64,000 nt of DNA from Ahrensia sp. (GTDB taxonomy: Bacteria > Pseudomonadota > Alphaproteobacteria > Rhizobiales > Rhizobiaceae), in NCBI GenBank assembly GCA_028817895.1, contig JAPPOQ010000030.1, positions 124,001 to 188,000 of the forward strand, written 5' to 3'. Made by a program: the position numbers and the translations under genes. Below, in pieces: positions 1-64,000 of the stretch (its first letter is position 1; each line of letters starts with the position of its first letter). A model generated the notes under the pieces. The model saw only the letters and a program-made list of their open reading frames with translations, was not told where the DNA came from and did not search any database.

Positions 1-2714
1 ATGCGCGCCACACACCCAATGTGCGAGCCTCGGTGCAGGAGCTTTATGACGGGTTGACGGCCACCAGCCAGAACCGCTTTCCCACGCTGAATTTCGACCT
101 CGGCGCGTTCAACTCATTGATGTCGACCTTCTTTCCCGCCGGCTTTTATTACAAGACCTTCAAATGGCCGCGTTCCGCCTGGGATAAGGTGTATGAGCCG
201 TTCATTCGCCGTGCCGCAGGTCTGGGAACGGCCCCTAGTGAGGCCGATCCGGATCGCTACGCCAATCGCTTCGCCCATTGCGATGTGCTGGTGATCGGGG
301 GCGGTGCTTCCGGCATGATGGCGGCGAAAACAGCCGTCGATCGCGGACAGTCCGTCATTTTGTGCGATGAAAACCCAACGCTTGGCGGATGGTTGCTCTC
401 CGATACGGATGTCACGATCGACGGCCAGCCGGGCGTTCAATGGGCAGCCACCATGGCGACCGGCCTTGCAGCCCATGACAATGTGCGCCTGCTGACCCGT
501 ACCACTGGTTTCGGCTATTTCCAGCAGAACATGGTGGCGTTAGCCGAACGCCTGACCGACCATCTTGCGACGCCCGGTCCAGCGCTTCCTCGTGAACGCC
601 TGTGGCAGGTGCGCGCCAAACGCGTTGTCCTCGCCCAGGGCGCTATTGAACGCCACATGGTGTTTCCAGACAACGACAGGCCTGGCATCGTTCTGGCCGG
701 TGCGGCGCAGACCTGGTTGAACCGCTATGGCGTGTCGGTCGGTAAGCGCGTCGGCGTGTTTACAGCCTGCGACACCGCCTATCAGGCGGCGTTTGATCTG
801 GCGGAAGAAGGTGTCGACGTGCCTCTCATCGCCGATACGCGCCCGCAGGTCGCGGAGGACATTCTCGCGCAGGCCGAGGAATTTGGCATCGAAATCATCA
901 CGGATGCGCAAATGACAGGCACGACCGGACGTTTGCGGATGAATTCGATGATTGTGAATGGCGATCGCGAAGAAGAAGTCGATGCGCTGATAACGAGCGC
1001 AGGCTGGACACCCTCGCTGCATCTCTACTCTCAATCACGCGGCAAACCGCAATGGGATGCGAAAACTCAGCGTTTCGTGCCCGGCCAGTCTCCGCAAGAT
1101 TGTGTCACTGTCGGTGCCTGCAATGGTGCGACTGATCTCCAGACCGCTTTGCACGAAGCTGCGCTCGCGGTGGGCGGCAAGCCAGCGGATTTTGCCATCG
1201 CGGATGATGTCTCAATCGCCGGTGGCATGATCGGCGAAACAAGAATGCCGCAAAAGCGCGGCAAGGCGTTTGTCGATTTCCAGAACGATGTCACGGCGAA
1301 AGACATCAAACTGGCCGTGCGCGAAGGCATGCATTCCATCGAGCATGTCAAACGCTACACCACCAATGGCATGGCAACCGATCAGGGCAAACTGTCGAAC
1401 ATGCACGGTCTCGCCATCGCAGCCGAAATGCTGGACAAGCGCATTCCTGAAGTTGGCCTCACCACATTTCGCGCACCCTACACACCGACCACCTTCGGCA
1501 CATTCGTTGCCCAGGCAACGGGACCACTGTTTGATCCCGAACGGCGCACACCGATCGACGGATGGGCTGAGGAAAATGGCGCAGTGTTCGAACCCGTCAG
1601 CCTTTGGCGGCGCGCATGGTATTTCCCGCAAGCGGGTGAGGACATGCGCGAGGCGGTTGATCGCGAATGCCAGACCGTTCGGAAAACGGCCGGGATCTTC
1701 GACGCGTCGACCCTTGGCAAGATCGAGGTTGTCGGCCCCGACGCCGCCGCCTTCATGGACATTATTTACACCAATGGCTGGTCGAAGCTGAAACCGGGCC
1801 GCGCGAAATATGGCATCATGCTGCGCGAAGACGGTTTCATCTATGATGACGGTGTTGTCGGCAAACTGTCGGATACCCGCTTCCATGTCACCACAACGAC
1901 GGGCGGCGCGCCGCGCGTGCTGAACCACATGGAAGACTATCTGCAGACCGAATTCCCCGACATGCGGGTGTGGCTGACCTCTACAAGTGAACAATGGGCA
2001 ACCATTGCGGTGCAAGGCCCCAAGGCGTGTGAGATCATTGAGCCGTTGGTTACGGGACAGAAGCTCGACAATGAGAGCTTTCCGCATATGAGCGTTGCCG
2101 AATGCAAGGTGTGCGGTGTGGACGCGCGGCTTTTTCGCATTTCGTTCACCGGTGAACTCGGCTTTGAAATCAACGTGCCCGCTGACTATGGCCGCACCGT
2201 CTGGGAAGCTGTCTGGACCCGCGCAAAACCGCTTGGCGCCTGTGTTTATGGCACCGAAGCCATGCATGTGTTGCGCGCGGAAAAGGGCTACATCATCGTT
2301 GGCCAAGACACTGACGGCACCGTTACGCCCCATGATGCCGGCCTGTCATGGGCCATTGCGAAGGCGAAACCAGATTTCGTTGGAAAGCGTGGTCTTGAAC
2401 GGCCCGACTTGAAAGCGCCCGGGCGTCGTCAGCTTGTCGGCCTGAAAACCACCGATCCGGCTATCGTGCTGGAAGAAGGCGCGCAGATCGTCGACGATCC
2501 TGAACAGCCGACACCGATGAAGATGCTCGGATTTGTCACATCATCCTATTGGTCAGGTTCGCTTGGCCATTCGATAGCCATGGCCCTCATCGAAGGCGGT
2601 CGAGATCGCATCGGCGAGAAGCTCTACGTGCCTGTGCCGGATGCGGAGCCGATCGAAGTCGAAATCACCGGAACCGTGTTTTGGGACGAAAGCGGAGAGC
2701 GTATCCATGGCTAG
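1..2714 (+). CDS. soxA: Sarcosine oxidase alpha subunit (5' end outside window)
   Basis: Alpha subunit of heterotetrameric sarcosine oxidase, which oxidatively demethylates sarcosine to glycine, passing the methyl group to tetrahydrofolate. The reading frame is open from base 3 with no stop, so the gene starts upstream; a GTG at 21 is only an internal codon. About 900 residues are visible, against roughly 1000 for the family. A dinucleotide-binding fold begins at about residue 88 (counted from base 21) with GGGASG at 93-98, followed by a second nucleotide-binding region, and the C-terminal ~400 residues form a GcvT-like aminomethyltransferase domain. The stop overlaps the start of soxG by 8 bases, typical of the soxBDAG operon; soxB and soxD should lie just before the window. 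Confidence 0.95.
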   Translation, partial: ARHTPNVRASVQELYDGLTATSQNRFPTLNFDLGAFNSLMSTFFPAGFYYKTFKWPRSAWDKVYEPFIRRAAGLGTAPSEADPDRYANRFAHCDVLVIGGGASGMMAAKTAVDRGQSVILCDENPTLGGWLLSDTDVTIDGQPGVQWAATMATGLAAHDNVRLLTRTTGFGYFQQNMVALAERLTDHLATPGPALPRERLWQVRAKRVVLAQGAIERHMVFPDNDRPGIVLAGAAQTWLNRYGVSVGKRVGVFTACDTAYQAAFDLAEEGVDVPLIADTRPQVAEDILAQAEEFGIEIITDAQMTGTTGRLRMNSMIVNGDREEEVDALITSAGWTPSLHLYSQSRGKPQWDAKTQRFVPGQSPQDCVTVGACNGATDLQTALHEAALAVGGKPADFAIADDVSIAGGMIGETRMPQKRGKAFVDFQNDVTAKDIKLAVREGMHSIEHVKRYTTNGMATDQGKLSNMHGLAIAAEMLDKRIPEVGLTTFRAPYTPTTFGTFVAQATGPLFDPERRTPIDGWAEENGAVFEPVSLWRRAWYFPQAGEDMREAVDRECQTVRKTAGIFDASTLGKIEVVGPDAAAFMDIIYTNGWSKLKPGRAKYGIMLREDGFIYDDGVVGKLSDTRFHVTTTTGGAPRVLNHMEDYLQTEFPDMRVWLTSTSEQWATIAVQGPKACEIIEPLVTGQKLDNESFPHMSVAECKVCGVDARLFRISFTGELGFEINVPADYGRTVWEAVWTRAKPLGACVYGTEAMHVLRAEKGYIIVGQDTDGTVTPHDAGLSWAIAKAKPDFVGKRGLERPDLKAPGRRQLVGLKTTDPAIVLEEGAQIVDDPEQPTPMKMLGFVTSSYWSGSLGHSIAMALIEGGRDRIGEKLYVPVPDAEPIEVEITGTVFWDESGERIHG

Positions 2715-3294
2715 AGTCGGAACCAAGGCTGCAACCGCCGCTACAAAAGACCTGATCGCCGCCCGCACTTTTGCAACGGCAGGCATGCGCTACGCCAATG
2801 CCACGGTGACCCTTGATGCCGCCGCGCCCGCCGCTCGCGTGAGCCTTCGCGCGGCAGACAGAGGCATTGGCGTCTATAGCCGCCATCTCGGCTTTGAGCT
2901 TCCCACCACGCCCGGAGCCACGGCATCGAAGGGATCCACCCATGCGCTTTGGCTGGGGCCGGATGAATGGCTGATCCTGGACACGAAAAATGCGAATGCC
3001 AAACTTGTTCCAACCAGGGCGAATGCCGCGATTTCGGCAACGGATGTGTCGCATCGCAATGTCGGTTTCATATTGACTGGGGCAGGCGCGGCCGATGGGC
3101 TGAATGCCGCCTGCCCGCGCGACCTTTCGCTGGAGGCTTTCCCCGCGAAAACCGCCTCTCGCACCATATTGGGCAAGGCTGAGATCGTGCTTTACCGAAC
3201 GGCACGCGATGCCTTTCGCGTCGAATGCTGGCGCTCTTATGTACCCTATGTCTGGGGCTTGCTGGTCAATGGTGCGCAAGACGCCCATCTGTAA
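2707..3294 (+). CDS. soxG: Sarcosine oxidase gamma subunit
   Basis: Small non-flavin subunit of heterotetrameric sarcosine oxidase, 195 residues, related to the C-terminal GcvT-like fold. The ATG at 2707 overlaps the last codons of soxA, giving translational coupling; an earlier in-frame start would lie inside soxA and adds only shadow sequence. Recognisable family segments are LWLGPDEWLIL near residue 80 and a C-terminal RVECWRSYVPYVWGLL segment. It is the last gene of the sox operon here: the next gene begins 88 bases further on and is unrelated. Gamma subunits are the least conserved of the four, but position and length leave little doubt. Confidence 0.9.
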   Translation: MARVGTKAATAATKDLIAARTFATAGMRYANATVTLDAAAPAARVSLRAADRGIGVYSRHLGFELPTTPGATASKGSTHALWLGPDEWLILDTKNANAKLVPTRANAAISATDVSHRNVGFILTGAGAADGLNAACPRDLSLEAFPAKTASRTILGKAEIVLYRTARDAFRVECWRSYVPYVWGLLVNGAQDAHL

Positions 3295-3382
3295 TGCTCC
3301 GCAGATGGACGGCCAAATCTGCTTGGCTTAAGACAAGCGGGACACGGTCGCTGCCGAGGCGATTCCAGCCGGGATCAAAACT

Positions 3383-4549
3383 GTGATTGGAAATCTGCCT
3401 CTTTCGGTTCAGCGCCGCGCCGTGTTTTTTATCGGAGGGTACGATCCAAAATCCGCAGATGCGTTCTTTGCCCGTCATGACCGTGAAACCGGGCGGTTTG
3501 AAGCGCTTTGGGATGTCGAAGTTGATCAAACTGCGATCACCAAGGTGACGGATGACATCACCAGGGCAAGTTACGAGACGCGCGGCGATGGCTGGACGTG
3601 CCACACTGATTTGCTTTTCCTGACGCTGGATGACGTGGTGCTGGCCGATTTTGACAAGCCGTTCCTGACACGTTTGGCGCGCTATCTGCGCAGCTTTGCC
3701 GACTATATGATCTCAGGCACCGCCTTTTCCTTTGCCCGACATGCATGGCGCTTTTTTGGATATTTTCTTTACCCCTTCGTGATGCTTCTGCTCGCTTTTC
3801 TCGTAAGCCTTGGTGTTGGCTATATGATCTGCAGGTCGGGTGTTTCGCTGTACTGGCTCTCTGCCCCGGTGATTTTTCTGGCCGCTTTTTCGGCCTTCGT
3901 TCAGCTGGGCGGCAAACGCTATCATGTTCTGCATCTGATGGATTTGTGGAGCTTCTCGTCTGACTTCCTGCATGCTCGCCGGGCGGATATGGACGAGAAG
4001 TTGGGTCGCGTGGCCGAAACGATCATCGCTGCTTCCAACAGTGATGCTTACGAGGAGATTGTGTTGGTTGGTCACAGCACGGGCGGTGCGCTGATGCTCG
4101 ACGCGGCTGGGCGTGCATTCGAGAGGTCCGATGGAACTGCGCGATTCTCAATTCTGACTGTTGGATCAACGGCATTGAAAATCGGCTTACATCCTGCGGC
4201 CGGCTGGTTTCGCAAACGGCTCAATGAGATGCTGAACTCACGCTCGATTGCGTGGTTCGACTATCAATGCCTCACCGATATCATCAATTTTTACCGCGTG
4301 GACCCGGCCCATCTCATGGGCGTTGAGAGTTGGGAAGCTGTCACAGTTCGGGCGATCCGCATTCGCGAAATGGTTGACAAGGCCACCTACGCCCGGATGA
4401 GGGGCAACTTCTTTCGAACGCATTATCAGTTCGTCTTTGGCAACACCAAGCCTTATCATTACGATTTTCCAGCCATATGCTTTGGTCCGCATGAGCTTGG
4501 TGACCGTGCAAAACTCGCCCGACCCATTATCAAGAACGAGCTTCGATGA
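3383..4549 (+). CDS. Membrane-anchored alpha/beta hydrolase
   Basis: A 388-residue protein of unknown substrate. Two hydrophobic segments at about residues 124-150 and 155-175 should form a membrane hairpin that splits the protein. After it comes a serine-hydrolase nucleophile elbow, VGHSTGGA, near residue 230, preceded by a strand (EEIVLVG), as in alpha/beta-hydrolase lipases and esterases. The start chosen is GTG at 3383; no better ATG precedes the conserved FFIGGYDPKS segment. The gene overlaps the following methyltransferase-like gene by four bases (ATGA), so the two are probably co-translated. The pairing suggests a role in lipid or envelope chemistry, but that is inference. Confidence 0.7.
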   Translation: MIGNLPLSVQRRAVFFIGGYDPKSADAFFARHDRETGRFEALWDVEVDQTAITKVTDDITRASYETRGDGWTCHTDLLFLTLDDVVLADFDKPFLTRLARYLRSFADYMISGTAFSFARHAWRFFGYFLYPFVMLLLAFLVSLGVGYMICRSGVSLYWLSAPVIFLAAFSAFVQLGGKRYHVLHLMDLWSFSSDFLHARRADMDEKLGRVAETIIAASNSDAYEEIVLVGHSTGGALMLDAAGRAFERSDGTARFSILTVGSTALKIGLHPAAGWFRKRLNEMLNSRSIAWFDYQCLTDIINFYRVDPAHLMGVESWEAVTVRAIRIREMVDKATYARMRGNFFRTHYQFVFGNTKPYHYDFPAICFGPHELGDRAKLARPIIKNELR

Positions 4550-5139
4550 CGCAGTTTGTAGCCTCCATCATTTGGTGTCTTGGCATCGCCACCTGGCTCG
4601 CGATTCGCTGGCCGCACCGGCGTCGTGCACGCAAGACCAAGATCGTGGCGCATCGCCGTTCGGCGGGAGAGAGGGTTGCCCTGGGCCTGACAATCCTTGG
4701 TCTTGTCGTTGTTCCGCTGACATGGATTCTCACAGATCTGGTTGAATTTGCCGACTATCCCTTCAGCCCGATTCAGGGCTGGATCGGCGCCGCATTGATG
4801 ATCGCATTTCTGGTGATGTTTCACCTCTCACACGCACATTTAGCGCGGAACTGGTCGGTCACACTGGAGTTGCGCGCCAATCATGAACTGGTGGATACCG
4901 GCGTCTACGGCCGCATTCGCCACCCCATGTACACCTCGTTCTGGCTCTGGGGTTTGGCGCAGCTGTTTCTCATTCCCAATGCCTTTGCAGGCGCCACGGG
5001 GCTTGCCTCCATCGCCTGGCTGTATTTCAGCCGGGTCGGCGAAGAGGAGGAAATGATGCGGGCGCATTTCGGCGAGGCCTATGAGGCCTATTGCGGGCGA
5101 ACAGGACGACTGTTGCCAAAATTCACCGCAAACGAATAA
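4546..5139 (+). CDS. Isoprenylcysteine carboxyl methyltransferase family membrane protein
   Basis: A 197-residue polytopic membrane protein of the ICMT/PEMT-like methyltransferase superfamily. Hydrophobic segments lie near residues 1-15, 45-65 and 80-98. The hallmark is the C-terminal SAM-binding region: GVYGRIRHPMYTSF near residue 118-131, a hydrophobic stretch, then the acidic EEEEMMRAHFGEAYEAY segment. Bacterial members do not methylate prenylcysteine in general and most have no known substrate; phospholipid or small-molecule methylation is possible. The start overlaps the stop of the upstream hydrolase (ATGA), so the two form one operon. Confidence 0.8.
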   Translation: MTQFVASIIWCLGIATWLAIRWPHRRRARKTKIVAHRRSAGERVALGLTILGLVVVPLTWILTDLVEFADYPFSPIQGWIGAALMIAFLVMFHLSHAHLARNWSVTLELRANHELVDTGVYGRIRHPMYTSFWLWGLAQLFLIPNAFAGATGLASIAWLYFSRVGEEEEMMRAHFGEAYEAYCGRTGRLLPKFTANE

Positions 5140-5218
5140 GGCTGAGCGTGGCGCTTGAAGTGGGCGCCGCCCTTGCGTAGACCAAGTCCATTCGCCCGAT
5201 TCCCAACCGCGCTTCATC

Positions 5219-5809
5219 ATGATCCCCCGTCTCCTTTTCTGGCCCGTTTTGGCGCTCCTGATGGCACTGGTCGTGGCTTTGGCGCCCCTTGCCGAGGCAC
5301 GCAAGGATCGAGGCGATGTTTACCTGCTCCGCGGCGGTGGCGGCGGCGTGTTTTCCAAGGGTCTTGATCAAATCGGGGCGAAGCTGAACCGCTCCGGCAT
5401 CAAGGCTCAGGTCATCGCGCATGGAGAATGGAAAGCGGCGCTGGATTCGATTATCGCCAACCGCAAGAAGCATGGGCGCAGACCCGTGGTCCTGATCGGA
5501 CATTCCTTCGGCGCCAATGCTGCGATCAGAATTGCGAAGGGTCTGGAGAAGCAGCGCATTCGGGTGAACTATCTTGTCACATTCGCGGCCACCAATCCGG
5601 CGCCGATTCCCTCCAATGTGCGCAAGGTGACAAATTACTATTTCGCCACTGATGGTTGGGGGAAGGCCATCCGACCCGGGCGCGGTTTTCGCGGCAACAT
5701 GAAGAACATCGACTTTTCGAAAGATAAGCGTGTTGGCCATTTCAACATTGAAGAACAGCCGCGCCTGCAACGTCAGGTGATCAACAACACGCGCCGCTAC
5801 GTGCGGTAG
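5219..5809 (+). CDS. Secreted alpha/beta-hydrolase-like protein
   Basis: A 196-residue protein with a clear N-terminal signal peptide (hydrophobic core at residues ~5-22, probable cleavage after PLAEA). The mature part begins with DVYLLRGGGGGVFSKGLDQ and contains a nucleophile elbow GHSFGANAA near residues 94-102, so it adopts the alpha/beta hydrolase fold with a serine nucleophile. Small periplasmic members of this kind are usually annotated as lipase-like or hypothetical. It starts with ATG at 5219, 79 bases after the methyltransferase-like gene, and ends just before the CoA-transferase-like gene in the same reading frame. Substrate unknown. Confidence 0.65.
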   Translation: MIPRLLFWPVLALLMALVVALAPLAEARKDRGDVYLLRGGGGGVFSKGLDQIGAKLNRSGIKAQVIAHGEWKAALDSIIANRKKHGRRPVVLIGHSFGANAAIRIAKGLEKQRIRVNYLVTFAATNPAPIPSNVRKVTNYYFATDGWGKAIRPGRGFRGNMKNIDFSKDKRVGHFNIEEQPRLQRQVINNTRRYVR

Positions 5810-5815
5810 GCAGCG

Positions 5816-7060
5816 TTGATCCTGAACCCCGATCCCGGCGCCCTTGCTTTCCGGGTTCCGCCAAATCCGATCGTTGTTCTGCACTCAATCTTTGCCGAAC
5901 CCACATTTCTTGCCTCGCTGATAACGCAGGAAAGCAAAATCTTTGCAGGCGCATCTTTGTACACCATGATGCCGATGGGGCCTGCGCCCTATGCCACCGC
6001 ATCTCACCTCAGCCTCCATACATTTCTGCCCGGCAGCGCGTTGCGCCACGCGGTGAATACCGGGCATGCTATGCTTCACAGACGTCCAATGTCGACGCTC
6101 GCCCAGCACTTTGTCGATGAAGGTCTGTCCGTCGATGTGCTGCTGCTGCATGTGAGCGAGCCCGATGAGCACGGGAACATGTCGCTCGGGGTCACGGTGG
6201 ACTACATGCCCGACATCCTTTCGGCAAACCCGCTTGTGATCGCGCAGATCAACCCCAACATGCCCTTTACTTTGGGTGACACGACGGTGCGCAAGGATCA
6301 AATCGATTTCGCATACCAGGTCGACTCAACACCCATCGAGATGAAGGCATCGCGGAGTGACGCAATTGACGAAGCAGTCGCTAGAAATGTCTTGCGGCTG
6401 CTGCGGGATGAAGCGACCCTTCAATATGGGATTGGAACGATCCCTGACACGATCATTTCGCGTTTGAGCGGGCTGCGCGACATCGGCCTTCAATCGGGTT
6501 TCATCACCGAAGCTGCGCTGGCCATGATGAACGAGGGCGTCATCAGCAACAGAAGGAAGCTGATCGATAACGGGTCGAGTATCGCGACCGCGGCTGGTGG
6601 CTCGTTCGAGTTCTACCGCAGGCTCCATCGAAACAACGAGATCCGTTTCAGATCCACCCGCCACACACATGACAGCCAAATGCTTGGCGGGATGGAGAAC
6701 TTTTTCGCGATCAATTCCGCCTTGCAGGTTGATCTAAACGGGTCTGTCAACGCCGAGACTGCGGGCACTCGTATCGTGTCTGCTCCGGGAGGGTTTCCGG
6801 ATTTTGCCGAGGCGGGAACCAAGTCGACAGGCGGTGCGAGCATTGTCGCTTTGCGTTCAACAAGCCGTGGTGGAAACGAAAGCACCATTGTGAGGAAGCT
6901 GCCCGACCAAGCGCCCATCACCGTGATCGCCGACCATGTGACGTTCATCGTGACCGAGTTCGGCATCGCAGAGATCGCCGGAACGGATGCGCCAATGCGT
7001 GCAAAGGCCATTGCGTCCGTGGCTCACCCCGATCATAGAGCCGATCTTATGTCGCAATAA
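5816..7060 (+). CDS. Acetyl-CoA hydrolase/CoA-transferase family protein
   Basis: A 414-residue member of the acetyl-CoA hydrolase/4-hydroxybutyrate CoA-transferase family, recognised from HVSEPDEHGNMSLG, the INSALQVDLNGSVN region and the glycine-rich GGFPDFAEAGTKSTGG stretch. The in-frame TAG of the previous gene at 5807-5809 limits the start, making TTG at 5816 the earliest; the N-terminus is therefore a little short for the family. In characterised members the active-site glutamate lies in a motif of type NSALEVD; here that residue (304) is Gln (CAG), so catalysis by the usual glutamyl-CoA intermediate is uncertain. The C-terminus (AHPDHRADL) is normal. The next gene starts 79 bases downstream if the TTG at 7140 is right. 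Confidence 0.8.
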   Translation: MILNPDPGALAFRVPPNPIVVLHSIFAEPTFLASLITQESKIFAGASLYTMMPMGPAPYATASHLSLHTFLPGSALRHAVNTGHAMLHRRPMSTLAQHFVDEGLSVDVLLLHVSEPDEHGNMSLGVTVDYMPDILSANPLVIAQINPNMPFTLGDTTVRKDQIDFAYQVDSTPIEMKASRSDAIDEAVARNVLRLLRDEATLQYGIGTIPDTIISRLSGLRDIGLQSGFITEAALAMMNEGVISNRRKLIDNGSSIATAAGGSFEFYRRLHRNNEIRFRSTRHTHDSQMLGGMENFFAINSALQVDLNGSVNAETAGTRIVSAPGGFPDFAEAGTKSTGGASIVALRSTSRGGNESTIVRKLPDQAPITVIADHVTFIVTEFGIAEIAGTDAPMRAKAIASVAHPDHRADLMSQ

Positions 7061-7139
7061 ACTTCTCACCAATGCACTGGCGGCGCTCCACCACAGGCGG
7101 CAGAATGCACAAATCCCTCGTTTAAGGCTAAGCCTCGCA

Positions 7140-8816
7140 TTGTCTCACACCTGCAAAAACATCCTCTTTATCATGTTCGACCAGCTGCGGTTCGACTATC
7201 TGAGCTGCGCTGGTCATCCGCATCTTCACACGCCCAATATCGACCGGCTCGCGCAGAAGGGAGTGCGATTCTCGCGATGCTATGTGCAATCGCCCATTTG
7301 TGGCGCATCGCGCATGAGCTTCTACACCGGCCGTTATGCAAGCAGCCATGGCGCGCAATGGAACGGCTTTCCGCTGAAGGTCGGTGAAATGACGATTGGC
7401 GACCACCTGCGCAAACTTGGCATGCAGTCCTGGTTGGTCGGCAAGACCCATATGAAGGCAGATATCGAGGGCATGGAGCGGCTCGGCATCTCCCGTGACA
7501 GCGTGATTGGCGCGCGCGTCTCCGAATGCGGCTTTGATATATTTGCCCGCGATGACGGGCTGTGGGCGCAAGGGCCGGACGGTTTTTATGACGAACGCCG
7601 CTCGCCCTACAATGAATATCTGAAATCCAAGGGCTATCCCGGTGAAAATCCCTGGCATGATTTTGCCAATTCTGGGATCGACGAAGATGGCGACATCGCC
7701 TCCGGCTGGTTCATGAAGCATGCCCACAAGTCGGCGAATATCGCAGAGGAAGATTCCGAAACACCGTGGCTGACGCGTGAAGTGATCCGCTTCATCGAAA
7801 GCCAGAACGGCGATGAACCGTGGCTGTGCCACGCCTCCTACATCAAACCGCACTGGCCCTACATCGTGCCGGCACCCTATCACGACATGTATGGCGCCAA
7901 TCATGTTCCGGCGCCGACTCGCAGTAAAGCGGAGTTACGCCACCCACATCCGGTCTATGAACAGTTTGCCAACAATCTGGTCGGCAAGGCGTTTCATCGC
8001 GAAGAGGTGCGAGCTGCCGTGATCCCGGTCTATATGGGCCTGGTGAAACAATGCGACGATCAGATGGGCGTGCTGTTCGACTACCTCGAGCGCTCCGGGC
8101 GCATGGAAGATACGATGATTGTCATCACGTCTGATCATGGCGACTATCTTGGCGACCATTGGCTCGGCGAAAAGGGTATGCTGCATGATGCCTCCGCCAA
8201 GGTTCCGATGATCATCTATGACCCCTCGCCCGAAGCGGATGCGGCGCGTGGAACCGTGTGCGACGAGTTGGTGGAATCGATCGATCTCGCCGCCACATTC
8301 GTAGATTTCGCCGGTGGCGATGTGCCAGACCACATCATTGAAGGCCGTTCCCTGACCCCGTTTTTGCATGGCAAGCAGACACCCGGCTGGCGCGACTATG
8401 CAATCGCAGAATACGACTATTCGGCCACCCCAATGTGCGCGAATCTTGGTCTTCGGCCCCGTGACGCCCGTCTGTTCATGGTAGCGGACAAGAGCTGGAA
8501 GTTTATCCATGCCGAAGGCGCAGGGCCGGACGGGCCGTTTCGACCCATGTTGTTCGATCTTGAAAATGATCCCGGCGAATTGGCCGATCTTGGCGCCAGT
8601 GACAGACACACCGAGATCATCGACTTGATGTATGAGCGTCTGGGCAAATGGGGGCGACGCCTGTCGCAGCGCACCACGCGCTCTGAAGCGCAGATCATTG
8701 CGGGTCGGTCGGCGTCGCGTCGAAAGGGCATCGTGCTCGGAGCCTATGACGAGAGCGAGGTTGACGCCGAACTTTCCGTGAAATATCGCGGCAAGGCGCC
8801 ACTGCGACCCAATTGA
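7140..8816 (+). CDS. Sulfatase-superfamily hydrolase (arylsulfatase / phosphonate monoester hydrolase type)
   Basis: About 558 residues of the alkaline-phosphatase/sulfatase superfamily. The metal-binding start KNILFIMFDQLRFDYL is at the N-terminus, and the modifiable active-site cysteine is residue 54 in CGASR, followed by TGRYASSHG. This C-x-A-S-R form differs from the usual C-x-P-S-R but is an accepted variant for formylglycine formation. Further metal ligands lie in VITSDHGDYLGDH and WLGEKGMLHD. The open frame extends up to 6987, but that overlaps the upstream gene and adds non-homologous sequence, so TTG at 7140 (MSHTCKNILF) is preferred. No signal peptide is apparent, so it is probably cytoplasmic. 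Substrate may be a sulfate or phosphonate/phosphate ester. Confidence 0.85.
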   Translation: MSHTCKNILFIMFDQLRFDYLSCAGHPHLHTPNIDRLAQKGVRFSRCYVQSPICGASRMSFYTGRYASSHGAQWNGFPLKVGEMTIGDHLRKLGMQSWLVGKTHMKADIEGMERLGISRDSVIGARVSECGFDIFARDDGLWAQGPDGFYDERRSPYNEYLKSKGYPGENPWHDFANSGIDEDGDIASGWFMKHAHKSANIAEEDSETPWLTREVIRFIESQNGDEPWLCHASYIKPHWPYIVPAPYHDMYGANHVPAPTRSKAELRHPHPVYEQFANNLVGKAFHREEVRAAVIPVYMGLVKQCDDQMGVLFDYLERSGRMEDTMIVITSDHGDYLGDHWLGEKGMLHDASAKVPMIIYDPSPEADAARGTVCDELVESIDLAATFVDFAGGDVPDHIIEGRSLTPFLHGKQTPGWRDYAIAEYDYSATPMCANLGLRPRDARLFMVADKSWKFIHAEGAGPDGPFRPMLFDLENDPGELADLGASDRHTEIIDLMYERLGKWGRRLSQRTTRSEAQIIAGRSASRRKGIVLGAYDESEVDAELSVKYRGKAPLRPN

Positions 8817-8838
8817 TCGGAGACGCAGAGCCACCCAC

Positions 8839-10110
8839 TCAGGCGATGGCGGTAACCGCCTTGACAACCGCCTGCCGCGTCCATGCCAAATCATCATCCG
8901 TCAGTGCGAGGCAGGGATAACATTTGGCAGGCGACTTGAAGATACCATTCTCGCGCAGCACCGCATTGAAACGGGCATTCTTCTGCTGGTCGGCATCGCG
9001 GGTGTGGCGATAATTGCGCATGGGCTTTTCCGAAAAGACGATGTCAAACAAGGTCGGGTCGCCGACGACCTGATGCGGGATCCCCGCCTCCCTCAGCGGG
9101 TCACTGAAGATAGACTGAAGCTCGTATCCGATCTCCCGCAAGCGCTCGTAGCTTCCCGGACGGCGCAGGATTTCCATCGTCTTCAAACCGGCGACCGCCG
9201 CCACCGGATTGCCCGACAGCGTGCCAAGCTGCATCAGAAAACCCTCAGCCCCGACGATCGCCTTGTCAAAATGGCTCATGACGTCGCGGCGACCAACGGT
9301 TGCGGCGAGCGGAAACCCACCGCCTATGATTTTCCCGAGCGAGCACAGATCGGGCGTCACGCCGTACAGTTCTTGAGCACCGCCATAGGAGAAGCGAAAT
9401 CCGGTGACGATTTCATCGAAAATCAGCAGCGCGCCATGCTGGTCGCAAAGATCGCGCAGGCCCTGCAGAAAACCGTCTTCAGGCGGAACGACCCGTTGGA
9501 GTGGCTCGACGATGATGGCCGCAATCTGGTCTCCAAATTCACTCATCAGCGAGGCGGTGAGTTCAAGATCGTTGAACTGTGAGACGATCATCTCATCAGC
9601 AACGCCTTGGGGAATGCCGGCGCTGTCCGGCACGGCTTGCGGGAAATTCACATCACGGGACGGAGCGAGGCTCATCTGCGCCTCAGCGCTCATGCCGTGA
9701 TAACCACCTTCGAACTTCAGAAGTTTGCTTCGTCCTGTGAAGGCACGCGCCAGGCGGATTGCATACATATCCGCTTCACCACCTGAGGTGACATAGCGAA
9801 CCTGCTCGGCGCAGGGCACCGCCGCGCAAATCTCCTCTGCCAGTTCCACGCCCGCGGCATTGTTGGCAAAGAAGGTCATGCCCTCCCCAAGCTGGCTGCG
9901 AACAGTGTCCAACACTTCCGGGTGACCATGGCCGATGAGCATCGGCCCTGATCCGATCAGATAGTCGATATATTCCTTGCCGTCTTCGTCCCAAACGCGC
10001 GCGCCGTCGCCCCGTTTGATGAAGATGGACGGGTCGAAGTTTCCAAAGCCTGCTGCGGGCAGAACCTGCGCCGCTCGCTTTCGCCACTGTTGCTGATCCA
10101 CCATGATCAT
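8839..10110 (-). CDS. Class III aminotransferase (glutamate-1-semialdehyde aminomutase-like)
   Basis: A 423-residue PLP-dependent fold-type I enzyme. Visible landmarks are the substrate-loop segment VTSGGEADMYAIRLAR (residues 108-122), GGYHG (135-139), the PLP-ring aspartate in FDEIVTGFRFS (232) and the Schiff-base lysine K260 in SLGKIIGGGFP. It resembles glutamate-1-semialdehyde 2,1-aminomutase, but its place as last gene of a catabolic operon argues for a transaminase acting on an amino acid or ketone intermediate, not heme synthesis. Its ATG overlaps the stop of the upstream enolase-superfamily gene (ATGA), so the two are coupled. A second ATG at 10104 is an alternative start. Confidence 0.85.
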   Translation of the reverse strand: MIMVDQQQWRKRAAQVLPAAGFGNFDPSIFIKRGDGARVWDEDGKEYIDYLIGSGPMLIGHGHPEVLDTVRSQLGEGMTFFANNAAGVELAEEICAAVPCAEQVRYVTSGGEADMYAIRLARAFTGRSKLLKFEGGYHGMSAEAQMSLAPSRDVNFPQAVPDSAGIPQGVADEMIVSQFNDLELTASLMSEFGDQIAAIIVEPLQRVVPPEDGFLQGLRDLCDQHGALLIFDEIVTGFRFSYGGAQELYGVTPDLCSLGKIIGGGFPLAATVGRRDVMSHFDKAIVGAEGFLMQLGTLSGNPVAAVAGLKTMEILRRPGSYERLREIGYELQSIFSDPLREAGIPHQVVGDPTLFDIVFSEKPMRNYRHTRDADQQKNARFNAVLRENGIFKSPAKCYPCLALTDDDLAWTRQAVVKAVTAIA

Positions 10111-11219
10111 GCCTCGTAAATGGCGACTGGATCGCCGAGCAGGTTTTCATCCGGCATCGCGCCAAGCCCTGGCGTGTCATCAATGGTGATGACACCATCA
10201 ACGGTGCGTGGACCACTACCGGGCGCAATGTCGACCGTCAGCATATCCTGACAGGACCAGCAGGCCTGGATGAACGCGTCTGGTATGGTCTGTGCGAGAT
10301 GGGCCGCTTCCGTATCGGCCAGGACGGAACCACCTGTCGCCATGACGAAAATCTGGATGCCATGAGCAAGCGCGATGTCGCGCATGCGGCGCGCCTTGGT
10401 CAGACCACCGACCCGGTTGAGCTTGATCCCGAACACATCTGCGATGCCGTCACGCGCGATCCGTGCAGCATCCTGCAATGTGACCAGGCTTTCATCAACG
10501 CTGATGGGCGATGTTGTGACGCCGCGAATCTGCGCGATATCGTCGAGCGTTTCTCCGGGCTGCTCGAATGTCACGCCGAACTCGGAAACGGCATTCATAA
10601 CAATTGAGGCCTCGCGCCGTGTCCAGGCCCGGTTCACGTCGTAAAGTATGATCTCGTCAGGCATCCGGTTTTTCTCCAGATGCCGTATGCGGGCAATGTC
10701 CATATCTAAATCGCTGCCGCCGACCTTGGCAGAATGCGCCGTATAGCCTCGGTCGCGGTAGGACTGGATGGTGGCGAGCATTTCGGCAGGATCGCCCGAA
10801 GATACGGACGAGGCCGCGCGCGTTCCGTTGTCGCGTTTGCCACCCAGCATGTCAGCAATCGGCATGCGACAGGATTGGCCCAGAATATCCCAACACGCCA
10901 TGTCGACAGGCTGCTTTGCGTAGAGATGACCGGGAAGTGTGACGTCCATAACGCGCTCAACGAGTTCCACTTTACGTGGATCAAGGCCGGTCAGTCGTGG
11001 TGCGAAGGTTGCCAGACCGGCTCGAATGCCCGGTCCGTGCGCGGGGACGTAAATATGTCCCCACGGCGTCCCCTCTCCCCATCCGACGAGCCCAACGTCG
11101 GTTTCAACCTTGACCAGTGTGGCGTCGAGAACCTCGAATTTCAGCCGTCCGCCGGAAAGATAGTACGGGTCTTTCAAAGGCAGGTTTTTTTGGAAAACGC
11201 TTATGCGTGTGATCTTCAT
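10107..11219 (-). CDS. Enolase-superfamily enzyme, hydroxyproline-betaine epimerase / cis-3-hydroxyproline dehydratase type
   Basis: A 370-residue mandelate racemase/muconate lactonizing family protein. Metal ligands are D194 (LYDVNRAW), E219 (FEQPG) and D242 (SVDES). The two acid/base lysines are K165 (HSAKVGG) and K266 (GIKLNRVGGLTKARRM), the two-lysine arrangement of the MLE subgroup that epimerises or dehydrates alpha-amino carboxylates. The spacing and the KLNRVGGLTKAR segment recall 4-hydroxyproline betaine 2-epimerase (HpbD) and cis-3-hydroxy-L-proline dehydratase. The gene lies between a DMGDH-like gene plus MDR gene and an aminotransferase, opposite a Rieske demethylase-like gene, which fits betaine catabolism. 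Specificity cannot be settled from sequence alone. Confidence 0.82.
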   Translation of the reverse strand: MKITRISVFQKNLPLKDPYYLSGGRLKFEVLDATLVKVETDVGLVGWGEGTPWGHIYVPAHGPGIRAGLATFAPRLTGLDPRKVELVERVMDVTLPGHLYAKQPVDMACWDILGQSCRMPIADMLGGKRDNGTRAASSVSSGDPAEMLATIQSYRDRGYTAHSAKVGGSDLDMDIARIRHLEKNRMPDEIILYDVNRAWTRREASIVMNAVSEFGVTFEQPGETLDDIAQIRGVTTSPISVDESLVTLQDAARIARDGIADVFGIKLNRVGGLTKARRMRDIALAHGIQIFVMATGGSVLADTEAAHLAQTIPDAFIQACWSCQDMLTVDIAPGSGPRTVDGVITIDDTPGLGAMPDENLLGDPVAIYEA

Positions 11220-11223
11220 GTGG

Positions 11224-12321
11224 CTACTCCATCGTTACGACGATGTTGCCGGTGTGGCGTTTCTCGACAAAGGCGCTCTGCGCGTCGTGGAGGTCTTCAA
11301 GCGGATAGGTGGCGGCAAGCATGGGCACAATCTCTCCGGCTTCGACGTAGCGAACAAGATCCGGGAAGACTTTGGGTTCGAATATGGTGCAGCCATGGAA
11401 GGTCAAATCCCGCAGATACATCGTTCGCAAGTCCAGTTCGACGATGGGACCGGCAATCGCGCCGGAACAGGTGTAACGCCCGCCGCGTTCCAGTACATCG
11501 ATAAGTGCCGGAAATTGATCGCCGCCAACAATATCGGCTGCAACCGTCACTGTATCACAACCAATAGAAGTGCTTAGCGCGGCGGCAAGATCATCGACCT
11601 CGCGCGGCAACAATGCGGTTGGGCCGAGCCTGGCCACTTCCGAATGTTTGTCTGGCGATGCCATGGCAACGGTTTTCGCCCCGCGACGCTTTGCAAGTTG
11701 AACAAGAGCCGAACCCACACCGCCGGACGCACCGGGGATCAGCACGACATCGTCCGGCCCGACGCTTGCTCTGTTCAGCATGTTTTCTGCGGTCGAATAG
11801 GAGATGGCGAAGGTCGCCAGTTCGGCAGAACTGTGCTCGGTGTCGATCGGATGCACATTGCGCATATCGATGGTCATGTAATCAGCAAAACCGCCATCGC
11901 AGCCGGAGCCGAGATAGGTTGTGCTTGCATAGTCCTGCGGATTGTCCCAGTCGCGCAGCACAGTGTCGACAAGCACGCGGCGGCCAATCAGCGAACTGTC
12001 CGCACCTTCGCCCGCCGCGACAACAATGCCGACGGGATCACCACCTTGGATACGTGGAAACTCGATGCCACCGTCCCAACCGCCATCAGCGTCCTGATCG
12101 CCTTCGAATGCACCCCCAGTGGTGCCATCGGTCACGGTCTTCGAATACCAGCCCGTACGGGTATTGATATCGGTGTTGTTCAACCCGCAGGCTTGAACAC
12201 GAATGAGAACCTCACCCGGCTTAGGGCTTGGCGTTGGCCAGTCGTGGTGAAGGCGCAGCTGATCAAAACCGCCATGGCCGTGCAGAACGAAAGCACGCAT
12301 TGTCGGGGGGATTTCGACCAT
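11224..12321 (-). CDS. Zinc-independent MDR oxidoreductase (quinone-oxidoreductase-like)
   Basis: About 365 residues of the medium-chain dehydrogenase/reductase superfamily. The GroES-like N-terminal half contains VLIRVQACGLNNTDINTRTGWY; the Rossmann half has GASGGVGSALVQLAKRRGA for NAD(P)H binding. The catalytic and structural zinc cysteine clusters of alcohol dehydrogenases are not seen, so a quinone- or enoyl-reductase-like activity is more likely. The ATG at 12321 overlaps the stop of the upstream DMGDH-like gene (TGATG); a GTG one codon earlier is possible. The stop lies 4 bases before the enolase-superfamily gene, so this is an internal gene of a tight operon. Its role in the pathway is unknown. 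Confidence 0.82.
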   Translation of the reverse strand: MVEIPPTMRAFVLHGHGGFDQLRLHHDWPTPSPKPGEVLIRVQACGLNNTDINTRTGWYSKTVTDGTTGGAFEGDQDADGGWDGGIEFPRIQGGDPVGIVVAAGEGADSSLIGRRVLVDTVLRDWDNPQDYASTTYLGSGCDGGFADYMTIDMRNVHPIDTEHSSAELATFAISYSTAENMLNRASVGPDDVVLIPGASGGVGSALVQLAKRRGAKTVAMASPDKHSEVARLGPTALLPREVDDLAAALSTSIGCDTVTVAADIVGGDQFPALIDVLERGGRYTCSGAIAGPIVELDLRTMYLRDLTFHGCTIFEPKVFPDLVRYVEAGEIVPMLAATYPLEDLHDAQSAFVEKRHTGNIVVTME

Positions 12322-14762
12322 CACGCGGCCCGCGGTCTTTCGCTGTCTGGGTCGTAAGCCGGTTCGCCAAGGACCGTGGCGCTGCGCTCTTGACCGGCAA
12401 TGATCACCGTCAGATCGGTGCCCGGCTGCGCTGCCTCAGGCTTGATGTAGGCGAAGGCCAGAGTGGCACCAACGCTGTGACCGTAGGCGACCGACGCCGT
12501 CGATCCAACAACAGCGCCCTTGTGAAGCACGGCCTCGCCGCCATGACCATCCACAATTCCGTCAGTCTGGACTGAGAGATAAGCGCAGATCCAGGGCAAC
12601 GGCTGCTCTAGGCTTGCCTGCGTTTCTCGCCTGCCTTCGAATTCCTTGTCCATCTTGACGAAGCGCATGACGTCCGCTTCCGGCAGCGTCACCTCATTGG
12701 TCAGTTCGCCCGCCCCTTTGAAAGCCTTCTCCATCCGCATCGCGTTCATCGCGAACGAACCGTAATCCGCGATGCCATGTGCCTCACCTGCGGCCCAGAG
12801 TGCATTATAGACATCGCGGCACGCGGCAAACGGCATGTGGAATTCGTAGCCCAGCTCACCTGCATAAGACATGCGGAAGGCCCAAACCGGGTGGCCCGCA
12901 ATTTCGATCTGCTGCGCGGTCAGCCAACGGAAGCTTGCATTGTCGAGCGCGGCGTTTGTACAGACCGAAAGCACGTCTCTCGCCCGGGGGCCATTCAGAG
13001 CCAGAGCAGCCCATTCTGCGGACAATGCCGTGATCTCAACGTCTTCGCCCGCCAGCATGGACTTGAGATGGTCCAGAAGGCGCTGTTCGAAAAACGCCGC
13101 GCAAACGAGATAAAAGCGATTTTTATCGAGACGCACAATCGTCAGTTCGATCTCGATGCGCCCACGCCGGTTCAAAAGATGCGTCAGCGCGATACTGCCA
13201 ACCTTCTTGGGCAGTCGATTGGGTGTCAGCCGGTCAAGAAAGCTCTCTGCATCCGGGCCGCTTACTTCCACTTTGGTGAAGCCGGTAACGTCCATGATGC
13301 CGACGCGTTCGCGCACGGCGGCCACTTCGTGCGCAACCATGTCGTGAACCTGATTGCGGCGGAAGGAATAGTGGTCCCGCTGCTCAACGCCGCCACGGGC
13401 AAACCAACGCGGACGCTCGAACCCGTAGACCTCCTCATGCACCGCGCCCTTATTCTTCAAGATGTCGAAAAGCGGCGAGGGTTTGATCGGGCGCCCGGCC
13501 AAACGGTTGAAATGCGGAAAGGGAATTTCGTGGCGTAGCTTGTAATCCTCATGCGCCTTGACGATCTGCCATTCCTTGATCGCGTAGGACCCAAACCGCC
13601 TTGGATCATAGTCGCGCATGGAGATATCGGCGGCACCGTGCACCATCCATCGCGCCAATTCCCGCGTCAGCCCTGGCCCCCAGCCAATACCGATTTGTGT
13701 TCCACAGCAGCACCAGTAGTTTGGCGCATCCGGCGCCGGTCCGATCAGCGGATTGCCGTCCGGCGGATGCGATATCGCGCCATGCACTTCCCGCTTGATG
13801 CCAAGCTCAGCGAAAATCGGCATACGCTCCAGAGCACTTTCGAGCCAGGGCATGACGCGTTCATAATCGGCATCAAAGAGCTCATTCTCGGCTTCCCAGG
13901 GGCAGTGATCTTCCCAGACCGAGTTGGAATTCTCCTTCTCATAAATACCGATCAGACCTGATTTCTGCTCCATACGAATGTAGCCGGAGACCAGCCGGTC
14001 GTCGCGAATGACCGGCAGTTCCGTCTCCAGGTCACGAAATTCCGGTACGGTGTCGGTGACGAAATAGTGATGCGTCATGGACGTCATAGGCAGTTGCAGC
14101 CCACTCCATTCCCCCATTTGTCGCGCATAGGTGCCACCAGCATTGACCACATGTTCGCAAGTGATAGCGCCTTGCTCGGTTTCCACCAGCCATTCGCCAG
14201 TGTCCTTGCGTGTGATGTTGGTCGCACGACAGCGACGGATGATGCGCGCACCCAGATTGCGCGCGCCGATCGCAAGCGCCTGCGTCACACCGGATGGGTC
14301 CGCATGCCCGTCATCTGGCGTGTGCAGAGCGCCAATCACGCCGTCCAGATTGTAGAAAGGATGCAGTCGGCGAATGAAATCCGGCCTGACCAGCTCGATA
14401 TTGAAGCCCAGTGAACGACCGACGGACAATGTGTGGCGCAGCCAGTCCATCTCATCTTGGGTATAGGCCAGGCGAAAGGAACCGCAGCCATGCCATGTGA
14501 CGCTCTGGCCGGTTTCACGCTCCAACGCTCCGGAATAGAGGCCGATATTGTAGTCAACGCATTTGCCAAGACCAAAGCTGGACGTCGAATGGGTGATCTG
14601 ACCGGCCGCGTGCCAGGTCGAACCGGAGGTCAGTTCGGCCTTTTCCAGCAGCACGACATCTGTCCAACCCTCATGAGCCAGATGATAGGCCAAACCGCAG
14701 CCCATGATGCCGCCTCCCACGATAACAACGCGGGCCTGAGAAGGAACGGAAGCGGTGCTCAT
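12321..14762 (-). CDS. Dimethylglycine dehydrogenase-like FAD/GcvT protein
   Basis: A protein of about 813 residues with the two-part architecture of dimethylglycine/sarcosine dehydrogenases. The N-terminal FAD-binding oxidoreductase has VVIVGGGIMGCGLAYHLAHEG and the covalent-flavin-type segment SGSTWHAAGQ; the C-terminal half is a GcvT aminomethyltransferase domain with a tetrahydrofolate-binding region. Members N-demethylate dimethylglycine or related N-methyl amino acids to sarcosine-level products. The frame opens at 14810 with TTG, but ATG at 14762 begins right before the FAD motif and gives the family length. It heads the minus-strand operon with the MDR, enolase-superfamily and aminotransferase genes, and its product could feed the sarcosine oxidase encoded at the window's left end. 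Confidence 0.9.
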   Translation of the reverse strand: MSTASVPSQARVVIVGGGIMGCGLAYHLAHEGWTDVVLLEKAELTSGSTWHAAGQITHSTSSFGLGKCVDYNIGLYSGALERETGQSVTWHGCGSFRLAYTQDEMDWLRHTLSVGRSLGFNIELVRPDFIRRLHPFYNLDGVIGALHTPDDGHADPSGVTQALAIGARNLGARIIRRCRATNITRKDTGEWLVETEQGAITCEHVVNAGGTYARQMGEWSGLQLPMTSMTHHYFVTDTVPEFRDLETELPVIRDDRLVSGYIRMEQKSGLIGIYEKENSNSVWEDHCPWEAENELFDADYERVMPWLESALERMPIFAELGIKREVHGAISHPPDGNPLIGPAPDAPNYWCCCGTQIGIGWGPGLTRELARWMVHGAADISMRDYDPRRFGSYAIKEWQIVKAHEDYKLRHEIPFPHFNRLAGRPIKPSPLFDILKNKGAVHEEVYGFERPRWFARGGVEQRDHYSFRRNQVHDMVAHEVAAVRERVGIMDVTGFTKVEVSGPDAESFLDRLTPNRLPKKVGSIALTHLLNRRGRIEIELTIVRLDKNRFYLVCAAFFEQRLLDHLKSMLAGEDVEITALSAEWAALALNGPRARDVLSVCTNAALDNASFRWLTAQQIEIAGHPVWAFRMSYAGELGYEFHMPFAACRDVYNALWAAGEAHGIADYGSFAMNAMRMEKAFKGAGELTNEVTLPEADVMRFVKMDKEFEGRRETQASLEQPLPWICAYLSVQTDGIVDGHGGEAVLHKGAVVGSTASVAYGHSVGATLAFAYIKPEAAQPGTDLTVIIAGQERSATVLGEPAYDPDSERPRAA

Positions 14763-14940
14763 GGCGAGATGCAATCTGGTCGCATTTGGTTCAACGGGAT
14801 GGTGTCGCAAGCATCGATGCGCTGCAAACCCGGATGCGACGGATTTGCGCGATCAACGTCGCAAAGACGCTTGATACAAAGGCCAATTCACGCAAATTTT
14901 CATGCCAGCACCGCAAAGCGCCCAATCAGTCGAGTGTCCC
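14763..14940. promoter_or_regulatory. Divergent promoter region with repeated TGCGAC/GTCGCA half-sites
   Basis: The space between the DMGDH-like gene (leftward) and the Rieske oxygenase gene (rightward) holds three copies of the hexamer GTCGCA or its complement: 14804-14809, 14835-14840 and 14858-14863, the last two as an inverted pair. An overlapping imperfect dyad pairs ATCAACGTC (14852-14860) with GACGCTTGAT (14866-14875). This is what an activator or repressor site for both divergent units would look like, but no regulator gene lies next to it and the motif is not one I recognise. Confidence 0.35.
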
Positions 14941-16029
14941 ATGACGAAATCGCAGCTGACCCGAAGCCTCGACCCGCGCTACTATACTGACCCTGTGGTC
15001 TATGAGAGCGAGCGGTCAGGCCTGTTTCGCCGCACTTGGCAGTTTGCTGGCCATGTCTCGCAAGTGCGCGCGCCGGGTGATTATTTCACGTTCTCGATTG
15101 CCGGAGAGAACCTGTTCTGCATCCGCGACCGTGAAGGCGAATTGCGCGCCTACTACAATGTTTGCCAGCACCGCGCTCATGAGCTGGTCAAGGGCGAAGG
15201 TCACGCCAAGCTGTTGGTCTGCCCCTATCACGCCTGGACGTATGAACTGACGGGCCAGCTGCGATCCGGCCCGAATGTGGCAAAGGTGAAAGGGTTTGAC
15301 CGTTCGGAAATTTGCCTCACATCCGTGCGGGTCGAAGAGTTTTGCGGCTTCATTTTCGCCAATCTGGATGAGCATGCCGCGCCGATGGATGAGTGGTATC
15401 CGGGCGTGCATGAGGAACTGTCCGCCTTCGTGCCGCACTGGTCATCGCTTCAGACTGTAGACTGGGTTGAAATCCCTGAAAGCTGCAATTGGAAGGTCTC
15501 GGTTGAGAACTATTCCGAGTGCTATCACTGCTCGCTGAACCACCCAACTTTCTCAACGGGTGTTGTGAAACCGGAAACCTATGACATCCAGCCGCAAGGC
15601 TATTGCCTTCGGCACACCACGGAGTGCCAGAATCTGGATGCGATGAGCTACCCGATCGATCTGAACGCCAATCCACATGCCGGGTCCTATTCCTCATGGT
15701 TTCTTTGGCCCATGTTCTCCTTTCAGGTTTATCCGGGCAATGTGCTCAACACCTATCATTGGCGCCCTATGTCGCACGATTCCGTGACGGTCTGGCGCGG
15801 CTGGTATCAGGCCGAGGGTGGCTGCACGGACATCATTCGAGACCTGGCACTTCAGGACCGGCGCACCACGGTGGAAGAGGACATTCATCTGGTGGAATCG
15901 GTTCAGCGCGGACTGAACTCAGCGGGTTATAGGACCGGCCCGCTTGTTGTGGACCCGGATGGCGGTGTCAATTCAGAGCATTCCATCAAGGTGCTGCAGA
16001 GCTGGATGCGGGAAGCGGCTGACGGATAA
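14941..16029 (+). CDS. Rieske non-heme iron oxygenase, betaine-demethylase type
   Basis: About 362 residues of the ring-hydroxylating oxygenase alpha-subunit family. The N-terminal Rieske [2Fe-2S] motif is visible as CQHRAHELV followed by CPYHAWTY; the catalytic iron site is in the segment NYSECYHCSLNHPTF. Overall it resembles the oxygenase components that demethylate glycine betaine (GbcA) and stachydrine/proline betaine. ATG at 14941 starts MTKSQLTRSLDPRYY; an in-frame ATG at 14902 would add 13 residues with no family likeness. No reductase partner gene is adjacent, so electrons must come from a reductase encoded elsewhere. It is transcribed away from the DMGDH-like operon and ends in a strong terminator. 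Confidence 0.88.
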   Translation: MTKSQLTRSLDPRYYTDPVVYESERSGLFRRTWQFAGHVSQVRAPGDYFTFSIAGENLFCIRDREGELRAYYNVCQHRAHELVKGEGHAKLLVCPYHAWTYELTGQLRSGPNVAKVKGFDRSEICLTSVRVEEFCGFIFANLDEHAAPMDEWYPGVHEELSAFVPHWSSLQTVDWVEIPESCNWKVSVENYSECYHCSLNHPTFSTGVVKPETYDIQPQGYCLRHTTECQNLDAMSYPIDLNANPHAGSYSSWFLWPMFSFQVYPGNVLNTYHWRPMSHDSVTVWRGWYQAEGGCTDIIRDLALQDRRTTVEEDIHLVESVQRGLNSAGYRTGPLVVDPDGGVNSEHSIKVLQSWMREAADG

Positions 16030-16070
16030 ACATTGACGAGCATGTACAGCGCTCGTCAATGTAGGTTTTT
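16030..16070. terminator. Rho-independent terminator after the Rieske gene
   Basis: A perfect 12-bp inverted repeat, ACATTGACGAGC (16030-16041) and GCTCGTCAATGT (16051-16062), with a 9-base loop, followed by AGG and a run of T. It lies directly after the stop codon of the oxygenase gene and before the convergent molybdenum hydroxylase operon. Confidence 0.85.
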
Positions 16071-16093
16071 GTAGCCTGATTTTTCGGTTGTGA

Positions 16094-18568
16094 TCAGGCC
16101 GCCTGTTCAGCCTCGCGGATAAGACCACGCAAAACCGGAGGTGTGATCGGCAGTGCCGAAATCTTCACCCCATAGTTTTGAAGCGCATCTTCAACGGCGC
16201 TGGTAAGCGCTGAAGGTGCCCCAAGCCGCCCGCCTTCTCCGCCACCTTTGATGCCGTATTCGGTGTAGGGCGACGGCGTTTCGACATGGCCGAGCTTAAA
16301 ATTGCGCGGCATTTCGTTGGCGGTGGGCATAGCAAACTCCGCGAAATTGGGATTCACGAACTGACCCGACTCATCGTAATTGAACTGCTCAGAAAGCGTT
16401 GTTCCGATACCGTTTGCAGTGCCACCCCAGACCTGACCGGCGAGAGTGCGCGGGTTCACGATGGTACCGTTGTCATGCACCGCAGCGTAATCGAGCATCT
16501 CGACCTTGCCGGTTCCCGGATCGACCTCAACGGCAACGATATGGCAGATATGTCCGACAATCGGGTAGAAAATGCCCAGATGCTCGCGATCTTCATGCGG
16601 GTCCGTGGACAAGGGGTGATCATAGACGGCCGTCGTTTCCAGACCGCTGTCAAACTCCTCTCCATCGGGGAAGCTCAGCCGGAAGAAGCTCGAGTTCAGC
16701 GCAATATCGGCAAAACTGGTTTCCTGATCCTTGAGACCCTTCACCGCAACTTTGCCGTCGCGAAGCTCCATGTCTTCTGGGCGGCGCTGCAACATATGCG
16801 CGCCGAAACGCTTCAGGCGCTCTTCCAGCTTGATGGCGGCACTGACACAAGCGCCTGCAACCATGGCTGTGAAGCGACTGCCCTGCGGCCCAACACCGTT
16901 GAAGCCGGACTGGCTGTCGGAATAGTTGATGACGACATCTTCTGGCGCGACAGTCAGCCGTTCCGCCAGAATTTGCGTCACCACAGTTTCCGGCGAATTG
17001 CCCACCATTGGAGAATGCAGCGTGACGAACAGCTTGCCTGAGGGGTCAATGCGGGCCGAAATGCCCTCCGGTGTCGAGGTCAGCGTGAAACCCGGAGTTT
17101 CCTTATTGTTGAGTGACCACCATTCGGTGGGCCCATACACGCTGCGTTCCATACAGGTGGCGACGCCGATTCCGACACAACGCCCCTCAGCCCGCATATC
17201 GGCGGCCTTTTTGCGCCAGGCATCGAGATCAAACAGAGATTTGGCTTCTCCCAGAACCTTCTGGAAATTGCCGCTGTCATAGATGTTGCCGGTCGGGATC
17301 ATATAGGGGAACTGATCAGGCTGGATCATGTTCTGCTCTCGCAGTTCCAGCGGATCGCGGCCAAGCTCTTCTGCGGCGGCGTCTGCCATACGTTCCATCA
17401 CCCAATTGGTCACTTCCGAACCGAAGCCGCGATACGGGCCCTGCTGGGTCTTGTTGGTGAGAACCGCGATGACCCTCATCCCGAAACTGCCGATCTGATA
17501 CGGGCCGGTGACCTGCGCCATGGCATTGCCATGCGTTCCGACACCGAACTGCAGATAGGCGCCATAGTCGTCCAGCACGGTGAAACGCAGGGACTTGAAA
17601 GTCCCGTCATCATTGATCGCGAGTTCGGCATCATACAGCCGGTCGGACCCATGGCTGTCGGAATTGGTGAAATGCTCCAGCCGATCTTCAATATATTTGA
17701 CCGGCACGCCGGACAAACGCGACAGCGCGCTCGTCATAATGATGATCTTGTGAATGAACACTTTCGAACCGAAGCTGCCGCCTGTGAGCACGGGGATGAT
17801 CCGCATTTCTCCGGGCGATACGCGCAGCGACCCGCCGATCACGAAGGGGATGAAGTTGTAGAAGTTGGTATTGGCGTGGATCGTGTAGCCACCCTTGAAG
17901 GCGTCCCATTGCGAGATCACACCGCAGGTCTCAATGGCCTGGGCGGATGAACGATTCCAGCGCAGGCGACGCTTGATGATGCGATCCGCAGCGTCAAAAT
18001 CCTCCGAGACAGGACCAAACTCAAAACTCTCGTCCAGCGCTTTGTTGCTCTCGCGATCATCGGGATGCAGCACGCCATCGCCCATCGCTTCCAAAGAGGC
18101 TTCAATATCGACCATGGCGGGAAGCACGTCCCATTCCACCTCGATCAGCGCAGCAGCGTCTTCTGCGATGTAGCGATCTTCCGCAACAACAGCAGCGACG
18201 ACCTCTCCGACATGGCGAACCTTGTCGATGGCCATCGCATGCTGCGTCACGGGAGGAGAAGCAAAACTTGGGCAGGGGTCAACCACAGTGGCGACATCCT
18301 CACCGGTATAGACACCGATTACGCCGGGCAATTCCTCTGCCTTCGACGTATCGATGGAAACAATGCGTGCATGGGCGTGCGGGCTGGAAACCATGGCGGC
18401 ATGCGCCATGCCCGGGACCTTCACATCGTCGATGTAACCACCCTTGCCGGACAGTATGCGCGGATCTTCCACCCGCTTCATGCTCTGGCCGATCCAGGTG
18501 AGACCGGCGCGCGGAGTTTCGCGCTGACGGCTCGGTGGGATGACGTTGCTATCCAAATGCGATGCCAT
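16094..18568 (-). CDS. Molybdenum hydroxylase large subunit (CoxL/aldehyde dehydrogenase-like)
   Basis: An 824-residue molybdopterin-binding subunit of the xanthine dehydrogenase/CO dehydrogenase family. The N-terminal a/b hammerhead begins IGQSMKRVEDPRILSGKGGYIDDV. The active-site loop reads GPYRGFGSEV, not the AYRCSFR loop of genuine (form I) aerobic CO dehydrogenase, so the substrate is more likely an aldehyde or N-heterocycle than CO. The catalytic glutamate should be in the C-terminal GIKGGGEGGRLG segment. Upstream lie the [2Fe-2S] and FAD subunits in the order M-S-L, each with a good Shine-Dalgarno sequence (AGGGAGG before this one). It is the last gene of the minus-strand unit that begins with the SMP-30 gene. 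Confidence 0.92.
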   Translation of the reverse strand: MASHLDSNVIPPSRQRETPRAGLTWIGQSMKRVEDPRILSGKGGYIDDVKVPGMAHAAMVSSPHAHARIVSIDTSKAEELPGVIGVYTGEDVATVVDPCPSFASPPVTQHAMAIDKVRHVGEVVAAVVAEDRYIAEDAAALIEVEWDVLPAMVDIEASLEAMGDGVLHPDDRESNKALDESFEFGPVSEDFDAADRIIKRRLRWNRSSAQAIETCGVISQWDAFKGGYTIHANTNFYNFIPFVIGGSLRVSPGEMRIIPVLTGGSFGSKVFIHKIIIMTSALSRLSGVPVKYIEDRLEHFTNSDSHGSDRLYDAELAINDDGTFKSLRFTVLDDYGAYLQFGVGTHGNAMAQVTGPYQIGSFGMRVIAVLTNKTQQGPYRGFGSEVTNWVMERMADAAAEELGRDPLELREQNMIQPDQFPYMIPTGNIYDSGNFQKVLGEAKSLFDLDAWRKKAADMRAEGRCVGIGVATCMERSVYGPTEWWSLNNKETPGFTLTSTPEGISARIDPSGKLFVTLHSPMVGNSPETVVTQILAERLTVAPEDVVINYSDSQSGFNGVGPQGSRFTAMVAGACVSAAIKLEERLKRFGAHMLQRRPEDMELRDGKVAVKGLKDQETSFADIALNSSFFRLSFPDGEEFDSGLETTAVYDHPLSTDPHEDREHLGIFYPIVGHICHIVAVEVDPGTGKVEMLDYAAVHDNGTIVNPRTLAGQVWGGTANGIGTTLSEQFNYDESGQFVNPNFAEFAMPTANEMPRNFKLGHVETPSPYTEYGIKGGGEGGRLGAPSALTSAVEDALQNYGVKISALPITPPVLRGLIREAEQAA

Positions 18569-18591
18569 GACTGACCTCCCTTTGTTCGCCC

Positions 18592-19095
18592 CTACGCGGA
18601 TTCTGTTTGAGCGGCGCCGTTACCTTCACGCAGTTTCTGCGCGGCTGAGCGGATTGCCTTGATAATGAATTCGTAGCCTGTGCAGCGACACAGATTGCCA
18701 GAGATCGCCTCGCGAATTTCCTCTTCACTTGGATCGGGTTTCTCGGCCAGCAATTCAGTTGCAGCGACCAGCATTCCCGGCGTGCAGAAGCCGCATTGCA
18801 AGCCATGCTCTTCCCAGAACGCTTCTTGAATGGGGTGCAGCGAACCATCCGCGCCCATGCCTTCAATGGTGCCGATCCGGGCGCCATCAGTTTGCACGGC
18901 AAACATGAGGCAGGAGCGAACCGCCTTGCCGTCCACGAGAACGTTGCACGAGCCGCACACACCGTGTTCACAACCTACGTGGGTTCCCGGCAGTTCCAGT
19001 TCATGCCGGATAAAATCCGACAGCAGCATGCGCGGCGGCACGAGAGCCTGCCGATTTCGACCGTTGACGGTCAGATTGATGGCAACCTTATCCAT
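18592..19095 (-). CDS. Molybdenum hydroxylase small [2Fe-2S] subunit (CoxS-like)
   Basis: A 167-residue iron-sulfur subunit. The plant-ferredoxin-type cluster is bound by cysteines in [15 protein letters not shown] with a further Cys in RSCLMFAV; the second, helical cluster by CGFCTPGM and CRCTGYE. It transfers electrons from the molybdenum centre of the large subunit to the FAD of the medium subunit. ATG at 19095 follows a GGAGGA ribosome-binding site. It lies between the medium and large subunit genes with short gaps of 27 and 23 bases. Confidence 0.95.
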
Positions 19096-19122
19096 TGTTT
19101 TGCTCCTCCAACTTGTCCCTAA

Positions 19123-19980
19123 TCAGCCTGCGCTTTCGACCGCGGCTTGCAGCACGCGCGGCATCAATGTGCGTACGAGATCGCGCCGGTAGTCGGCACT
19201 CACCGCGACATTGTCTGCTGGATCCACAGCCAGTGCCGCCGAGGCGGCGACGTTTGCGAAAAGTTCGGTATCCGGCGCTTGGCCGTCGAGCGAAGACTCT
19301 GCATCGCTCAGTCTTGTTGCGCAGGCATCGACCCCCGACACCGCAACCCGGGCGGAAGCGATCTTGCCGCTGGAAAGCTGAAGCGTCGCCGCTACTGTAC
19401 ACCAGGCGTAGTCGCCTTTTCGCATCGCAACTTCTTCAAAGCCCCAGCCCGTGCCGGGAGCGGGCTTGGAAATGCTCAACATGGTGAGCATTTCGTCGGC
19501 GGCAATTGCCGTTTCATAGGAACCTTTGAAAAAATCGGTGGCGACAACAACACGCGCTCCAGAAGCGCTGGACAGCGTCAATTGGGCTTCCAGAACCTGC
19601 ATGATGGCTGGCATTTCGGAAGCCGGATCGGCGTGGCAAAGATTGCCGCACAGCGTGCCGCGATTGCGCACAGCAGAGTGTGCAATCCACTCATAGGCAG
19701 CCTTCATGATAGGAAAATGCTGTGCAACCTCGTTGGAAGCATAGACCTGGGCATGGCGGGCCAATGCACCGATCTCAACCGCATCCCCTGCGTCGCGAAC
19801 ATAATCCAGATCGGGGAGTTTGTTGATATCGACCAAACGCGATGGCGTTGCGAGGCGGAAATTCATCATCGGCACCAAGCTCTGCCCACCGGCGAGGATA
19901 CGGCTGTTGGCGTCGTTCAACAGCGCCAAAGCGGCATCAAGCTGTTGCGGACACTCATATTCGAATGCTGCAGGTTTCAT
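19123..19980 (-). CDS. Molybdenum hydroxylase medium FAD subunit (CoxM-like)
   Basis: A 285-residue FAD-binding subunit of the xanthine dehydrogenase/CO dehydrogenase family. The two flavin-binding motifs are AGGQSLVPMMNFRLA near residue 31-45 and a TLCGNLCHADPASEMP segment near residue 112, variants of the family's AGGHSL and TIGGN motifs. The C-terminal ~100 residues match the CO dehydrogenase flavoprotein C-terminal domain. The ATG at 19980 follows GGGAGG. It is the first of the three hydroxylase genes and follows the SMP-30 lactonase gene by only 21 bases, so lactonase and hydroxylase should be co-transcribed. Confidence 0.93.
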   Translation of the reverse strand: MKPAAFEYECPQQLDAALALLNDANSRILAGGQSLVPMMNFRLATPSRLVDINKLPDLDYVRDAGDAVEIGALARHAQVYASNEVAQHFPIMKAAYEWIAHSAVRNRGTLCGNLCHADPASEMPAIMQVLEAQLTLSSASGARVVVATDFFKGSYETAIAADEMLTMLSISKPAPGTGWGFEEVAMRKGDYAWCTVAATLQLSSGKIASARVAVSGVDACATRLSDAESSLDGQAPDTELFANVAASAALAVDPADNVAVSADYRRDLVRTLMPRVLQAAVESAG

Positions 19981-20001
19981 AGTTCCTCCCTTCCCTGCTC
20001 A

Positions 20002-20922
20002 TCAACCGGCGAAACGCGGCTCGGGAACACCCCTGATGCCGAGCCCACGAATGCGGAACAGGCTGCCAGCTGCAAATTGCGGTTTGGTCTGCTTTTCAAA
20101 TCCATCATGCGTGGCCGGGTGGCTCACACGAGCCATGGACGTGACGAAGATCTCGTCGAGATCATCTCCGCCAAACATCACCGAGGTGATGTTGCGCACC
20201 GGCATCGAAATCTTACGCTCAACACTTCCGTCCGGAGCGTAGCGGATAAGATCACCGGATATGACCTGGGCGTTCCAGACGTACCCTTCTTCGTCCACCG
20301 TTGACCCATCGGCAAAGCCAGAGTCATCAGCCGTCGAGGCGAAGACCCGGCGGTTGCTCACATCACCCGTATCGATGTCGTAGTCATACGCCCAAATCTC
20401 ATCTTTGAACGTGTCGGCAAAATAGAAGATTTCGTCATCCGGGCTCCAGCACGGCCCGTTGGAACAAATGATCTTGTCTTCGACCTTTGTCAGCTGGAAA
20501 TCAGGATCAAGCCGCCAGAGACCGCAGAGCTCAAGCTCTTCCTTGTCATCCATACCACCTGCAAAAAACCGGCCTCGGCGATCACACTTTCCGTCGTTCA
20601 AACGAGCGCGCTCTGGGTCATCGTCCACTTTGGCTTTCAGTTCGGTCGACCCGCTCTCGAAATCAAAAATGTAGAAGCCGTCAGATAACGCAAGCACGGC
20701 CCCGTCATTCTTGCGCAATGCCATGGCCCCAACGTCTTTTTGAAGCGGCCAAGAGTCGACTTTCCCGTTGCGAGGATCGAGCCGCCAGATTGCATCTTTG
20801 CCAACGCGTGGGCCCGTGCTGTCAACCCAATACAGAGTGCCGGTTTCGACATCCCACACAGGACCTTCGCCGAGATGGTTTTCGCAATCGACCAGACATT
20901 CAATTGTGAAATTGCCCGCCAT
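20002..20922 (-). CDS. SMP-30/gluconolactonase family protein
   Basis: A six-bladed beta-propeller lactonase-like protein of about 306 residues. The metal-binding landmarks are EGPVWD near the N-terminus, LNDGKCDRRGRFFAG in the middle, ICSNGPCWSPDDEIFYFADT and a later GFADGSTVDEEGYVWNA. The family hydrolyses sugar lactones such as gluconolactone, or aromatic lactones. GTG at 20934 overlaps the probable AGGGAGAG ribosome-binding site, so ATG at 20922 is the better start. A palindromic operator-like site lies about 56 bases upstream, implying that this gene heads its own transcription unit with the molybdenum hydroxylase genes. Its neighbours suggest it opens the lactone produced by an aldose oxidation. 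Confidence 0.88.
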   Translation of the reverse strand: MAGNFTIECLVDCENHLGEGPVWDVETGTLYWVDSTGPRVGKDAIWRLDPRNGKVDSWPLQKDVGAMALRKNDGAVLALSDGFYIFDFESGSTELKAKVDDDPERARLNDGKCDRRGRFFAGGMDDKEELELCGLWRLDPDFQLTKVEDKIICSNGPCWSPDDEIFYFADTFKDEIWAYDYDIDTGDVSNRRVFASTADDSGFADGSTVDEEGYVWNAQVISGDLIRYAPDGSVERKISMPVRNITSVMFGGDDLDEIFVTSMARVSHPATHDGFEKQTKPQFAAGSLFRIRGLGIRGVPEPRFAG

Positions 20923-20978
20923 ATCCGCGATCACTCTCCCTGCAACTATGCGAACATCCTCCCTCGCTTCATTTCTTT

Positions 20979-20990
20979 ATACGTACGTAC
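20979..20990. promoter_or_regulatory. Putative operator ATACGTACGTAC upstream of the SMP-30 gene
   Basis: A 10-bp perfect palindrome TACGTACGTA (20980-20989) in an A+T-rich setting, 56 bases before the SMP-30 start. The same palindrome, extended to ATACGTACGTAT, occurs twice in the region upstream of the divergent dehydratase gene at 25452. A TetR-type regulator gene lies between the two sites and is the obvious candidate to bind them. Confidence 0.6.
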
Positions 20991-21001
20991 AATAAATATT
21001 G

Positions 21002-23044
21002 TCAACCGCGAATTTTCGGATTCTGCGTTTCATAAGAACCATCTGATTTGAATAAATTTTTGGCGGCTTCCGCTATGCTCTTTGCGTTAGGAACCAGTTT
21101 CGCCTGGAGCACAGCGCTTGATGGCATGCGCACGTCCGGCGTGGTCAAACGCTGCAGTTGCGGTGTGAACGATTCGTCGTCTGACAATTCATGAACACGG
21201 AAGGCCAGTTCTCCTGCGAAACCACCGGTCTTCACCGCTTCATGAACGATCAGCGCTCTGCCGGAGCATGAGCGAAGTACATTCATGATGGCGTCCTCAT
21301 CCAGAGGATTGAGCCAACGCAAATCAAGCACAGCGGTATCGGTCCCTTCGCTTTCCAGCATCTGCGCAGCGTTGACAGCTTCGGGAACCATCGTTCCCCA
21401 GGTGAGAATCGCGACATCGCTCCCCGCGCGTCGCAGTCGCGCAGAGCCGACCGGTTCGGATCCTTCCGTAATCTCCACCGACCCCTTGATCTGATAGAGA
21501 CTGCGCGCCTCAATCACCACGACAGGGTCCGGGTCGTCGATGGCACTGCGCAACATCGCATAGGCGTCACCGGCACTGGCCGCCAGACCAACCTTGATGC
21601 CCGGAATATGGGCCAGGATTGCCTCGATCGATTGGGAGTGCTGCGCGCATGATCCAGGCGTTACACCTTGCTGGGTGCGCACCACCATTGGGCAACTCAC
21701 CTCACCGCGCGTAAGGTAACGAACATTCGACGCCTGGTTGACGATCTGATCGAGTGCGACGAATAGGAAATCGGCCCACATGATCTCGACAATCGGCTTC
21801 ATGCCACACATGGCAGCGCCGACCGCCGACCCCAAAATAGCGTTTTCGGCGATGGGCGTGTCAAACACGCGGTCGGCACCAAATTCTCGCTGGAGATTGC
21901 GCGAGGCTCCGAAAATGCCTCCTGCATTGCCAACATCCTCGCCGTAGAGAAGAACGTTCGGATCGGTTTCAAGGGCCGTTTTCAAGGCGGCATTGACCGC
22001 GTTGACATAGGTGAGTTCTTCTGTGGCGATGACTTTAACAGACCCGGATGGGGTCGCATGGGATATGACATGGTCAAGTGCGGTGGATGGAACGGGGTCG
22101 GCACCCTCCATCACGCTTTCGCCGAGCACTTCGGCTTCCGCCTTTGCATCGTCCATGACGGCTGACACTTCAGAATCGTTCAGCACGTCTTCATCGACAA
22201 GTCGCTTGCCCAACACCGTGAAGGGGTCGCGTGCTTCCGCTTCCGCGCGGTCATCTTTCGGGCGGTAGTGCTCGATGTCGCGATTGTAGTGTCCCCAAAG
22301 GCGGGGGACCTGGAACTCCAGCAGGCTCGGTCCCTTGCCCGATCGCGCATTGTCCGCAGCCATTGCCACGCTGTCTCGCACAGCGATTGGGTCACTTCCA
22401 TCGATTGTGGCGGAACCGAATCCATAACCACTTGCGCGTTTGGCAACCCGATCCACCCGCATCGTTGCATTGGTCGGGGTAAGTTCGGCCCAGCCATTGC
22501 TTTCCACCACAAAGATCACGGGCAGATCGCGGGCTGCGGCAAAAACCATCGCCTCATGCACCGCACCCTGATTAGCGGCGCCATCGCCTATGGTGACGAT
22601 CACGATACGGCCATTGCCCTGCGCCAAATTGGCCATGGCAACTCCGCAAGCGATGGTCGTACCGGCACCCACAATCGAGTTTTCGCCAATGAAACGCGAG
22701 GTGGGGTCCATGAGATAGGGCGAGCCTCCCCTTCCCCCATTCACGCCGTCTTCCTTCTGGCAAATCTCTGCCATGACACCGCGTGGCGCGAGGCCCGAAG
22801 CCAGCGCCCAGCCATGACCCCGATAGGTCGCTATCACCTGATCATCGTCTCGCAAGGCCGCCATAGCACCCAGAGGCACGGCCTCCTGCCCGGCACAAAA
22901 ATGCATCGATCCAAGTACACGCGGTGGATTGACCTGAGTGAGCCCCCAAGCCTTCTCCTCAAAGGCACGGATGAAGGCGATGCGAGACAACATGTCCTTT
23001 GCGAAGCTGTGATTGTTCGCGTCGATCGGTTTCGTCTTGCTCAT
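21002..23044 (-). CDS. Fused alpha-beta thiamine-diphosphate dehydrogenase E1
   Basis: A 680-residue protein in which E1-alpha and E1-beta of the branched-chain/acetoin/pyruvate dehydrogenase family are joined. The alpha half has the thiamine diphosphate motif GDGAANQGAVHEAM starting near residue 153 and ends near residue 330. The beta half starts at VIATEELTYVNAVNAAL and has GEDVGNAGGIFGA and VRTQQGV segments. ATG at 23044 has an AGAGGGA ribosome-binding site; TTG at 23086 is less likely. No E2 or E3 gene lies nearby, so it must borrow a complex or work as a free oxidative decarboxylase or acyloin-type enzyme. The substrate is presumably a 2-oxo acid made by this island. Confidence 0.88.
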   Translation of the reverse strand: MSKTKPIDANNHSFAKDMLSRIAFIRAFEEKAWGLTQVNPPRVLGSMHFCAGQEAVPLGAMAALRDDDQVIATYRGHGWALASGLAPRGVMAEICQKEDGVNGGRGGSPYLMDPTSRFIGENSIVGAGTTIACGVAMANLAQGNGRIVIVTIGDGAANQGAVHEAMVFAAARDLPVIFVVESNGWAELTPTNATMRVDRVAKRASGYGFGSATIDGSDPIAVRDSVAMAADNARSGKGPSLLEFQVPRLWGHYNRDIEHYRPKDDRAEAEARDPFTVLGKRLVDEDVLNDSEVSAVMDDAKAEAEVLGESVMEGADPVPSTALDHVISHATPSGSVKVIATEELTYVNAVNAALKTALETDPNVLLYGEDVGNAGGIFGASRNLQREFGADRVFDTPIAENAILGSAVGAAMCGMKPIVEIMWADFLFVALDQIVNQASNVRYLTRGEVSCPMVVRTQQGVTPGSCAQHSQSIEAILAHIPGIKVGLAASAGDAYAMLRSAIDDPDPVVVIEARSLYQIKGSVEITEGSEPVGSARLRRAGSDVAILTWGTMVPEAVNAAQMLESEGTDTAVLDLRWLNPLDEDAIMNVLRSCSGRALIVHEAVKTGGFAGELAFRVHELSDDESFTPQLQRLTTPDVRMPSSAVLQAKLVPNAKSIAEAAKNLFKSDGSYETQNPKIRG

Positions 23045-23152
23045 CGCGACTGATCCCTCTTCTGGTTCTTTCGATGCGTCCAACATTGGGCTGCAAATGG
23101 CAGACCCAAATAATTATTGTAACGTGTGTTCAATTATTGGGGCCTGCCAGAA

Positions 23153-24100
23153 TCACGCTCTGTCGAGATCACGCTGCGCTTTGGTTTTTGCGCCACGCAA
23201 TCGAGCCAGCATCATGTCACGCCACAGGCGGCGTTGTTCCAATTGGTCTTGAGGCAGGAGGCCCCGCCTTGTGCTTTCAAGCTTGTCGAGCACATCACCC
23301 GTCCAGGGCACGCGTCGCGTCTGGCTTTCAAACAGCGACTCATAGAGTGGCTCGTAGCGCTCGGCATATTGGCGAATCCCAGCAGGCGCATTGAGATCGA
23401 TGGTCTCAAACGGTCCCATCACAGCCCAGCGAAGGGCCAGGCCATCACGCAAGCCGATATCGATATCTTCCGCATCCGCGAAGCCATCGCTGACCAGTCG
23501 AAAGGCCTCCTGTAGAACGGCGCCTTGAAGCCGGTTCATGACGAAGCCGGCAATTTCCCGGCGTATCACGATGGGCACCTGCCCGATTTTGCGCATGAGA
23601 TCCGCTGATCGATCCACCACAGCCTGATCCGTCCAGGATGCCGGAACGACTTCTGTCGCAGGAACCAGAAATGGCGGGTTGATTGGATGGACGACCAGAC
23701 AACGGTTCCGACCGGTCAGGCTTTCCGTGAAGTGCGATGGCAGTATTGCTGATGAGGAAGAGGCCAGAATCGTGTCCGGTCCTGCAACAGCGTCCATTCG
23801 CGCGAAAAACTCGCGTTTGACCTCAGTATCTTCCGCGATGTTCTCCTGCACGAAGCTCGCACCGCCAATGGCTTGCTCAAAGTCCGGCTGAACCGAAATA
23901 TTGTCCAGGATATCGTCTGCCGACAGGCCACACAGCAAGTCCTGTTCTTCCAGGCTCGGCAGTATGTCTTCGATCGGCCCAAGCGCGTTGTGTGCGGCTT
24001 CTGGTCGCCTTGCCCACAGCGCGACCCTGCAACCGCCGCGCGCAAAGGTGATGGCCCAGGCACGCCCGATGAAGCCCACTCCGGCAATCGTGACATTCAT
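23153..24100 (-). CDS. 3-hydroxyacyl-CoA dehydrogenase family (lambda-crystallin / gulonate dehydrogenase-like)
   Basis: A 315-residue NAD-dependent dehydrogenase. The Rossmann motif GVGFIGRAWAITFARGG lies at the N-terminus, followed by SFVQENIAED and the catalytic region LASSSSAILPSHF and HPINPPFLVPATEVV, in which His is the general base. The C-terminal domain holds FVMNRLQGAVLQEAFRLV. The short single-domain form and the HPxNPP segment are typical of lambda-crystallin/L-gulonate 3-dehydrogenase and carnitine dehydrogenase relatives, not of fatty-acid beta-oxidation. It starts 9 bases after the TetR gene's stop, so regulator and enzyme are in one operon. Confidence 0.85.
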   Translation of the reverse strand: MNVTIAGVGFIGRAWAITFARGGCRVALWARRPEAAHNALGPIEDILPSLEEQDLLCGLSADDILDNISVQPDFEQAIGGASFVQENIAEDTEVKREFFARMDAVAGPDTILASSSSAILPSHFTESLTGRNRCLVVHPINPPFLVPATEVVPASWTDQAVVDRSADLMRKIGQVPIVIRREIAGFVMNRLQGAVLQEAFRLVSDGFADAEDIDIGLRDGLALRWAVMGPFETIDLNAPAGIRQYAERYEPLYESLFESQTRRVPWTGDVLDKLESTRRGLLPQDQLEQRRLWRDMMLARLRGAKTKAQRDLDRA

Positions 24101-24109
24101 AATATCGCG

Positions 24110-24850
24110 TCAGCCTTTGCCAAGCGCAGCGAAGCCGGCAACGGTGTAATTCACCAAATGCTCGTAGTCCGACTCCATGTCGGTCGCGCGCGAGCCGGTG
24201 AGTTCGCTGGACCGGCCCGTGTCGGAACAGATCCACAGCATGGAAGCGACCATGAACATGACGCCGTTGACGATTGCGGCCTTGTCGACTCCCTTCAGCG
24301 CTCTCTGAAATTCATCGACATAGGTTTGGGCGACCGTGTTGTAGTGTTTTGAAATTGTGGCTGTGCCAAGAGGCGAATTCGCCAGCCGCCCCATCAGTGC
24401 TGCAAAGTTCTGCCAGCCTTTATCGTCACTGTTGGCGGAGGCAATGAACGGGCGAACATAAGCACGAACCAAGGCCTCAAGCGCGATCGGCTTATCGCCC
24501 GCTTGCTTGCGCAACTCAAGCAGCGCCTCGTCTCGCATGGCGTTGAGAATTTCGGCGCGTCGCCCCACCACCGTTTGAAACAGGCTCTCCTTATTGCCAA
24601 AATGGTACCCAATGGCCTGGATTTGCAAACCGCTCGCCTTGGCGACGTTGCGAATAGACGTTCCGTCATAGCCGCCTTCCGCAAAAAGTCGCTCTGCCTC
24701 GAACAGGATGCGCTCACGCGTCTTTTCGGTCGAACCGGATTTGGGGCGGCCAAGCGACTTCTTTGGCCTCATGGGCGTTACCGGCTGAGCGTCAATCTCG
24801 AGCTTGTTCAGCTGTGGGGAACCGTCAACCATGTCTTTCCGCCTTACCAT
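24110..24850 (-). CDS. TetR/AcrR family transcriptional regulator
   Basis: A 246-residue regulator. After a basic, disordered N-terminal ~38 residues comes a TetR DNA-binding domain: TRERILFEAERLFAEGGYDGTSIRNVAKASGLQ, with the helix-turn-helix recognition helix around GLQIQAIGYHFGNKESLF. The C-terminal ~150 residues are the ligand-binding/dimerisation domain, with MRDEALLELRKQAG leading into helices like those of CerR/RutR-type members. ATG at 24850 and at 24832 are both possible. It is the first gene of the leftward operon and faces the dehydratase gene at 25452 across 600 bases that hold two copies of a perfect palindrome; it probably represses both directions until a pathway intermediate binds. 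Confidence 0.88.
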   Translation of the reverse strand: MVRRKDMVDGSPQLNKLEIDAQPVTPMRPKKSLGRPKSGSTEKTRERILFEAERLFAEGGYDGTSIRNVAKASGLQIQAIGYHFGNKESLFQTVVGRRAEILNAMRDEALLELRKQAGDKPIALEALVRAYVRPFIASANSDDKGWQNFAALMGRLANSPLGTATISKHYNTVAQTYVDEFQRALKGVDKAAIVNGVMFMVASMLWICSDTGRSSELTGSRATDMESDYEHLVNYTVAGFAALGKG

Positions 24851-25203
24851 GCGACAATCTTATGCGCCCGCTATTGATTTGCCGCAATGCAAGCTCTCCA
24901 CCGCAGGTCCTGCGGGTTACAATTAGTTGCAGGTGCTGCATCTCATTATGATCCGCACTCACCCGCATTCTTCGTTTCGCCCCATTGGCCTTTTTGACGG
25001 CCCAGTCGATGGCCTCATAGACCACCTCTTCCACCCGTTACAGCCGACGCTTGGTCAAAAAAGGTCCCTGCCAATCGTCGCTGTCACTCCATTTCTCAAC
25101 CGCTTCAACTTACCGGTTTCACCATCTCAATTTCCCGGCTCAACTGACCATGTCGGGGTTTCCGTCCACACCATGATCGCAAATTCGAGTCGTCGCTTTT
25201 CTT

Positions 25204-25215
25204 ATACGTACGTAT
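25204..25215. promoter_or_regulatory. Putative operator ATACGTACGTAT, distal copy
   Basis: Perfect 12-bp palindrome flanked by TT on the left and TG on the right, 170 bases centre to centre from the second copy at 25374. Same core as the site before the SMP-30 gene. Confidence 0.6.
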
Positions 25216-25373
25216 TGTTATTTTTTGGTCAAGTGAAAATTCGAAGCTGTCTGAGGCCGGCATTTCGCGCGTTTCACAGACGCCGCCGATAACGCCTGCT
25301 GCTTCCTGATCCACTTGTTTGGTTCGCTTTCGCAAAACGACTAACAGCACTCAACATCATTATTGATTTTGTT

Positions 25374-25385
25374 ATACGTACGTAT
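25374..25385. promoter_or_regulatory. Putative operator ATACGTACGTAT, proximal copy
   Basis: Perfect 12-bp palindrome 66 bases before the ATG of the dehydratase gene at 25452, where binding of a repressor would overlap a promoter. The flanks (TT before, TATTA after) are nearly the same as at 25204, so the recognised site is probably about 16-18 bp. Confidence 0.62.
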
Positions 25386-25451
25386 TATTATTTCCTTTAA
25401 AAGGCACAGTTTTCAAACGACATTCCAAAATGGCACGCTTGTGAACACGGC

Positions 25452-26573
25452 ATGAAGATCACCTCGATTAGGGCAGCAACTCTCGCCTTGCCAATCCCGA
25501 AGCCGGTGATCTTGGGGCGCACAAAGATCACGACCCGCGATGTTGTGGTTCTGAGACTGACAACAGAGGACGGCGCTGTAGGCGAAGCGATTGGTTACAC
25601 CCGCGCAACGCCACTGTTGGCCGGTTTGAAGATGATTGCGCATTCTGTCTTGGGCGCGGACAGTTGTGCGCCGCGCAGGCTGTCGCAACAACTTGCGAAT
25701 TCTAACAGTCCGGGCCGGGCGCAAATGTCCCGCGCTTACAGTTTGGTTGATATTGCATTGTGGGGCGTGGTGGCACATCGGTCCCGGATGCCCCTCTTCC
25801 AGCTTCTTGGAGGCGCGGCCCAAACGATCAAAGCAACTGCGGTCGCGGGCTATTACTTGCGGTCGCGAACCGCAGACGACGTTATCAACGAAAACAAAAG
25901 GCGTTTCGATGAAGGCTATGCGCGCGTAAAAACCATGATCGATGGTGCCAATCAGCCCTTCGATTTGGATCTGTGCGAGAAACTGGCCGCCCTGCCTGCC
26001 TCCACAGCACTCGACGCGCATTGGTCATGGACACAGTTGGAACCGGCCCGTCGCTTTTGCCAATCACTTGACGGCATGGGTTTTGATTTTGTTGAGGACC
26101 CCTTTCCCGCCGGCTTCGAGTACCTGACGGCCAGCCTGCAACACTCCATCACAACACCCTTGGCGGCAGGTGAAGATGCGCAAGGATTGCCATCCCTTGC
26201 TCGAATTGCACGCGATATCGGTGTTCTGAGGGTCGATGCCACGACCTGCGGCGGACTATCGACCGCCACAGACGCCATCGCATGCGCCAAGGCCGCGGGA
26301 CGTATCGTCTCTCCGCATGTCTTCGCACCTTTGCACATGCATCTGGCCTGCGCTTTCGAGACCATCGACCACATAGAAATCATTCCCGAAGATGTCGGTT
26401 CCGATCCGCTTCCACTCGTCCTGAAGCATTGGCCAGACCCGAAAGATGGGCAGTTTTGCATCGACGACCGCCCCGGGAATGGGATCATCGTGGATTGGGA
26501 AAAAGCCGAATCGTTCTGCGTTGATGAGGTCCTTCAACTCGACTCATCAAACTCGAAAGCCAGACTGCTATGA
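25452..26573 (+). CDS. Mandelate racemase-subgroup enolase-superfamily dehydratase
   Basis: A 373-residue enolase-superfamily enzyme. Metal ligands are D188 (LDAHWSW), E215 (VEDPF) and E241 (AAGEDAQG). Catalytic acid/base residues are K160 (ARVKTMI) and H289 (SPHVFAPLH) paired with D262 (RVDATTCGG). The His-Asp dyad puts it in the mandelate racemase subgroup, which mostly dehydrates sugar acids to 2-keto-3-deoxy acids. It overlaps the following SDR by four bases (ATGA) and has two copies of the ACGTACGT palindrome upstream. Together with the SMP-30 lactonase and the dehydrogenases on the other strand it suggests a non-phosphorylative sugar-acid pathway, but the sugar is unknown. Confidence 0.85.
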   Translation: MKITSIRAATLALPIPKPVILGRTKITTRDVVVLRLTTEDGAVGEAIGYTRATPLLAGLKMIAHSVLGADSCAPRRLSQQLANSNSPGRAQMSRAYSLVDIALWGVVAHRSRMPLFQLLGGAAQTIKATAVAGYYLRSRTADDVINENKRRFDEGYARVKTMIDGANQPFDLDLCEKLAALPASTALDAHWSWTQLEPARRFCQSLDGMGFDFVEDPFPAGFEYLTASLQHSITTPLAAGEDAQGLPSLARIARDIGVLRVDATTCGGLSTATDAIACAKAAGRIVSPHVFAPLHMHLACAFETIDHIEIIPEDVGSDPLPLVLKHWPDPKDGQFCIDDRPGNGIIVDWEKAESFCVDEVLQLDSSNSKARLL

Positions 26574-27301
26574 TAGACTTTCAACGAGACACTTTCGCAA
26601 TTACAGGAGGCGGAAGCGGTATTGGGCTGGCGACCGCGCAAAGGCTTCTGGAACTGAATGCGCGGGTTGTTCTGCTCGACATCGCCTTGGGCGGCTGCCA
26701 ATCGCTGCTGGCGCAGCACCCCAAGAACGCGCTTGCCTTGACATGTGACACCAGCGACCCGGTCGATTGCAAAGCGGCCATGACGAGCGCGGCGCATTGG
26801 TGTGGCGGTCTGTCTGGCCTCATATGCTCGGCGGGCGTTTATCGCGACGAACCCTTCGCACAAATGACACTTGATCAATGGCGCGGGACGCTCTCAATCA
26901 ACCTTGATGGCGTCTATTGTGCGATCCATGCCGCTCTGCCGCACCTTTGCGAGAATGCGAGCATCGTCAATCTCACCTCCATGGCCGCTCATATGGGTGG
27001 CTCGGTCAGCCATGTTCATTATGGCGCTTCGAAGGGAGGCGTGCTGGCGCTGACGCGTGGATTGGCGCGTGAACTGGGCCCGAAAATTCGCGTCAACGCC
27101 GTGTCTCCGGGCGTGATTGAAACGCCGATGACCCAATCGCTTCTGGCCGAACGCGGGGATCGGGCGATCGAACAAACGCCGCTCCGGCGCTTCGGCACGG
27201 CCAGTGACGTTGCCAATACGATCGCTTTCCTGTCTTCCGATCAGGCCAGCTTCATTACGGGCGAAGTCATCCACGTCAATGGCGGCATGTATATGGACTA
27301 A
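26570..27301 (+). CDS. SDR family NAD(P)-dependent oxidoreductase
   Basis: A 243-residue short-chain dehydrogenase. The cofactor motif TGGGSGIGLA starts near residue 12, the structural CSAGVY (NAG-like) motif is near residue 84, and the catalytic Ser and YxxxK are in NLTSMAAHMG and VHYGASKGG. The C-terminal GEVIHVNGGMYMD is typical of the FabG-like classical SDRs. The ATG overlaps the stop of the dehydratase gene, so the enzymes are made together. In sugar-acid pathways such an SDR oxidises the sugar to its lactone or acts on the keto-deoxy product; which applies here cannot be told. Confidence 0.88.
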   Translation: MIDFQRDTFAITGGGSGIGLATAQRLLELNARVVLLDIALGGCQSLLAQHPKNALALTCDTSDPVDCKAAMTSAAHWCGGLSGLICSAGVYRDEPFAQMTLDQWRGTLSINLDGVYCAIHAALPHLCENASIVNLTSMAAHMGGSVSHVHYGASKGGVLALTRGLARELGPKIRVNAVSPGVIETPMTQSLLAERGDRAIEQTPLRRFGTASDVANTIAFLSSDQASFITGEVIHVNGGMYMD

Positions 27302-27407
27302 AAATGTCGGAAAGCGAGCTGCTCTGCACTTGCTGCCTGACCTGAGAGATAGGTAACACAACGTACCGGACATATGGCAGCGTTTTTGATTTTGGCCGGA
27401 GATGTTG

Positions 27408-27690
27408 ATGCCGTGGACAGCGAGTTCGGTAATGGAGGAGAGACTTCGTTACGTTGCTCGCCCTGTTGATGGCGAGAGCATGAGTTCGGCTTGTCGGGAG
27501 TTCGGTATCTCGCATTCTACAACGGCAGGCGATCACAGTCATCGCTGGACGGGCAGACACCCAACCAGGCACTTCTTAAACCCGTCGCCACCAATCTCGG
27601 TGGCGGCCTAACCGAGCGAAGAATACACTTACCAGACAGATCAAAACCGTTAAAGCGAACCAAACCACCTCTTCCGCCGCACTGACCAAT
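27408..27690 (+). pseudogene. Transposase remnant with internal deletion
   Basis: From 27408 the frame reads MPWTASSVMEERLRYVARP then SSACREFGIS, the N-terminal helix-turn-helix start of IS481/IS3-type transposases. At about 27505 the match jumps to another frame that reads RYLAFYNGRRSQSSLDGQTPNQA, the extreme C-terminus of a DDE transposase of the same kind. The whole catalytic core in between is missing. No terminal inverted repeats were recognised. The gene cannot make a functional protein; it marks a past insertion between the catabolic island and the ABC transporter operon and fills most of the 409-base gap here. Confidence 0.75.
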
Positions 27691-27710
27691 GGCGTGCTCC
27701 TGCCGCTCTA

Positions 27711-28613
27711 TTACTCAGCCTCCCTAGATCTTGCATGCTCCCTGCCTTCAAACGCAGCTACACCAGCACCTGCTAACACCAGCGGAGCAGCGAGGAGAAA
27801 GGTTGTGGTGAGAGGCAGTTTGAAGATCAAAAGGTCTGCCGCGATGGGCCACAGCAGAGCGACATATTCGAATGGCGCGAGACGGGATGCTTCGGCATAA
27901 CGGAAAGCAAGCGTCATGGCGATGTGGCCAAAGCCTCCGAACAGTCCGGCAGCGATGAGGAGAGTCAGTGATTGTCCGTCCGGCATGATCCAACCCAGCG
28001 GAAGAGTGAACGAGGCGCCGATCATAGAGGCTATGACGAAATACAGGGCGATGGCACCGGGGCTTTCCGTCCGGTTCAGGCTGCGCACCATGATCAGTGC
28101 GAGGGCCGACAATACTGCTGCCAGGAGACCCAAAACGTAGCCGGTCAGGCGCGTCCCACTTGCTGCGCCCGCACCCAGCTCCGGCCACACGAGTACCGCC
28201 ACGCCGAAAAAGCCAAGCGCCAGACCGCCTATGCGCCAGACGGTCATTCGTTCGGAAAGCAGAGGTACAGCCGCCGCAGCCATGAGCACGGGTGAGAGCT
28301 GAGCAATGAGGATCGCCTCGGCGACATTCAATCGTGCAATGGCAGCGAAAGAGGCAAAAAGAGCAAGCGCTCCGAATGCTGATCGCAGAATATGATCGAG
28401 GGGTCTTTTCGTCGCCAATCCCTGCGGAAATTCATTCCTGACCCAGAGAAAAATGATCAGCGGGATAAGAGCAAAGAGAGACCGGAAGAAGACGATCTCG
28501 CCGAGCGGTACATCCTTGCTCACGGCTTTGACGCTTACGAACATGCCAGCCATGAGGAACCCGGACAGAATACGCAGAGCTATCCCGAGATCGGGACGAT
28601 CTCTCGTCTTCAT
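27711..28613 (-). CDS. DMT superfamily (EamA) transporter
   Basis: A 300-residue inner-membrane protein with about ten hydrophobic segments arranged as two EamA repeats (residues ~10-140 and ~155-290), as in drug/metabolite exporters of the RhaT/YdcZ-like DMT superfamily. The second repeat has the conserved FRYAEASRLAPFEYVALLWPI segment. It is the last gene of the ABC operon: its ATG overlaps the stop of the upstream permease gene by four bases. Co-translation with an importer is unusual and could mean export of a by-product or of a metal-chelating ligand taken back by the importer. Substrate unknown. Confidence 0.82.
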   Translation of the reverse strand: MKTRDRPDLGIALRILSGFLMAGMFVSVKAVSKDVPLGEIVFFRSLFALIPLIIFLWVRNEFPQGLATKRPLDHILRSAFGALALFASFAAIARLNVAEAILIAQLSPVLMAAAAVPLLSERMTVWRIGGLALGFFGVAVLVWPELGAGAASGTRLTGYVLGLLAAVLSALALIMVRSLNRTESPGAIALYFVIASMIGASFTLPLGWIMPDGQSLTLLIAAGLFGGFGHIAMTLAFRYAEASRLAPFEYVALLWPIAADLLIFKLPLTTTFLLAAPLVLAGAGVAAFEGREHARSREAE

Positions 28614-29404
28614 GCGGTTTGGCCTTTGTCAGCCAAGCTGTCTCGCAACGCATCTCCTGCAAGGTTTATCGCCAGAACACAAATGACAATCGCAAGCCCA
28701 GGCCAGATCATCTGAAGTGGGGTGGAGCGCATGTGCATGCGCGCGTCCAAAAGCATAGTGCCCCATTCCGGCAGCGGTGGCTGAACGCCGAAGCCCAGAA
28801 AGCCCAAGGTTGAGATGCCGAGAATCGCGCGGGCAAACATCCCCGTCCAAACAACAGTGAGTGACGGTATCAATGACGGCAGATAATGCCAGCGGGCAAT
28901 CGAGAGAGGCGACAAACCCGCGAGCCGCGCCTGCACTACGTATCCGCGCGTTGTGAGCGAAAGGCCGATCCCGCGTGCCACCCGGGCATAGCGCATCCAT
29001 CCAGTCACGCTGAGCGCAAAGATCAGGCTCCAGGTTCCGGCACCCAGAATGCCCGCTATGACGACAGCTGCAACCAGTTCCGGGAAGGCCAGAAATGTGT
29101 CCGTCGTTCGCATCACGACCCAGTCCGCAAGCTTTCCGCCGAGGGCGGCAGCCAACCCGACAATGGTCCCGATCACGAGACCAATGACGGATATGAGAAA
29201 AGCCAAGCCCAGCGACCACCGTGCGCCGTGCAGGAGGCGGGACAGAATATCGCGGCCAAAGGCATCGGTTCCAAGCAACGCTTCCGCGCCAGGCGGCTTC
29301 AGACGGTTCGGTATGTTAATGGCCGTTGGATCGGCAGGCGCAACCAACGGTCCAAGAACCGCGAGGAGAACAAGCCCTGTTACGAGAAGGATCACGCTAC
29401 GCAT
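28610..29404 (-). CDS. ABC transporter permease, DppC/NikC type
   Basis: A 264-residue inner-membrane permease of the peptide/nickel (PepT) ABC family. The N-terminus has one hydrophobic segment, then NRLKPPGAEALLGTDAFGRDILSRLLHGARWSL, the signature of DppC-type subunits, then five further membrane segments. The inner-membrane coupling loop (EAA-type) is in TRGYVVQARLAGLSPLSIARWHYLPSL. It overlaps the DppB-type gene by eight bases and pairs with it to form the channel. Confidence 0.88.
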   Translation of the reverse strand: MRSVILLVTGLVLLAVLGPLVAPADPTAINIPNRLKPPGAEALLGTDAFGRDILSRLLHGARWSLGLAFLISVIGLVIGTIVGLAAALGGKLADWVVMRTTDTFLAFPELVAAVVIAGILGAGTWSLIFALSVTGWMRYARVARGIGLSLTTRGYVVQARLAGLSPLSIARWHYLPSLIPSLTVVWTGMFARAILGISTLGFLGFGVQPPLPEWGTMLLDARMHMRSTPLQMIWPGLAIVICVLAINLAGDALRDSLADKGQTA

Positions 29405-30332
29405 CGTTCTCTCCGATACGGGGATCGACGAGGCGGTAGATGAGATCGATCACCAGATTGACAGCTACGAATACGAGTGCCGTGAGGATGACAACGGCCT
29501 GCACTCTCGGAAAATCCCGCGAAAAAATCGCGCTGACCAGATAGCTGCCGAGCCCCGGTCGCCCGAAGATGACCTCCACTACCACCAGCCCTTCCAAGAG
29601 AAATGCGAGTTCCAGCCCGAGAACAGTAATCACGGGAATTGCAGCATGGGGCGCGATATGATCTCGCCCGATGGTACGGTCGACGACGCCGCGGCGCTTG
29701 AGAGCCGGGAGGAAAGATTGTTCACGTGCTTCAAGAATGCCAGAACGGATGATCCGTGTCAGCGAGGCCGCTATGCCAAGGCCTAGCGTCAGAGCCGGAA
29801 GAATGGCGTGGGATGGCGTTCGTGCGCCCATGGCGGGCAGCCATGCGAGTTGGACAGCAAACAACAAGATGAGCAACAGCCCCAGCCAGAATGCTGGGAT
29901 TGCCGTGCCAAGAGAAGCGATCGCCACAGCAAAGCGATCAAGCCATTCGCCGGGACGTCGTGTTGCGAGGATCGCAAGCGGCACCGAAATCGCCATGCCG
30001 ATGGCCAAAGCCGCGAGCCCAAGGGGCATCGTGTAGGACATGGCTGTTACGAGTTCCGGCAATACCGGAAGACCGGTCACCGCGGAGTTGCCGAAATCGC
30101 CGACCAGCACTGCGCCCAGCCAGGATTGAAAGGCGGTCCAGAAACCTAAACCAAGACCGGTTTCTGCCCGTATCTGGTCGACCACTTCGGCTGGCACGAC
30201 GGATTGGTACCGGGCGAGCGCGATTGCCAAAGCCGGATCACCGGGCGCGTTCCACAGGAGCGTGAACGTAGCCAGAGCGGTGGCTGCCAAAACGACGCTT
30301 GCGCGCAGCAGAAATCCGAGCAGAGTGCGCAC
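29397..30332 (-). CDS. ABC transporter permease, DppB/NikB type
   Basis: A 311-residue permease with the N-terminal membrane segment and the NAPGDPA motif after it that is characteristic of DppB/OppB subunits. Later segments include VLVGDFGNSAVTGLPVLPEL and the C-terminal FGRPGLGSYLVSAIFSRDFPRVQAVV, both typical of the family. Six membrane segments are predicted by eye. Its start abuts the ATPase gene (1-base overlap) and its end overlaps the DppC-type gene, so all subunits are coupled. Confidence 0.88.
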   Translation of the reverse strand: MRTLLGFLLRASVVLAATALATFTLLWNAPGDPALAIALARYQSVVPAEVVDQIRAETGLGLGFWTAFQSWLGAVLVGDFGNSAVTGLPVLPELVTAMSYTMPLGLAALAIGMAISVPLAILATRRPGEWLDRFAVAIASLGTAIPAFWLGLLLILLFAVQLAWLPAMGARTPSHAILPALTLGLGIAASLTRIIRSGILEAREQSFLPALKRRGVVDRTIGRDHIAPHAAIPVITVLGLELAFLLEGLVVVEVIFGRPGLGSYLVSAIFSRDFPRVQAVVILTALVFVAVNLVIDLIYRLVDPRIGENDA

Positions 30333-31057
30333 TAAGCGGCGAGCTCCAATGCACCTAACGCAAAGGCTGCGTCGCGAAGTGTTTTGCCGTAGGCAGTTTG
30401 AGGCGATTCGATAAAGCTCCTCGCCGGTCCCGCCTCTTCAACACGCCCCTTGTTCAAAACGACAATCTCATCACTATAAGCGGCCGCATAGCCCAGGTCG
30501 TGGGTCACGATAAGCGCGGCAAAGCCCTCCTCCGACTGCAGGTCCGCAATCAGGCGCGCCGTGTGTTTTTGGGTGACCGCATCGAGCGCCGAAAGCGGTT
30601 CGTCGAAAAGAACAAGCGGTGGTGCAGCGATCAGCGCGCGCAAGATTCCGACCCGCTGAGCCTGACCGATAGAAACTTCGGCCGGACGGCGATCCAGTAG
30701 ATCCGGTGGCAGTTCAAGTCCATCGCAAAGGCGTTCCAATCGACCCATTTCTGGAATGATGCTGCGCGCCTTCACCGGTTCCATAACTGATCTGCGCAGC
30801 TTCAAGGCAGGATTGAATGCCGCGCGCGGCTCCTGCATTACAAGAGCGGGGCGACAGGCAGAAACCGGCTGGTTGTTCCAACTTATCGTCCCCCGCGCCA
30901 ACTTCACCAGTCCGAGTATGGCAGCGATCAGCGTGGATTTGCCTGCGCCGCTCTCACCGACAACAGCGAGCGTTCGGCCGGAAGGTAGCGTCAATGTCAC
31001 GTCCCGAAGGGTTACTGACTTGGCTCGCCGGACAGCGACGTTGTCGACCTTCAACAC
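30332..31057 (-). CDS. ABC transporter ATP-binding protein, NikE/DppF type
   Basis: A 241-residue nucleotide-binding subunit. Walker A is GESGAGKST near residue 34, the Q-loop is in VMQEPRAAFNPALKL, the signature is VSIGQAQRVGILRAL (IGQAQ in place of SGGQ), and Walker B with D-loop is VLFDEPLSALDAVTQ. The H-loop is VTHDLG. Members of the pair NikD/NikE or DppD/DppF normally carry two non-identical ATPases; this one is the second. It overlaps the upstream ATPase gene by seven bases. Confidence 0.9.
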   Translation of the reverse strand: MLKVDNVAVRRAKSVTLRDVTLTLPSGRTLAVVGESGAGKSTLIAAILGLVKLARGTISWNNQPVSACRPALVMQEPRAAFNPALKLRRSVMEPVKARSIIPEMGRLERLCDGLELPPDLLDRRPAEVSIGQAQRVGILRALIAAPPLVLFDEPLSALDAVTQKHTARLIADLQSEEGFAALIVTHDLGYAAAYSDEIVVLNKGRVEEAGPARSFIESPQTAYGKTLRDAAFALGALELAA

Positions 31058-31734
31058 GGCAGTTGCAGCCAGCTTCGATGAGTGGAAAGTGATTGAGCCG
31101 CTTTTGTCGCGGGAGCCTCCAGAAGCTGATCTGTCGATGCGTCTTCCACAATTTGCCCGTCCTGCATCACGAGCAGCCGTTCGGCATGCCGGGAGGCCAG
31201 CCCCAGGTCATGGGTGATCAACAGCATCGCCGTTTGCCGTTTCGACAAATATTCGCGTAACAGAGTCATCGTGCTTGCCGCGACAACCGGATCAAGCGCT
31301 GACGTTGGCTCATCAAGCACTAGCAAGTCCGGCGTTCCGATCAAAGCCATGGCGATAACGAAGCGTTGTTGCATACCACGGCTCCAACTCCAGGATCGCT
31401 TTCCCACGTCGCCGTCTTCAATTCGTAATGCGTGGAAAAGCTCCTGTTGCCGCGCGGCATTCGGGTCAAGGCCGAGAGCTCGTTCAGCCTCACGCCAATG
31501 AAAAGCGATGCTGCGCAAAGGATCAAGTGCCTCGTCGGGGCTTTGTGGCACATGAGCAATGCTTTGTCCCAGCGTGCGCAGTTCATCCACCAAGGCATGC
31601 CCCAAGGTCGATTTTCCGGACCCTGAAGTACCAATCAAGCCGACCCGTTCACCGGCTTCGATTCTAAGAGATGTCGGATGAAGAATGTTCCGGCCCGAGC
31701 GCTCAACGCTCAGGCCGGTAAACGAGAGTTTCAT
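31051..31734 (-). CDS. ABC transporter ATP-binding protein, NikD/DppD type
   Basis: A 227-residue ATPase, short for DppD-type proteins because the usual C-terminal oligopeptide-binding extension is missing; this fits the NikD branch. Walker A is GTSGSGKST near residue 34, the Q-loop is VPQSPDEALDPLRSI, the signature is WSRGMQQRFVIAMAL, Walker B is LLVLDEPTSALD, and the H-loop is ITHDLGLASR. The ATG overlaps the stop of the binding-protein gene. Together with its partner it powers import through the two permeases. Confidence 0.9.
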   Translation of the reverse strand: MKLSFTGLSVERSGRNILHPTSLRIEAGERVGLIGTSGSGKSTLGHALVDELRTLGQSIAHVPQSPDEALDPLRSIAFHWREAERALGLDPNAARQQELFHALRIEDGDVGKRSWSWSRGMQQRFVIAMALIGTPDLLVLDEPTSALDPVVAASTMTLLREYLSKRQTAMLLITHDLGLASRHAERLLVMQDGQIVEDASTDQLLEAPATKAAQSLSTHRSWLQLPC

Positions 31735-33254
31735 TCCTTGAAGGTCGTCTCATGCGTGATCCAATAGGTCTCTGTTGGATGCACGGCATAGCCAGCCAAC
31801 CCCGCCTTGGCGACATTGACTTGAGCCACGTGAAAGACCGGGATGAGTGCGGCATCCGATGCAATGATCTGCTGTACCCTGTCATAGATCGTCTTGCGGG
31901 CTTCCGTGTCAAAGGTAGCACGCCCGTCAGCCAGCAATCTGTCGAGTTCGGCATTGGAATATTTGCCAGCATTCGATCCGCCATCCGATTTGAGCAGCGC
32001 CTCCAGAACTGCGCCCGGGTCACCCTGAGGTGTTGTCACCCAGGCTTGCAGGAACATGTCCGCTTCACCCGCGGCGATGGCGTCATTACTCGCACCATAT
32101 TCGCCAACTCGCACATTGGCCTTGATGCCGATAGCTTGCAGAAAAGCCTGAGTCAGTTCTGCTGTCGGCGGCAGGGCGGCCCGGCCGGAATAGGTGACGA
32201 TGTCGAGTTCCAACGGCTTGCCATCCAGCACCCAACTCCCGCCTTCCTTGATGGCACCCGCTTGCGCCAGCAGTTCTTCGGCCTTTGCCGGGTCATAAGT
32301 TGCTGGAATATCCGCAGCCCAGCCCTTGCCGTCAGGATAGATGGTGCCCGCCGGAACACCGCCGACGCCCGACAGAGCCGCATCAACGACGCCCTTGCGG
32401 TCGATTGCCAATGAAACGGCCTGACGGATAAGGGGACTGGCCATCGGCCCGCTTGCCGCGTTCACTGTGTAGAAATAGAGCCGTGCTGTTGGTGCAGAAA
32501 AACCTTGAGCGCCGGCTTGCTGGATACGTTTGAAGTCGGCTTCCGGGTAGTTGATAACCATATCAACTTCGCCAGCCTCGAAAGCCAATGCCGCCGTTGC
32601 CGGATTACCTGAAACCACCACGCGCACTTCTTTGAGGCCGGGTGAGCCGAGGCGATAATCGTAATTGGCTTCGGCCCGGTAAAGCTGCTCAGGAACCGCT
32701 TCCTTGAAGACATAAGGACCGGTCGCGTTGATCGGGAACCTTTCAGAAGCAGGGCCGAGCACAGCGATGGCTGGTTCAGAAAGCGTCCATGGGAAAGCAG
32801 CGTTCGGGCTGTTCGTCTCGAACACAATTACAGCGTCGCCTTCGGCAGAAATGCCCTTGAGGTCCAGCAGCTTGGCAACCCGCGCATTGTGACCTGCGTG
32901 TCCTTCCTCGGAAATTGCCGAAATTGCATCGACAACGGCTTGCGCTGTGACCGGCGTTCCATCGTGAAACTTGACACCTTCACGGAGAGTGACCCGCCAT
33001 ATGGTCGGCGCTGCCTGCTCGATCTTCTTCGCAACGCGAGGATAAAGGTTCAAATCATAGTCGATGCCCATCAGCGTTTCCGTCACGCCGGTCTGGTTCG
33101 ATAACCAGCCATTATATCCAGCTCTTGGATCCGGCACTTCGGCATTGGGTCCGAATGTGACAGCGATAGACAGGCTGTTTTGCTGGGCTGCAGCCGAAAG
33201 CGTCGCCCCGAAAATCAGGACGACGGCTAGTGCAAGTCGGCTTAAAATTGACAT
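31731..33254 (-). CDS. ABC transporter substrate-binding protein (peptide/nickel family)
   Basis: A 507-residue periplasmic binding protein of the SBP_bac_5 family, first gene of the operon. The signal peptide runs to about residue 24 (AAAQQ). Family segments include WRVTLREGVKFHDGTPVTAQAVVDAI and SPLIRQAVSLAIDRKGVV. Sequences of this kind bind peptides, nickel-ligand complexes or opines; the nearest look is to NikA/CntA-like proteins, but no metal-binding residue can be pointed to. The ATG at 33254 follows a GAGGAA ribosome-binding site. A broken Rrf2-type regulator gene faces it across 174 bases, which hints that the operon was once under Rrf2 control. Confidence 0.88.
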   Translation of the reverse strand: MSILSRLALAVVLIFGATLSAAAQQNSLSIAVTFGPNAEVPDPRAGYNGWLSNQTGVTETLMGIDYDLNLYPRVAKKIEQAAPTIWRVTLREGVKFHDGTPVTAQAVVDAISAISEEGHAGHNARVAKLLDLKGISAEGDAVIVFETNSPNAAFPWTLSEPAIAVLGPASERFPINATGPYVFKEAVPEQLYRAEANYDYRLGSPGLKEVRVVVSGNPATAALAFEAGEVDMVINYPEADFKRIQQAGAQGFSAPTARLYFYTVNAASGPMASPLIRQAVSLAIDRKGVVDAALSGVGGVPAGTIYPDGKGWAADIPATYDPAKAEELLAQAGAIKEGGSWVLDGKPLELDIVTYSGRAALPPTAELTQAFLQAIGIKANVRVGEYGASNDAIAAGEADMFLQAWVTTPQGDPGAVLEALLKSDGGSNAGKYSNAELDRLLADGRATFDTEARKTIYDRVQQIIASDAALIPVFHVAQVNVAKAGLAGYAVHPTETYWITHETTFKE

Positions 33255-33428
33255 GGATTTGCTTCCTCAGAATTGGAGTTCGGTGCGCATGTTGTGGAGA
33301 GTCAGGCTCGCTTTGTTTTGGAGCCGACTTTCGTGACCTCGGTCGAAACGTCGATCTCGTAACTACCCAAGTTGCCAAAGGCGCGCAACAGATTTGTTAC
33401 GTTATAACGAAAGGAGGCGGATCGCGAT

Positions 33429-33841
33429 CTGAAACCAAGCCGTCGCCAATCTGTTGTGCTTCACACGCTTGGCCACTTGGCTGACGACCCTGATCGTGTT
33501 CAGACATCGGCGGAAATCGCGATACATGCAGGTACAATCGCTGTTGTTATTGCACGCGTCCTGGGTCGTCTGCGCAAAGTTGGTTTGCTGAACTCAGAAA
33601 ATGTTCATTCGGGAAGGTGGAAACTCGCTCGCGAGCTCCACAGGGCACGTTCCCTAATGACGGTTATGTCGCTTTGGATGAGCAACTGGTCGCCAGCGAG
33701 ACCGATGGAGATTCGCCAAATTGCTCGGTGGAACATGTGCTTCGAAGCCCCGTTTCGCAATTCATAGCAGATGTTGAACGCAGTCTGGTTGATCGGCTTT
33801 CTGCAACAACAATTGTTGAGGTGAGGAACTCGGAGAAATGA
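33429..33841 (+). pseudogene. Rrf2-family regulator, frameshifted and without a normal start
   Basis: Two adjacent frames together encode an Rrf2-like protein. The first reads VLHTLGHLADDPDRVQTSAE, then GRLRKVGLLNSENVHSGRWK (helix-turn-helix and wing). From about 33650 the match continues in another frame as GYVALDEQLVA, then SPNCSVEHVL and a C-terminal VERSLVDRLSATTIVEV. The shift lies near 33640-33655. A perfect ribosome-binding site (AAGGAGG, 33411-33417) precedes the frame, but no ATG, GTG or TTG follows at proper distance; GTG at 33456 would cut into the first helix. So it is probably a decayed gene, unless the shift is a sequencing error. Its position opposite the ABC operon suggests its former target. 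Confidence 0.72.
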
Positions 33842-34230
33842 TCTCAACCGTGAGCGGAACGTTTCCGCGAGGCAATCCGCTCACAGCGGTGTGTTCGTTA
33901 GTTTTGCTGTCAACTTCTTTGTGTCAACGGCATTCTTCTACAGTCAATGTCTGAAAGCGATGTGTATCGAATCGCCAAGATCAAGAGCGGAAGTTGGTTC
34001 ACTCACGGCTAAAGAGTTTGAATGTCACCAATCGCAAACTGATTGGTTCATCTTCTCTCGCTTCACTGTTCGATGGCACCATTCTCGTTGTTTGAACGGG
34101 TTTTGGTATGCTGCGTTAACGGAACCATTTGGTGTCAACTCAACGCATCTTATGCCATTCAGCCAGCGCCAAATTCAGCAAGTTGGGGCATATTCGCTGA
34201 TCATACAGTCTACTGTTTTAATTGTGAAAA
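33842..34230. other. Gene-free stretch before tRNA-Phe
   Basis: Relatively A+T-rich. A perfect 9-bp inverted repeat GTGAGCGGA (33850-33858) / TCCGCTCAC (33876-33884) just after the Rrf2 remnant could be its old terminator, though no T-run follows. No open frame here resembles a protein and no other RNA was recognised. Confidence 0.45.
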
Positions 34231-34305
<75 letters not shown>

Positions 34306-34495
34306 ACGTGATTGATCAACTGGGCAAAACCGCACCGATCTTGGGGTACGCCAACCAACCGGTGTCATCTCCGGGTCGCTGACCGGCGTTGTATAGTCGC
34401 GCGTATCGGGACTGTCCAGCGTTTGTCGGCCTTTGTTGTGACGATCATGCCTCCACCACCTGTGGAACAACTCTCGTGCTCCTTAGCCTTGTTCA

Positions 34496-34705
34496 TCACT
34501 CGCTTGCGGAGCCTTGATCATCCTGCCCGGTGGAAAGCCGGTAACGACCATCGAACCAGTTTCCAAGATCGAGCTGTGCGCATCGCCTTGAGCAGAAAGG
34601 GTAGCTTTCCCGTCGGCTGGGTTGGGCGCATTGTGGACAAGGCACGGCTTTGCGCAACGGTGCAACCGTTTGTTCGACTGCGTCCTTCTGTTGGCCGCGT
34701 GACAT
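34496..34705 (-). CDS. yacG: DNA gyrase inhibitor YacG (zinc-binding)
   Basis: A 69-residue protein with four zinc-binding cysteines: C23 and C26 in CPQC, C38 and C42 in PFCSRRCAQLDLGNWF. The LGNWFDGRYRL segment after the zinc knuckle is diagnostic for YacG, which in E. coli binds GyrB and inhibits gyrase. It starts two bases after the stop of maf and belongs to the infA-maf-yacG group. Two other overlapping frames here are shadows. Confidence 0.93.
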   Translation of the reverse strand: MSRGQQKDAVEQTVAPLRKAVPCPQCAQPSRRESYPFCSRRCAQLDLGNWFDGRYRLSTGQDDQGSASE

Positions 34706-34707
34706 TG

Positions 34708-35331
34708 TCAGCGCATGCCCAGCCAGCTGTCATGCACCGGAAATCCCTCACCGGCCAGCAGCGTGCACGTCTCATAGAGCGGCAAGCCAACGACGTTGGA
34801 ATAGGAACCGATCAGCTTGATGACAAAGGCCGACGCGATGCCCTGAATGGCGTAGCCGCCCGCCTTTCCGCGCCATTCACCGCACGCGAGATAGTTTTCA
34901 AACTCCAGCGTTGAAAGGCGCTTGAAGCGAACCCGGGTCTCAACCAGCCTCTCGCGAAACTGGCCACTGGGCGTGATCAGCGCCACACCCGTATGCACCC
35001 TGTGCGCGCGACCGGACAGGAGACGCAAGCACTGGGATGCTTCGTCAAGCAAATCCGTTTTGGGCAGGATTCGACGCCCGACACTCACCACCGTATCAGC
35101 GGCAAGAATATAGGCGTCTCTGCGTTCGCTGGCACGCTCCACCCGAACAAGGGCAGCTTCGGCCTTCGTCTTTGCCAGTCGCTTGGCAAGAGAGCGGCCC
35201 GCTTCCGACTTTAGCGGCGTTTCATCGATATCAGTCGCCACCAGGCTGTGCGGCTCAAGACCCACCTGCTGCAACAAAGCCAAGCGACGCGACGAAGCAG
35301 AGGCGAGAATAAGTTTGGCATCGTCCGACAT
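34708..35331 (-). CDS. maf: Maf-family nucleoside triphosphate pyrophosphatase
   Basis: A 207-residue housecleaning NTP pyrophosphatase that hydrolyses dTTP/UTP or modified nucleotides. The N-terminal [18 protein letters not shown] carries the S-x-R-R phosphate-binding motif; later come [11 protein letters not shown] (catalytic Asp), KAGGYAIQG and [14 protein letters not shown], all invariant Maf segments. Length is normal. It sits between infA and yacG. Older annotation as a septum-formation protein refers to the same family. Confidence 0.93.
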
Positions 35332-35386
35332 TGCTCTATCTCGACCAGCCCGCAGATGGTGAGGTTAAACCGGCCGCTCGCCCGGG

Positions 35387-35605
35387 TTACTTAAACCGAT
35401 AGGTGATGCGGCCCTTGGTGAGATCGTAAGGCGTCATTTCCACCAACACCTTGTCACCCGCCAGCACGCGAATTCTGTTCTTGCGCATGCGTCCTGCCGT
35501 GTGCGCAATGATCTCGTGGTCGTTTTCGAGCTTTACCCGAAAGGTGGCATTGGGGAGCAACTCGCTCACCGTGCCGGGAAATTCCAAAACTTCTTCTTTC
35601 GCCAT
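35387..35605 (-). CDS. infA: Translation initiation factor IF-1
   Basis: The 72-residue OB-fold initiation factor, full length, starting [13 protein letters not shown] and ending [12 protein letters not shown]. It contains the [14 protein letters not shown] segment that contacts the 30S A site. The lysine/glutamate N-terminus and the length match alphaproteobacterial IF-1. The gene lies 146 bases after the phosphatase gene and 55 before maf. Confidence 0.98.
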
Positions 35606-35751
35606 ACGGTCAATAAGTCCCTGCGATCATGTCGGTTGGTCGCTCCCCTGCGTGGCTGGTTGGGCCGCCAGGAGCAGTTAGCGGCGCTCTTGCGCGCCGA
35701 TTGCGGCGGAAACTAGAGCATTCGCCGGGTAATTGAAACAGCCGATACTCA

Positions 35752-36234
35752 TCACAGTTTACCGAAGCGCTCCTCAATGCGTTCAAACAATCGGTCACGC
35801 ACATCCCGGTAAGCAGCCAGACGCTGATCACGCGAACCTTGCACAACAGTCGGGTCGGCGGAGGGCCAATATTCCACCTCATTGGCTTCCACATGGTCCA
35901 TCTTCAAAGCCAGGTGATGGGCCGTTGGCGACAGTGTCACGATAAGGTCGAACCAGGTGTCGTCCAGAGTGTCGATGGCAACGGGTTCGCGCCCGACGAT
36001 GTCGATACCAATTTCCAGCATCACGGCGCCAACAAAGGCATCCTGTGTACCAGTGCGTACACCGGCACTGGCCGCAAACAGCCGGTTGCCATAACGCGCC
36101 CGCGTCACGGCTTCGGCCATGGGGGAGCGGATGATGTTGTGATTGCACAGAAACAAAACCGATGTCGGCTGTGGCAATTGGGTGTCTTGATCACCTGGCA
36201 AAGCGTTAACCGGGTGCACTGCCGCGCCAACCAT
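35752..36234 (-). CDS. Low-molecular-weight phosphatase family protein
   Basis: About 160 residues with the low-molecular-weight protein tyrosine phosphatase/arsenate reductase fold. The phosphate loop is C30-N-H-N-I-I-R36-S-P (C-x5-R), preceded by SVLFL; the distal acid is likely the Asp in WPSADPTV, the equivalent of the family's DP loop. The ATG at 36234 overlaps the stop of the UPF0262 gene (TGATG), so this start is preferred to the TTG at 36246. In Rhizobiales this gene regularly follows UPF0262 before infA. Physiological substrate unknown. Confidence 0.88.
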   Translation of the reverse strand: MVGAAVHPVNALPGDQDTQLPQPTSVLFLCNHNIIRSPMAEAVTRARYGNRLFAASAGVRTGTQDAFVGAVMLEIGIDIVGREPVAIDTLDDTWFDLIVTLSPTAHHLALKMDHVEANEVEYWPSADPTVVQGSRDQRLAAYRDVRDRLFERIEERFGKL

Positions 36235-36725
36235 CAACCCCTCCAATGCAGCACGCAGATCAGAGTAAACAGGCGCCGGGCCGTATCGAAGTCGATTTCG
36301 ATCTTGCCGTCCAGCCGATCGCGCAGCGTTTCGGATCCCTCATTGTGCAGGCCCCGACGCGCCATATCGATGGCTTCAATCTGGCTGGGCGTGGCGGAGC
36401 GGATGGCCTCATAGTAGCTTTCGCAGATCTGATAGTAATCTTTCACAATTTTGCGAAAGGGCGTCAGCGACAATATATGCGTGGCGACCTGCTCGTCGCT
36501 CTCATCGGTGATCGTAAAGACCAGTCGCTGCTCAACCGCGCCCAAAACCAGCCGATAGGCTCCGCTTCCCTCCGGTTCGTGCCCTACGGGACGAAAGTGG
36601 TTCTGTTCGATGAGATCGAAGATCGCAACGGCACGCTCGTGCTCGACATCAGCATTGGCGCGGCCAATGGTTGCGGAATCCAGCACCACATCAATCAGGC
36701 AGAATGTGCGCTCATCCCCTGACAT
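36234..36725 (-). CDS. UPF0262 family protein
   Basis: A 163-residue conserved protein of unknown function. Recognised by [46 protein letters not shown] and the nearly invariant C-terminus [22 protein letters not shown] at 36725 gives the family's normal length; the frame stays open upstream to 36830 but that part overlaps the DUF2948 gene. It is restricted mostly to Alphaproteobacteria and normally sits between hisD and an LMW phosphatase gene; here hisD is absent from that position. Confidence 0.92.
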
Positions 36726-36732
36726 CGTTCGT

Positions 36733-37194
36733 TCAAGCCCCGTGCCGCGGACGACCACGCGCCGCCCAGGCGCCGCCTTGGTCTGCAAGTCGCACTTCGA
36801 TGCACTCGACATCAGCCTGCAAGGCCGCATCGCCCGAACAGGTTATGGTCACCGTTCCGGAAGGATCATTGCCCTCACTACGCAGAAAAGAGACGGTCAG
36901 AATTGACAAAACTGCGTCGGGGTCGCTCTGCGAGATGCCCGTGCTGCGCAAAGCTGAGACACGATCGACCTGCAAGAGGGAACGGCGTCGTTCGTCCTTG
37001 CGCGAAAACAGCCGACGCGCCGGGCTGGCTTCCCAGGCAAAGCGGTTGATGCCCAGCAGCAATCGACCATCATTTCGATTGTAGACGATGTCCGCCGTAC
37101 GCAGCACCGAATCCTGAATATGAGCGGAGACGACCATGAGGTCTTCTTCGTCCAGTGCGAGCAATTTCAGGTCTTTGGACATGGTCGCGTTCAT
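36733..37194 (-). CDS. DUF2948 family protein
   Basis: A 153-residue conserved alphaproteobacterial protein of unknown function. Family segments are [22 protein letters not shown] near the N-terminus, INRFAWE, and the C-terminal [24 protein letters not shown] at 37194 is used; ATG at 37182 (MSKDLKL) is equally possible. Its usual neighbours are murA upstream and hisD downstream; neither is present here, as the UPF0262 gene follows after only 7 bases. Confidence 0.9.
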
Positions 37195-37557
37195 GGCAAG
37201 GGTATCGGCAAATGCTCATGCACCGGCCAAACCTCTGTTTGCCGATGACGCGCACATCAATGCCTTTCTGCGCAAACTGGTAAGGGCTGACAGTGCCGGG
37301 CGCAAGCGCGACCAGGCAATGGAAACACAGTTCTGGTTCCAAAACCGAATTGAATCTGGACCAAAGAATTCGCGCGGCATCCCTACAGGCAGGACAGATG
37401 ATCGTGTAGCCTTGCGGTGCTTTGCACCGTCTTCTTTTGGCAGGCGGTTTGCGCTAGGGAGAGCTTGGCGGTCGCCTTGTTTCAGTGTCGGGTCCCAAAA
37501 GCTGGCCGCCATCGGGCTTTAGGGAAAAAGGTGACGACAGTCACTAGGGAGAACTCA
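37195..37557. other. Intergenic region upstream of the taurine-type transporter
   Basis: Divergent region between the DUF2948 gene and the binding-protein gene. A short hairpin CGGTGC/GCACCG (37415-37429) is followed by TCTTCTTTT and could be a weak terminator or attenuator. A dyad GTGAC-GACA-GTCAC (37531-37544) lies just before the AGGGAGA ribosome-binding site. The antisense frame at 37216-37512 resembles nothing known. Confidence 0.4.
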
Positions 37558-38553
37558 ATGACTATCTTGAAAAAATTCGCAACCGCTCTGGCGGGTGCAA
37601 CCATGCTGGCGGTGTCCACCACCGCATCCTTCGCCGCGATGGACGAAATCACCGTCGCTTACTTCCTGGAATGGCCAATGCCGTTTCAGTTCGGCAAAGT
37701 GAATGGCATTTACGAGCAGGAACTCGGCGTTAAGATCAACTGGCGCGCTTTCGACACCGGTACAGCTATGTCTGCCGCGATGGCATCCGGCGACGTGCAG
37801 ATTTCCGTTTCTCAGGGTGTTCCGCCATTCGTGGTCGCAACGTCCGCTGGTCAGGACCTTCAAATTGTTGATGTTGCTGTTTCGTATTCGGAAAACGACA
37901 ACTGCGTCGTGAAGGCCGCTTTGGAAATCACCAAGGAAAATGCCAAAGATCTGGAAGGCAAGAAAGCAGGCGTTCCGATCGGCACAGCCGCCCATTACGG
38001 CTTCCTGAAGCAGATGGCGCATTTTGGTGTTGATACATCCACGATGGAAATCGTCGATATGGCTCCACCGGATGGCGCAGCGGCTTTCGCTGGCGGCAAT
38101 CTTGACATGGTGTGCGGCTGGGGCGGCAATCTGCGCAAGATGAAAGAGCACGGCAACATTCTGCTGACCGGCGCCGAGAAAGAAGAGCTCGGCATTCAGG
38201 TCTTCGACGTGACGTCCGTCTCCTCCTCTTATGCAGCCGAACATCCTGAGCAGCTGGCGAAGTTTCTCAAAGTGACCGCCGACATGAACAAGATGTACAC
38301 GGAAAAAGCAGACGAAATGCTGCCCGTCATCGCCAAGGATGCCGGTATGGATGAAGATGCCGCAAAGTCCACACTGGCCGGCTTCACCTTCCCAACCGTG
38401 GAAGAGCAGTTGAGCGGCAAGTGGCTCGGCGGTGGCAGCCAGACCTTCCTGAAGGAAGTGGCTGACTTCTTCGTCTCCACCGGTAACATTCCAGAGTCGC
38501 GTGACGACTATGCAAGCGCAGTGAACACTGAGCCGCTGACAGCCGCTCAATGA
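37558..38553 (+). CDS. Taurine-type ABC transporter substrate-binding protein
   Basis: A 331-residue periplasmic binding protein of the TauA/SsuA/NMT1 group. A signal peptide ends near residue 23 (SFAAMDE). The mature protein starts EITVAYFLEWPMPFQFGKVNGIYEQELGVKINWRAFDTGTAMSAAMASGDVQ, in pieces typical of TauA-like binding proteins. The open frame begins at 37417, but ATG at 37558 follows a good AGGGAGA ribosome-binding site and starts the signal peptide. The cognate ATPase and permease follow after a hairpin. The ligand could be taurine or another sulfonate or betaine-like compound. Confidence 0.87.
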   Translation: MTILKKFATALAGATMLAVSTTASFAAMDEITVAYFLEWPMPFQFGKVNGIYEQELGVKINWRAFDTGTAMSAAMASGDVQISVSQGVPPFVVATSAGQDLQIVDVAVSYSENDNCVVKAALEITKENAKDLEGKKAGVPIGTAAHYGFLKQMAHFGVDTSTMEIVDMAPPDGAAAFAGGNLDMVCGWGGNLRKMKEHGNILLTGAEKEELGIQVFDVTSVSSSYAAEHPEQLAKFLKVTADMNKMYTEKADEMLPVIAKDAGMDEDAAKSTLAGFTFPTVEEQLSGKWLGGGSQTFLKEVADFFVSTGNIPESRDDYASAVNTEPLTAAQ

Positions 38554-38624
38554 ATGTAAGTTAAGGGGGAACGGTCGCTGCAATTGCGGCGACCCGACCG
38601 CCAAAACTCATGCGTTGACTTGTG

Positions 38625-38657
38625 AACGCGGCTCTTCGCGGGCCGCGTTTTCTTTTG
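38625..38657 (+). terminator. Hairpin between binding-protein and ATPase genes
   Basis: Perfect 8-bp stem AACGCGGC (38625-38632) / GCCGCGTT (38642-38649) followed by TTCTTTTG. A leaky terminator here would let the binding protein be made in excess over the membrane components. Confidence 0.7.
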
Positions 38658-38725
38658 ACACGGGGCAAGTGCTCTGACTGTATGCGCCCAAGTGTGACGT
38701 TTCGCCAGCGCCAAGGGGAGAAGGC

Positions 38726-39529
38726 ATGGCCGATCTTTTGATCAATAATGTGTCGATGACATTCCACCTGCCCGCAGGAGGCAGGGTGGAGGCACTCAAA
38801 AACATCAATCTCACCATGAAGCAAGGCGAGTTGCTTTCCGTGCTCGGCCCATCAGGTTGCGGCAAGACCACGCTGCTCAATATTCTGGCAGGGTTTCTGG
38901 CTCCCACAGAGGGCAAGATGCTGCTGGGAGATCACGAGATTCGCGGGCCGCACCCCGAACGCGGCATGGTTTTCCAGCAGGGTGCGTTGTTTGAGTGGAT
39001 GAGCGTGCGCGACAATATCTCATTCGGTCCGCGCATGAAGGGCACTCCAAAAAGCGATTACGAAGCCAGCGTCAATCACTTGCTGGACATCACCGGGCTT
39101 GGCGATTTCGGTGACAAGATGATCTACGAACTGTCCGGCGGCATGCAGCAACGTGTGGCCCTTGCCCGCTGCCTGTGCAACGAGCCGGATGTGATCTTGA
39201 TGGATGAACCGCTTGGGGCGCTCGACGCCCTCACCCGCGAAAAAATGCAAGGGCTCGTGCTCAAGCTTTGGAAGGAAACCGGAAAGACCATCATCCTGAT
39301 CACCCATTCGGTGGAAGAGGCGCTTTTGCTCGGCGAAAGGCTCATCGTCATGGCCCCGCGCCCCGGGCGCATTCATCAGGAATATCGCCTTCCTTTCGCA
39401 GAGCTCGGCGTGGGCGCTGACTTACGTGAGGTCAAGAAGCACCCGGAATTCGGCCCCCGGCGCGAGGAGATTCTGGAGATGATCTGGAACATGGAAGAAG
39501 AGATCATGGGCCGGAGCGAGGAGGCATAG
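38726..39529 (+). CDS. Taurine-type ABC transporter ATP-binding protein
   Basis: A 267-residue ATPase of the TauB/SsuB group. Walker A is GPSGCGKTTLLNILAGF, the Q-loop FQQGALFEWMSV, the signature LSGGMQQRVALARCL, Walker B ILMDEPLGALDALTRE, and the H-loop LITHSVEEALLLGERL. The C-terminal ~50 residues are a short regulatory tail. An AGGGGAGA ribosome-binding site precedes the ATG. The permease gene starts one base after its stop. Confidence 0.92.
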   Translation: MADLLINNVSMTFHLPAGGRVEALKNINLTMKQGELLSVLGPSGCGKTTLLNILAGFLAPTEGKMLLGDHEIRGPHPERGMVFQQGALFEWMSVRDNISFGPRMKGTPKSDYEASVNHLLDITGLGDFGDKMIYELSGGMQQRVALARCLCNEPDVILMDEPLGALDALTREKMQGLVLKLWKETGKTIILITHSVEEALLLGERLIVMAPRPGRIHQEYRLPFAELGVGADLREVKKHPEFGPRREEILEMIWNMEEEIMGRSEEA

Positions 39530-39530
39530 C

Positions 39531-40862
39531 ATGTCGTTTAATGCAGAACTCATCGGCGAACTCGCCCTGGACGTCTTCTGGTTGCTCGTCGGAATCCTGA
39601 TCCTAGCTGCAATCTATGTCGCTGTGAGCATGATCTGCTTCGGCGTCTGGTATCTCATTCGTGGTCGCAATGCGCATAAGGGTGATTTTGTCGGGCGAAA
39701 AACGGTTACCTTTGGCGATGAAAGTGCCATTACGCCAAACCGGATCGCATCGGTGGCATCAGTCATTTCCCTGTTCTTGTTCTGGGGTGTGTTCACAGGG
39801 TCCGTGATCACTCCGCTTCATGTCCCCGCGCCTTATGAGGGGCGCGCACAGTTCACTTACACGGTTCAGAATGCGGCGGGCGAGACGCAGGACGCCACCG
39901 TTATCGTCGACGTCACGCAACGCGGCACGACTGCGGAGAACAAGCCCGACAAAGCCGTGCTTTCAGGGCTGGCTGCGGACGATTACAAGTCCACAAATGT
40001 GCGCATCCCCACCTCCATTCGTGCGCTCGACAATGATGCGGGCGAGGGTGAGGGGCTCGACATTGTTGCCATCAATGGCATGCCGGTTGAGCAGCGCAAC
40101 AGCGTTGATGTCGGTTCCGGCGAAGTTGTCTACACGCCGCAAAAGAGGCTGTTTTACAAACCCAATATCGGCTGGCAGATGGACCCGGTCTATCTACCCT
40201 CGCCTGAAAAGGTTTGGGAGCGTTTTCTGGAAATCGCGACCGAAGGCTATCGCGGTTTCACTTTGGCCGAACATGTCGGCTACTCGCTGATGCGGGTTCT
40301 GGTCGGCTTTTTCCTGGGTGTTCTGTTTGGCGTCCCGCTCGGCTTTGCCATGGGACTGAACTCCTGGCTTCGCGGCTGGTTTGATCCAATTGTGGAATTT
40401 ATGCGCCCGGTTCCGCCACTGGCGCTTATTCCGCTTATCATCATCTGGTTCGGCATTGGTGAGAACGGCAAGATGATCCTGCTGTTCCTCGCCTCGCTGT
40501 GGATCATGACCATTGCGGCACGTTCGGGTGTTTCCGGCGTGGCGATCCAGAAGGTTCATGCAGCCTATTCGCTGGGCGCATCCAAGTGGCAGCTTCTGTC
40601 GAAAGTGATTTTCCCCAATGCCCTCCCCGACATCTTTACCGGTGCGCGCGTCGCGATGGGTGTGTGCTGGGGCACGGTGGTCGCAGCCGAATTGGTCGCC
40701 GCCTCTCAGGGCGCTGGCATGATGATCATGGTCGCATCGAAATTCACACTGACCGATATCGTGATTATGGGCATCATCGTGATCGGAATCATCGGCTATT
40801 CGATCGACATTCTCATGCGCTGGGCTGAGAACAAACTGGTGCCGTGGAAGGGAAGAAGCTGA
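39531..40862 (+). CDS. Taurine-type ABC permease with inserted periplasmic Ig/cadherin-like domain
   Basis: At 443 residues this is much longer than the ~260 residues of TauC/SsuC permeases. The C-terminal ~215 residues (from about 228) are a standard binding-protein-dependent permease with the EAA loop in HAAYSLGASKWQLLSKVIFPNALPDIF. In front lie a membrane segment (residues ~13-40), a loop, a second one (~72-93) and then about 130 residues outside the membrane. That outer domain has FTYTVQNAAGETQDATVIVDV and SIRALDNDAGEGEGLDIVAING then GEVVYTPQ, which look like bacterial Ig/cadherin-type repeats. It could help dock the binding protein or another cell-surface partner; that is inference. A hairpin terminator overlaps the stop codon. 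Confidence 0.85.
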   Translation: MSFNAELIGELALDVFWLLVGILILAAIYVAVSMICFGVWYLIRGRNAHKGDFVGRKTVTFGDESAITPNRIASVASVISLFLFWGVFTGSVITPLHVPAPYEGRAQFTYTVQNAAGETQDATVIVDVTQRGTTAENKPDKAVLSGLAADDYKSTNVRIPTSIRALDNDAGEGEGLDIVAINGMPVEQRNSVDVGSGEVVYTPQKRLFYKPNIGWQMDPVYLPSPEKVWERFLEIATEGYRGFTLAEHVGYSLMRVLVGFFLGVLFGVPLGFAMGLNSWLRGWFDPIVEFMRPVPPLALIPLIIIWFGIGENGKMILLFLASLWIMTIAARSGVSGVAIQKVHAAYSLGASKWQLLSKVIFPNALPDIFTGARVAMGVCWGTVVAAELVAASQGAGMMIMVASKFTLTDIVIMGIIVIGIIGYSIDILMRWAENKLVPWKGRS

Positions 40863-40895
40863 GCGGATTGTTCCCCCGCTCAGCCCGCATTCTTT
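40858..40895. terminator. Terminator between convergent permease and M16 peptidase genes
   Basis: Perfect 9-bp stem GCTGAGCGG (40858-40866) / CCGCTCAGC (40876-40884) overlapping the permease stop codon, followed by a modest T-rich tract. It may serve both convergent units. Confidence 0.6.
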
Positions 40896-40902
40896 CTGTC
40901 GA

Positions 40903-42264
40903 TCAGTTTTGCGCCTCGACGCCTTTGCCCACCGTCACGATTGTTGGCGGGTTGGAATAGAGCCGTTTGGCGACACGCTTTGCATCTTCAATCGTCACGG
41001 CTTCGAGGTAGTCGCGGCGGCGATCGATGTAGTCGAGGCCGAGATCAGCATCCTGAATGGCGACCAGAACACCAGCGATCTTGCCTGACGTGTCGAGATT
41101 GGAGATGGCGTAGGATCCGATGATGTAGTCCTTCGCCTTGCGCAGTTCCTCCTCCGTCGGGCCTTCCTTCGCCATGCGTTCAATTTCGGCAAGGATCAGA
41201 TCAATCGCCTTTTGCGTCGTTTCCGCACTGGTTGCGGTGCCAACACCCACGAAACCCGCATAGTCATTGGTGCCGAGATAAGAGTAGACACCATAGGCGA
41301 GACCGCGTTTCTCACGGATTTCCTCATACAGGCGGGATGAAAAAGCCCCGCCACCCAAGACGTAATTGACCAGGTAGCCCGCGAAGAAATCCGGATCATC
41401 GCGCCTTATGCCGGGAAGCGCCATGCGGATATTGGTCTGCGGTGTGTCGAATTCGATGGCGATTGTCTTGCCCGTTTCAACCTCAAGCATGTTGACCGGC
41501 TTCAACTCCGCCTTTTCGGGCAAACCGCCGAAAACCTTGTCCAAAACGCCTTTCAACTCGTCCGCCGAGATGGCACCGACCACACCGATGATCAGGTTGT
41601 CGCGCGCAAAAACGCGCTTGCGAAAGTCCTCCAGGTCAGCGGCGGAGATGGCGCCAAGCGTTTCCGGCGTGCCATCAGCAGGGCGCTCATAGGGGTGGCC
41701 CTGAAAAATTGCCTCTCGGAACGCTTCGCCGGCAATGGATTGCGGATTGGTCTCCTGCGACCGCAAACGATTGAGACGGGCCGCCTTCATGCGCTCGATG
41801 GGCTCTTCGTCGAATCGTGGTTCATTGAGCATCAAGCGCAGCAACTCAAAAGACTCATCGGCTGAGTCTTTCAACGCGATGACACTGCCGGAGAAGGAAT
41901 CGACGGAAGCGCTGAAAGAGTATTTCATGCCGTTGTCATCGAGTCGCTCCTGAAAGGCCTGACTTTCAATATCGGCGGCGCCCTCATCCAGCATGTTGGT
42001 GAGCAGGCGCGCCGAACCTTCCTTGCCCTTGATGTCCTGCGTAGCTCCGCCCTTGAAGCTGTAAGACAAGGCGATGAGTGGAACAGTATAGTCCTCGACC
42101 AGAAGCGCCTTGATACCGGCGTCAGACGTTACGGTTTGAATTTCAACGGCATGCACGCGCGCAATCGGTTGCAGCGCAATCAGTGCGAATGCCAGCGCAG
42201 TTGTGACGATCACTCGAACCGACAAAGGTCCGGCTTGATGATTGGAAGTCAGTTTTGTGCCCAT
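40903..42264 (-). CDS. M16 family peptidase-like protein, non-catalytic subunit
   Basis: A 453-residue, signal-peptide-bearing (hydrophobic residues ~18-38) protein of the pitrilysin/processing-protease family. The zinc motif HxxEH is absent: the matching region reads ARLLTNMLDEGAADI. It keeps the C-terminal half with EEIREKRGLAYGVYSYLG, the substrate-binding R/Y region of non-catalytic partners. It starts four bases after the active subunit gene, so the pair forms a periplasmic heterodimer, as for the bacterial pairs related to mitochondrial processing peptidase. Confidence 0.9.
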   Translation of the reverse strand: MGTKLTSNHQAGPLSVRVIVTTALAFALIALQPIARVHAVEIQTVTSDAGIKALLVEDYTVPLIALSYSFKGGATQDIKGKEGSARLLTNMLDEGAADIESQAFQERLDDNGMKYSFSASVDSFSGSVIALKDSADESFELLRLMLNEPRFDEEPIERMKAARLNRLRSQETNPQSIAGEAFREAIFQGHPYERPADGTPETLGAISAADLEDFRKRVFARDNLIIGVVGAISADELKGVLDKVFGGLPEKAELKPVNMLEVETGKTIAIEFDTPQTNIRMALPGIRRDDPDFFAGYLVNYVLGGGAFSSRLYEEIREKRGLAYGVYSYLGTNDYAGFVGVGTATSAETTQKAIDLILAEIERMAKEGPTEEELRKAKDYIIGSYAISNLDTSGKIAGVLVAIQDADLGLDYIDRRRDYLEAVTIEDAKRVAKRLYSNPPTIVTVGKGVEAQN

Positions 42265-42268
42265 CCGT

Positions 42269-43666
42269 TCAGCCCTCCTGAGCCGGTGACGGCCGCAGGA
42301 AGCCGGTCACGGAGCGTTTCAGTTGCAAGTATTTTCGCGCAGCCGCATTGACGTCTTCGACGGTCACGGAGCGGATGTCATCTGGCCAGGACGCGATCTC
42401 TTCCAGCGTGGATCCAAGCGTCAACGATCCACCATAGATGCGGGCCAGAGTCGCCTGGCTGTCACGGGCAAAAACTGCCGATCGTATGAGCCGATTTTGC
42501 GCACGCTCCACTTCCGCCTGCGTGACACCGTCTTTCAAGACGTCGGCGATCACCTGATCGGTGGCCGCTTCCAGCTCTTCAAGCGTTTTGTCGGGCCGTG
42601 GTGACCCCCAGAACCCAAATTCGGTGGAATCGAGCGCTCCGCCCTGATACCAGGCACCAGCGTTGGACGCGATACGTTGATCGATCACCAGAGCGCGATA
42701 CATGCGTCCGGTTGAACCCCCGGCAAGAATTTCCGACAACACCTCAAGTGCTTCGGCTTCGCGGTCAGCGGCCGTGTTGTAGGATGGCACCAGATACTGG
42801 CGCGAGAAGGAAGGCGTGCTCACACGCGGATCATCCATAATCACGCGCCGCGCGGCGCGCGGTGTAGGTTCGCTTGGCCGCACGCGTTCACCCGGTTCAG
42901 CGCGCCGTGCCACCTTGCCATAGGTTTTCTCGGCCAACTCGCGAACGGCTGCCGCATCGACATCGCCGGCAACCACAAGAACCGCATTGTTGGGCGTGTA
43001 GAAGCGATCGTAAAAATCGATTGCATCCTGTTTGGTCAGCGAATTCATTTCATGCTGCCAGCCGATGATGGGAATGCCATATCGGTGGTTCTGATAGAGT
43101 GCCGCGTTCATCGCCTCGCGCAACAGAGAGCCTGGATTGTTCTCCGTTCGCGCGTTGCGCTCTTCATTCACCACATCGCGTTCAGCAAGAATGTCCTCCT
43201 GACGCAAAACCAGATTCTCCATTCGATCCGCCTCAAGGCGCATCATCTCTTCCAATGCCTCGGGCGTGACGCGTTGAAAATAGGCGGTGTAGTCGTAGGA
43301 GGTGAACGCGTTTTCCTGCCCGCCAATCGATGCGATTCGAGCGGAAAACTCACCGGATTTGACGTTCTTGGTCCCCTTGAACATCAGATGCTCAAGATAA
43401 TGCGCAATACCGGACTTTCCGGGCGGTTCGTCGGCAGATCCGGCCTTGTACCACACCATGTGGGTGACAACCGGTGCCCGGCGATCGGGGATGACGACCA
43501 CCTGCATACCATTGTCCAGCACGAAGGAGGGGATATCTGGCGCAAGCTGCTGCGCCTTTGCCTGTTTGGTGGCCTCTTTCGTATCCTTGGCCGAAGCGGT
43601 GTTGACGGAAATGGCTGCAAAGCCAAGCAGAAGACAAACGGCCAAAGCCAAACGGTTGAATGTCAT
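42269..43666 (-). CDS. M16 family zinc peptidase, catalytic subunit
   Basis: A 465-residue periplasmic pitrilysin-type metallopeptidase. A signal peptide starts MTFNRLALAVCLLLGFAA and ends near ASAKD. The inverted zinc motif is H89-Y-L-E92-H93 in SGIAHYLEHLMFKGTKNV, and the distal glutamate is expected about 75 residues later (NEERNARTENN region). ATG at 43666 follows AAAGGTGG; the frame opens at 43696 but that adds ten residues before the signal peptide. It is translated with the inactive subunit gene. In Alphaproteobacteria this pair commonly precedes rsmD-like genes on the chromosome; the function is degradation of misfolded or signal peptides, by family analogy. Confidence 0.93.
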   Translation of the reverse strand: MTFNRLALAVCLLLGFAAISVNTASAKDTKEATKQAKAQQLAPDIPSFVLDNGMQVVVIPDRRAPVVTHMVWYKAGSADEPPGKSGIAHYLEHLMFKGTKNVKSGEFSARIASIGGQENAFTSYDYTAYFQRVTPEALEEMMRLEADRMENLVLRQEDILAERDVVNEERNARTENNPGSLLREAMNAALYQNHRYGIPIIGWQHEMNSLTKQDAIDFYDRFYTPNNAVLVVAGDVDAAAVRELAEKTYGKVARRAEPGERVRPSEPTPRAARRVIMDDPRVSTPSFSRQYLVPSYNTAADREAEALEVLSEILAGGSTGRMYRALVIDQRIASNAGAWYQGGALDSTEFGFWGSPRPDKTLEELEAATDQVIADVLKDGVTQAEVERAQNRLIRSAVFARDSQATLARIYGGSLTLGSTLEEIASWPDDIRSVTVEDVNAAARKYLQLKRSVTGFLRPSPAQEG

Positions 43667-43771
43667 GCGCCACCTTTCAGGTCTGCTCAGTGTCACGCCG
43701 AATGCGGCGCATCAGGTGCAGTACATAGGGTATGCGACGCGGTTGCGGCAGGGGCACTTACATTTTTGTCA

Positions 43772-44332
43772 TCATGCTGCGGCGTTTTCAAAGAAGCCGA
43801 TCGAGGTTGATCCGAAGTCACGCCGGTCCATTTGCCGCAAACCGTCCAGGGTTGAGGGCAAGGCGCCCTTCTCTTCTTCCAGCACGATGAGCGTCTCGTT
43901 CGCGAACCAACCGCCACGCCTTAGTGCGGCAAGGGCCTGCTCGCCCAGCCCCTTACCATAGGGCGGGTCCGCAAAAACAAGATCGAACGGTTCTCGCGGA
44001 TGGCACCTGCCGGGTCGCAACGCATCGCGCTTGTGGATTTGGATCGTGCCGCCCAACCTCAGATCATCAATATTGCGTCGCAGAAGCGCCCTCGCCTGCA
44101 CCGCACTGTCCATAAACAAGGCGAACTGCGCGCCGCGCGAAATCGCCTCGATCCCGAGTGCTCCTGTGCCGGCGAACACGTCCAGCACCCGGGCGCCCGT
44201 CAGCCTGTCGCGATGCGCGCTTTCAAGAATGTTGAACAGACTCTCGCGAATTCGATCTGTCGTCGGTCTGATCGCCTGTGAGGTCGGCGTAGCGAGCCTG
44301 CGCCCGCGCAATCTACCGCCGACGATCCGCAT
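43772..44332 (-). CDS. rsmD: 16S rRNA (guanine(966)-N(2))-methyltransferase RsmD
   Basis: A 186-residue SAM-dependent methyltransferase that methylates G966 of 16S rRNA. The N-terminal MRIVGGRLRGRRLATP is diagnostic; the SAM motif I is LDVFAGTGALGIEAISRGA and the catalytic motif IV is VFADPPYG. Its start lies inside the end of the pseudouridine synthase gene (20-base overlap), so the two rRNA-modification genes are coupled, an arrangement usual in Rhizobiales. Confidence 0.95.
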   Translation of the reverse strand: MRIVGGRLRGRRLATPTSQAIRPTTDRIRESLFNILESAHRDRLTGARVLDVFAGTGALGIEAISRGAQFALFMDSAVQARALLRRNIDDLRLGGTIQIHKRDALRPGRCHPREPFDLVFADPPYGKGLGEQALAALRRGGWFANETLIVLEEEKGALPSTLDGLRQMDRRDFGSTSIGFFENAAA

Positions 44333-45425
44333 GACGGCTTCTTGAGGATTTCGCGCCTTTTTTGCGTTGTTGATCGTCCGGGGAGCGCATTTCAGGTTTG
44401 CGCGTGTGCAGCCGGGTCAAGGGATCGCCAGGTTCTGCCCGCCCGCGCTTGACGCCTCCCTTTGGTTTCTTACCCGAGCGGCTTTCTGCGCGCTTCGCCA
44501 GTTCCGATTCGCGCTTCTTGCTCACGCCCGCGCTGTTGTTTTGCATCGGCGCGTCGAAATTCGCACCGGCCTTCTCGATCAGCCGGGCGCCCAGCTGATC
44601 GCGCAGCGTGCGGCTGCGAATTTCTCCAAACTTCCCCGGGAGCAAATCACCCAGTTGAAACGGGCCGTAGGAAACCCTGATCAGCCGATTTACCGTGAGG
44701 CCGAGCGAAGCGAGCACATTGCGCACCTCGCGGTTCTTGCCCTCTCGCATCGCAAAGGTCAGCCAGACATTCGCGCCCTGGATCCGTTCCAGTTCGGCAT
44801 CGATGGTGCCATAAAGAACGCCGTCCACCGCAACGCCGTCGCGCAATTCATCAAGCTGTTCTTGCGTGACCGTGCCATGCGCGCGAACCCGATAGCGGCG
44901 CAGCCAGCCCGTCGACGGCAGTTCGAGCGCACGCGCCAGACCACCATCATTGGTGAGCAACAAAAGACCTTCCGTGTTCATGTCCAAGCGGCCAACGGTC
45001 ATAACCCGCGGCATATCCTCCGGCAGAAGGTCAAAAACGGTCGGGCGCCCTTCCGGGTCTCGGTCCGTTGTCACGTAGCCTGCCTTTTTGTGCAACAGCC
45101 ATAGGCGCGTACGGTCGATTGTCGGCAAGGCGGTTCCATCCACCTCGATGCGGTCAGCCGCTGAGACCGTCACAGCCGGAGAGGTGAGCAGTTTTCCGTT
45201 GATCTTGACCCTGCCATCAGCGATCCAACGCTCCGCATCTCGTCGAGAACACAGCCCGGCCCGGGCCATGCGCTTGGCAATGCGTTCGGGTTTTTCCAGA
45301 CTATCGTGCAATTTCGGCGCGGGCTGTTGCGTCGGCCCGCCAGTCTTCGGCGCCGATTTGGCACCGGATTGGTTGACCGACTTGCGTCTGCGCTTGTGCG
45401 TTGGTTTTTCAGGCGCCATTGTCAT
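44313..45425 (-). CDS. rRNA pseudouridine synthase (RluB/RsuA family)
   Basis: About 370 residues. A basic N-terminal region (residues 1-40) is followed by an S4 RNA-binding domain (ERIAKRMARAGLCSRRDAERWIADGRVKING) and the catalytic domain, in which the catalytic aspartate is in VGRLDMNTEGLLLLTNDG. The C-terminal ~100 residues are a long Lys/Arg-rich tail, common in alphaproteobacterial RluB-like proteins. ATG at 45425 or 45419 begins the protein; the frame up to 45473 adds unrelated residues. The stop overlaps rsmD. It probably modifies the 23S A-site region helix 89/90. Confidence 0.9.
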   Translation of the reverse strand: MTMAPEKPTHKRRRKSVNQSGAKSAPKTGGPTQQPAPKLHDSLEKPERIAKRMARAGLCSRRDAERWIADGRVKINGKLLTSPAVTVSAADRIEVDGTALPTIDRTRLWLLHKKAGYVTTDRDPEGRPTVFDLLPEDMPRVMTVGRLDMNTEGLLLLTNDGGLARALELPSTGWLRRYRVRAHGTVTQEQLDELRDGVAVDGVLYGTIDAELERIQGANVWLTFAMREGKNREVRNVLASLGLTVNRLIRVSYGPFQLGDLLPGKFGEIRSRTLRDQLGARLIEKAGANFDAPMQNNSAGVSKKRESELAKRAESRSGKKPKGGVKRGRAEPGDPLTRLHTRKPEMRSPDDQQRKKGAKSSRSRHADRRR

Positions 45426-45558
45426 GGCGATTGAATAGCACCATTGGCCTTTCATGCCATAGCGCTGCTCCAAACAGTCTCGACGTGTCGCAAACCATGC
45501 CTTCGCCTTTTCTTATTGCATCTTCCCACTCTTTGGCGAGCGTAATTGAACTCAATCC

Positions 45559-46038
45559 ATGAGCCCCGATCCAAAAACCGAAAGCTTTATGGCTTTAGCG
45601 ATCGCGCAAGCAAAGGCGGCGGCTCAGCGTGGCGAAGTTCCGGTGGGCGCCGTTCTCATTCATCAGCGGCGAGTGATCGCCTGTGCCGGCAATCGGACCT
45701 TGGAACTGCATGATCCCACCGCCCATGCCGAAATACTCGTCATCCGAGAAGCCTGCCAACAAGCAAACAGCCAAAGACTGCCTGATTTTGATCTCTACGT
45801 GACCCTGGAACCCTGCACCATGTGCGCTGCCGCGATTTCCTTTGCTCGCATCAGGCGGCTCTACATTGCAGCTGAAGACGCCAAGGCTGGCGCGGTGCTC
45901 AACGGGGCAAGATTTTACGACCAGCCGAATTGCCACCATGCACCCGAAATCTATTCGGGCATCGGGGAGTCGGAGGCCTCACGCCTGCTGAAGAGTTTTT
46001 TCCAGAAGCGACGAAACGTTCCGCCCGATTGTCTATGA
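45559..46038 (+). CDS. tadA: tRNA adenosine(34) deaminase TadA
   Basis: A 159-residue zinc deaminase that converts wobble A34 of tRNA-Arg(ACG) to inosine. The zinc-binding and proton-shuttling residues are H56 and E58 (TAHAE) and C86, C89 (PCTMC). The core AIAQAKAAAQRGEVPVGAVL is typical. It is divergent from the rluB-type gene and its last codons overlap the 3' end of the convergent lipoprotein gene by six bases. An RNA-editing role rests on family assignment; other nucleoside deaminases are closely related. Confidence 0.9.
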   Translation: MSPDPKTESFMALAIAQAKAAAQRGEVPVGAVLIHQRRVIACAGNRTLELHDPTAHAEILVIREACQQANSQRLPDFDLYVTLEPCTMCAAAISFARIRRLYIAAEDAKAGAVLNGARFYDQPNCHHAPEIYSGIGESEASRLLKSFFQKRRNVPPDCL

Positions 46039-46770
46039 AGCCGGCTTCTTTGTCTGCGCCTTCTTCACATTCTCACGCGAACTCCGACCGCTGAAAATGC
46101 TGAAAATCGGCTTCTTGTCGGTTTCGCTATATTCTGTTTCGCCGACCGAACCAATTGCAGCCGTTTGTGCAGGTTGACGGTATTCCTGCGGCGGCTGTGT
46201 CAGATATCGGCGGGGACCAGCACCTAGCGTCGCGCCACCAGACAATTCCTGCATACGACGGCGACGTTCTTCGCTGCCTTGTTGGCTGCGCGCGACAATT
46301 TCCGCAGCGGACGGTTCACGGTCCCCCGTTCCATCGTCAGCACGACCGCGGGTGGTGTCCAGAATCGGTTCGCCGCTCGCCGCCGGAGCATCTGCATCGC
46401 CTGCCAAAGTGTATTCCAAACCACCATCGCGGCGAGTGAACTCACGTGGCTTGTCCGACCCCGCAGCCAGACGGCGCTCTTCAGGGTTCGTCGGGAAATA
46501 GGCAGACTGCGAGGCACCAACCGTTTCGGCAGGGGCTGGAAGCGATGCGGCGGCTGTTGCAGGGGCTCGCACAAGTTTTGGCCGAGACGAATAGTCGATC
46601 GGCTCCTTACGCTCGCTCGTGCCAAGCGGGACGATATTGGCAAGATCGCTCACCAACTGTGCTTCCTGCGACACGCCGGTACCGTATGTGCTGGAGCCGG
46701 TGCAGCCGGACAATGCAGACACTGAGGCAACCAATACGACCCCAACGCAGGATGATTTGACGCGTCTCAT
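46033..46770 (-). CDS. Putative lipoprotein of unknown function
   Basis: About 245 residues. ATG at 46770 starts a lipoprotein signal: MRRVKSSCVGVVLVASVSALSGC, in which LSGC is the lipobox and the Cys follows at about residue 23. The mature part is long, polar and low-complexity (Ala/Pro/Glu/Arg-rich), with no domain I recognise. A C-terminal KPIFSIFSGRSSREN segment precedes a basic tail. The frame opens at 46833, but the lipobox fixes the start. It lies after ileS on the same strand, 194 bases away, and has no functional context. Confidence 0.6.
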   Translation of the reverse strand: MRRVKSSCVGVVLVASVSALSGCTGSSTYGTGVSQEAQLVSDLANIVPLGTSERKEPIDYSSRPKLVRAPATAAASLPAPAETVGASQSAYFPTNPEERRLAAGSDKPREFTRRDGGLEYTLAGDADAPAASGEPILDTTRGRADDGTGDREPSAAEIVARSQQGSEERRRRMQELSGGATLGAGPRRYLTQPPQEYRQPAQTAAIGSVGETEYSETDKKPIFSIFSGRSSRENVKKAQTKKPAS

Positions 46771-46964
46771 TGTGATGATGTTCCCAAACTTCGTGCGAAA
46801 CAGTGTGTCCGCACGCTGCATATCGCAGAACAAAGGACCCTGACCACAGAATTGCGGCCAGATTCCGACTTTTCCCTCTCACAAGATTAGCACAGATCCC
46901 ACCCGGCCGTGTTGCGAAAGTACCACATAATCCACGTTTCCCGAATGCGATGCGCGTTCGTGGT

Positions 46965-49900
46965 TTACGCGGCTTCGATCTCGCGCATCGCAGCCGCATC
47001 CCGCAGAGTGATGTCTGGATAGTCCGGATCTGACCCGACCTCTGGCAACACCTTCCAGGAACGGGCGCATTTCGTGCCCTGTGCCATGGCATTGACAACC
47101 GCGACACCCGCAACCTCTTCAAGCGTGAAAGCAGCGGAGGGCGCGGGCTTATCCGTCACTTCAATCTGACTGGTGATGCAGATTTCCGCCATGTCCAGCC
47201 CCGCAATGGCGGCCATCAACTCCGCATCCATAACATGCACGACCGGCGCGGCCTCCAGCGAAGACCCGATGCGCTTTTCGCGTCGTTCGATTTCCAACGC
47301 CCCGGTCACCACGCGCCGCACCTGGCGAACCTTCCGCCATTTTGCGGCCAGTTCGTCGTCTCGCCACTCGACGGGCAAGTCCGGGAACTGCGCCAGATGC
47401 ACTGAATCGGCATTATGATGGCGTTCGGTCCACGCCTCCTCCATCGTGAAGGAAAGCATCGGGGCCATCCATGTCACCAGACAGTCGAACAGATGGGAGA
47501 CGACCCGCAATGCGGCCTTGCGCCGAACGGAAGACGGTGCATCGCAGTACAGCGCGTCCTTGCGAATGTCGAAATAGAAGGCCGACAGTTCGATATTGGC
47601 GAAATTGTTCAAAGCCGCAAAGATGCGTTTGAAATCGAAATTGTCATAGCCTTCACGAACCGTACCATCGAGTTCGATCAGCCGATGCAGCATGAGCCGT
47701 TCAAGCTCCGGCATGTCGGCAAAGGCGACATCCTCTCTCTGATCATGGGCCAGCGTGCCAAGCATCCAGCGCAGCGTGTTGCGCAGCTTGCGGTAGGAAT
47801 CGACGGCAGTCTTGATGATTTCTGGCCCGATGCGCTGATCTTCGGTATAGTCCACCGAAGACACCCAAAGGCGCAAAATATCGGCGCCATACTGCTTGAT
47901 GACTTCCTGCGGTTCCACCTGATTGTTCAGCGATTTCGACATCTTGCGACCGTCTTCTGCCATGGTGAAACCGTGGGTGAGCACGGTTTCATAAGGCGCG
48001 CGGCCACGGGTCCCGCAGCCTTCCAACAGCGAAGAGTGGAACCAGCCGCGATGCTGATCGGAACCTTCCAGATAGACATCGGCTGGCCATTTCAGATCGG
48101 GGCGCTGTTCCAGACAAAAGGCATGAGTGGAACCGGAATCGAACCAGACATCGAGGATGTCATCGACCTTCTCCCACTTCTCCATGTCTTTGACGAAACC
48201 GTCGAGAAAACGCTCCTTGGCGCCCTCCTCATACCAGCAATCAGCGCCTTCTTCTGCAAAGGCGGTCTTGATGCGGGCCGCGAGCTCGTCCGACTTTCCA
48301 AAATCCGGCCCGGGGATGACCTGTCCGGTCTCGCTGTGGCGGAAGACCGTGATCGGCACACCCCAGGCACGTTGACGTGACAGCACCCAGTCGGGCCGAT
48401 CCGCGATCATGCCATGCAGCCGCGTCTTTCCGCGTTCCGGCACGAAACGCGTTTCTTCGATGGCGGCAAGGGCGCGTTCACGTAAGGTTTTCCCTCTCTC
48501 CCCTTGGGGGAGAGATGTCTGCGCAGCAGACAGAGAGGGGTTCGACGATGTTTGTGGCGCGCCTTGCGTGCTACCCCCCTCTGTCGCCTTCGGCGACATC
48601 TCCCCCTCACGGGGGGAGAAGGAGTCAGTGTCAAAGTCTTTATCCATATGGACGAACCACTGGGGCGTGTTGCGGAAGATGATCGGTTTTTTCGATCGCC
48701 AGGAATGCGGATAATCATGCTTCAACCGCCCGCGCGCGAACAGCATGTCAGCCTCGATCAGCGCGCTGATCACCTTCTGGTTGGCGTCGCCCTTCTTGCC
48801 TTTCTCATTGATGACCTGAGCGCCCTCAAAACCCGGCGCACCGTCTGTGTAACGGCCCTCATCGTCCACGGTGAAGGGGATGGCGGCGGAGATGCCACGC
48901 GCTTCCAGTTCGCGGGCATTCGCCATCCAGATTTCAAAGTCATCGCGACCATGTCCCGGTGCAGTGTGGACAAAACCCGTGCCCGCGTCATCGGTTACGT
49001 GATCGCCTTCGAGGAGGGGGACAGTGAAGTCGTAGCCTTCAGCAAACCCGCGAAGCGGATGATCGAGCCGTATTGACTCGAACTCTTTCGCAGCCACGTC
49101 CCTTATCCGCTCGAAAACAAGCTTTGCTTTCTCAGCACATTCCTTTGCGAGTCGGTCAGCAAAAACGAGCAACTCGCCAGCTTGCGGGCCGAAATCGTTT
49201 TCGGCGTTTGTTATCTTATAGAGGCCGTAGTCAATCCGGTCAGAGTAGCAGACCGCGCGATTGCCTGGGATAGTCCAAGGAGTAGTCGTCCAGATGACGA
49301 TAGAGGCATTCACGAGAGCAATATCGTGATAGTCAGGATTCGTACCAGCTGCGACACTGCCCATCTCCGCATACGCTACCGGAAACTTCACCCAGACCGT
49401 ATCGCTCTCATAGGTCTGATATTCGATCTCCGCTTCCGCCAATGCGGTCTTTTCAACCACGCTCCACATGATCGGCTTGGACCCGCGATAGAGCTGGCCG
49501 CTCTTGGCAAATTTCATCAGTTCGTCAGCGATGATGGCATCCGCCTTGTAGGCCATCGTCAGATACGGGTCCTTAAAATCGCCAACCACACCGAGGCGCT
49601 GGAATTCCTCGCTCTGCACACCCACCCAGTGATCGGCAAAATCGCGGCATTCCCGGCGGAATTCGATGACCGGCACTTCATCCTTGTTTTTGCCCTTGGC
49701 GCGATATTGCTCCTCGATCTTCCATTCGATCGGCAGGCCGTGACAGTCCCACCCCGGCACATAGTTTGAATCATAGCCGCGCATTTGGAACGACTTGGTG
49801 ATGATGTCTTTCAACACCTTGTTGAGCGCGTGGCCGATGTGAAGATTGCCATTGGCATAGGGCGGACCATCGTGAAGTACATATTTGGGCCGCCCGGCAG

Positions 49901-50054
49901 CGTCGTCACGCAGCTTGCGGTACAAGTCCATTTCCTGCCAGCGGGCCAGAATTTCTGGCTCCTTCTTGGGCAGCCCGGCCCGCATGGGAAAGTCGGTTCT
50001 CGGCAAATAGAGCGTGCTTGAATAGTCGCGTTGTTCGGCTGTGTTTTCGGTCAT
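46965..50054 (-). CDS. ileS: Isoleucyl-tRNA synthetase with an in-frame palindromic-repeat insertion
   Basis: A 1029-residue class I synthetase charging tRNA-Ile. The ATP-binding HIGH is at residues 72-75, KMSKS is at about residue 703 ([11 protein letters not shown]), and the CP1 editing domain and C-terminal anticodon domain are complete. Length is larger than the ~960-1000 usual in Rhizobiales because residues ~475-523 are encoded by a GC-rich inverted repeat (48487-48632) inserted after HMDKDFDTD and before [15 protein letters not shown]. The insertion sits in a linker between HMDKD and the [11 protein letters not shown] segment and keeps the frame. Upstream lies a second repeat cassette, then two SDR genes and ribF. 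Confidence 0.95.
48487..48632. repeat. Palindromic repeat element inside ileS
   Basis: An inverted repeat with two arms of roughly 50 bases joined by about 45 bases. The left arm holds hairpins CTCTCCCC-TT-GGGGGAGAG and TGTCTGC-GCA-GCAGACA; the right arm, read inverted, has the same order with TGTCGCC-TTC-GGCGACA and TCTCCCCC-TCAC-GGGGGGAGA. Both arms end with a GAGGGG-type tail. The arms diverge in the hairpin stems while keeping the pairing. Elements of this design are widespread between genes in Rhizobiales; here one is in coding sequence, read without stop codons. Confidence 0.85.
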
Positions 50055-50596
50055 GATTGGCTCTGGTCGTGGTCGCGGAAGGCGGTTCCGCGCGCGCTGT
50101 TCTGAAAGCGAAACCTGTCAGGTCGCAGCGCTGAAAATTGGTTTTTGGGGAATGCGAGATGCAACGCTTGCAGTCAACCGCCGAGCGCGAAGCGTCAGCC
50201 GTTGACCGTGCCGGTAATTCGGTCTGCTATCTTAATGAGAATGATGGAAGCGTTCTGCATAAACGGGCAATAGCAAAGGGTTGCCCGGCAATCCAGTGGG
50301 AAATGCGACAGCCAATGAAGAGTGCCACAACGCCTTCTCCCCTGTGGGGAGAAGGTCCGCGAAGCGGGGATGAGGGGGTGGGCGAGATGGTTGAGTGTCT
50401 CCGCAGCCATTTTCGATCGGTCCCACAAGGGCGCGGGCGACCGGGCTGCGGATTCTTCGAGAGTGCACGGCAAGCCCCCCTCACCCGCCCTTCGGGCACC
50501 CTCTCCCCCGGGGGAGAGGGGGAAGCGGCAACCGCATTGCTTCAAATTCAGAAGACCCGCCCGAGCTTCATAAGTAACCGTTTTACGCAGTTAGAC
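50055..50596. other. ileS upstream region with repeat cassette
   Basis: The 541 bases between ileS and the SDR gene. About 200 of them (50332-50525) are the palindromic repeat listed separately; the rest shows no gene. Short open frames across the repeat on both strands are low-complexity and have no homology I can see. The ileS promoter must lie in the left 270 bases. Confidence 0.5.
50332..50525. repeat. Palindromic repeat cassette upstream of ileS
   Basis: Left arm begins with the hairpin CCTTCTCCCC-TGT-GGGGAGAAGG (about 50333-50355) and continues with CGCGAAGCGGGGATGAGGG; the right arm carries CCCTCACCCGCCCTTCGGGC and ends in the hairpin CCTCTCCCCC-GGGGGAGAGG (ends near 50520). The arms are inverted relative to each other with about 80 bases between them. 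Same architecture as the element inside ileS, with different stem sequences, so probably a related family. Confidence 0.75.
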
Positions 50597-51358
50597 TCAC
50601 CAAACCGGCCCGTCCAACTTGTCGAAAATGGCCTTGCGCATCGCGCGAGTGGCCGCATTGGGGGCGAGGTTGCCGAACAGCTTTGCCATTGCCGCCCCCA
50701 TACCGGGGTAAAGCTCGCGTTTGCGCCTCCGCACGGCCTTCAGGATCAAACCAGCGAGTTTGTCGGGCGCCATGCGGCGGTTTGCTTTGGCACCCGGCGG
50801 CGCGTGGCGTTCGGCATGGTCTGTGCGAATGGGGCCGGGAAACACGGTCAAGACTCGCACACCCCGCTTCGCGAAAGGGCGCCGCACACCCTTGGCATAA
50901 AGCGCAAGCCCGGATTTCGTCGCGGCATAAACAGCCGCTCCCGGATAGCCAACGGCATGAGACAGCGAGGAGACGAAAACGATGGTGCTGCGCGCCGCCA
51001 TCGCATTTTGCCCCACCAGTTGAGAGGCAAGCGTGATTGGTGCGGTGAGATTGACGGCAATCAGCCGCTCATAGGCGCTTTGGGGAATGTCTTCGAACCG
51101 ACCCGTGGCGCTGATCCCGGCATTCAAAATCACAAGATCGAAGGTCTGGTCCGTCAGCACATCAAGCAGGCGCTGTACGGAGCTTTCACTGGCAAGGTCA
51201 GCGAGCCTCGCCTTGCAGGCACCACGGCTTTCGGCAATCAGGGCGTCAAGCGGCGCGGTGTCAATATCGACTGCGACCACCTCATGTCCGTCATCAAGCA
51301 GGGATTGCGTGAGCGCGCGACCAAGCCCATGCGATGCGCCTGTAACGAGGGCTCTCAC
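50597..51358 (-). CDS. SDR family oxidoreductase (downstream of a paralogue)
   Basis: A 253-residue classical short-chain dehydrogenase. The cofactor site is TGASHGLGRALTQSLL, NAGIS follows near residue 80, and the catalytic residues are in VSSLSHAVGYPGAAVYAATKSG (Ser, Tyr-x3-Lys). The C-terminus is long and basic (AVRRRKRELYPGMGAAMAKLFG), like SDRs acting on lipids or at membranes. Its ATG overlaps the stop of the second SDR gene. The pair interrupts the usual ribF-ileS order; they could form a heterodimer. Confidence 0.85.
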   Translation of the reverse strand: MRALVTGASHGLGRALTQSLLDDGHEVVAVDIDTAPLDALIAESRGACKARLADLASESSVQRLLDVLTDQTFDLVILNAGISATGRFEDIPQSAYERLIAVNLTAPITLASQLVGQNAMAARSTIVFVSSLSHAVGYPGAAVYAATKSGLALYAKGVRRPFAKRGVRVLTVFPGPIRTDHAERHAPPGAKANRRMAPDKLAGLILKAVRRRKRELYPGMGAAMAKLFGNLAPNAATRAMRKAIFDKLDGPVW

Positions 51359-52095
51359 AACTGCCCTTCCCTAGGTCGCGACAAGAGCGAACGCCAGCCA
51401 TAGGCGCGTGTGATCATGCGTTTGGCTTCGCCCTTGCGGACAGCCATCGCAACGGCGCGGGCAACCCGTTCGGGGGTCATGAAGAAGCGTCGCACCAAGC
51501 CAAGCTTCAAACCGGCCTTTGCATGCATGTCGGTGCGGATCGGCCCGGGATGGAGCATGAGAACCTGAGCGCGACCAGCCCATTCCTCGCGCAGCGCCCG
51601 GGCAAAAGCATCAAGTGCTGCCTTGGTTGCGGCATAGGTTGCAAAACGGGCATTGCCGCTCGCGGCGGCGGTGGATCCAATCAGCACCAGCTTGCCTTCC
51701 GCAGCGAACAAGCGAGAGGAAAGCCTGTGCGCAATGGCGACGGGCGCGCCGAGATTGACGGCCACCTGCCAAGCCACGCTGTCCGGCTTTTCTTCCGCTG
51801 GATCGCCAGACCAGCCAACGCCAGCATTAAGCAGCACCAGATCGAGCCTATCCCAGCCAAGCCTGTCCAAAGCTTCGTCAATGCGGCCGGCAGCGCGTTG
51901 TGGCTCGCTTTGGTCTGCCCTCACATAGGCAATTCCTGCCTGATCAAAATAGAGCCGCTCATCGTTGATCTGCCGTGACCCTGTTGTAAGCACATCATGC
52001 CCGTGAGCCGCATAATTGCGCGCGAGATGGTAACCCAGACCGTCCGATGCTCCGGTGATGACGATACGCAACGGCTGATGCTGGGTTTCTGACAT
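51355..52095 (-). CDS. SDR family oxidoreductase (upstream paralogue)
   Basis: A 246-residue short-chain dehydrogenase with TGASDGLGYHLARNYAAHG for the cofactor, NAGVGWSG, and a catalytic IGSTAAASGNARFATYAATKAAL. It resembles the next SDR in its basic C-terminus (MAVRKGEAKRMITRAYG) and in the HPGPIRTDMHAKAG loop, so the two are probably tandem duplicates. It begins three bases after ribF stops and overlaps the following gene (ATGA). Confidence 0.85.
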   Translation of the reverse strand: MSETQHQPLRIVITGASDGLGYHLARNYAAHGHDVLTTGSRQINDERLYFDQAGIAYVRADQSEPQRAAGRIDEALDRLGWDRLDLVLLNAGVGWSGDPAEEKPDSVAWQVAVNLGAPVAIAHRLSSRLFAAEGKLVLIGSTAAASGNARFATYAATKAALDAFARALREEWAGRAQVLMLHPGPIRTDMHAKAGLKLGLVRRFFMTPERVARAVAMAVRKGEAKRMITRAYGWRSLLSRPREGQL

Positions 52096-52098
52096 GGT

Positions 52099-53091
52099 TC
52101 AGCGACGCAAGCCCTGAAAACAAAGCGCGGAATCAATCTGCGACAAGGGTTGAGCCGCAGCCAGTGCGGCCTTGGCGGCGGTGGAATCCTTATCCATTTG
52201 AGCAATCAGGGCGGAGACGTCGTCGAATTTCTCTTCGCCCCGAAGCCGCTCAAACAACGACACCTCGACCGTCTCGCCATAAAGATCGTCATCAAAGTCA
52301 AAAATGAAAGTCTCAAGAACCGGCGCACCATTGTCGAAGGTTGGGCGTCTGCCAAAACTGGCCACTCCGTCATGCAAGCTACCATCTGAGCGACGCAAGC
52401 GAACTGCATAGATGCCGTGTGCAAGCCTGCAATCGGCATCAGGCACAACATTGGCGGTCGGGTATCCAAGCGTGCGGCCCAATTGGGCACCTTTCACGAT
52501 CTGGCCCGTTACCAGCCAACGATATCCCAGATGGCAGGCGGCCACCTTCACATCGCCCACACCCAGCAGACGACGTATGGTGCTGGAAGAAAACGGCTCT
52601 TCCCCATCGCTGAGACGCGGCGCAACGATGGTGACGCCGAAACCGAGTTCTATCCCAATCTTGCGCAGGAACTCCGGTGAACCTGCCCGCCCCTTGCCGA
52701 AATGAAAATCGAAGCCTGAAACCACATGTGTTGCGCCCGCGGCATCCAACAGGTGGCGCTTCACAAAGTCGTCAGCTTCCGTGCCGGCAAGGTCATGCGT
52801 GAAACTCATGAGCAGCAGACCATCCATCCCCACCGCCTGCATCAAACGGGCCTTCAGCACGTCTGGCGTGAGGCGGAACACGGGAGATTCCGGTTTGAAC
52901 AAGGTTCGGGGATGCGGCTCGAATGTCAGTGCATAACAGGGTCGTCGGTCCGCCCGCGCAACGGCCTGGGCTTCACCCAAAACCGCCTGATGTCCGCGAT
53001 GAACGCCATCGAAGTTACCGATGGCGACCACACCACCGCGCGCAGCATCCGGCAGCGGTTCGGAAAGGTTTTGGTGCAGGAAATCGGTCAC
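52099..53091 (-). CDS. ribF: Bifunctional riboflavin kinase/FAD synthetase
   Basis: A 330-residue enzyme making FMN and FAD. The N-terminal adenylyltransferase domain has IGNFDGVHRGHQAVL (nucleotide-binding HxGH variant) and LTFEPHPRTLF; the C-terminal riboflavin kinase domain has GRTLGYPTANV and later a DLYGETVEVSLFERLRGEEKFDDVSAL-type end. Start is GTG at 53091 (MTDFLHQNLSEPLP), three bases after the HAD gene stops. It is commonly in this HAD-ribF-ileS neighbourhood in Rhizobiales, here separated from ileS by two SDR genes. The whole group supplies flavin for the flavoenzymes of the window. Confidence 0.95.
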   Translation of the reverse strand: MTDFLHQNLSEPLPDAARGGVVAIGNFDGVHRGHQAVLGEAQAVARADRRPCYALTFEPHPRTLFKPESPVFRLTPDVLKARLMQAVGMDGLLLMSFTHDLAGTEADDFVKRHLLDAAGATHVVSGFDFHFGKGRAGSPEFLRKIGIELGFGVTIVAPRLSDGEEPFSSSTIRRLLGVGDVKVAACHLGYRWLVTGQIVKGAQLGRTLGYPTANVVPDADCRLAHGIYAVRLRRSDGSLHDGVASFGRRPTFDNGAPVLETFIFDFDDDLYGETVEVSLFERLRGEEKFDDVSALIAQMDKDSTAAKAALAAAQPLSQIDSALCFQGLRR

Positions 53092-53094
53092 AGG

Positions 53095-53943
53095 TCAGCT
53101 CAGATGCTGTATCCAGGCCACGGGTTTGGCCCCGTGATGCATCAGAAACGCTTCAAGCGCGGCGGGATCAGGCTCGGTGCCACCATAATCAGCCGCATGA
53201 ATACCTCCAGCGACATAGAGAAGGTCAAAACCGTTGTCTTGCGCACCCTTTACATCTGTCGGCATGCCGTCGCCGATAGCCAATATTTTGGTGTCATCGA
53301 TCTGATCGTCGGCCAGTTTAGTAAGCTTTAGACGCGCCAGTTCATAGATCGGTGCATGGGGTTTGCCGGCGAGCAGGCAGTTGCCGCCCAACTCTTCATA
53401 GAGCCTCGCCAACGCACCAGCGCACCAGATAAGGCGATCACCACGCTCCACCACAATGTCGGGATTGGCGCAAATAAAGGGCAGGTCGCGTTGCAGCGCT
53501 TCCTCGAAAAATCCGCGATAGTCCTCCGGGCCCTCCTGTTCATCATCAAACAGGCCTGTGCACACAATCGATCTCGCCTCTTCAAAGGGTGCGAGCGCTA
53601 CATCCAGTCCGTCGAAGAGGGGCCGATCCCGTTCTGGTCCCAGATGAAACACGGGCTGTTGCGCTTGTTTGATGAGGGCTCGCGTGACGTCTCCGGAAGT
53701 TGCGATGGCATCGTAGACACCGCCGCTCAAACCAAGCTGCCACAATTGTTCCGCCACGCCCTCATGAGGGCGCGGAGAGTTGGTGATCAGCACAACATGC
53801 CCACCGCTTTTTCGAAAGTCGGACAGCGCCTCGGCGGCGGCATTGTGGATGTTGCGACCATTGTGGACCACGCCCCACACATCGCAAAAAATTGCATCGT
53901 AAGTGCCTGCAATGTCGGACAAAGCCGAAATGTGCCGGGTCAT
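53095..53943 (-). CDS. HAD-superfamily hydrolase, TIGR01459-type
   Basis: About 282 residues. HAD motif I is FCDVWGVVHNG, motif II VVLITNSPRPHEGV, and motif III/IV lie in GKPHAPIY and ILAIGDGMPTDVKGAQDNGFD. This NagD-like IIA-subclass family is typical of Alphaproteobacteria, where it neighbours ribF. ATG at 53943 starts MTRHISALSDIAG; the open frame extends to 53982 but those residues are not part of the family. Cytoplasmic phosphatase of unknown substrate, suggested to act on a small phosphorylated compound. Confidence 0.9.
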   Translation of the reverse strand: MTRHISALSDIAGTYDAIFCDVWGVVHNGRNIHNAAAEALSDFRKSGGHVVLITNSPRPHEGVAEQLWQLGLSGGVYDAIATSGDVTRALIKQAQQPVFHLGPERDRPLFDGLDVALAPFEEARSIVCTGLFDDEQEGPEDYRGFFEEALQRDLPFICANPDIVVERGDRLIWCAGALARLYEELGGNCLLAGKPHAPIYELARLKLTKLADDQIDDTKILAIGDGMPTDVKGAQDNGFDLLYVAGGIHAADYGGTEPDPAALEAFLMHHGAKPVAWIQHLS

Positions 53944-54202
53944 GTCGTTGATATTGTCCACAGTGTCAGAGCACCCCGCCAAGAGCGAGATGTGCCCCAG
54001 ATATCATCAGTTCGGGTAATGGGCCGCGTGGAAACCGTCAAGCGGCGTTGCGGTTCGCTTGTACACTGCATTCCAAAGGAAAGGTTTGGTACACAGCCAA
54101 TTCAGCGCTTCACATCGCCCAGGCAAAACACTATCACCACCCGTCAGGGGTGAACGGTCCGGCTCACCAAGTGCGACATACGGCTATTGTGGAAGGACCA
54201 AT

Positions 54203-55309
54203 ATGAGCAATAATGGGCAGGCTGCCAAATGGATGGGGCGCCTGGTAGTTGCTGTTTGCATCGGCGTTATCGCGCTGTTGGCAGGCGTTATCGCTGCGCA
54301 AACCGGCCTGGTCAATCCGACCGTGGCCGCATTTCTGGCCGTCCTGATATGCCTGTCGGTCATTGTATATCGCGTGCAGGCCAAGCGCCGGACAAACCTT
54401 GTAACTTCGCGACGACAAGCCGTCGAGGCAGCAATGGTCACGCCCTCTTCCGACAAGTCGGTCGGCAGCGGTTTTCGTCGCTTGACGTCTCAGGATATAC
54501 CAGCGAGCAGCGCACGGGTTGCCACCGGCAAGAGAGGCCAAAAGGATCTGCTGGACGCGCGGCAGAAAGTGTCCACCGAAGCCGTGCAACAGGCGCTTGG
54601 CAAATCCGATCTCGTGATCTTTCTGCAACCGATCGTGCGTCTGCCCCAGAAAGACCCGGTCTATTTTCAAACACTTCTGCGGTTGCAGTTGTCAGAGGGA
54701 ACGCTTGTCGACCCGGTTCAGTATGAGCCGATCGCCGAAGCGGAGCGCATGATGCCAGCAATCGATCAGCTCAATCTCGACCGATCGCTGATCCTGGCTG
54801 GCAATCTGCAAAATATGGTGCCAACGGCCTCGTTGTTTTGCCGCGTGAGTTCAGCGAGCCTGCGCAACGGCAAGGCTTGCGACCGCATGAAGGATCTTCT
54901 GTCTTCCAATAGCGAAACAGCCGCCGATTTGGTCCTTGAAGTCACCCAAAGCTGCTTTGAAAGCATAGGCGTGGCCGGTCGAAAACGTTTGGCCGGGCTT
55001 GCAGCAACCGGCCCAAAATTGTGCCTTTCCAAGATGCACGATGCCGATTGCAATATCGATGCACTCAAGCAGTCCGGCTTCGGCTTCATCAAGATCCCGA
55101 TAGATGAGCTTTCCGATGATCGCCTAGCGGGCCGCGCGTCGGGTTGGGCAAGCCTCATATCCAGTGCGCGGGCTGCGGGTATGGTTGTGATCGTTTCGGG
55201 CCTGAGTCGAGGGCAGGACGCGACGCGATTGCTGGACCTGAACGTGGCGATTGCGCAAGGCAAGCTGTATGCCGAGCCTAAACGGGTGAAAGAAGAGCTT
55301 CTTCGCTAA
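54203..55309 (+). CDS. Membrane-anchored protein with degenerate EAL domain
   Basis: A 368-residue protein. Two hydrophobic segments near residues 12-35 and 40-58 anchor it in the inner membrane. After a linker, residues ~140-365 align with the EAL cyclic-di-GMP phosphodiesterase fold: LVIFLQPIVRLPQKDPVYFQTLLRL at the start (the EAL position is QTL) and IVSGLSRGQDATRLLDLNVAIAQGKLYAEP at the end (the usual AEGVE is VSGLS). Other metal ligands are also lost, so it should bind signal or partner but not hydrolyse c-di-GMP. The frame opens at 54059; ATG at 54203 precedes the first membrane segment. It lies just before groESL, as in several Rhizobiales. Confidence 0.8.
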   Translation: MSNNGQAAKWMGRLVVAVCIGVIALLAGVIAAQTGLVNPTVAAFLAVLICLSVIVYRVQAKRRTNLVTSRRQAVEAAMVTPSSDKSVGSGFRRLTSQDIPASSARVATGKRGQKDLLDARQKVSTEAVQQALGKSDLVIFLQPIVRLPQKDPVYFQTLLRLQLSEGTLVDPVQYEPIAEAERMMPAIDQLNLDRSLILAGNLQNMVPTASLFCRVSSASLRNGKACDRMKDLLSSNSETAADLVLEVTQSCFESIGVAGRKRLAGLAATGPKLCLSKMHDADCNIDALKQSGFGFIKIPIDELSDDRLAGRASGWASLISSARAAGMVVIVSGLSRGQDATRLLDLNVAIAQGKLYAEPKRVKEELLR

Positions 55310-55404
55310 AACGGATCGCGCCGTTACCGACGCGAAATTCGGCTTGTGGCCCCACATTGGCACAAAAATCACGCGTTGCAGCGCAGATTCCGTCGGGCTA
55401 GCAC

Positions 55405-55431
55405 TTGACTCGGGCCACCGCGATTTCTATT
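55405..55431 (+). promoter_or_regulatory. Candidate groESL promoter
   Basis: TTGACT at 55405-55410 could be the -35 box, followed after about 15 bases by an A+T-rich TCTATT as -10, directly upstream of the CIRCE operator. Spacing and bases are suboptimal, so a heat-shock sigma factor may use it instead; assignment is tentative. Confidence 0.4.
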
Positions 55432-55442
55432 TCGTCGCCATG

Positions 55443-55469
55443 TTAGCACTCAATGTTTGAGAGTGCTAA
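55443..55469. promoter_or_regulatory. CIRCE operator (HrcA binding site)
   Basis: TTAGCACTC (55443-55451), 9-base spacer, GAGTGCTAA (55461-55469): an exact match to the CIRCE inverted repeat. It places groESL under HrcA repression. It lies 75 bases before the groES ATG, just after the promoter. Confidence 0.97.
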
Positions 55470-55543
55470 CGCATATCCCGAAACCCCTGACATGAGGCCC
55501 GACCTTCGCTTAGGCGGGCAGATAGATACAGGACGTATTGAAA

Positions 55544-55840
55544 ATGGCAAAACTGAAATTCCGCCCGCTGCATGACCGCGTTGTGGTCCGCCGTGTCGAA
55601 GCCGACACGAAAACCGCTGGCGGCATCATCATTCCCGATTCAGCTCAGGAAAAACCGGCAGAAGGCGAAATCGTCTCGGTCGGTTCAGGCGCTCGCGACG
55701 AGGCCGGCAAGTTGGTCCCGCTCGACGTGAAAGAGGGTGACCGCATTCTGTTCGGCAAGTGGTCGGGCACGGAAGTCAAGATTGGCGGCGAAGACCTGCT
55801 GATCATGAAGGAATCCGACATCATGGGCGTGATCGGCTAA
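55544..55840 (+). CDS. groES: Co-chaperonin GroES
   Basis: The 98-residue cap of the chaperonin. [21 protein letters not shown], the mobile loop [13 protein letters not shown] and the C-terminal [30 protein letters not shown] are all conserved. ATG at 55544 is the start; a TTG two codons earlier is not used. First gene of the groESL operon, preceded by CIRCE and followed after 68 bases by groEL. Confidence 0.98.
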
Positions 55841-55902
55841 TCGCCAGCCCAACAAACGAAATATCCGCGCCGCCAGATTATTGGGGTGCAACAAGGAGTT
55901 AA

Positions 55903-57552
<1,650 letters not shown>

Positions 57553-57581
57553 GCCAGCCCGGCTCACACAAGACTTCGAAG

Positions 57582-57615
57582 GGCCGTCCCCTACACAAGG
57601 GGGCGGCTTTTTTTG
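57582..57615 (+). terminator. Rho-independent terminator of groESL
   Basis: GC-rich stem GCCGTCCCC / GGGGGCGGC (one wobble-type mismatch) around a short TACACAA loop, followed by eight T. Directly downstream of the groEL stop. Confidence 0.9.
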
Positions 57616-57670
57616 TTTGGTGGGTTGAGACGTCAGGCGCTGGCTTCAGGTGACACAGATTTGGATTGCG

Positions 57671-58717
57671 TCAGAGCCCGCTTACCCCGCCCAAAATGTC
57701 TTTCAAATCAGGAAACCACGTATCAACTATCGCGAGAATTGGTGCTGCTATCGAGATGAGATTGAGAGGGATTTTTTCGTAGTTTGTGCCTACGTAGACT
57801 TCGTACCTGTTCTCGACGAGGTTAGCCTGTCGAAAACGAACCCCCGCTATCGAATTACCGCCGATGCTCAAACTGTCCAGCCGTTTGGTCAGGAACCCAT
57901 CTTGGCGGTCATGCCAGACCTTTACCTTGACAAACAACGACTGGGCCGAAGCCAGAGCTGCAACAAGGATGACCAGGTAGGCACTGGCCTCCAGTGCGAC
58001 CGCAATGCTCACTGAACCGTCAGACGAGTTCGCCCAGATCCAAACTGCAGGCGCAGCCAGCGCCACTGTCCGTGTCCAAACAAATGTAATCTCAACAAAA
58101 CTGAACTCATCGAAATATCCAAAACCCATCTCCCTGGAGTGGAGTTCCGCATGGAACAGACGCGAAATCACATCGACAAATGTCAATATAAAAATTGAAG
58201 TCAGGAAGAATATACAGAAATATGAAAAAATATCAATAATAGAAGAAATATCCCCTTGAAAACAATAACTGCTATATGTGAATGTATTCTTATTAATTTT
58301 GTATATAGACTCTTGAGCGTAACGAAATTGATCTATTGCGGTTAATACAAGGGCCAAAATCGATATTTCCCCTATTTTCAGAACTTCCGAAACATTTTTA
58401 TATTTTATTATAAGAAATGAAAATATAAAAATGCTTGCTGTTTGAATAAATAATTCTCCAAATAACGCGGGAAACATGCCACTCAGATACAGATTCGATT
58501 GGCCTAAACCCGATTCTCCAAATATTTTCAAAAAGTATTCGAATTGAAATTCGCAATATTCCGAAAAGTAGTGTCCATCATAATAATCAACATTTCTGAA
58601 AGTTTCCAGCAAATCCTCGGCAAGGAAATGACCGCGTGTCAATGCGAGAATGACATTCGCGAGCGTGAAAATTGCCCACGAAGCAACAGCTATTGTTACA
58701 AGTTTCTGCAATGTCAT
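57671..58717 (-). CDS. A+T-rich predicted membrane protein, unknown
   Basis: About 348 residues with no recognised family. Hydrophobic segments are visible near residues ~5-27, ~80-105, ~117-135, ~160-185, ~215-235 and ~240-262, so it is polytopic; a further hydrophobic stretch lies at ~320-337. The middle third is rich in Ile, Phe, Tyr and Lys (KINKNTFTYSSYCF region), and its DNA (about 58190-58620) is far more A+T-rich than the flanking chaperonin and response-regulator genes. ATG at 58717 is chosen over TTG at 58723. It stands alone between the groEL terminator and tRNA-Val, suggesting a single horizontally acquired gene. Confidence 0.55.
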   Translation of the reverse strand: MTLQKLVTIAVASWAIFTLANVILALTRGHFLAEDLLETFRNVDYYDGHYFSEYCEFQFEYFLKIFGESGLGQSNLYLSGMFPALFGELFIQTASIFIFSFLIIKYKNVSEVLKIGEISILALVLTAIDQFRYAQESIYKINKNTFTYSSYCFQGDISSIIDIFSYFCIFFLTSIFILTFVDVISRLFHAELHSREMGFGYFDEFSFVEITFVWTRTVALAAPAVWIWANSSDGSVSIAVALEASAYLVILVAALASAQSLFVKVKVWHDRQDGFLTKRLDSLSIGGNSIAGVRFRQANLVENRYEVYVGTNYEKIPLNLISIAAPILAIVDTWFPDLKDILGGVSGL

Positions 58718-58801
58718 TTGCAAGAATAGTTGATCAGAATTCTCTTGTGTACACTTCTACTACATTGCAGCAGCGAGGTCGTCAGCACCTGATCCGAAAA
58801 A

Positions 58802-58876
58802 TGGTGGGCGATACTGGGATTGAACCAGTGACCCCTACAATGTCAATGTAGTGCTCTCCCGCTGAGCTAATCGCCC
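58802..58876 (-). tRNA. tRNA-Val (GAC)
   Basis: A 75-base cloverleaf on the minus strand with encoded CCA. Acceptor stem GGGCGAT pairs with ATCGCCC, anticodon stem CTACA pairs with TGTAG, anticodon loop TTGACAT gives GAC (Val), and the T-loop is TTCAATC. Lies between the orphan membrane gene and cpdR. Confidence 0.97.
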
Positions 58877-59051
58877 GTCCAAAACGGTGTCACCGCGTTG
58901 CATAAGCGGTGGTCACGCGAAAGCTGATTTCGCGCGAAGCGCGCATACACCACGAACGGCCTTCCCCGTCAACTGGTGAACGTGCCCATTCATGCACGAA
59001 TTGGGTAACGTAGGAATCGGGTAATGCTGAAGTTGAATGTGGCGCCTCCGC

Positions 59052-59414
59052 TCAGGCGGCGGCGAGCATCTTTTCAACTTCGTTGACCAGATCACGCAGG
59101 TGGAAAGGTTTTGAGAGAACCTTGGCTTCCTTCGGCGCTTCGGATTCCGGGTTAAGCGCAACTGCGGCAAAACCGGTGATGAACATGACCTTCAGGTCCG
59201 GGTCAAGTTCGGTCGCCCGCCGTGCAAGTTCGATCCCGTCCATTTCCGGCATGACAATGTCTGTGAGAAGCAGCGTAAACGGCTCCTCGCGCAGACGCTC
59301 ATAGGCGCTGGCACCATTGTCGTATGAAATCACTTCATAGCCGGCATTGGCGAGCGCCTTGGCCAAAAAGCGACGCATATCATTGTCATCTTCGGCAAGA
59401 AGGATCTTGTTCAT
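59052..59414 (-). CDS. cpdR: Single-domain response regulator CpdR
   Basis: A 120-residue receiver domain without output domain. Acidic pair DD (9-10 and 11-12 region), phosphoacceptor D52 in LLLTDIVMPEMDG, the Thr in FITGFAA and K102-equivalent in VLSKPFHLRDL are present. In Caulobacter and Rhizobiales CpdR, unphosphorylated, delivers ClpXP to the pole and drives degradation of cell-cycle regulators; phosphorylation comes from the CckA-ChpT relay. In Rhizobiales it is next to the N-formylglutamate amidohydrolase/hisN pair, as here. Confidence 0.92.
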   Translation of the reverse strand: MNKILLAEDDNDMRRFLAKALANAGYEVISYDNGASAYERLREEPFTLLLTDIVMPEMDGIELARRATELDPDLKVMFITGFAAVALNPESEAPKEAKVLSKPFHLRDLVNEVEKMLAAA

Positions 59415-59565
59415 GAAAACTCCGTCGGAAACACATTGTCTGAACGGGGTGCATTATTGCCTGGACAAGCAAGCCGCGCCCTCACCGTCGCTTTTGAGAG
59501 ATCATAGCATCATGGCGAGGTAAAGATCGCATAAACAGAGCCAATCTGGACAGCGCTTTCTCCAA

Positions 59566-60549
59566 ATGACAGACTCAGCGCTTGCAAACCAACTCCGCGC
59601 GGCATCGCTTCGCGCAAATTGGAGCAAACAAGCGCGTGCTGGAGGGCGACAGGCCTTGATCGCTGGCGGCTATAACGAGACCGACAATCCGCCCTTTCGC
59701 GTGTTGCGCCCGGCCCAGCAGCGCGTGCCTTTCATTTTCAATGCGCCGCATAGCGGCCGCGTCTATCCGCTTGAGTTGAGAAACGCATCCGCGCTGACGC
59801 TGCATCAGTTGCGACGATCGGAAGATGTGCTGGTTGATCGGCTGTTCGACAGCGCCGTTGCCCTCGGTGCGCCGATGCTGGTTGCCCAGTTTCCCCGCGC
59901 CTGGCTGGATGTCAATCGCGAGCCTTATGAGCTCGATCCGAAGCTGTTTGCCGAGAAGCTGCCTCCGCATGCCAACGCTCGTTCCATGCGCGTCTCCGGC
60001 GGTCTGGGCACAATTCCAAGGCTGGTTGCTGAGAACACCGCAATCTATCGCGAAAAACCGAAACTCGCCGAAGCGCTGCATCGGATCGAATCGGTCTATC
60101 GGCCCTATCACGACGCGTTGCGACGGTTAATGGCCCTTTCGGTGGTGGAGTTCGGCTATGGCGTTTTGGTGGACTGCCACTCCATGCCCTCTCAGGGCGC
60201 CCGCAACGAACGTTCGAAACGACCGGATATCATTGTTGGCGATCGCTACGGCACCTCATGTCATGGCGATATCAGCCGCGAATTGATCAGCCGTTTCGGC
60301 AAGCTTGGCTATTCGGTTGTGCGCAACAAACCCTATGCGGGCGGCTTCATCACGGAGCATTACGGACGCCCGGCCAAGGGGCTGCATGCCATTCAGATCG
60401 AAATCAATCGCGCGCTTTATATGAACGAGGCCACGCTGGAACCGACGGTGGGGTTTGAGGCTCTGCGCAACGACATCGCTTCGATCCTGGCCGATTTGGT
60501 CAGCCTGCCGGATGCGCAGTTCGACAGCGCACCGATCGCCGCCGAATAG
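59566..60549 (+). CDS. N-formylglutamate amidohydrolase family protein
   Basis: A 327-residue member of the N-formylglutamate deformylase family. Landmarks are RVPFIFNAPHSGRVYPLELRN (metal-binding His), WLDVNREPYELD, LVDCHSMPS and a late YAGGFITEHYGRPAKGLHAIQIEINRALYM. Bona fide HutG acts in histidine degradation; this one is beside cpdR and hisN instead of hut genes, so the physiological substrate may differ. It starts with ATG at 59566, divergent from cpdR. hisN follows after 18 bases. Confidence 0.9.
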   Translation: MTDSALANQLRAASLRANWSKQARAGGRQALIAGGYNETDNPPFRVLRPAQQRVPFIFNAPHSGRVYPLELRNASALTLHQLRRSEDVLVDRLFDSAVALGAPMLVAQFPRAWLDVNREPYELDPKLFAEKLPPHANARSMRVSGGLGTIPRLVAENTAIYREKPKLAEALHRIESVYRPYHDALRRLMALSVVEFGYGVLVDCHSMPSQGARNERSKRPDIIVGDRYGTSCHGDISRELISRFGKLGYSVVRNKPYAGGFITEHYGRPAKGLHAIQIEINRALYMNEATLEPTVGFEALRNDIASILADLVSLPDAQFDSAPIAAE

Positions 60550-60567
60550 GCAAGCGGGCAAACTGAC

Positions 60568-61371
60568 ATGGCTGACACGGATCGCTCCGCCATCGCTGAT
60601 TGCCTGATGCAGGCCTGTGACGCTGCGGCAGAAGAAACGCTGCCACGCTTTCGGCAAGGCACGACCATAGACAACAAGCTGGCGGAGGGGTTCGATCCGG
60701 TCACCGAGGCGGATCGCGCAGCCGAACGTGTCATCCGTGACGTGATTGGCCGGCGATTTGCGCGCGATACCATCATTGGCGAGGAATACGGCACAAGCCA
60801 GGGTTCGTCGGCGCGGCGCTGGATCATCGATCCGATCGACGGAACGCGAGCCTTCATCACCGGTATCCCCGTCTGGGGCACGCTGATCGGGCTGTATGAA
60901 GGTGACCGTCCGCTCGCCGGCGCAATGGACCAGCCCTTCACGGGAGAGCGGTATGTCGCCCTTCCCTCATCTAACGGGTGCGAAAGCTTTTCGATGCGGG
61001 CGTCTTCCCAACTTCAACGTCTGCACACCAGACCAACGCGAAAACTGAGCCAGGCGACGATGATGACCACGTCTCCGCATCTTTTGCGCAATGAGCAAGA
61101 CGAGCGCTACTTTGCGCTTGAAGAGCGCGTAAAGATGTTTCGCTACGGATGCGACTGCTATGCCTATGCGATGCTGTCTGCCGGCCACATCGATCTTGTG
61201 GTCGAGTCCGGCCTCAACATTTACGATATCGCTGCACTCATTCCCATCATTGAGGGGGCGGGCGGTGTGATCACAAACTGGGAAGGCGGATCAGCGTCTG
61301 AAGGCGGACAGGTGATCGCGGCGGCCAATCGCGATGTGCACGCGGCGGCCCTTGAACTGCTTTGCGGATAA
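60568..61371 (+). CDS. hisN: Inositol monophosphatase family protein, probable histidinol-phosphatase
   Basis: A 267-residue lithium-sensitive phosphatase-fold enzyme. Metal ligands are in IIGEEYGTSQ and WIIDPIDGTRAFITGIPVWGTLIGL; the C-terminal YDIAALIPIIEGAGGVITNWEGG completes the site. The GTRAFITG sequence after DPIDG is typical of HisN-type histidinol-phosphate phosphatases, which supply this step in Alphaproteobacteria. An alternative would be another small sugar or inositol phosphatase. Transcribed with the N-formylglutamate amidohydrolase-like gene. Confidence 0.85.
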   Translation: MADTDRSAIADCLMQACDAAAEETLPRFRQGTTIDNKLAEGFDPVTEADRAAERVIRDVIGRRFARDTIIGEEYGTSQGSSARRWIIDPIDGTRAFITGIPVWGTLIGLYEGDRPLAGAMDQPFTGERYVALPSSNGCESFSMRASSQLQRLHTRPTRKLSQATMMTTSPHLLRNEQDERYFALEERVKMFRYGCDCYAYAMLSAGHIDLVVESGLNIYDIAALIPIIEGAGGVITNWEGGSASEGGQVIAAANRDVHAAALELLCG

Positions 61372-61377
61372 ACGGGG

Positions 61378-62334
61378 CTAAGGCAAAAACGCGTCGATGG
61401 CTGCCAAGGCCTGTTCGCGATAGATGTCTTTCTCTTGCAGAATTTCGTGGCGCGCGCCGGGAATGGTCAGATGTGCTCCGGCCCGCATGCGACTGGCGTA
61501 ATATTCAGCGAAGGGCGTCGAAATCACCTTGTCTGCCGTGCCCAGAATGAACTGCGCGGGAATTTTGATGGAGGCGGCAAATTCAGGCCGAGACACGTTC
61601 TCCGCCGCCCGAAAGGCTGAATACAGCCAGGCGATCGTTGGTCCGCTAATCGCCAAATGGCGATGCTGGCCAATGATGGCATTGCGACGGGCCAATCTCT
61701 CGGGATCGCTGGTTAGCTTGTTACCGGCAAAGTCCAGCCGATCGATATTGCCGCGCGTGTCTGGCACATAGCTGCGGCCAAACCCCACATATGTAAGAAA
61801 ACCCAGCAGGCGCTTGAAATAGCGTTGCGGCATGGGAAGGTCCTGCAACTTCAAAAAGGGCGCACACAGCACCATTCGGTCAATGCGATTGGTCAGGGCG
61901 GGCGCTGACAAAAGTGCCATCAATGCGCCCGTCGAATGCCCCACAAGATAATGGGGAGGCGGACAATCCGGCAACAGCACCTGTCGAAGGATCGCGTCGA
62001 GATCGTCCAAATATTGATCGAAATGTTCAATATGACCCTTGAGCGGGTCGGAGAGCAGCCTGGATGAAGCGCCCTGTCCGCGCCAGTCAAATGTCAAAAC
62101 CGCGAAGCCGAGACGGCGCAGATCTTCGATCGTCTCGTAATACTTCTCGATAAACTCCGTGCGCCCGTGCAGCAGCAAGATCGTGCCGCGGCTTGCATTG
62201 CCCTTTGCGCCCCAGCGCGCATATCGCAGGCGCACCGCGCCAGGCAAAGTCACGGCGCCGCAATGACCACCCTCAGGCATCGGATTTCCTTCGACGCCGT
62301 AAAGCTGCTCTGCTTGATCGTTAGGGTTTGCCAT
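61378..62334 (-). CDS. Alpha/beta hydrolase, lysophospholipase/monoglyceride-lipase type
   Basis: About 318 residues of the serine aminopeptidase S33/Hydrolase_4 family. A conserved LLLHGRTEFIEKYYETIEDLRRLGFAVLTFDWRGQGASSRL segment leads to the nucleophile elbow VGHSTGALMALL near residue 130; the acid and His are in FILGTADKVIS and PGARHEILQEKD. ATG at 62334; GTG one codon earlier is possible. No signal peptide. The gene is divergent from the heat-shock gene across about 200 bases. Possible substrates are lysophospholipids or monoglycerides. Confidence 0.85.
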   Translation of the reverse strand: MANPNDQAEQLYGVEGNPMPEGGHCGAVTLPGAVRLRYARWGAKGNASRGTILLLHGRTEFIEKYYETIEDLRRLGFAVLTFDWRGQGASSRLLSDPLKGHIEHFDQYLDDLDAILRQVLLPDCPPPHYLVGHSTGALMALLSAPALTNRIDRMVLCAPFLKLQDLPMPQRYFKRLLGFLTYVGFGRSYVPDTRGNIDRLDFAGNKLTSDPERLARRNAIIGQHRHLAISGPTIAWLYSAFRAAENVSRPEFAASIKIPAQFILGTADKVISTPFAEYYASRMRAGAHLTIPGARHEILQEKDIYREQALAAIDAFLP

Positions 62335-62438
62335 CACCGCCTGCTATACTGTCCGTCAGCAAAGGAACAGTCCGCAAAGCCAACAATGCATGGCTTTTGC
62401 GGCTCTTGAAATGCGCAGTTTGCGGCACCATTTCTTGG

Positions 62439-62534
62439 TTGCGGTCGCCAGACGGGACCGCAAAGCCCGGACGATCTGCCGATAAGGAGATCGATAGGGT
62501 TTCCCAATCACATCGCTCAAGAGAGGATATGACT
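62439..62534 (+). promoter_or_regulatory. ROSE-like RNA thermometer leader of the small heat-shock gene
   Basis: The 5' leader of the Hsp20 gene can fold into a string of hairpins: TTGCGGTC/GACCGCAA (62439-62463), CGATCT/AGATCG (62472-62493), GGG-TTT-CCC, and last a hairpin in which TCGCTC (62513-62518) pairs with the GAGGA of the ribosome-binding site (62523-62527). The anti-Shine-Dalgarno piece matches the U-Y-G-C-U motif of ROSE thermometers of rhizobial small heat-shock mRNAs, which melt at high temperature to allow translation. Identification is by eye and structural only. Confidence 0.5.
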
Positions 62535-63029
62535 ATGAGACATGTAGATTTCAGCCCGCTTTATCGTTCCACTGTGGGCTTTGACCGCCTGTTCAGCCTG
62601 CTCGATTCCATGGGACAGCCAGAGCAGTCGGCTCCTTCCTATCCGCCCTACAACATCGAACGCACCGGCGAAAATGCCTATCGCATCTCTATGGCGGTCG
62701 CTGGCTTTGGCGAGGCGGACCTGGATATCGAATCGAAGGAAAACACGCTTCTCGTAAAGGGCAATCAGGCCAAGGACGAGAAATCCGATGCGGACATGCT
62801 GTTCCGCGGCATCGCTTCGCGCAACTTCGAGCGTCGGTTCCAGCTTGCTGACCATGTTGAAGTGCGCAGCGCTCACTTGGAGAACGGCCTTCTGCATATC
62901 GACCTGGTGCGCGAGATCCCCGAAGCCATGAAGGCTCGAAAAATCAGCATTGGCGGCGGATCGACAGCCAAGCAAATCGAAGCCACGGCAGAAGATGGTG
63001 GCAAGACCAAAGGCTCCAAAAAGAGCTGA
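62535..63029 (+). CDS. Small heat-shock protein (Hsp20/IbpA family)
   Basis: A 164-residue alpha-crystallin-domain chaperone. MRHVDFSPLYRSTVGFDRLF is the IbpA-type N-terminus; the alpha-crystallin domain spans ~40-140 with ISMAVAGFGEADLDIESKENTLLVKG and RNFERRFQLADHVEV. ATG at 62535 lies 7 bases after GAGAGGA; ATG at 62529 touches it and cannot be used well. Holds misfolded proteins for refolding. The leader carries a probable ROSE thermometer, and a strong terminator follows. Confidence 0.92.
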   Translation: MRHVDFSPLYRSTVGFDRLFSLLDSMGQPEQSAPSYPPYNIERTGENAYRISMAVAGFGEADLDIESKENTLLVKGNQAKDEKSDADMLFRGIASRNFERRFQLADHVEVRSAHLENGLLHIDLVREIPEAMKARKISIGGGSTAKQIEATAEDGGKTKGSKKS

Positions 63030-63590
63030 TTTGACGACTGACAATGCGCTGAACCTGCCGATTTCGGCAAACTTTCATCACGCAGAATTGAACGTTGATG
63101 TGACAACAAAGCGCATTGTTAACAGCACAAGCACAATAAAAAATGCCAACCCCAGGATTGCTCCTGGGGTTGGACTTTTTGATCAAACCATTTCCCCCTG
63201 AAATACCGGCCAATGGGGCGACAAAGGCAAGTACTTTCCTCGGGTTTCAGGTCGACCAAAGTCGTACAGGGGCACGATCCCTGAAATCCGCATGTCTTTG
63301 TTTAGCACATGTCTAAGAAACTTCAAATGCGAATTGCGCCAAAAGCACAATTTAGGACAGTGACACTGACCCATCTTGCGCGAAACAGAACGATGGCCTA
63401 ACACCTTTCGCGTGGGGCGCGGAGCACAGCCAAAGACCCGGCCTTCCTTCCGTATGCACCGCGTCCTGCGCGGCGCACGAAGCCCGCTGGCAGCCCTGCT
63501 GCAAACCGACAAGCCTGTCCGCAAACAGCGCGGCACCGGGCACGGTGGAGCGAGTTCGTGCTCGCTTGCCGATATGCAAGGAGCGATGCG
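63030..63590. other. Intergenic region before gltB
   Basis: Holds the terminator at 63146 and about 400 bases of gltB leader. An open frame at 63376-63594 (+) and antisense frames have no family resemblance or good ribosome-binding sites. Promoter elements for gltB were not identified. Confidence 0.45.
63146..63180. terminator. Strong terminator after the heat-shock gene
   Basis: Perfect 11-bp stem CCAACCCCAGG (63146-63156) / CCTGGGGTTGG (63163-63173) with a 6-base loop, followed by ACTTTTTGA. An A-rich stretch before the stem makes it look bidirectional. Confidence 0.92.
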
Positions 63591-64000
63591 ATGAAACAGA
63601 TTGAACAAGGTCTTTCCGGCCGCAATCGCAAAGACGGTCTTTACGACCCCGCGCATGAGCATGACGCCTGCGGCCTTGGCTTTGTTGCCAATATGAAGGG
63701 CAAAAAATCGCACAAGATCATCCTCGACGGCTTGCAGATTCTTGAAAATCTCGAACACCGCGGCGCAACCGGCGCCGACCCGCTGATGGGAGACGGCGCT
63801 GGAATGCTGGTGCAGATCCCGCATCGCTTCTTCAGCGAAGTTTGCGCCGACCAGGGATTCGAGTTGCCGGATGCCGGACAATATGGCGTCGGCTATGTCT
63901 TCACCGGTACGGATGACGACACGATTGCGCGCACAAAGTCCGTGATCGAGAAGGCGGCTTCAGATGAGGGCATCCCATTCCTTGGTTGGCGAGATGTGCC
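63591..64000 (+). CDS. gltB: Glutamate synthase large subunit (3' end outside window)
   Basis: Start of the NADPH-dependent glutamate synthase alpha chain, which makes two glutamates from glutamine and 2-oxoglutarate. ATG at 63591 follows AAGGAG by seven bases. The propeptide ends before the catalytic nucleophile Cys in HDACGLGFVANMKGK at about residue 27, the first residue of the mature glutamine amidotransferase domain; NLEHRGATGADPLMGDGAGML follows. The visible 136 codons are uninterrupted and run off the window. A gltD gene should follow. Links the amine-nitrogen released by the sarcosine and betaine pathways to central metabolism. Confidence 0.94.
   Translation, partial: MKQIEQGLSGRNRKDGLYDPAHEHDACGLGFVANMKGKKSHKIILDGLQILENLEHRGATGADPLMGDGAGMLVQIPHRFFSEVCADQGFELPDAGQYGVGYVFTGTDDDTIARTKSVIEKAASDEGIPFLGWRDV

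Follow-up and report, generated by a model that had tools for sequence, protein, structure and literature searches.

A palindromic repeat in frame within ileS of a Rhizobiaceae genome, and palindromes of several families in the same linkers of IleS and GlyS

Results

An in-frame insert in ileS

The window, the whole stretch of 64,000 nt that was analysed, contains ileS as a single open frame without a stop codon (Table 1). Matches of the encoded protein to its relatives are interrupted, ending at about residue 474 and resuming at about residue 521. From the same genus, 14 IleS sequences were fetched; one (G007) is a fragment in which the region is missing, and the 13 that cover it all lack the insert and have a short linker after WFxxMDK. 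A reading of the sequence alone had proposed that a palindromic repeat is inserted in frame in ileS and should be absent from close relatives, and both points were borne out, with about 47 extra residues in an uninterrupted frame of 1029.

The insert consists of a two-armed palindrome, designated F1, in which two inverted arms of 46 nt enclose a spacer of 33 nt. Each arm is composed of two hairpins and a G-rich tail. Both arms derive from a single unit, in inverted orientation, and have diverged in sequence, each keeping its own hairpins, in agreement with the earlier description of arms that pair while differing in sequence. As RNA (48480-48640, minus strand), the insert is predicted to fold at -81.3 kcal/mol compared with -55.4 +/- 4.2 kcal/mol for dinucleotide shuffles (z -6.1), and none of 200 shuffles was equally good. 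An Rfam search of window positions 46000-51000 yielded nothing at E 0.1 or below, and a repeat search of the insert region reported none, a type of search that diverged arms can escape.

Table 1. Position of ileS, its insert and nearby repeat features in the window
Feature	Position	Strand	Evidence
ileS, isoleucine--tRNA ligase, 1029 aa	46965-50054	minus	ORF list; NCBIfam TIGR00392, 789.5 bits (cut-off 621.4)
Insert in ileS, about 47 residues (475-521), missing from congeners	about 48492-48632	minus	Alignment to relatives
F1 arm 1	48495-48540	+	R1 model, 71.5 bits; identical to arm of copy at C32:286534
Arm 1, hairpin	48495-48515	+	
Arm 1, hairpin	48516-48532	+	
Arm 1, G-rich tail	48533-48540	+	
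Spacer between F1 arms, 33 nt	48541-48573		
F1 arm 2 (5' arm in ileS reading)	48574-48619	minus	R1 model, 69.4 bits; phase
Second palindromic element, other family, between ileS and neighbouring short-chain dehydrogenase gene	50334-50519		

The genome to which the window belongs comprises 3.54 Mb in 46 contigs, is 99.85% complete and has its relatives in the Rhizobiaceae. Among the IleS-like matches listed for it, the only other one is the genome's ValS (28% identity), so ileS appears to be present in a single copy. Copies related to the second palindromic element of Table 1 were noted at C19:35523, C31:43163, C29:20761, and C46:14259.

An AlphaFold2 model of IleS based on 29 sequences reached a mean pLDDT of 81, and its best fold matches in the PDB are IleRS. 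Residues 478-519 remained below 50; they are preceded by a strand (459-468) and followed by a helix (524-534). The insert is modelled as a loop of low confidence; a surface loop had been presumed from the sequence. The solved IleRS of Priestia (8c9e) has no counterpart of it, query residues 475 and 522 corresponding to chain residues 419 and 416, respectively.

F1 copies in the window genome

A degenerate DNA pattern applied across the window genome was too strict and gave no F1 match; a covariance model of the F1 arm built from 14 arms, R1, was used instead. It revealed eight full two-arm copies of 122-143 bp. Three of these lie within conserved genes (ileS, uvrB, and glyS) and keep the frame. 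The insertion in ileS is thus no isolated case: F1 is also found in uvrB and glyS, and the same loops are filled in other lineages (see below). The copy in uvrB directly precedes the stretch to which the UvrB profile matches; the one in glyS beta is situated ahead of NDDLL. The uvrB linker holding F1 is also present in G011 and G004, where the F1 motif is lacking; a 21-residue piece of the G011 linker folds at z -3.9. The remaining five copies are apparently intergenic, and for the three ORFs of at least 200 residues that span one of them no Pfam match was obtained.

The 14 aligned arms have neither GTAG nor CGTC at their ends, yet GTAG adjoins one arm in four of the eight copies, as noted for the spacers of ileS, glyS, L071, and L074. 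This GTAG often leads into a small third hairpin resembling TAGCGCGCAAAGCGCGCC.

Distribution of F1 and search for a mover

Searches with R1 detected F1 in 42 of 81 Rhizobiaceae genomes, each representing a different genus, and in none of 59 genomes from other families of the same order, at E 1e-8 and with strict filters by which weak copies are missed. The maximum number of matches per genome is at least 76. On named plasmids, F1 was found in 41 records, the hosts being Rhizobium, Shinella, Neorhizobium, Sinorhizobium, Martelella, Nitratireductor, Phyllobacterium and, outside the family, Pannonibacter. The plasmids NZ_CP032313.1 and NZ_CP013069.1 of Pannonibacter phragmitetus carry F1-like repeats at 12 and 10 places, respectively. 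Strict confinement to the Rhizobiaceae was dropped on account of these two plasmids, as Pannonibacter belongs to the Stappiaceae; plasmid-borne transfer may explain their repeats. F1 is found mainly in the Rhizobiaceae.

A Y1 transposase of the RAYT type, as known for REP/REPIN, was considered as a mover and rejected, because Y1_Tnp is not associated with F1, being present in 6 of 42 genomes with and 6 of 39 genomes without the repeat. The sole Y1 transposase-like match of the window genome (G000:C30:10960-11310) contains an internal TGA. A target-site duplication, such as would be expected of a MITE, was not recognised when the flanks of F1 copies were inspected by eye.

Reading frame of genic copies

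In inserts of IleS, UvrB, and GlyS, the F1 5' arms are read in one phase in 12 of 12 cases, giving SPLxGEM...TEGG (the GEM frame). Two further families behave in the same manner: arms of F2 (SPLxGGR) are in one phase in 7/7 cases, and so are the 5' arms (GHLLPxGEK, 8/8) and 3' arms (GEGG, 7/7) of F3. These counts omit motif hits that fall in conserved stretches or lie close to the 5' end of a stop-to-stop ORF. Among the latter are three F2-motif copies in other phases (GlyS ORFs L235, L270, and L282), which are located upstream of the likely start as judged by position.

A sample independent of these genes was assembled from 88 F1 loci, 28 of the 29 search loci outside the window genome (L294 was left out) and 60 picked from the list; the 29 are biased to the best hit of each genome. 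The repeat was inside a coding ORF at 17 loci, 16 of them with a family match, and the other 71 were not scored as genic. Matches were obtained to GbcB, CobN (2), IleS, Lhr-like helicase (2), a type ISP enzyme, FtsY (3), UvrB, XdhC, biotin carboxylase, GlyS (2), and UvrD/PcrA. For FtsY and UvrB, the match is limited to the side downstream of the repeat; in the FtsY ORFs, a start reading GFIKKxFxFGK precedes it. One helicase ORF (L298) was retained on its family match though its codon bias was not flagged. Repeats in the same gene were seen across genomes for CobN (L321/L313), FtsY (L324/L367/L314), and Lhr-like helicase (L298/L376).

The GEM frame is used by the 5' arm in 15 of the 16 genic copies with a family match. 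CobN of G016 (L313) is the only counted genic copy in another frame and reads LPPCGGDARQGRGG. Combined with the inserts described above, 26 of 27 genic 5' arms are in the GEM frame, one GlyS common to both sets (L312 and L284) being counted once. Not included are L309, L337, and L377, where the repeat is upstream of the likely start (L337 in another frame), L302 at 1790 (GEM frame), L374 (GEM frame, no family match), and solitary 3'-type arms in FtsY. Frame scoring in the survey took 98 of 172 arms, the count of frame openness 170 of 172.

Avoidance of stop codons would account for part of this bias. Where loci were not scored as genic, full elements gave 81 readings, and the whole element was open 57, 39, and 28 times in the three frames; stop-avoidance alone predicts about 46% of open readings in the GEM frame. 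The excess is significant at p 2.6e-8 if copies are assumed to be independent, and at p 1.6e-4 if gene sites are counted (14/15, CobN entering for both frames). Among the F1 copies of the window genome, the second frame is mostly open and the third often contains a stop; reading in these two frames runs into stops or yields an Arg/Cys-rich peptide. Unlike the 5' arms, 3' arms use all three frames. From the frame bias we infer selection against the peptides of the alternative frames, which also argues that the genic copies are translated.

Different palindromes in the same linkers

For IleS, 117 loci were handled, yielding 113 ORFs of which 110 are distinct, the window included. The linker that holds F1 in the window (site B) comprises at least 30 residues in 14 of these 110. 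Compared with mononucleotide shuffles, nine of the 14 long stretches fold at z -4 or below; inspection by eye identified a palindromic repeat, or a single arm of it, in 11 of the 110 proteins. The eleven are from the window, G016, G034, Tianweitania populi, Rhizobiaceae ECS31B3, an unclassified alphaproteobacterial MAG (L117), Mesorhizobium alhagi, two Devosia, a Boseaceae, and a Hyphomicrobium. Of the other long stretches, L132 and L162 show no palindrome, and L153 has a strong fold yet is outside the eleven. In G034, site B comprises 111 residues and is mixed. A second position, site A, follows HPL in the editing region; it is long in four of the 110 proteins, three of which fold at z -4 or below, and in G066 (L299) it contains an F1 copy. 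The window's own segment was not encountered in IleS of many unrelated Rhizobiales, and further copies exist in its genome, as the sequence-only reading had it; yet this site of IleS is taken up by other palindromes in other lineages.

In GlyS, palindromes of several families were detected in 10 of 50 proteins, in the linker that holds the F1 copy of the window genome. GlyS of G070 has three inserts in one protein. The same genome has a palindrome in IleS (L109) in addition to the three in GlyS (L283). In G011 and G013, the GlyS insertion looks inherited and kept open, because the spacer is shared as well as the repeat. In the paralogue ValS, which served as control, a palindromic insert was found in none of 50 proteins, and high inverted-repeat scores fall in conserved sequence.

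Genic copies were called, and inserts listed, by visual inspection, and the GlyS and ValS sets each consist of the 30 best matches and 20 hand-picked sequences, many chosen for length. In these non-random sets, 10/50 against 0/50 corresponds to p 0.0012 (Fisher). For the 30 best matches the contrast is 5/30 against 0/30 (p 0.052), one of the five being the window genome. IleS differs from ValS at p 0.018 if inserts are called by eye (11/110) and at p 0.058 if called by fold (9/110). The repeated filling of the same loops was seen directly; a preference for these genes rests on a small control.

In UvrB, the C-terminal linker was also seen to carry F1 arms in four genera (L251, L254, L256, and L260), possibly as one old insertion.

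Discussion

The insert in ileS is probably a selfish or neutral palindromic repeat, translated as the frame bias suggests, tolerated in a linker and filtered according to its peptide. An F1 copy, spread by some route, would have entered an ileS linker that is not conserved and would be translated as a flexible hydrophilic loop tolerated by the enzyme. Genic copies would persist only where the linker takes extra residues and the 5' arm reads SPLxGEM...TEGG, and those in the other two frames, with stops or an Arg/Cys-rich peptide, would be purged by selection. Mobility of F1 is likewise inferred. A purely neutral model does not readily account for the recurrence of palindromes in a small number of genes. 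This recurrence may arise from tolerance of the linkers, from replacement of one palindrome by another or from a benefit, and the data fit all three.

An artefact, either misassembly or a pseudogene, could be suspected in a genome of 46 contigs. The open frame of 1029 residues, the lack of a second IleS among the matches listed, the 99.85% completeness, the presence of F1 in two more genes of this genome and palindromes of other families in IleS of named isolates make it extremely improbable. A role of the palindrome at the RNA level, in pausing, stability or regulation of the ileS mRNA with an incidental peptide, would be in line with the very stable predicted fold (z -6.1), the preservation of both hairpins in each arm and the 71 of 88 surveyed loci not scored as genic. 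The frame bias, however, acts at the peptide level, and genic copies are found at differing places in unrelated proteins and have no common regulatory position, so that such a role is considered unlikely.

We also give little credence to co-option, in which the added flexible segment would serve docking or spacing in IleS, GlyS, FtsY, UvrB, and CobN and insertions would be favoured. It would account for different palindromes filling the same loops in separate lineages (IleS 11/110, GlyS 10/50, ValS 0/50), for F1 in FtsY of three survey genomes, CobN of two and the Lhr-like helicase of two, and for the GlyS inserts of G011 and G013, which share the spacer and look inherited and kept. But the families have no peptide in common, most of the relatives examined have empty sites, linker tolerance accounts for the recurrence equally well, and the contrast of GlyS to ValS on the 30 best matches is just 5/30 against 0/30 (p 0.052). 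Less remote, though still rather doubtful, is the idea of a landing pad: a filled linker would later be converted by other palindromes through recombination, and seemingly independent hits would partly be replacements. Different families at one IleS site, the mixed site B of G034 IleS and the three inserts in G070 GlyS would suit this idea; no intermediate or hybrid junction was demonstrated, however, and the IleS linker is plain and short in congeners of the window genome.

A broader proposal is made tentatively and with slightly more doubt than conviction. The Rhizobiaceae and their relatives would harbor several protein-compatible palindrome families, each read in essentially one harmless frame, which repeatedly enter or replace each other in a small, recurring set of loops in essential or conserved enzymes, namely IleS, GlyS, FtsY, CobN, UvrB, and Lhr-like helicase. 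If true, this would constitute a second, independent arena of coding selfish DNA, wider than that of Rickettsia and in culturable bacteria. Different repeats in the same loops and in one frame are natural replicates, which make it possible to examine if coding repeats ride along neutrally or supply raw material for new protein segments. The organisms can be grown and modified, and they offer a natural map of those loops in essential enzymes that tolerate insertions.

Relation to known repeats

The classic coding palindromes are RPE of Rickettsia and WPE of Wolbachia. According to the literature (Ogata et al. 2000/2002, as described in PMC2229807, PMC3767692, and PMC10969869), RPE are multi-copy elements of about 100-150 bp that encode a conserved peptide and are inserted in frame into conserved genes, the sites being reported as solvent-exposed. 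Several of these features recur in F1, which is a multi-copy palindrome about 100-150 bp long and keeps the frame of the conserved genes that carry it; orthologues have an empty site, and one encoded peptide is conserved (5' arm frame 26/27). As judged from the descriptions, F1 differs from RPE in being G+C-rich, in having two arms with two hairpins each and in occurring mainly in Rhizobiaceae rather than Rickettsiales. By analogy, F1 would work like a Rickettsia palindromic element, and intragenic REPs outside Rickettsia have already been published. The parallel to Rickettsia in a rhizobial-type genome drawn by the sequence-only reading holds as to the organism, whose relatives are Rhizobiaceae; as a case outside Rickettsia it was preceded in 2013, when in-frame palindromes including those in tRNA synthetase genes were reported (PMC3733652).

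There, Di Nocera et al. describe in-frame GTAG/CGTC REPs in several bacteria, among others in tRNA synthetases and uvrA/uvrB, the inserts being mostly of 20-30 residues and clusters of 43-82. F1 resembles them as an in-frame palindrome in conserved genes, tRNA synthetase and uvr genes included; what appears to set it apart from the REPs portrayed there is arm ends devoid of GTAG/CGTC, the adjoining GTAG mentioned above notwithstanding. Among the openly licensed papers listed by literature searches, none describing coding palindromes from the Rhizobiales, or from IleS or GlyS, was found. That RPE-like coding insertions have a part in shaping the proteins of other prokaryotes is considered conceivable in a 2024 review (PMC10969869).

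Among the palindromic repeats of rhizobia are RIME, Sm, and the A, B, and C repeats (Osteras et al. 1995, cited in PMC2573895), which are described as intergenic, as are Br-REP1/2 of Bradyrhizobium (PMC5082802). Going by description, F1 shares with RIME, Sm, and the A, B, and C repeats the palindromic nature and the rhizobial hosts, and it may belong to them.
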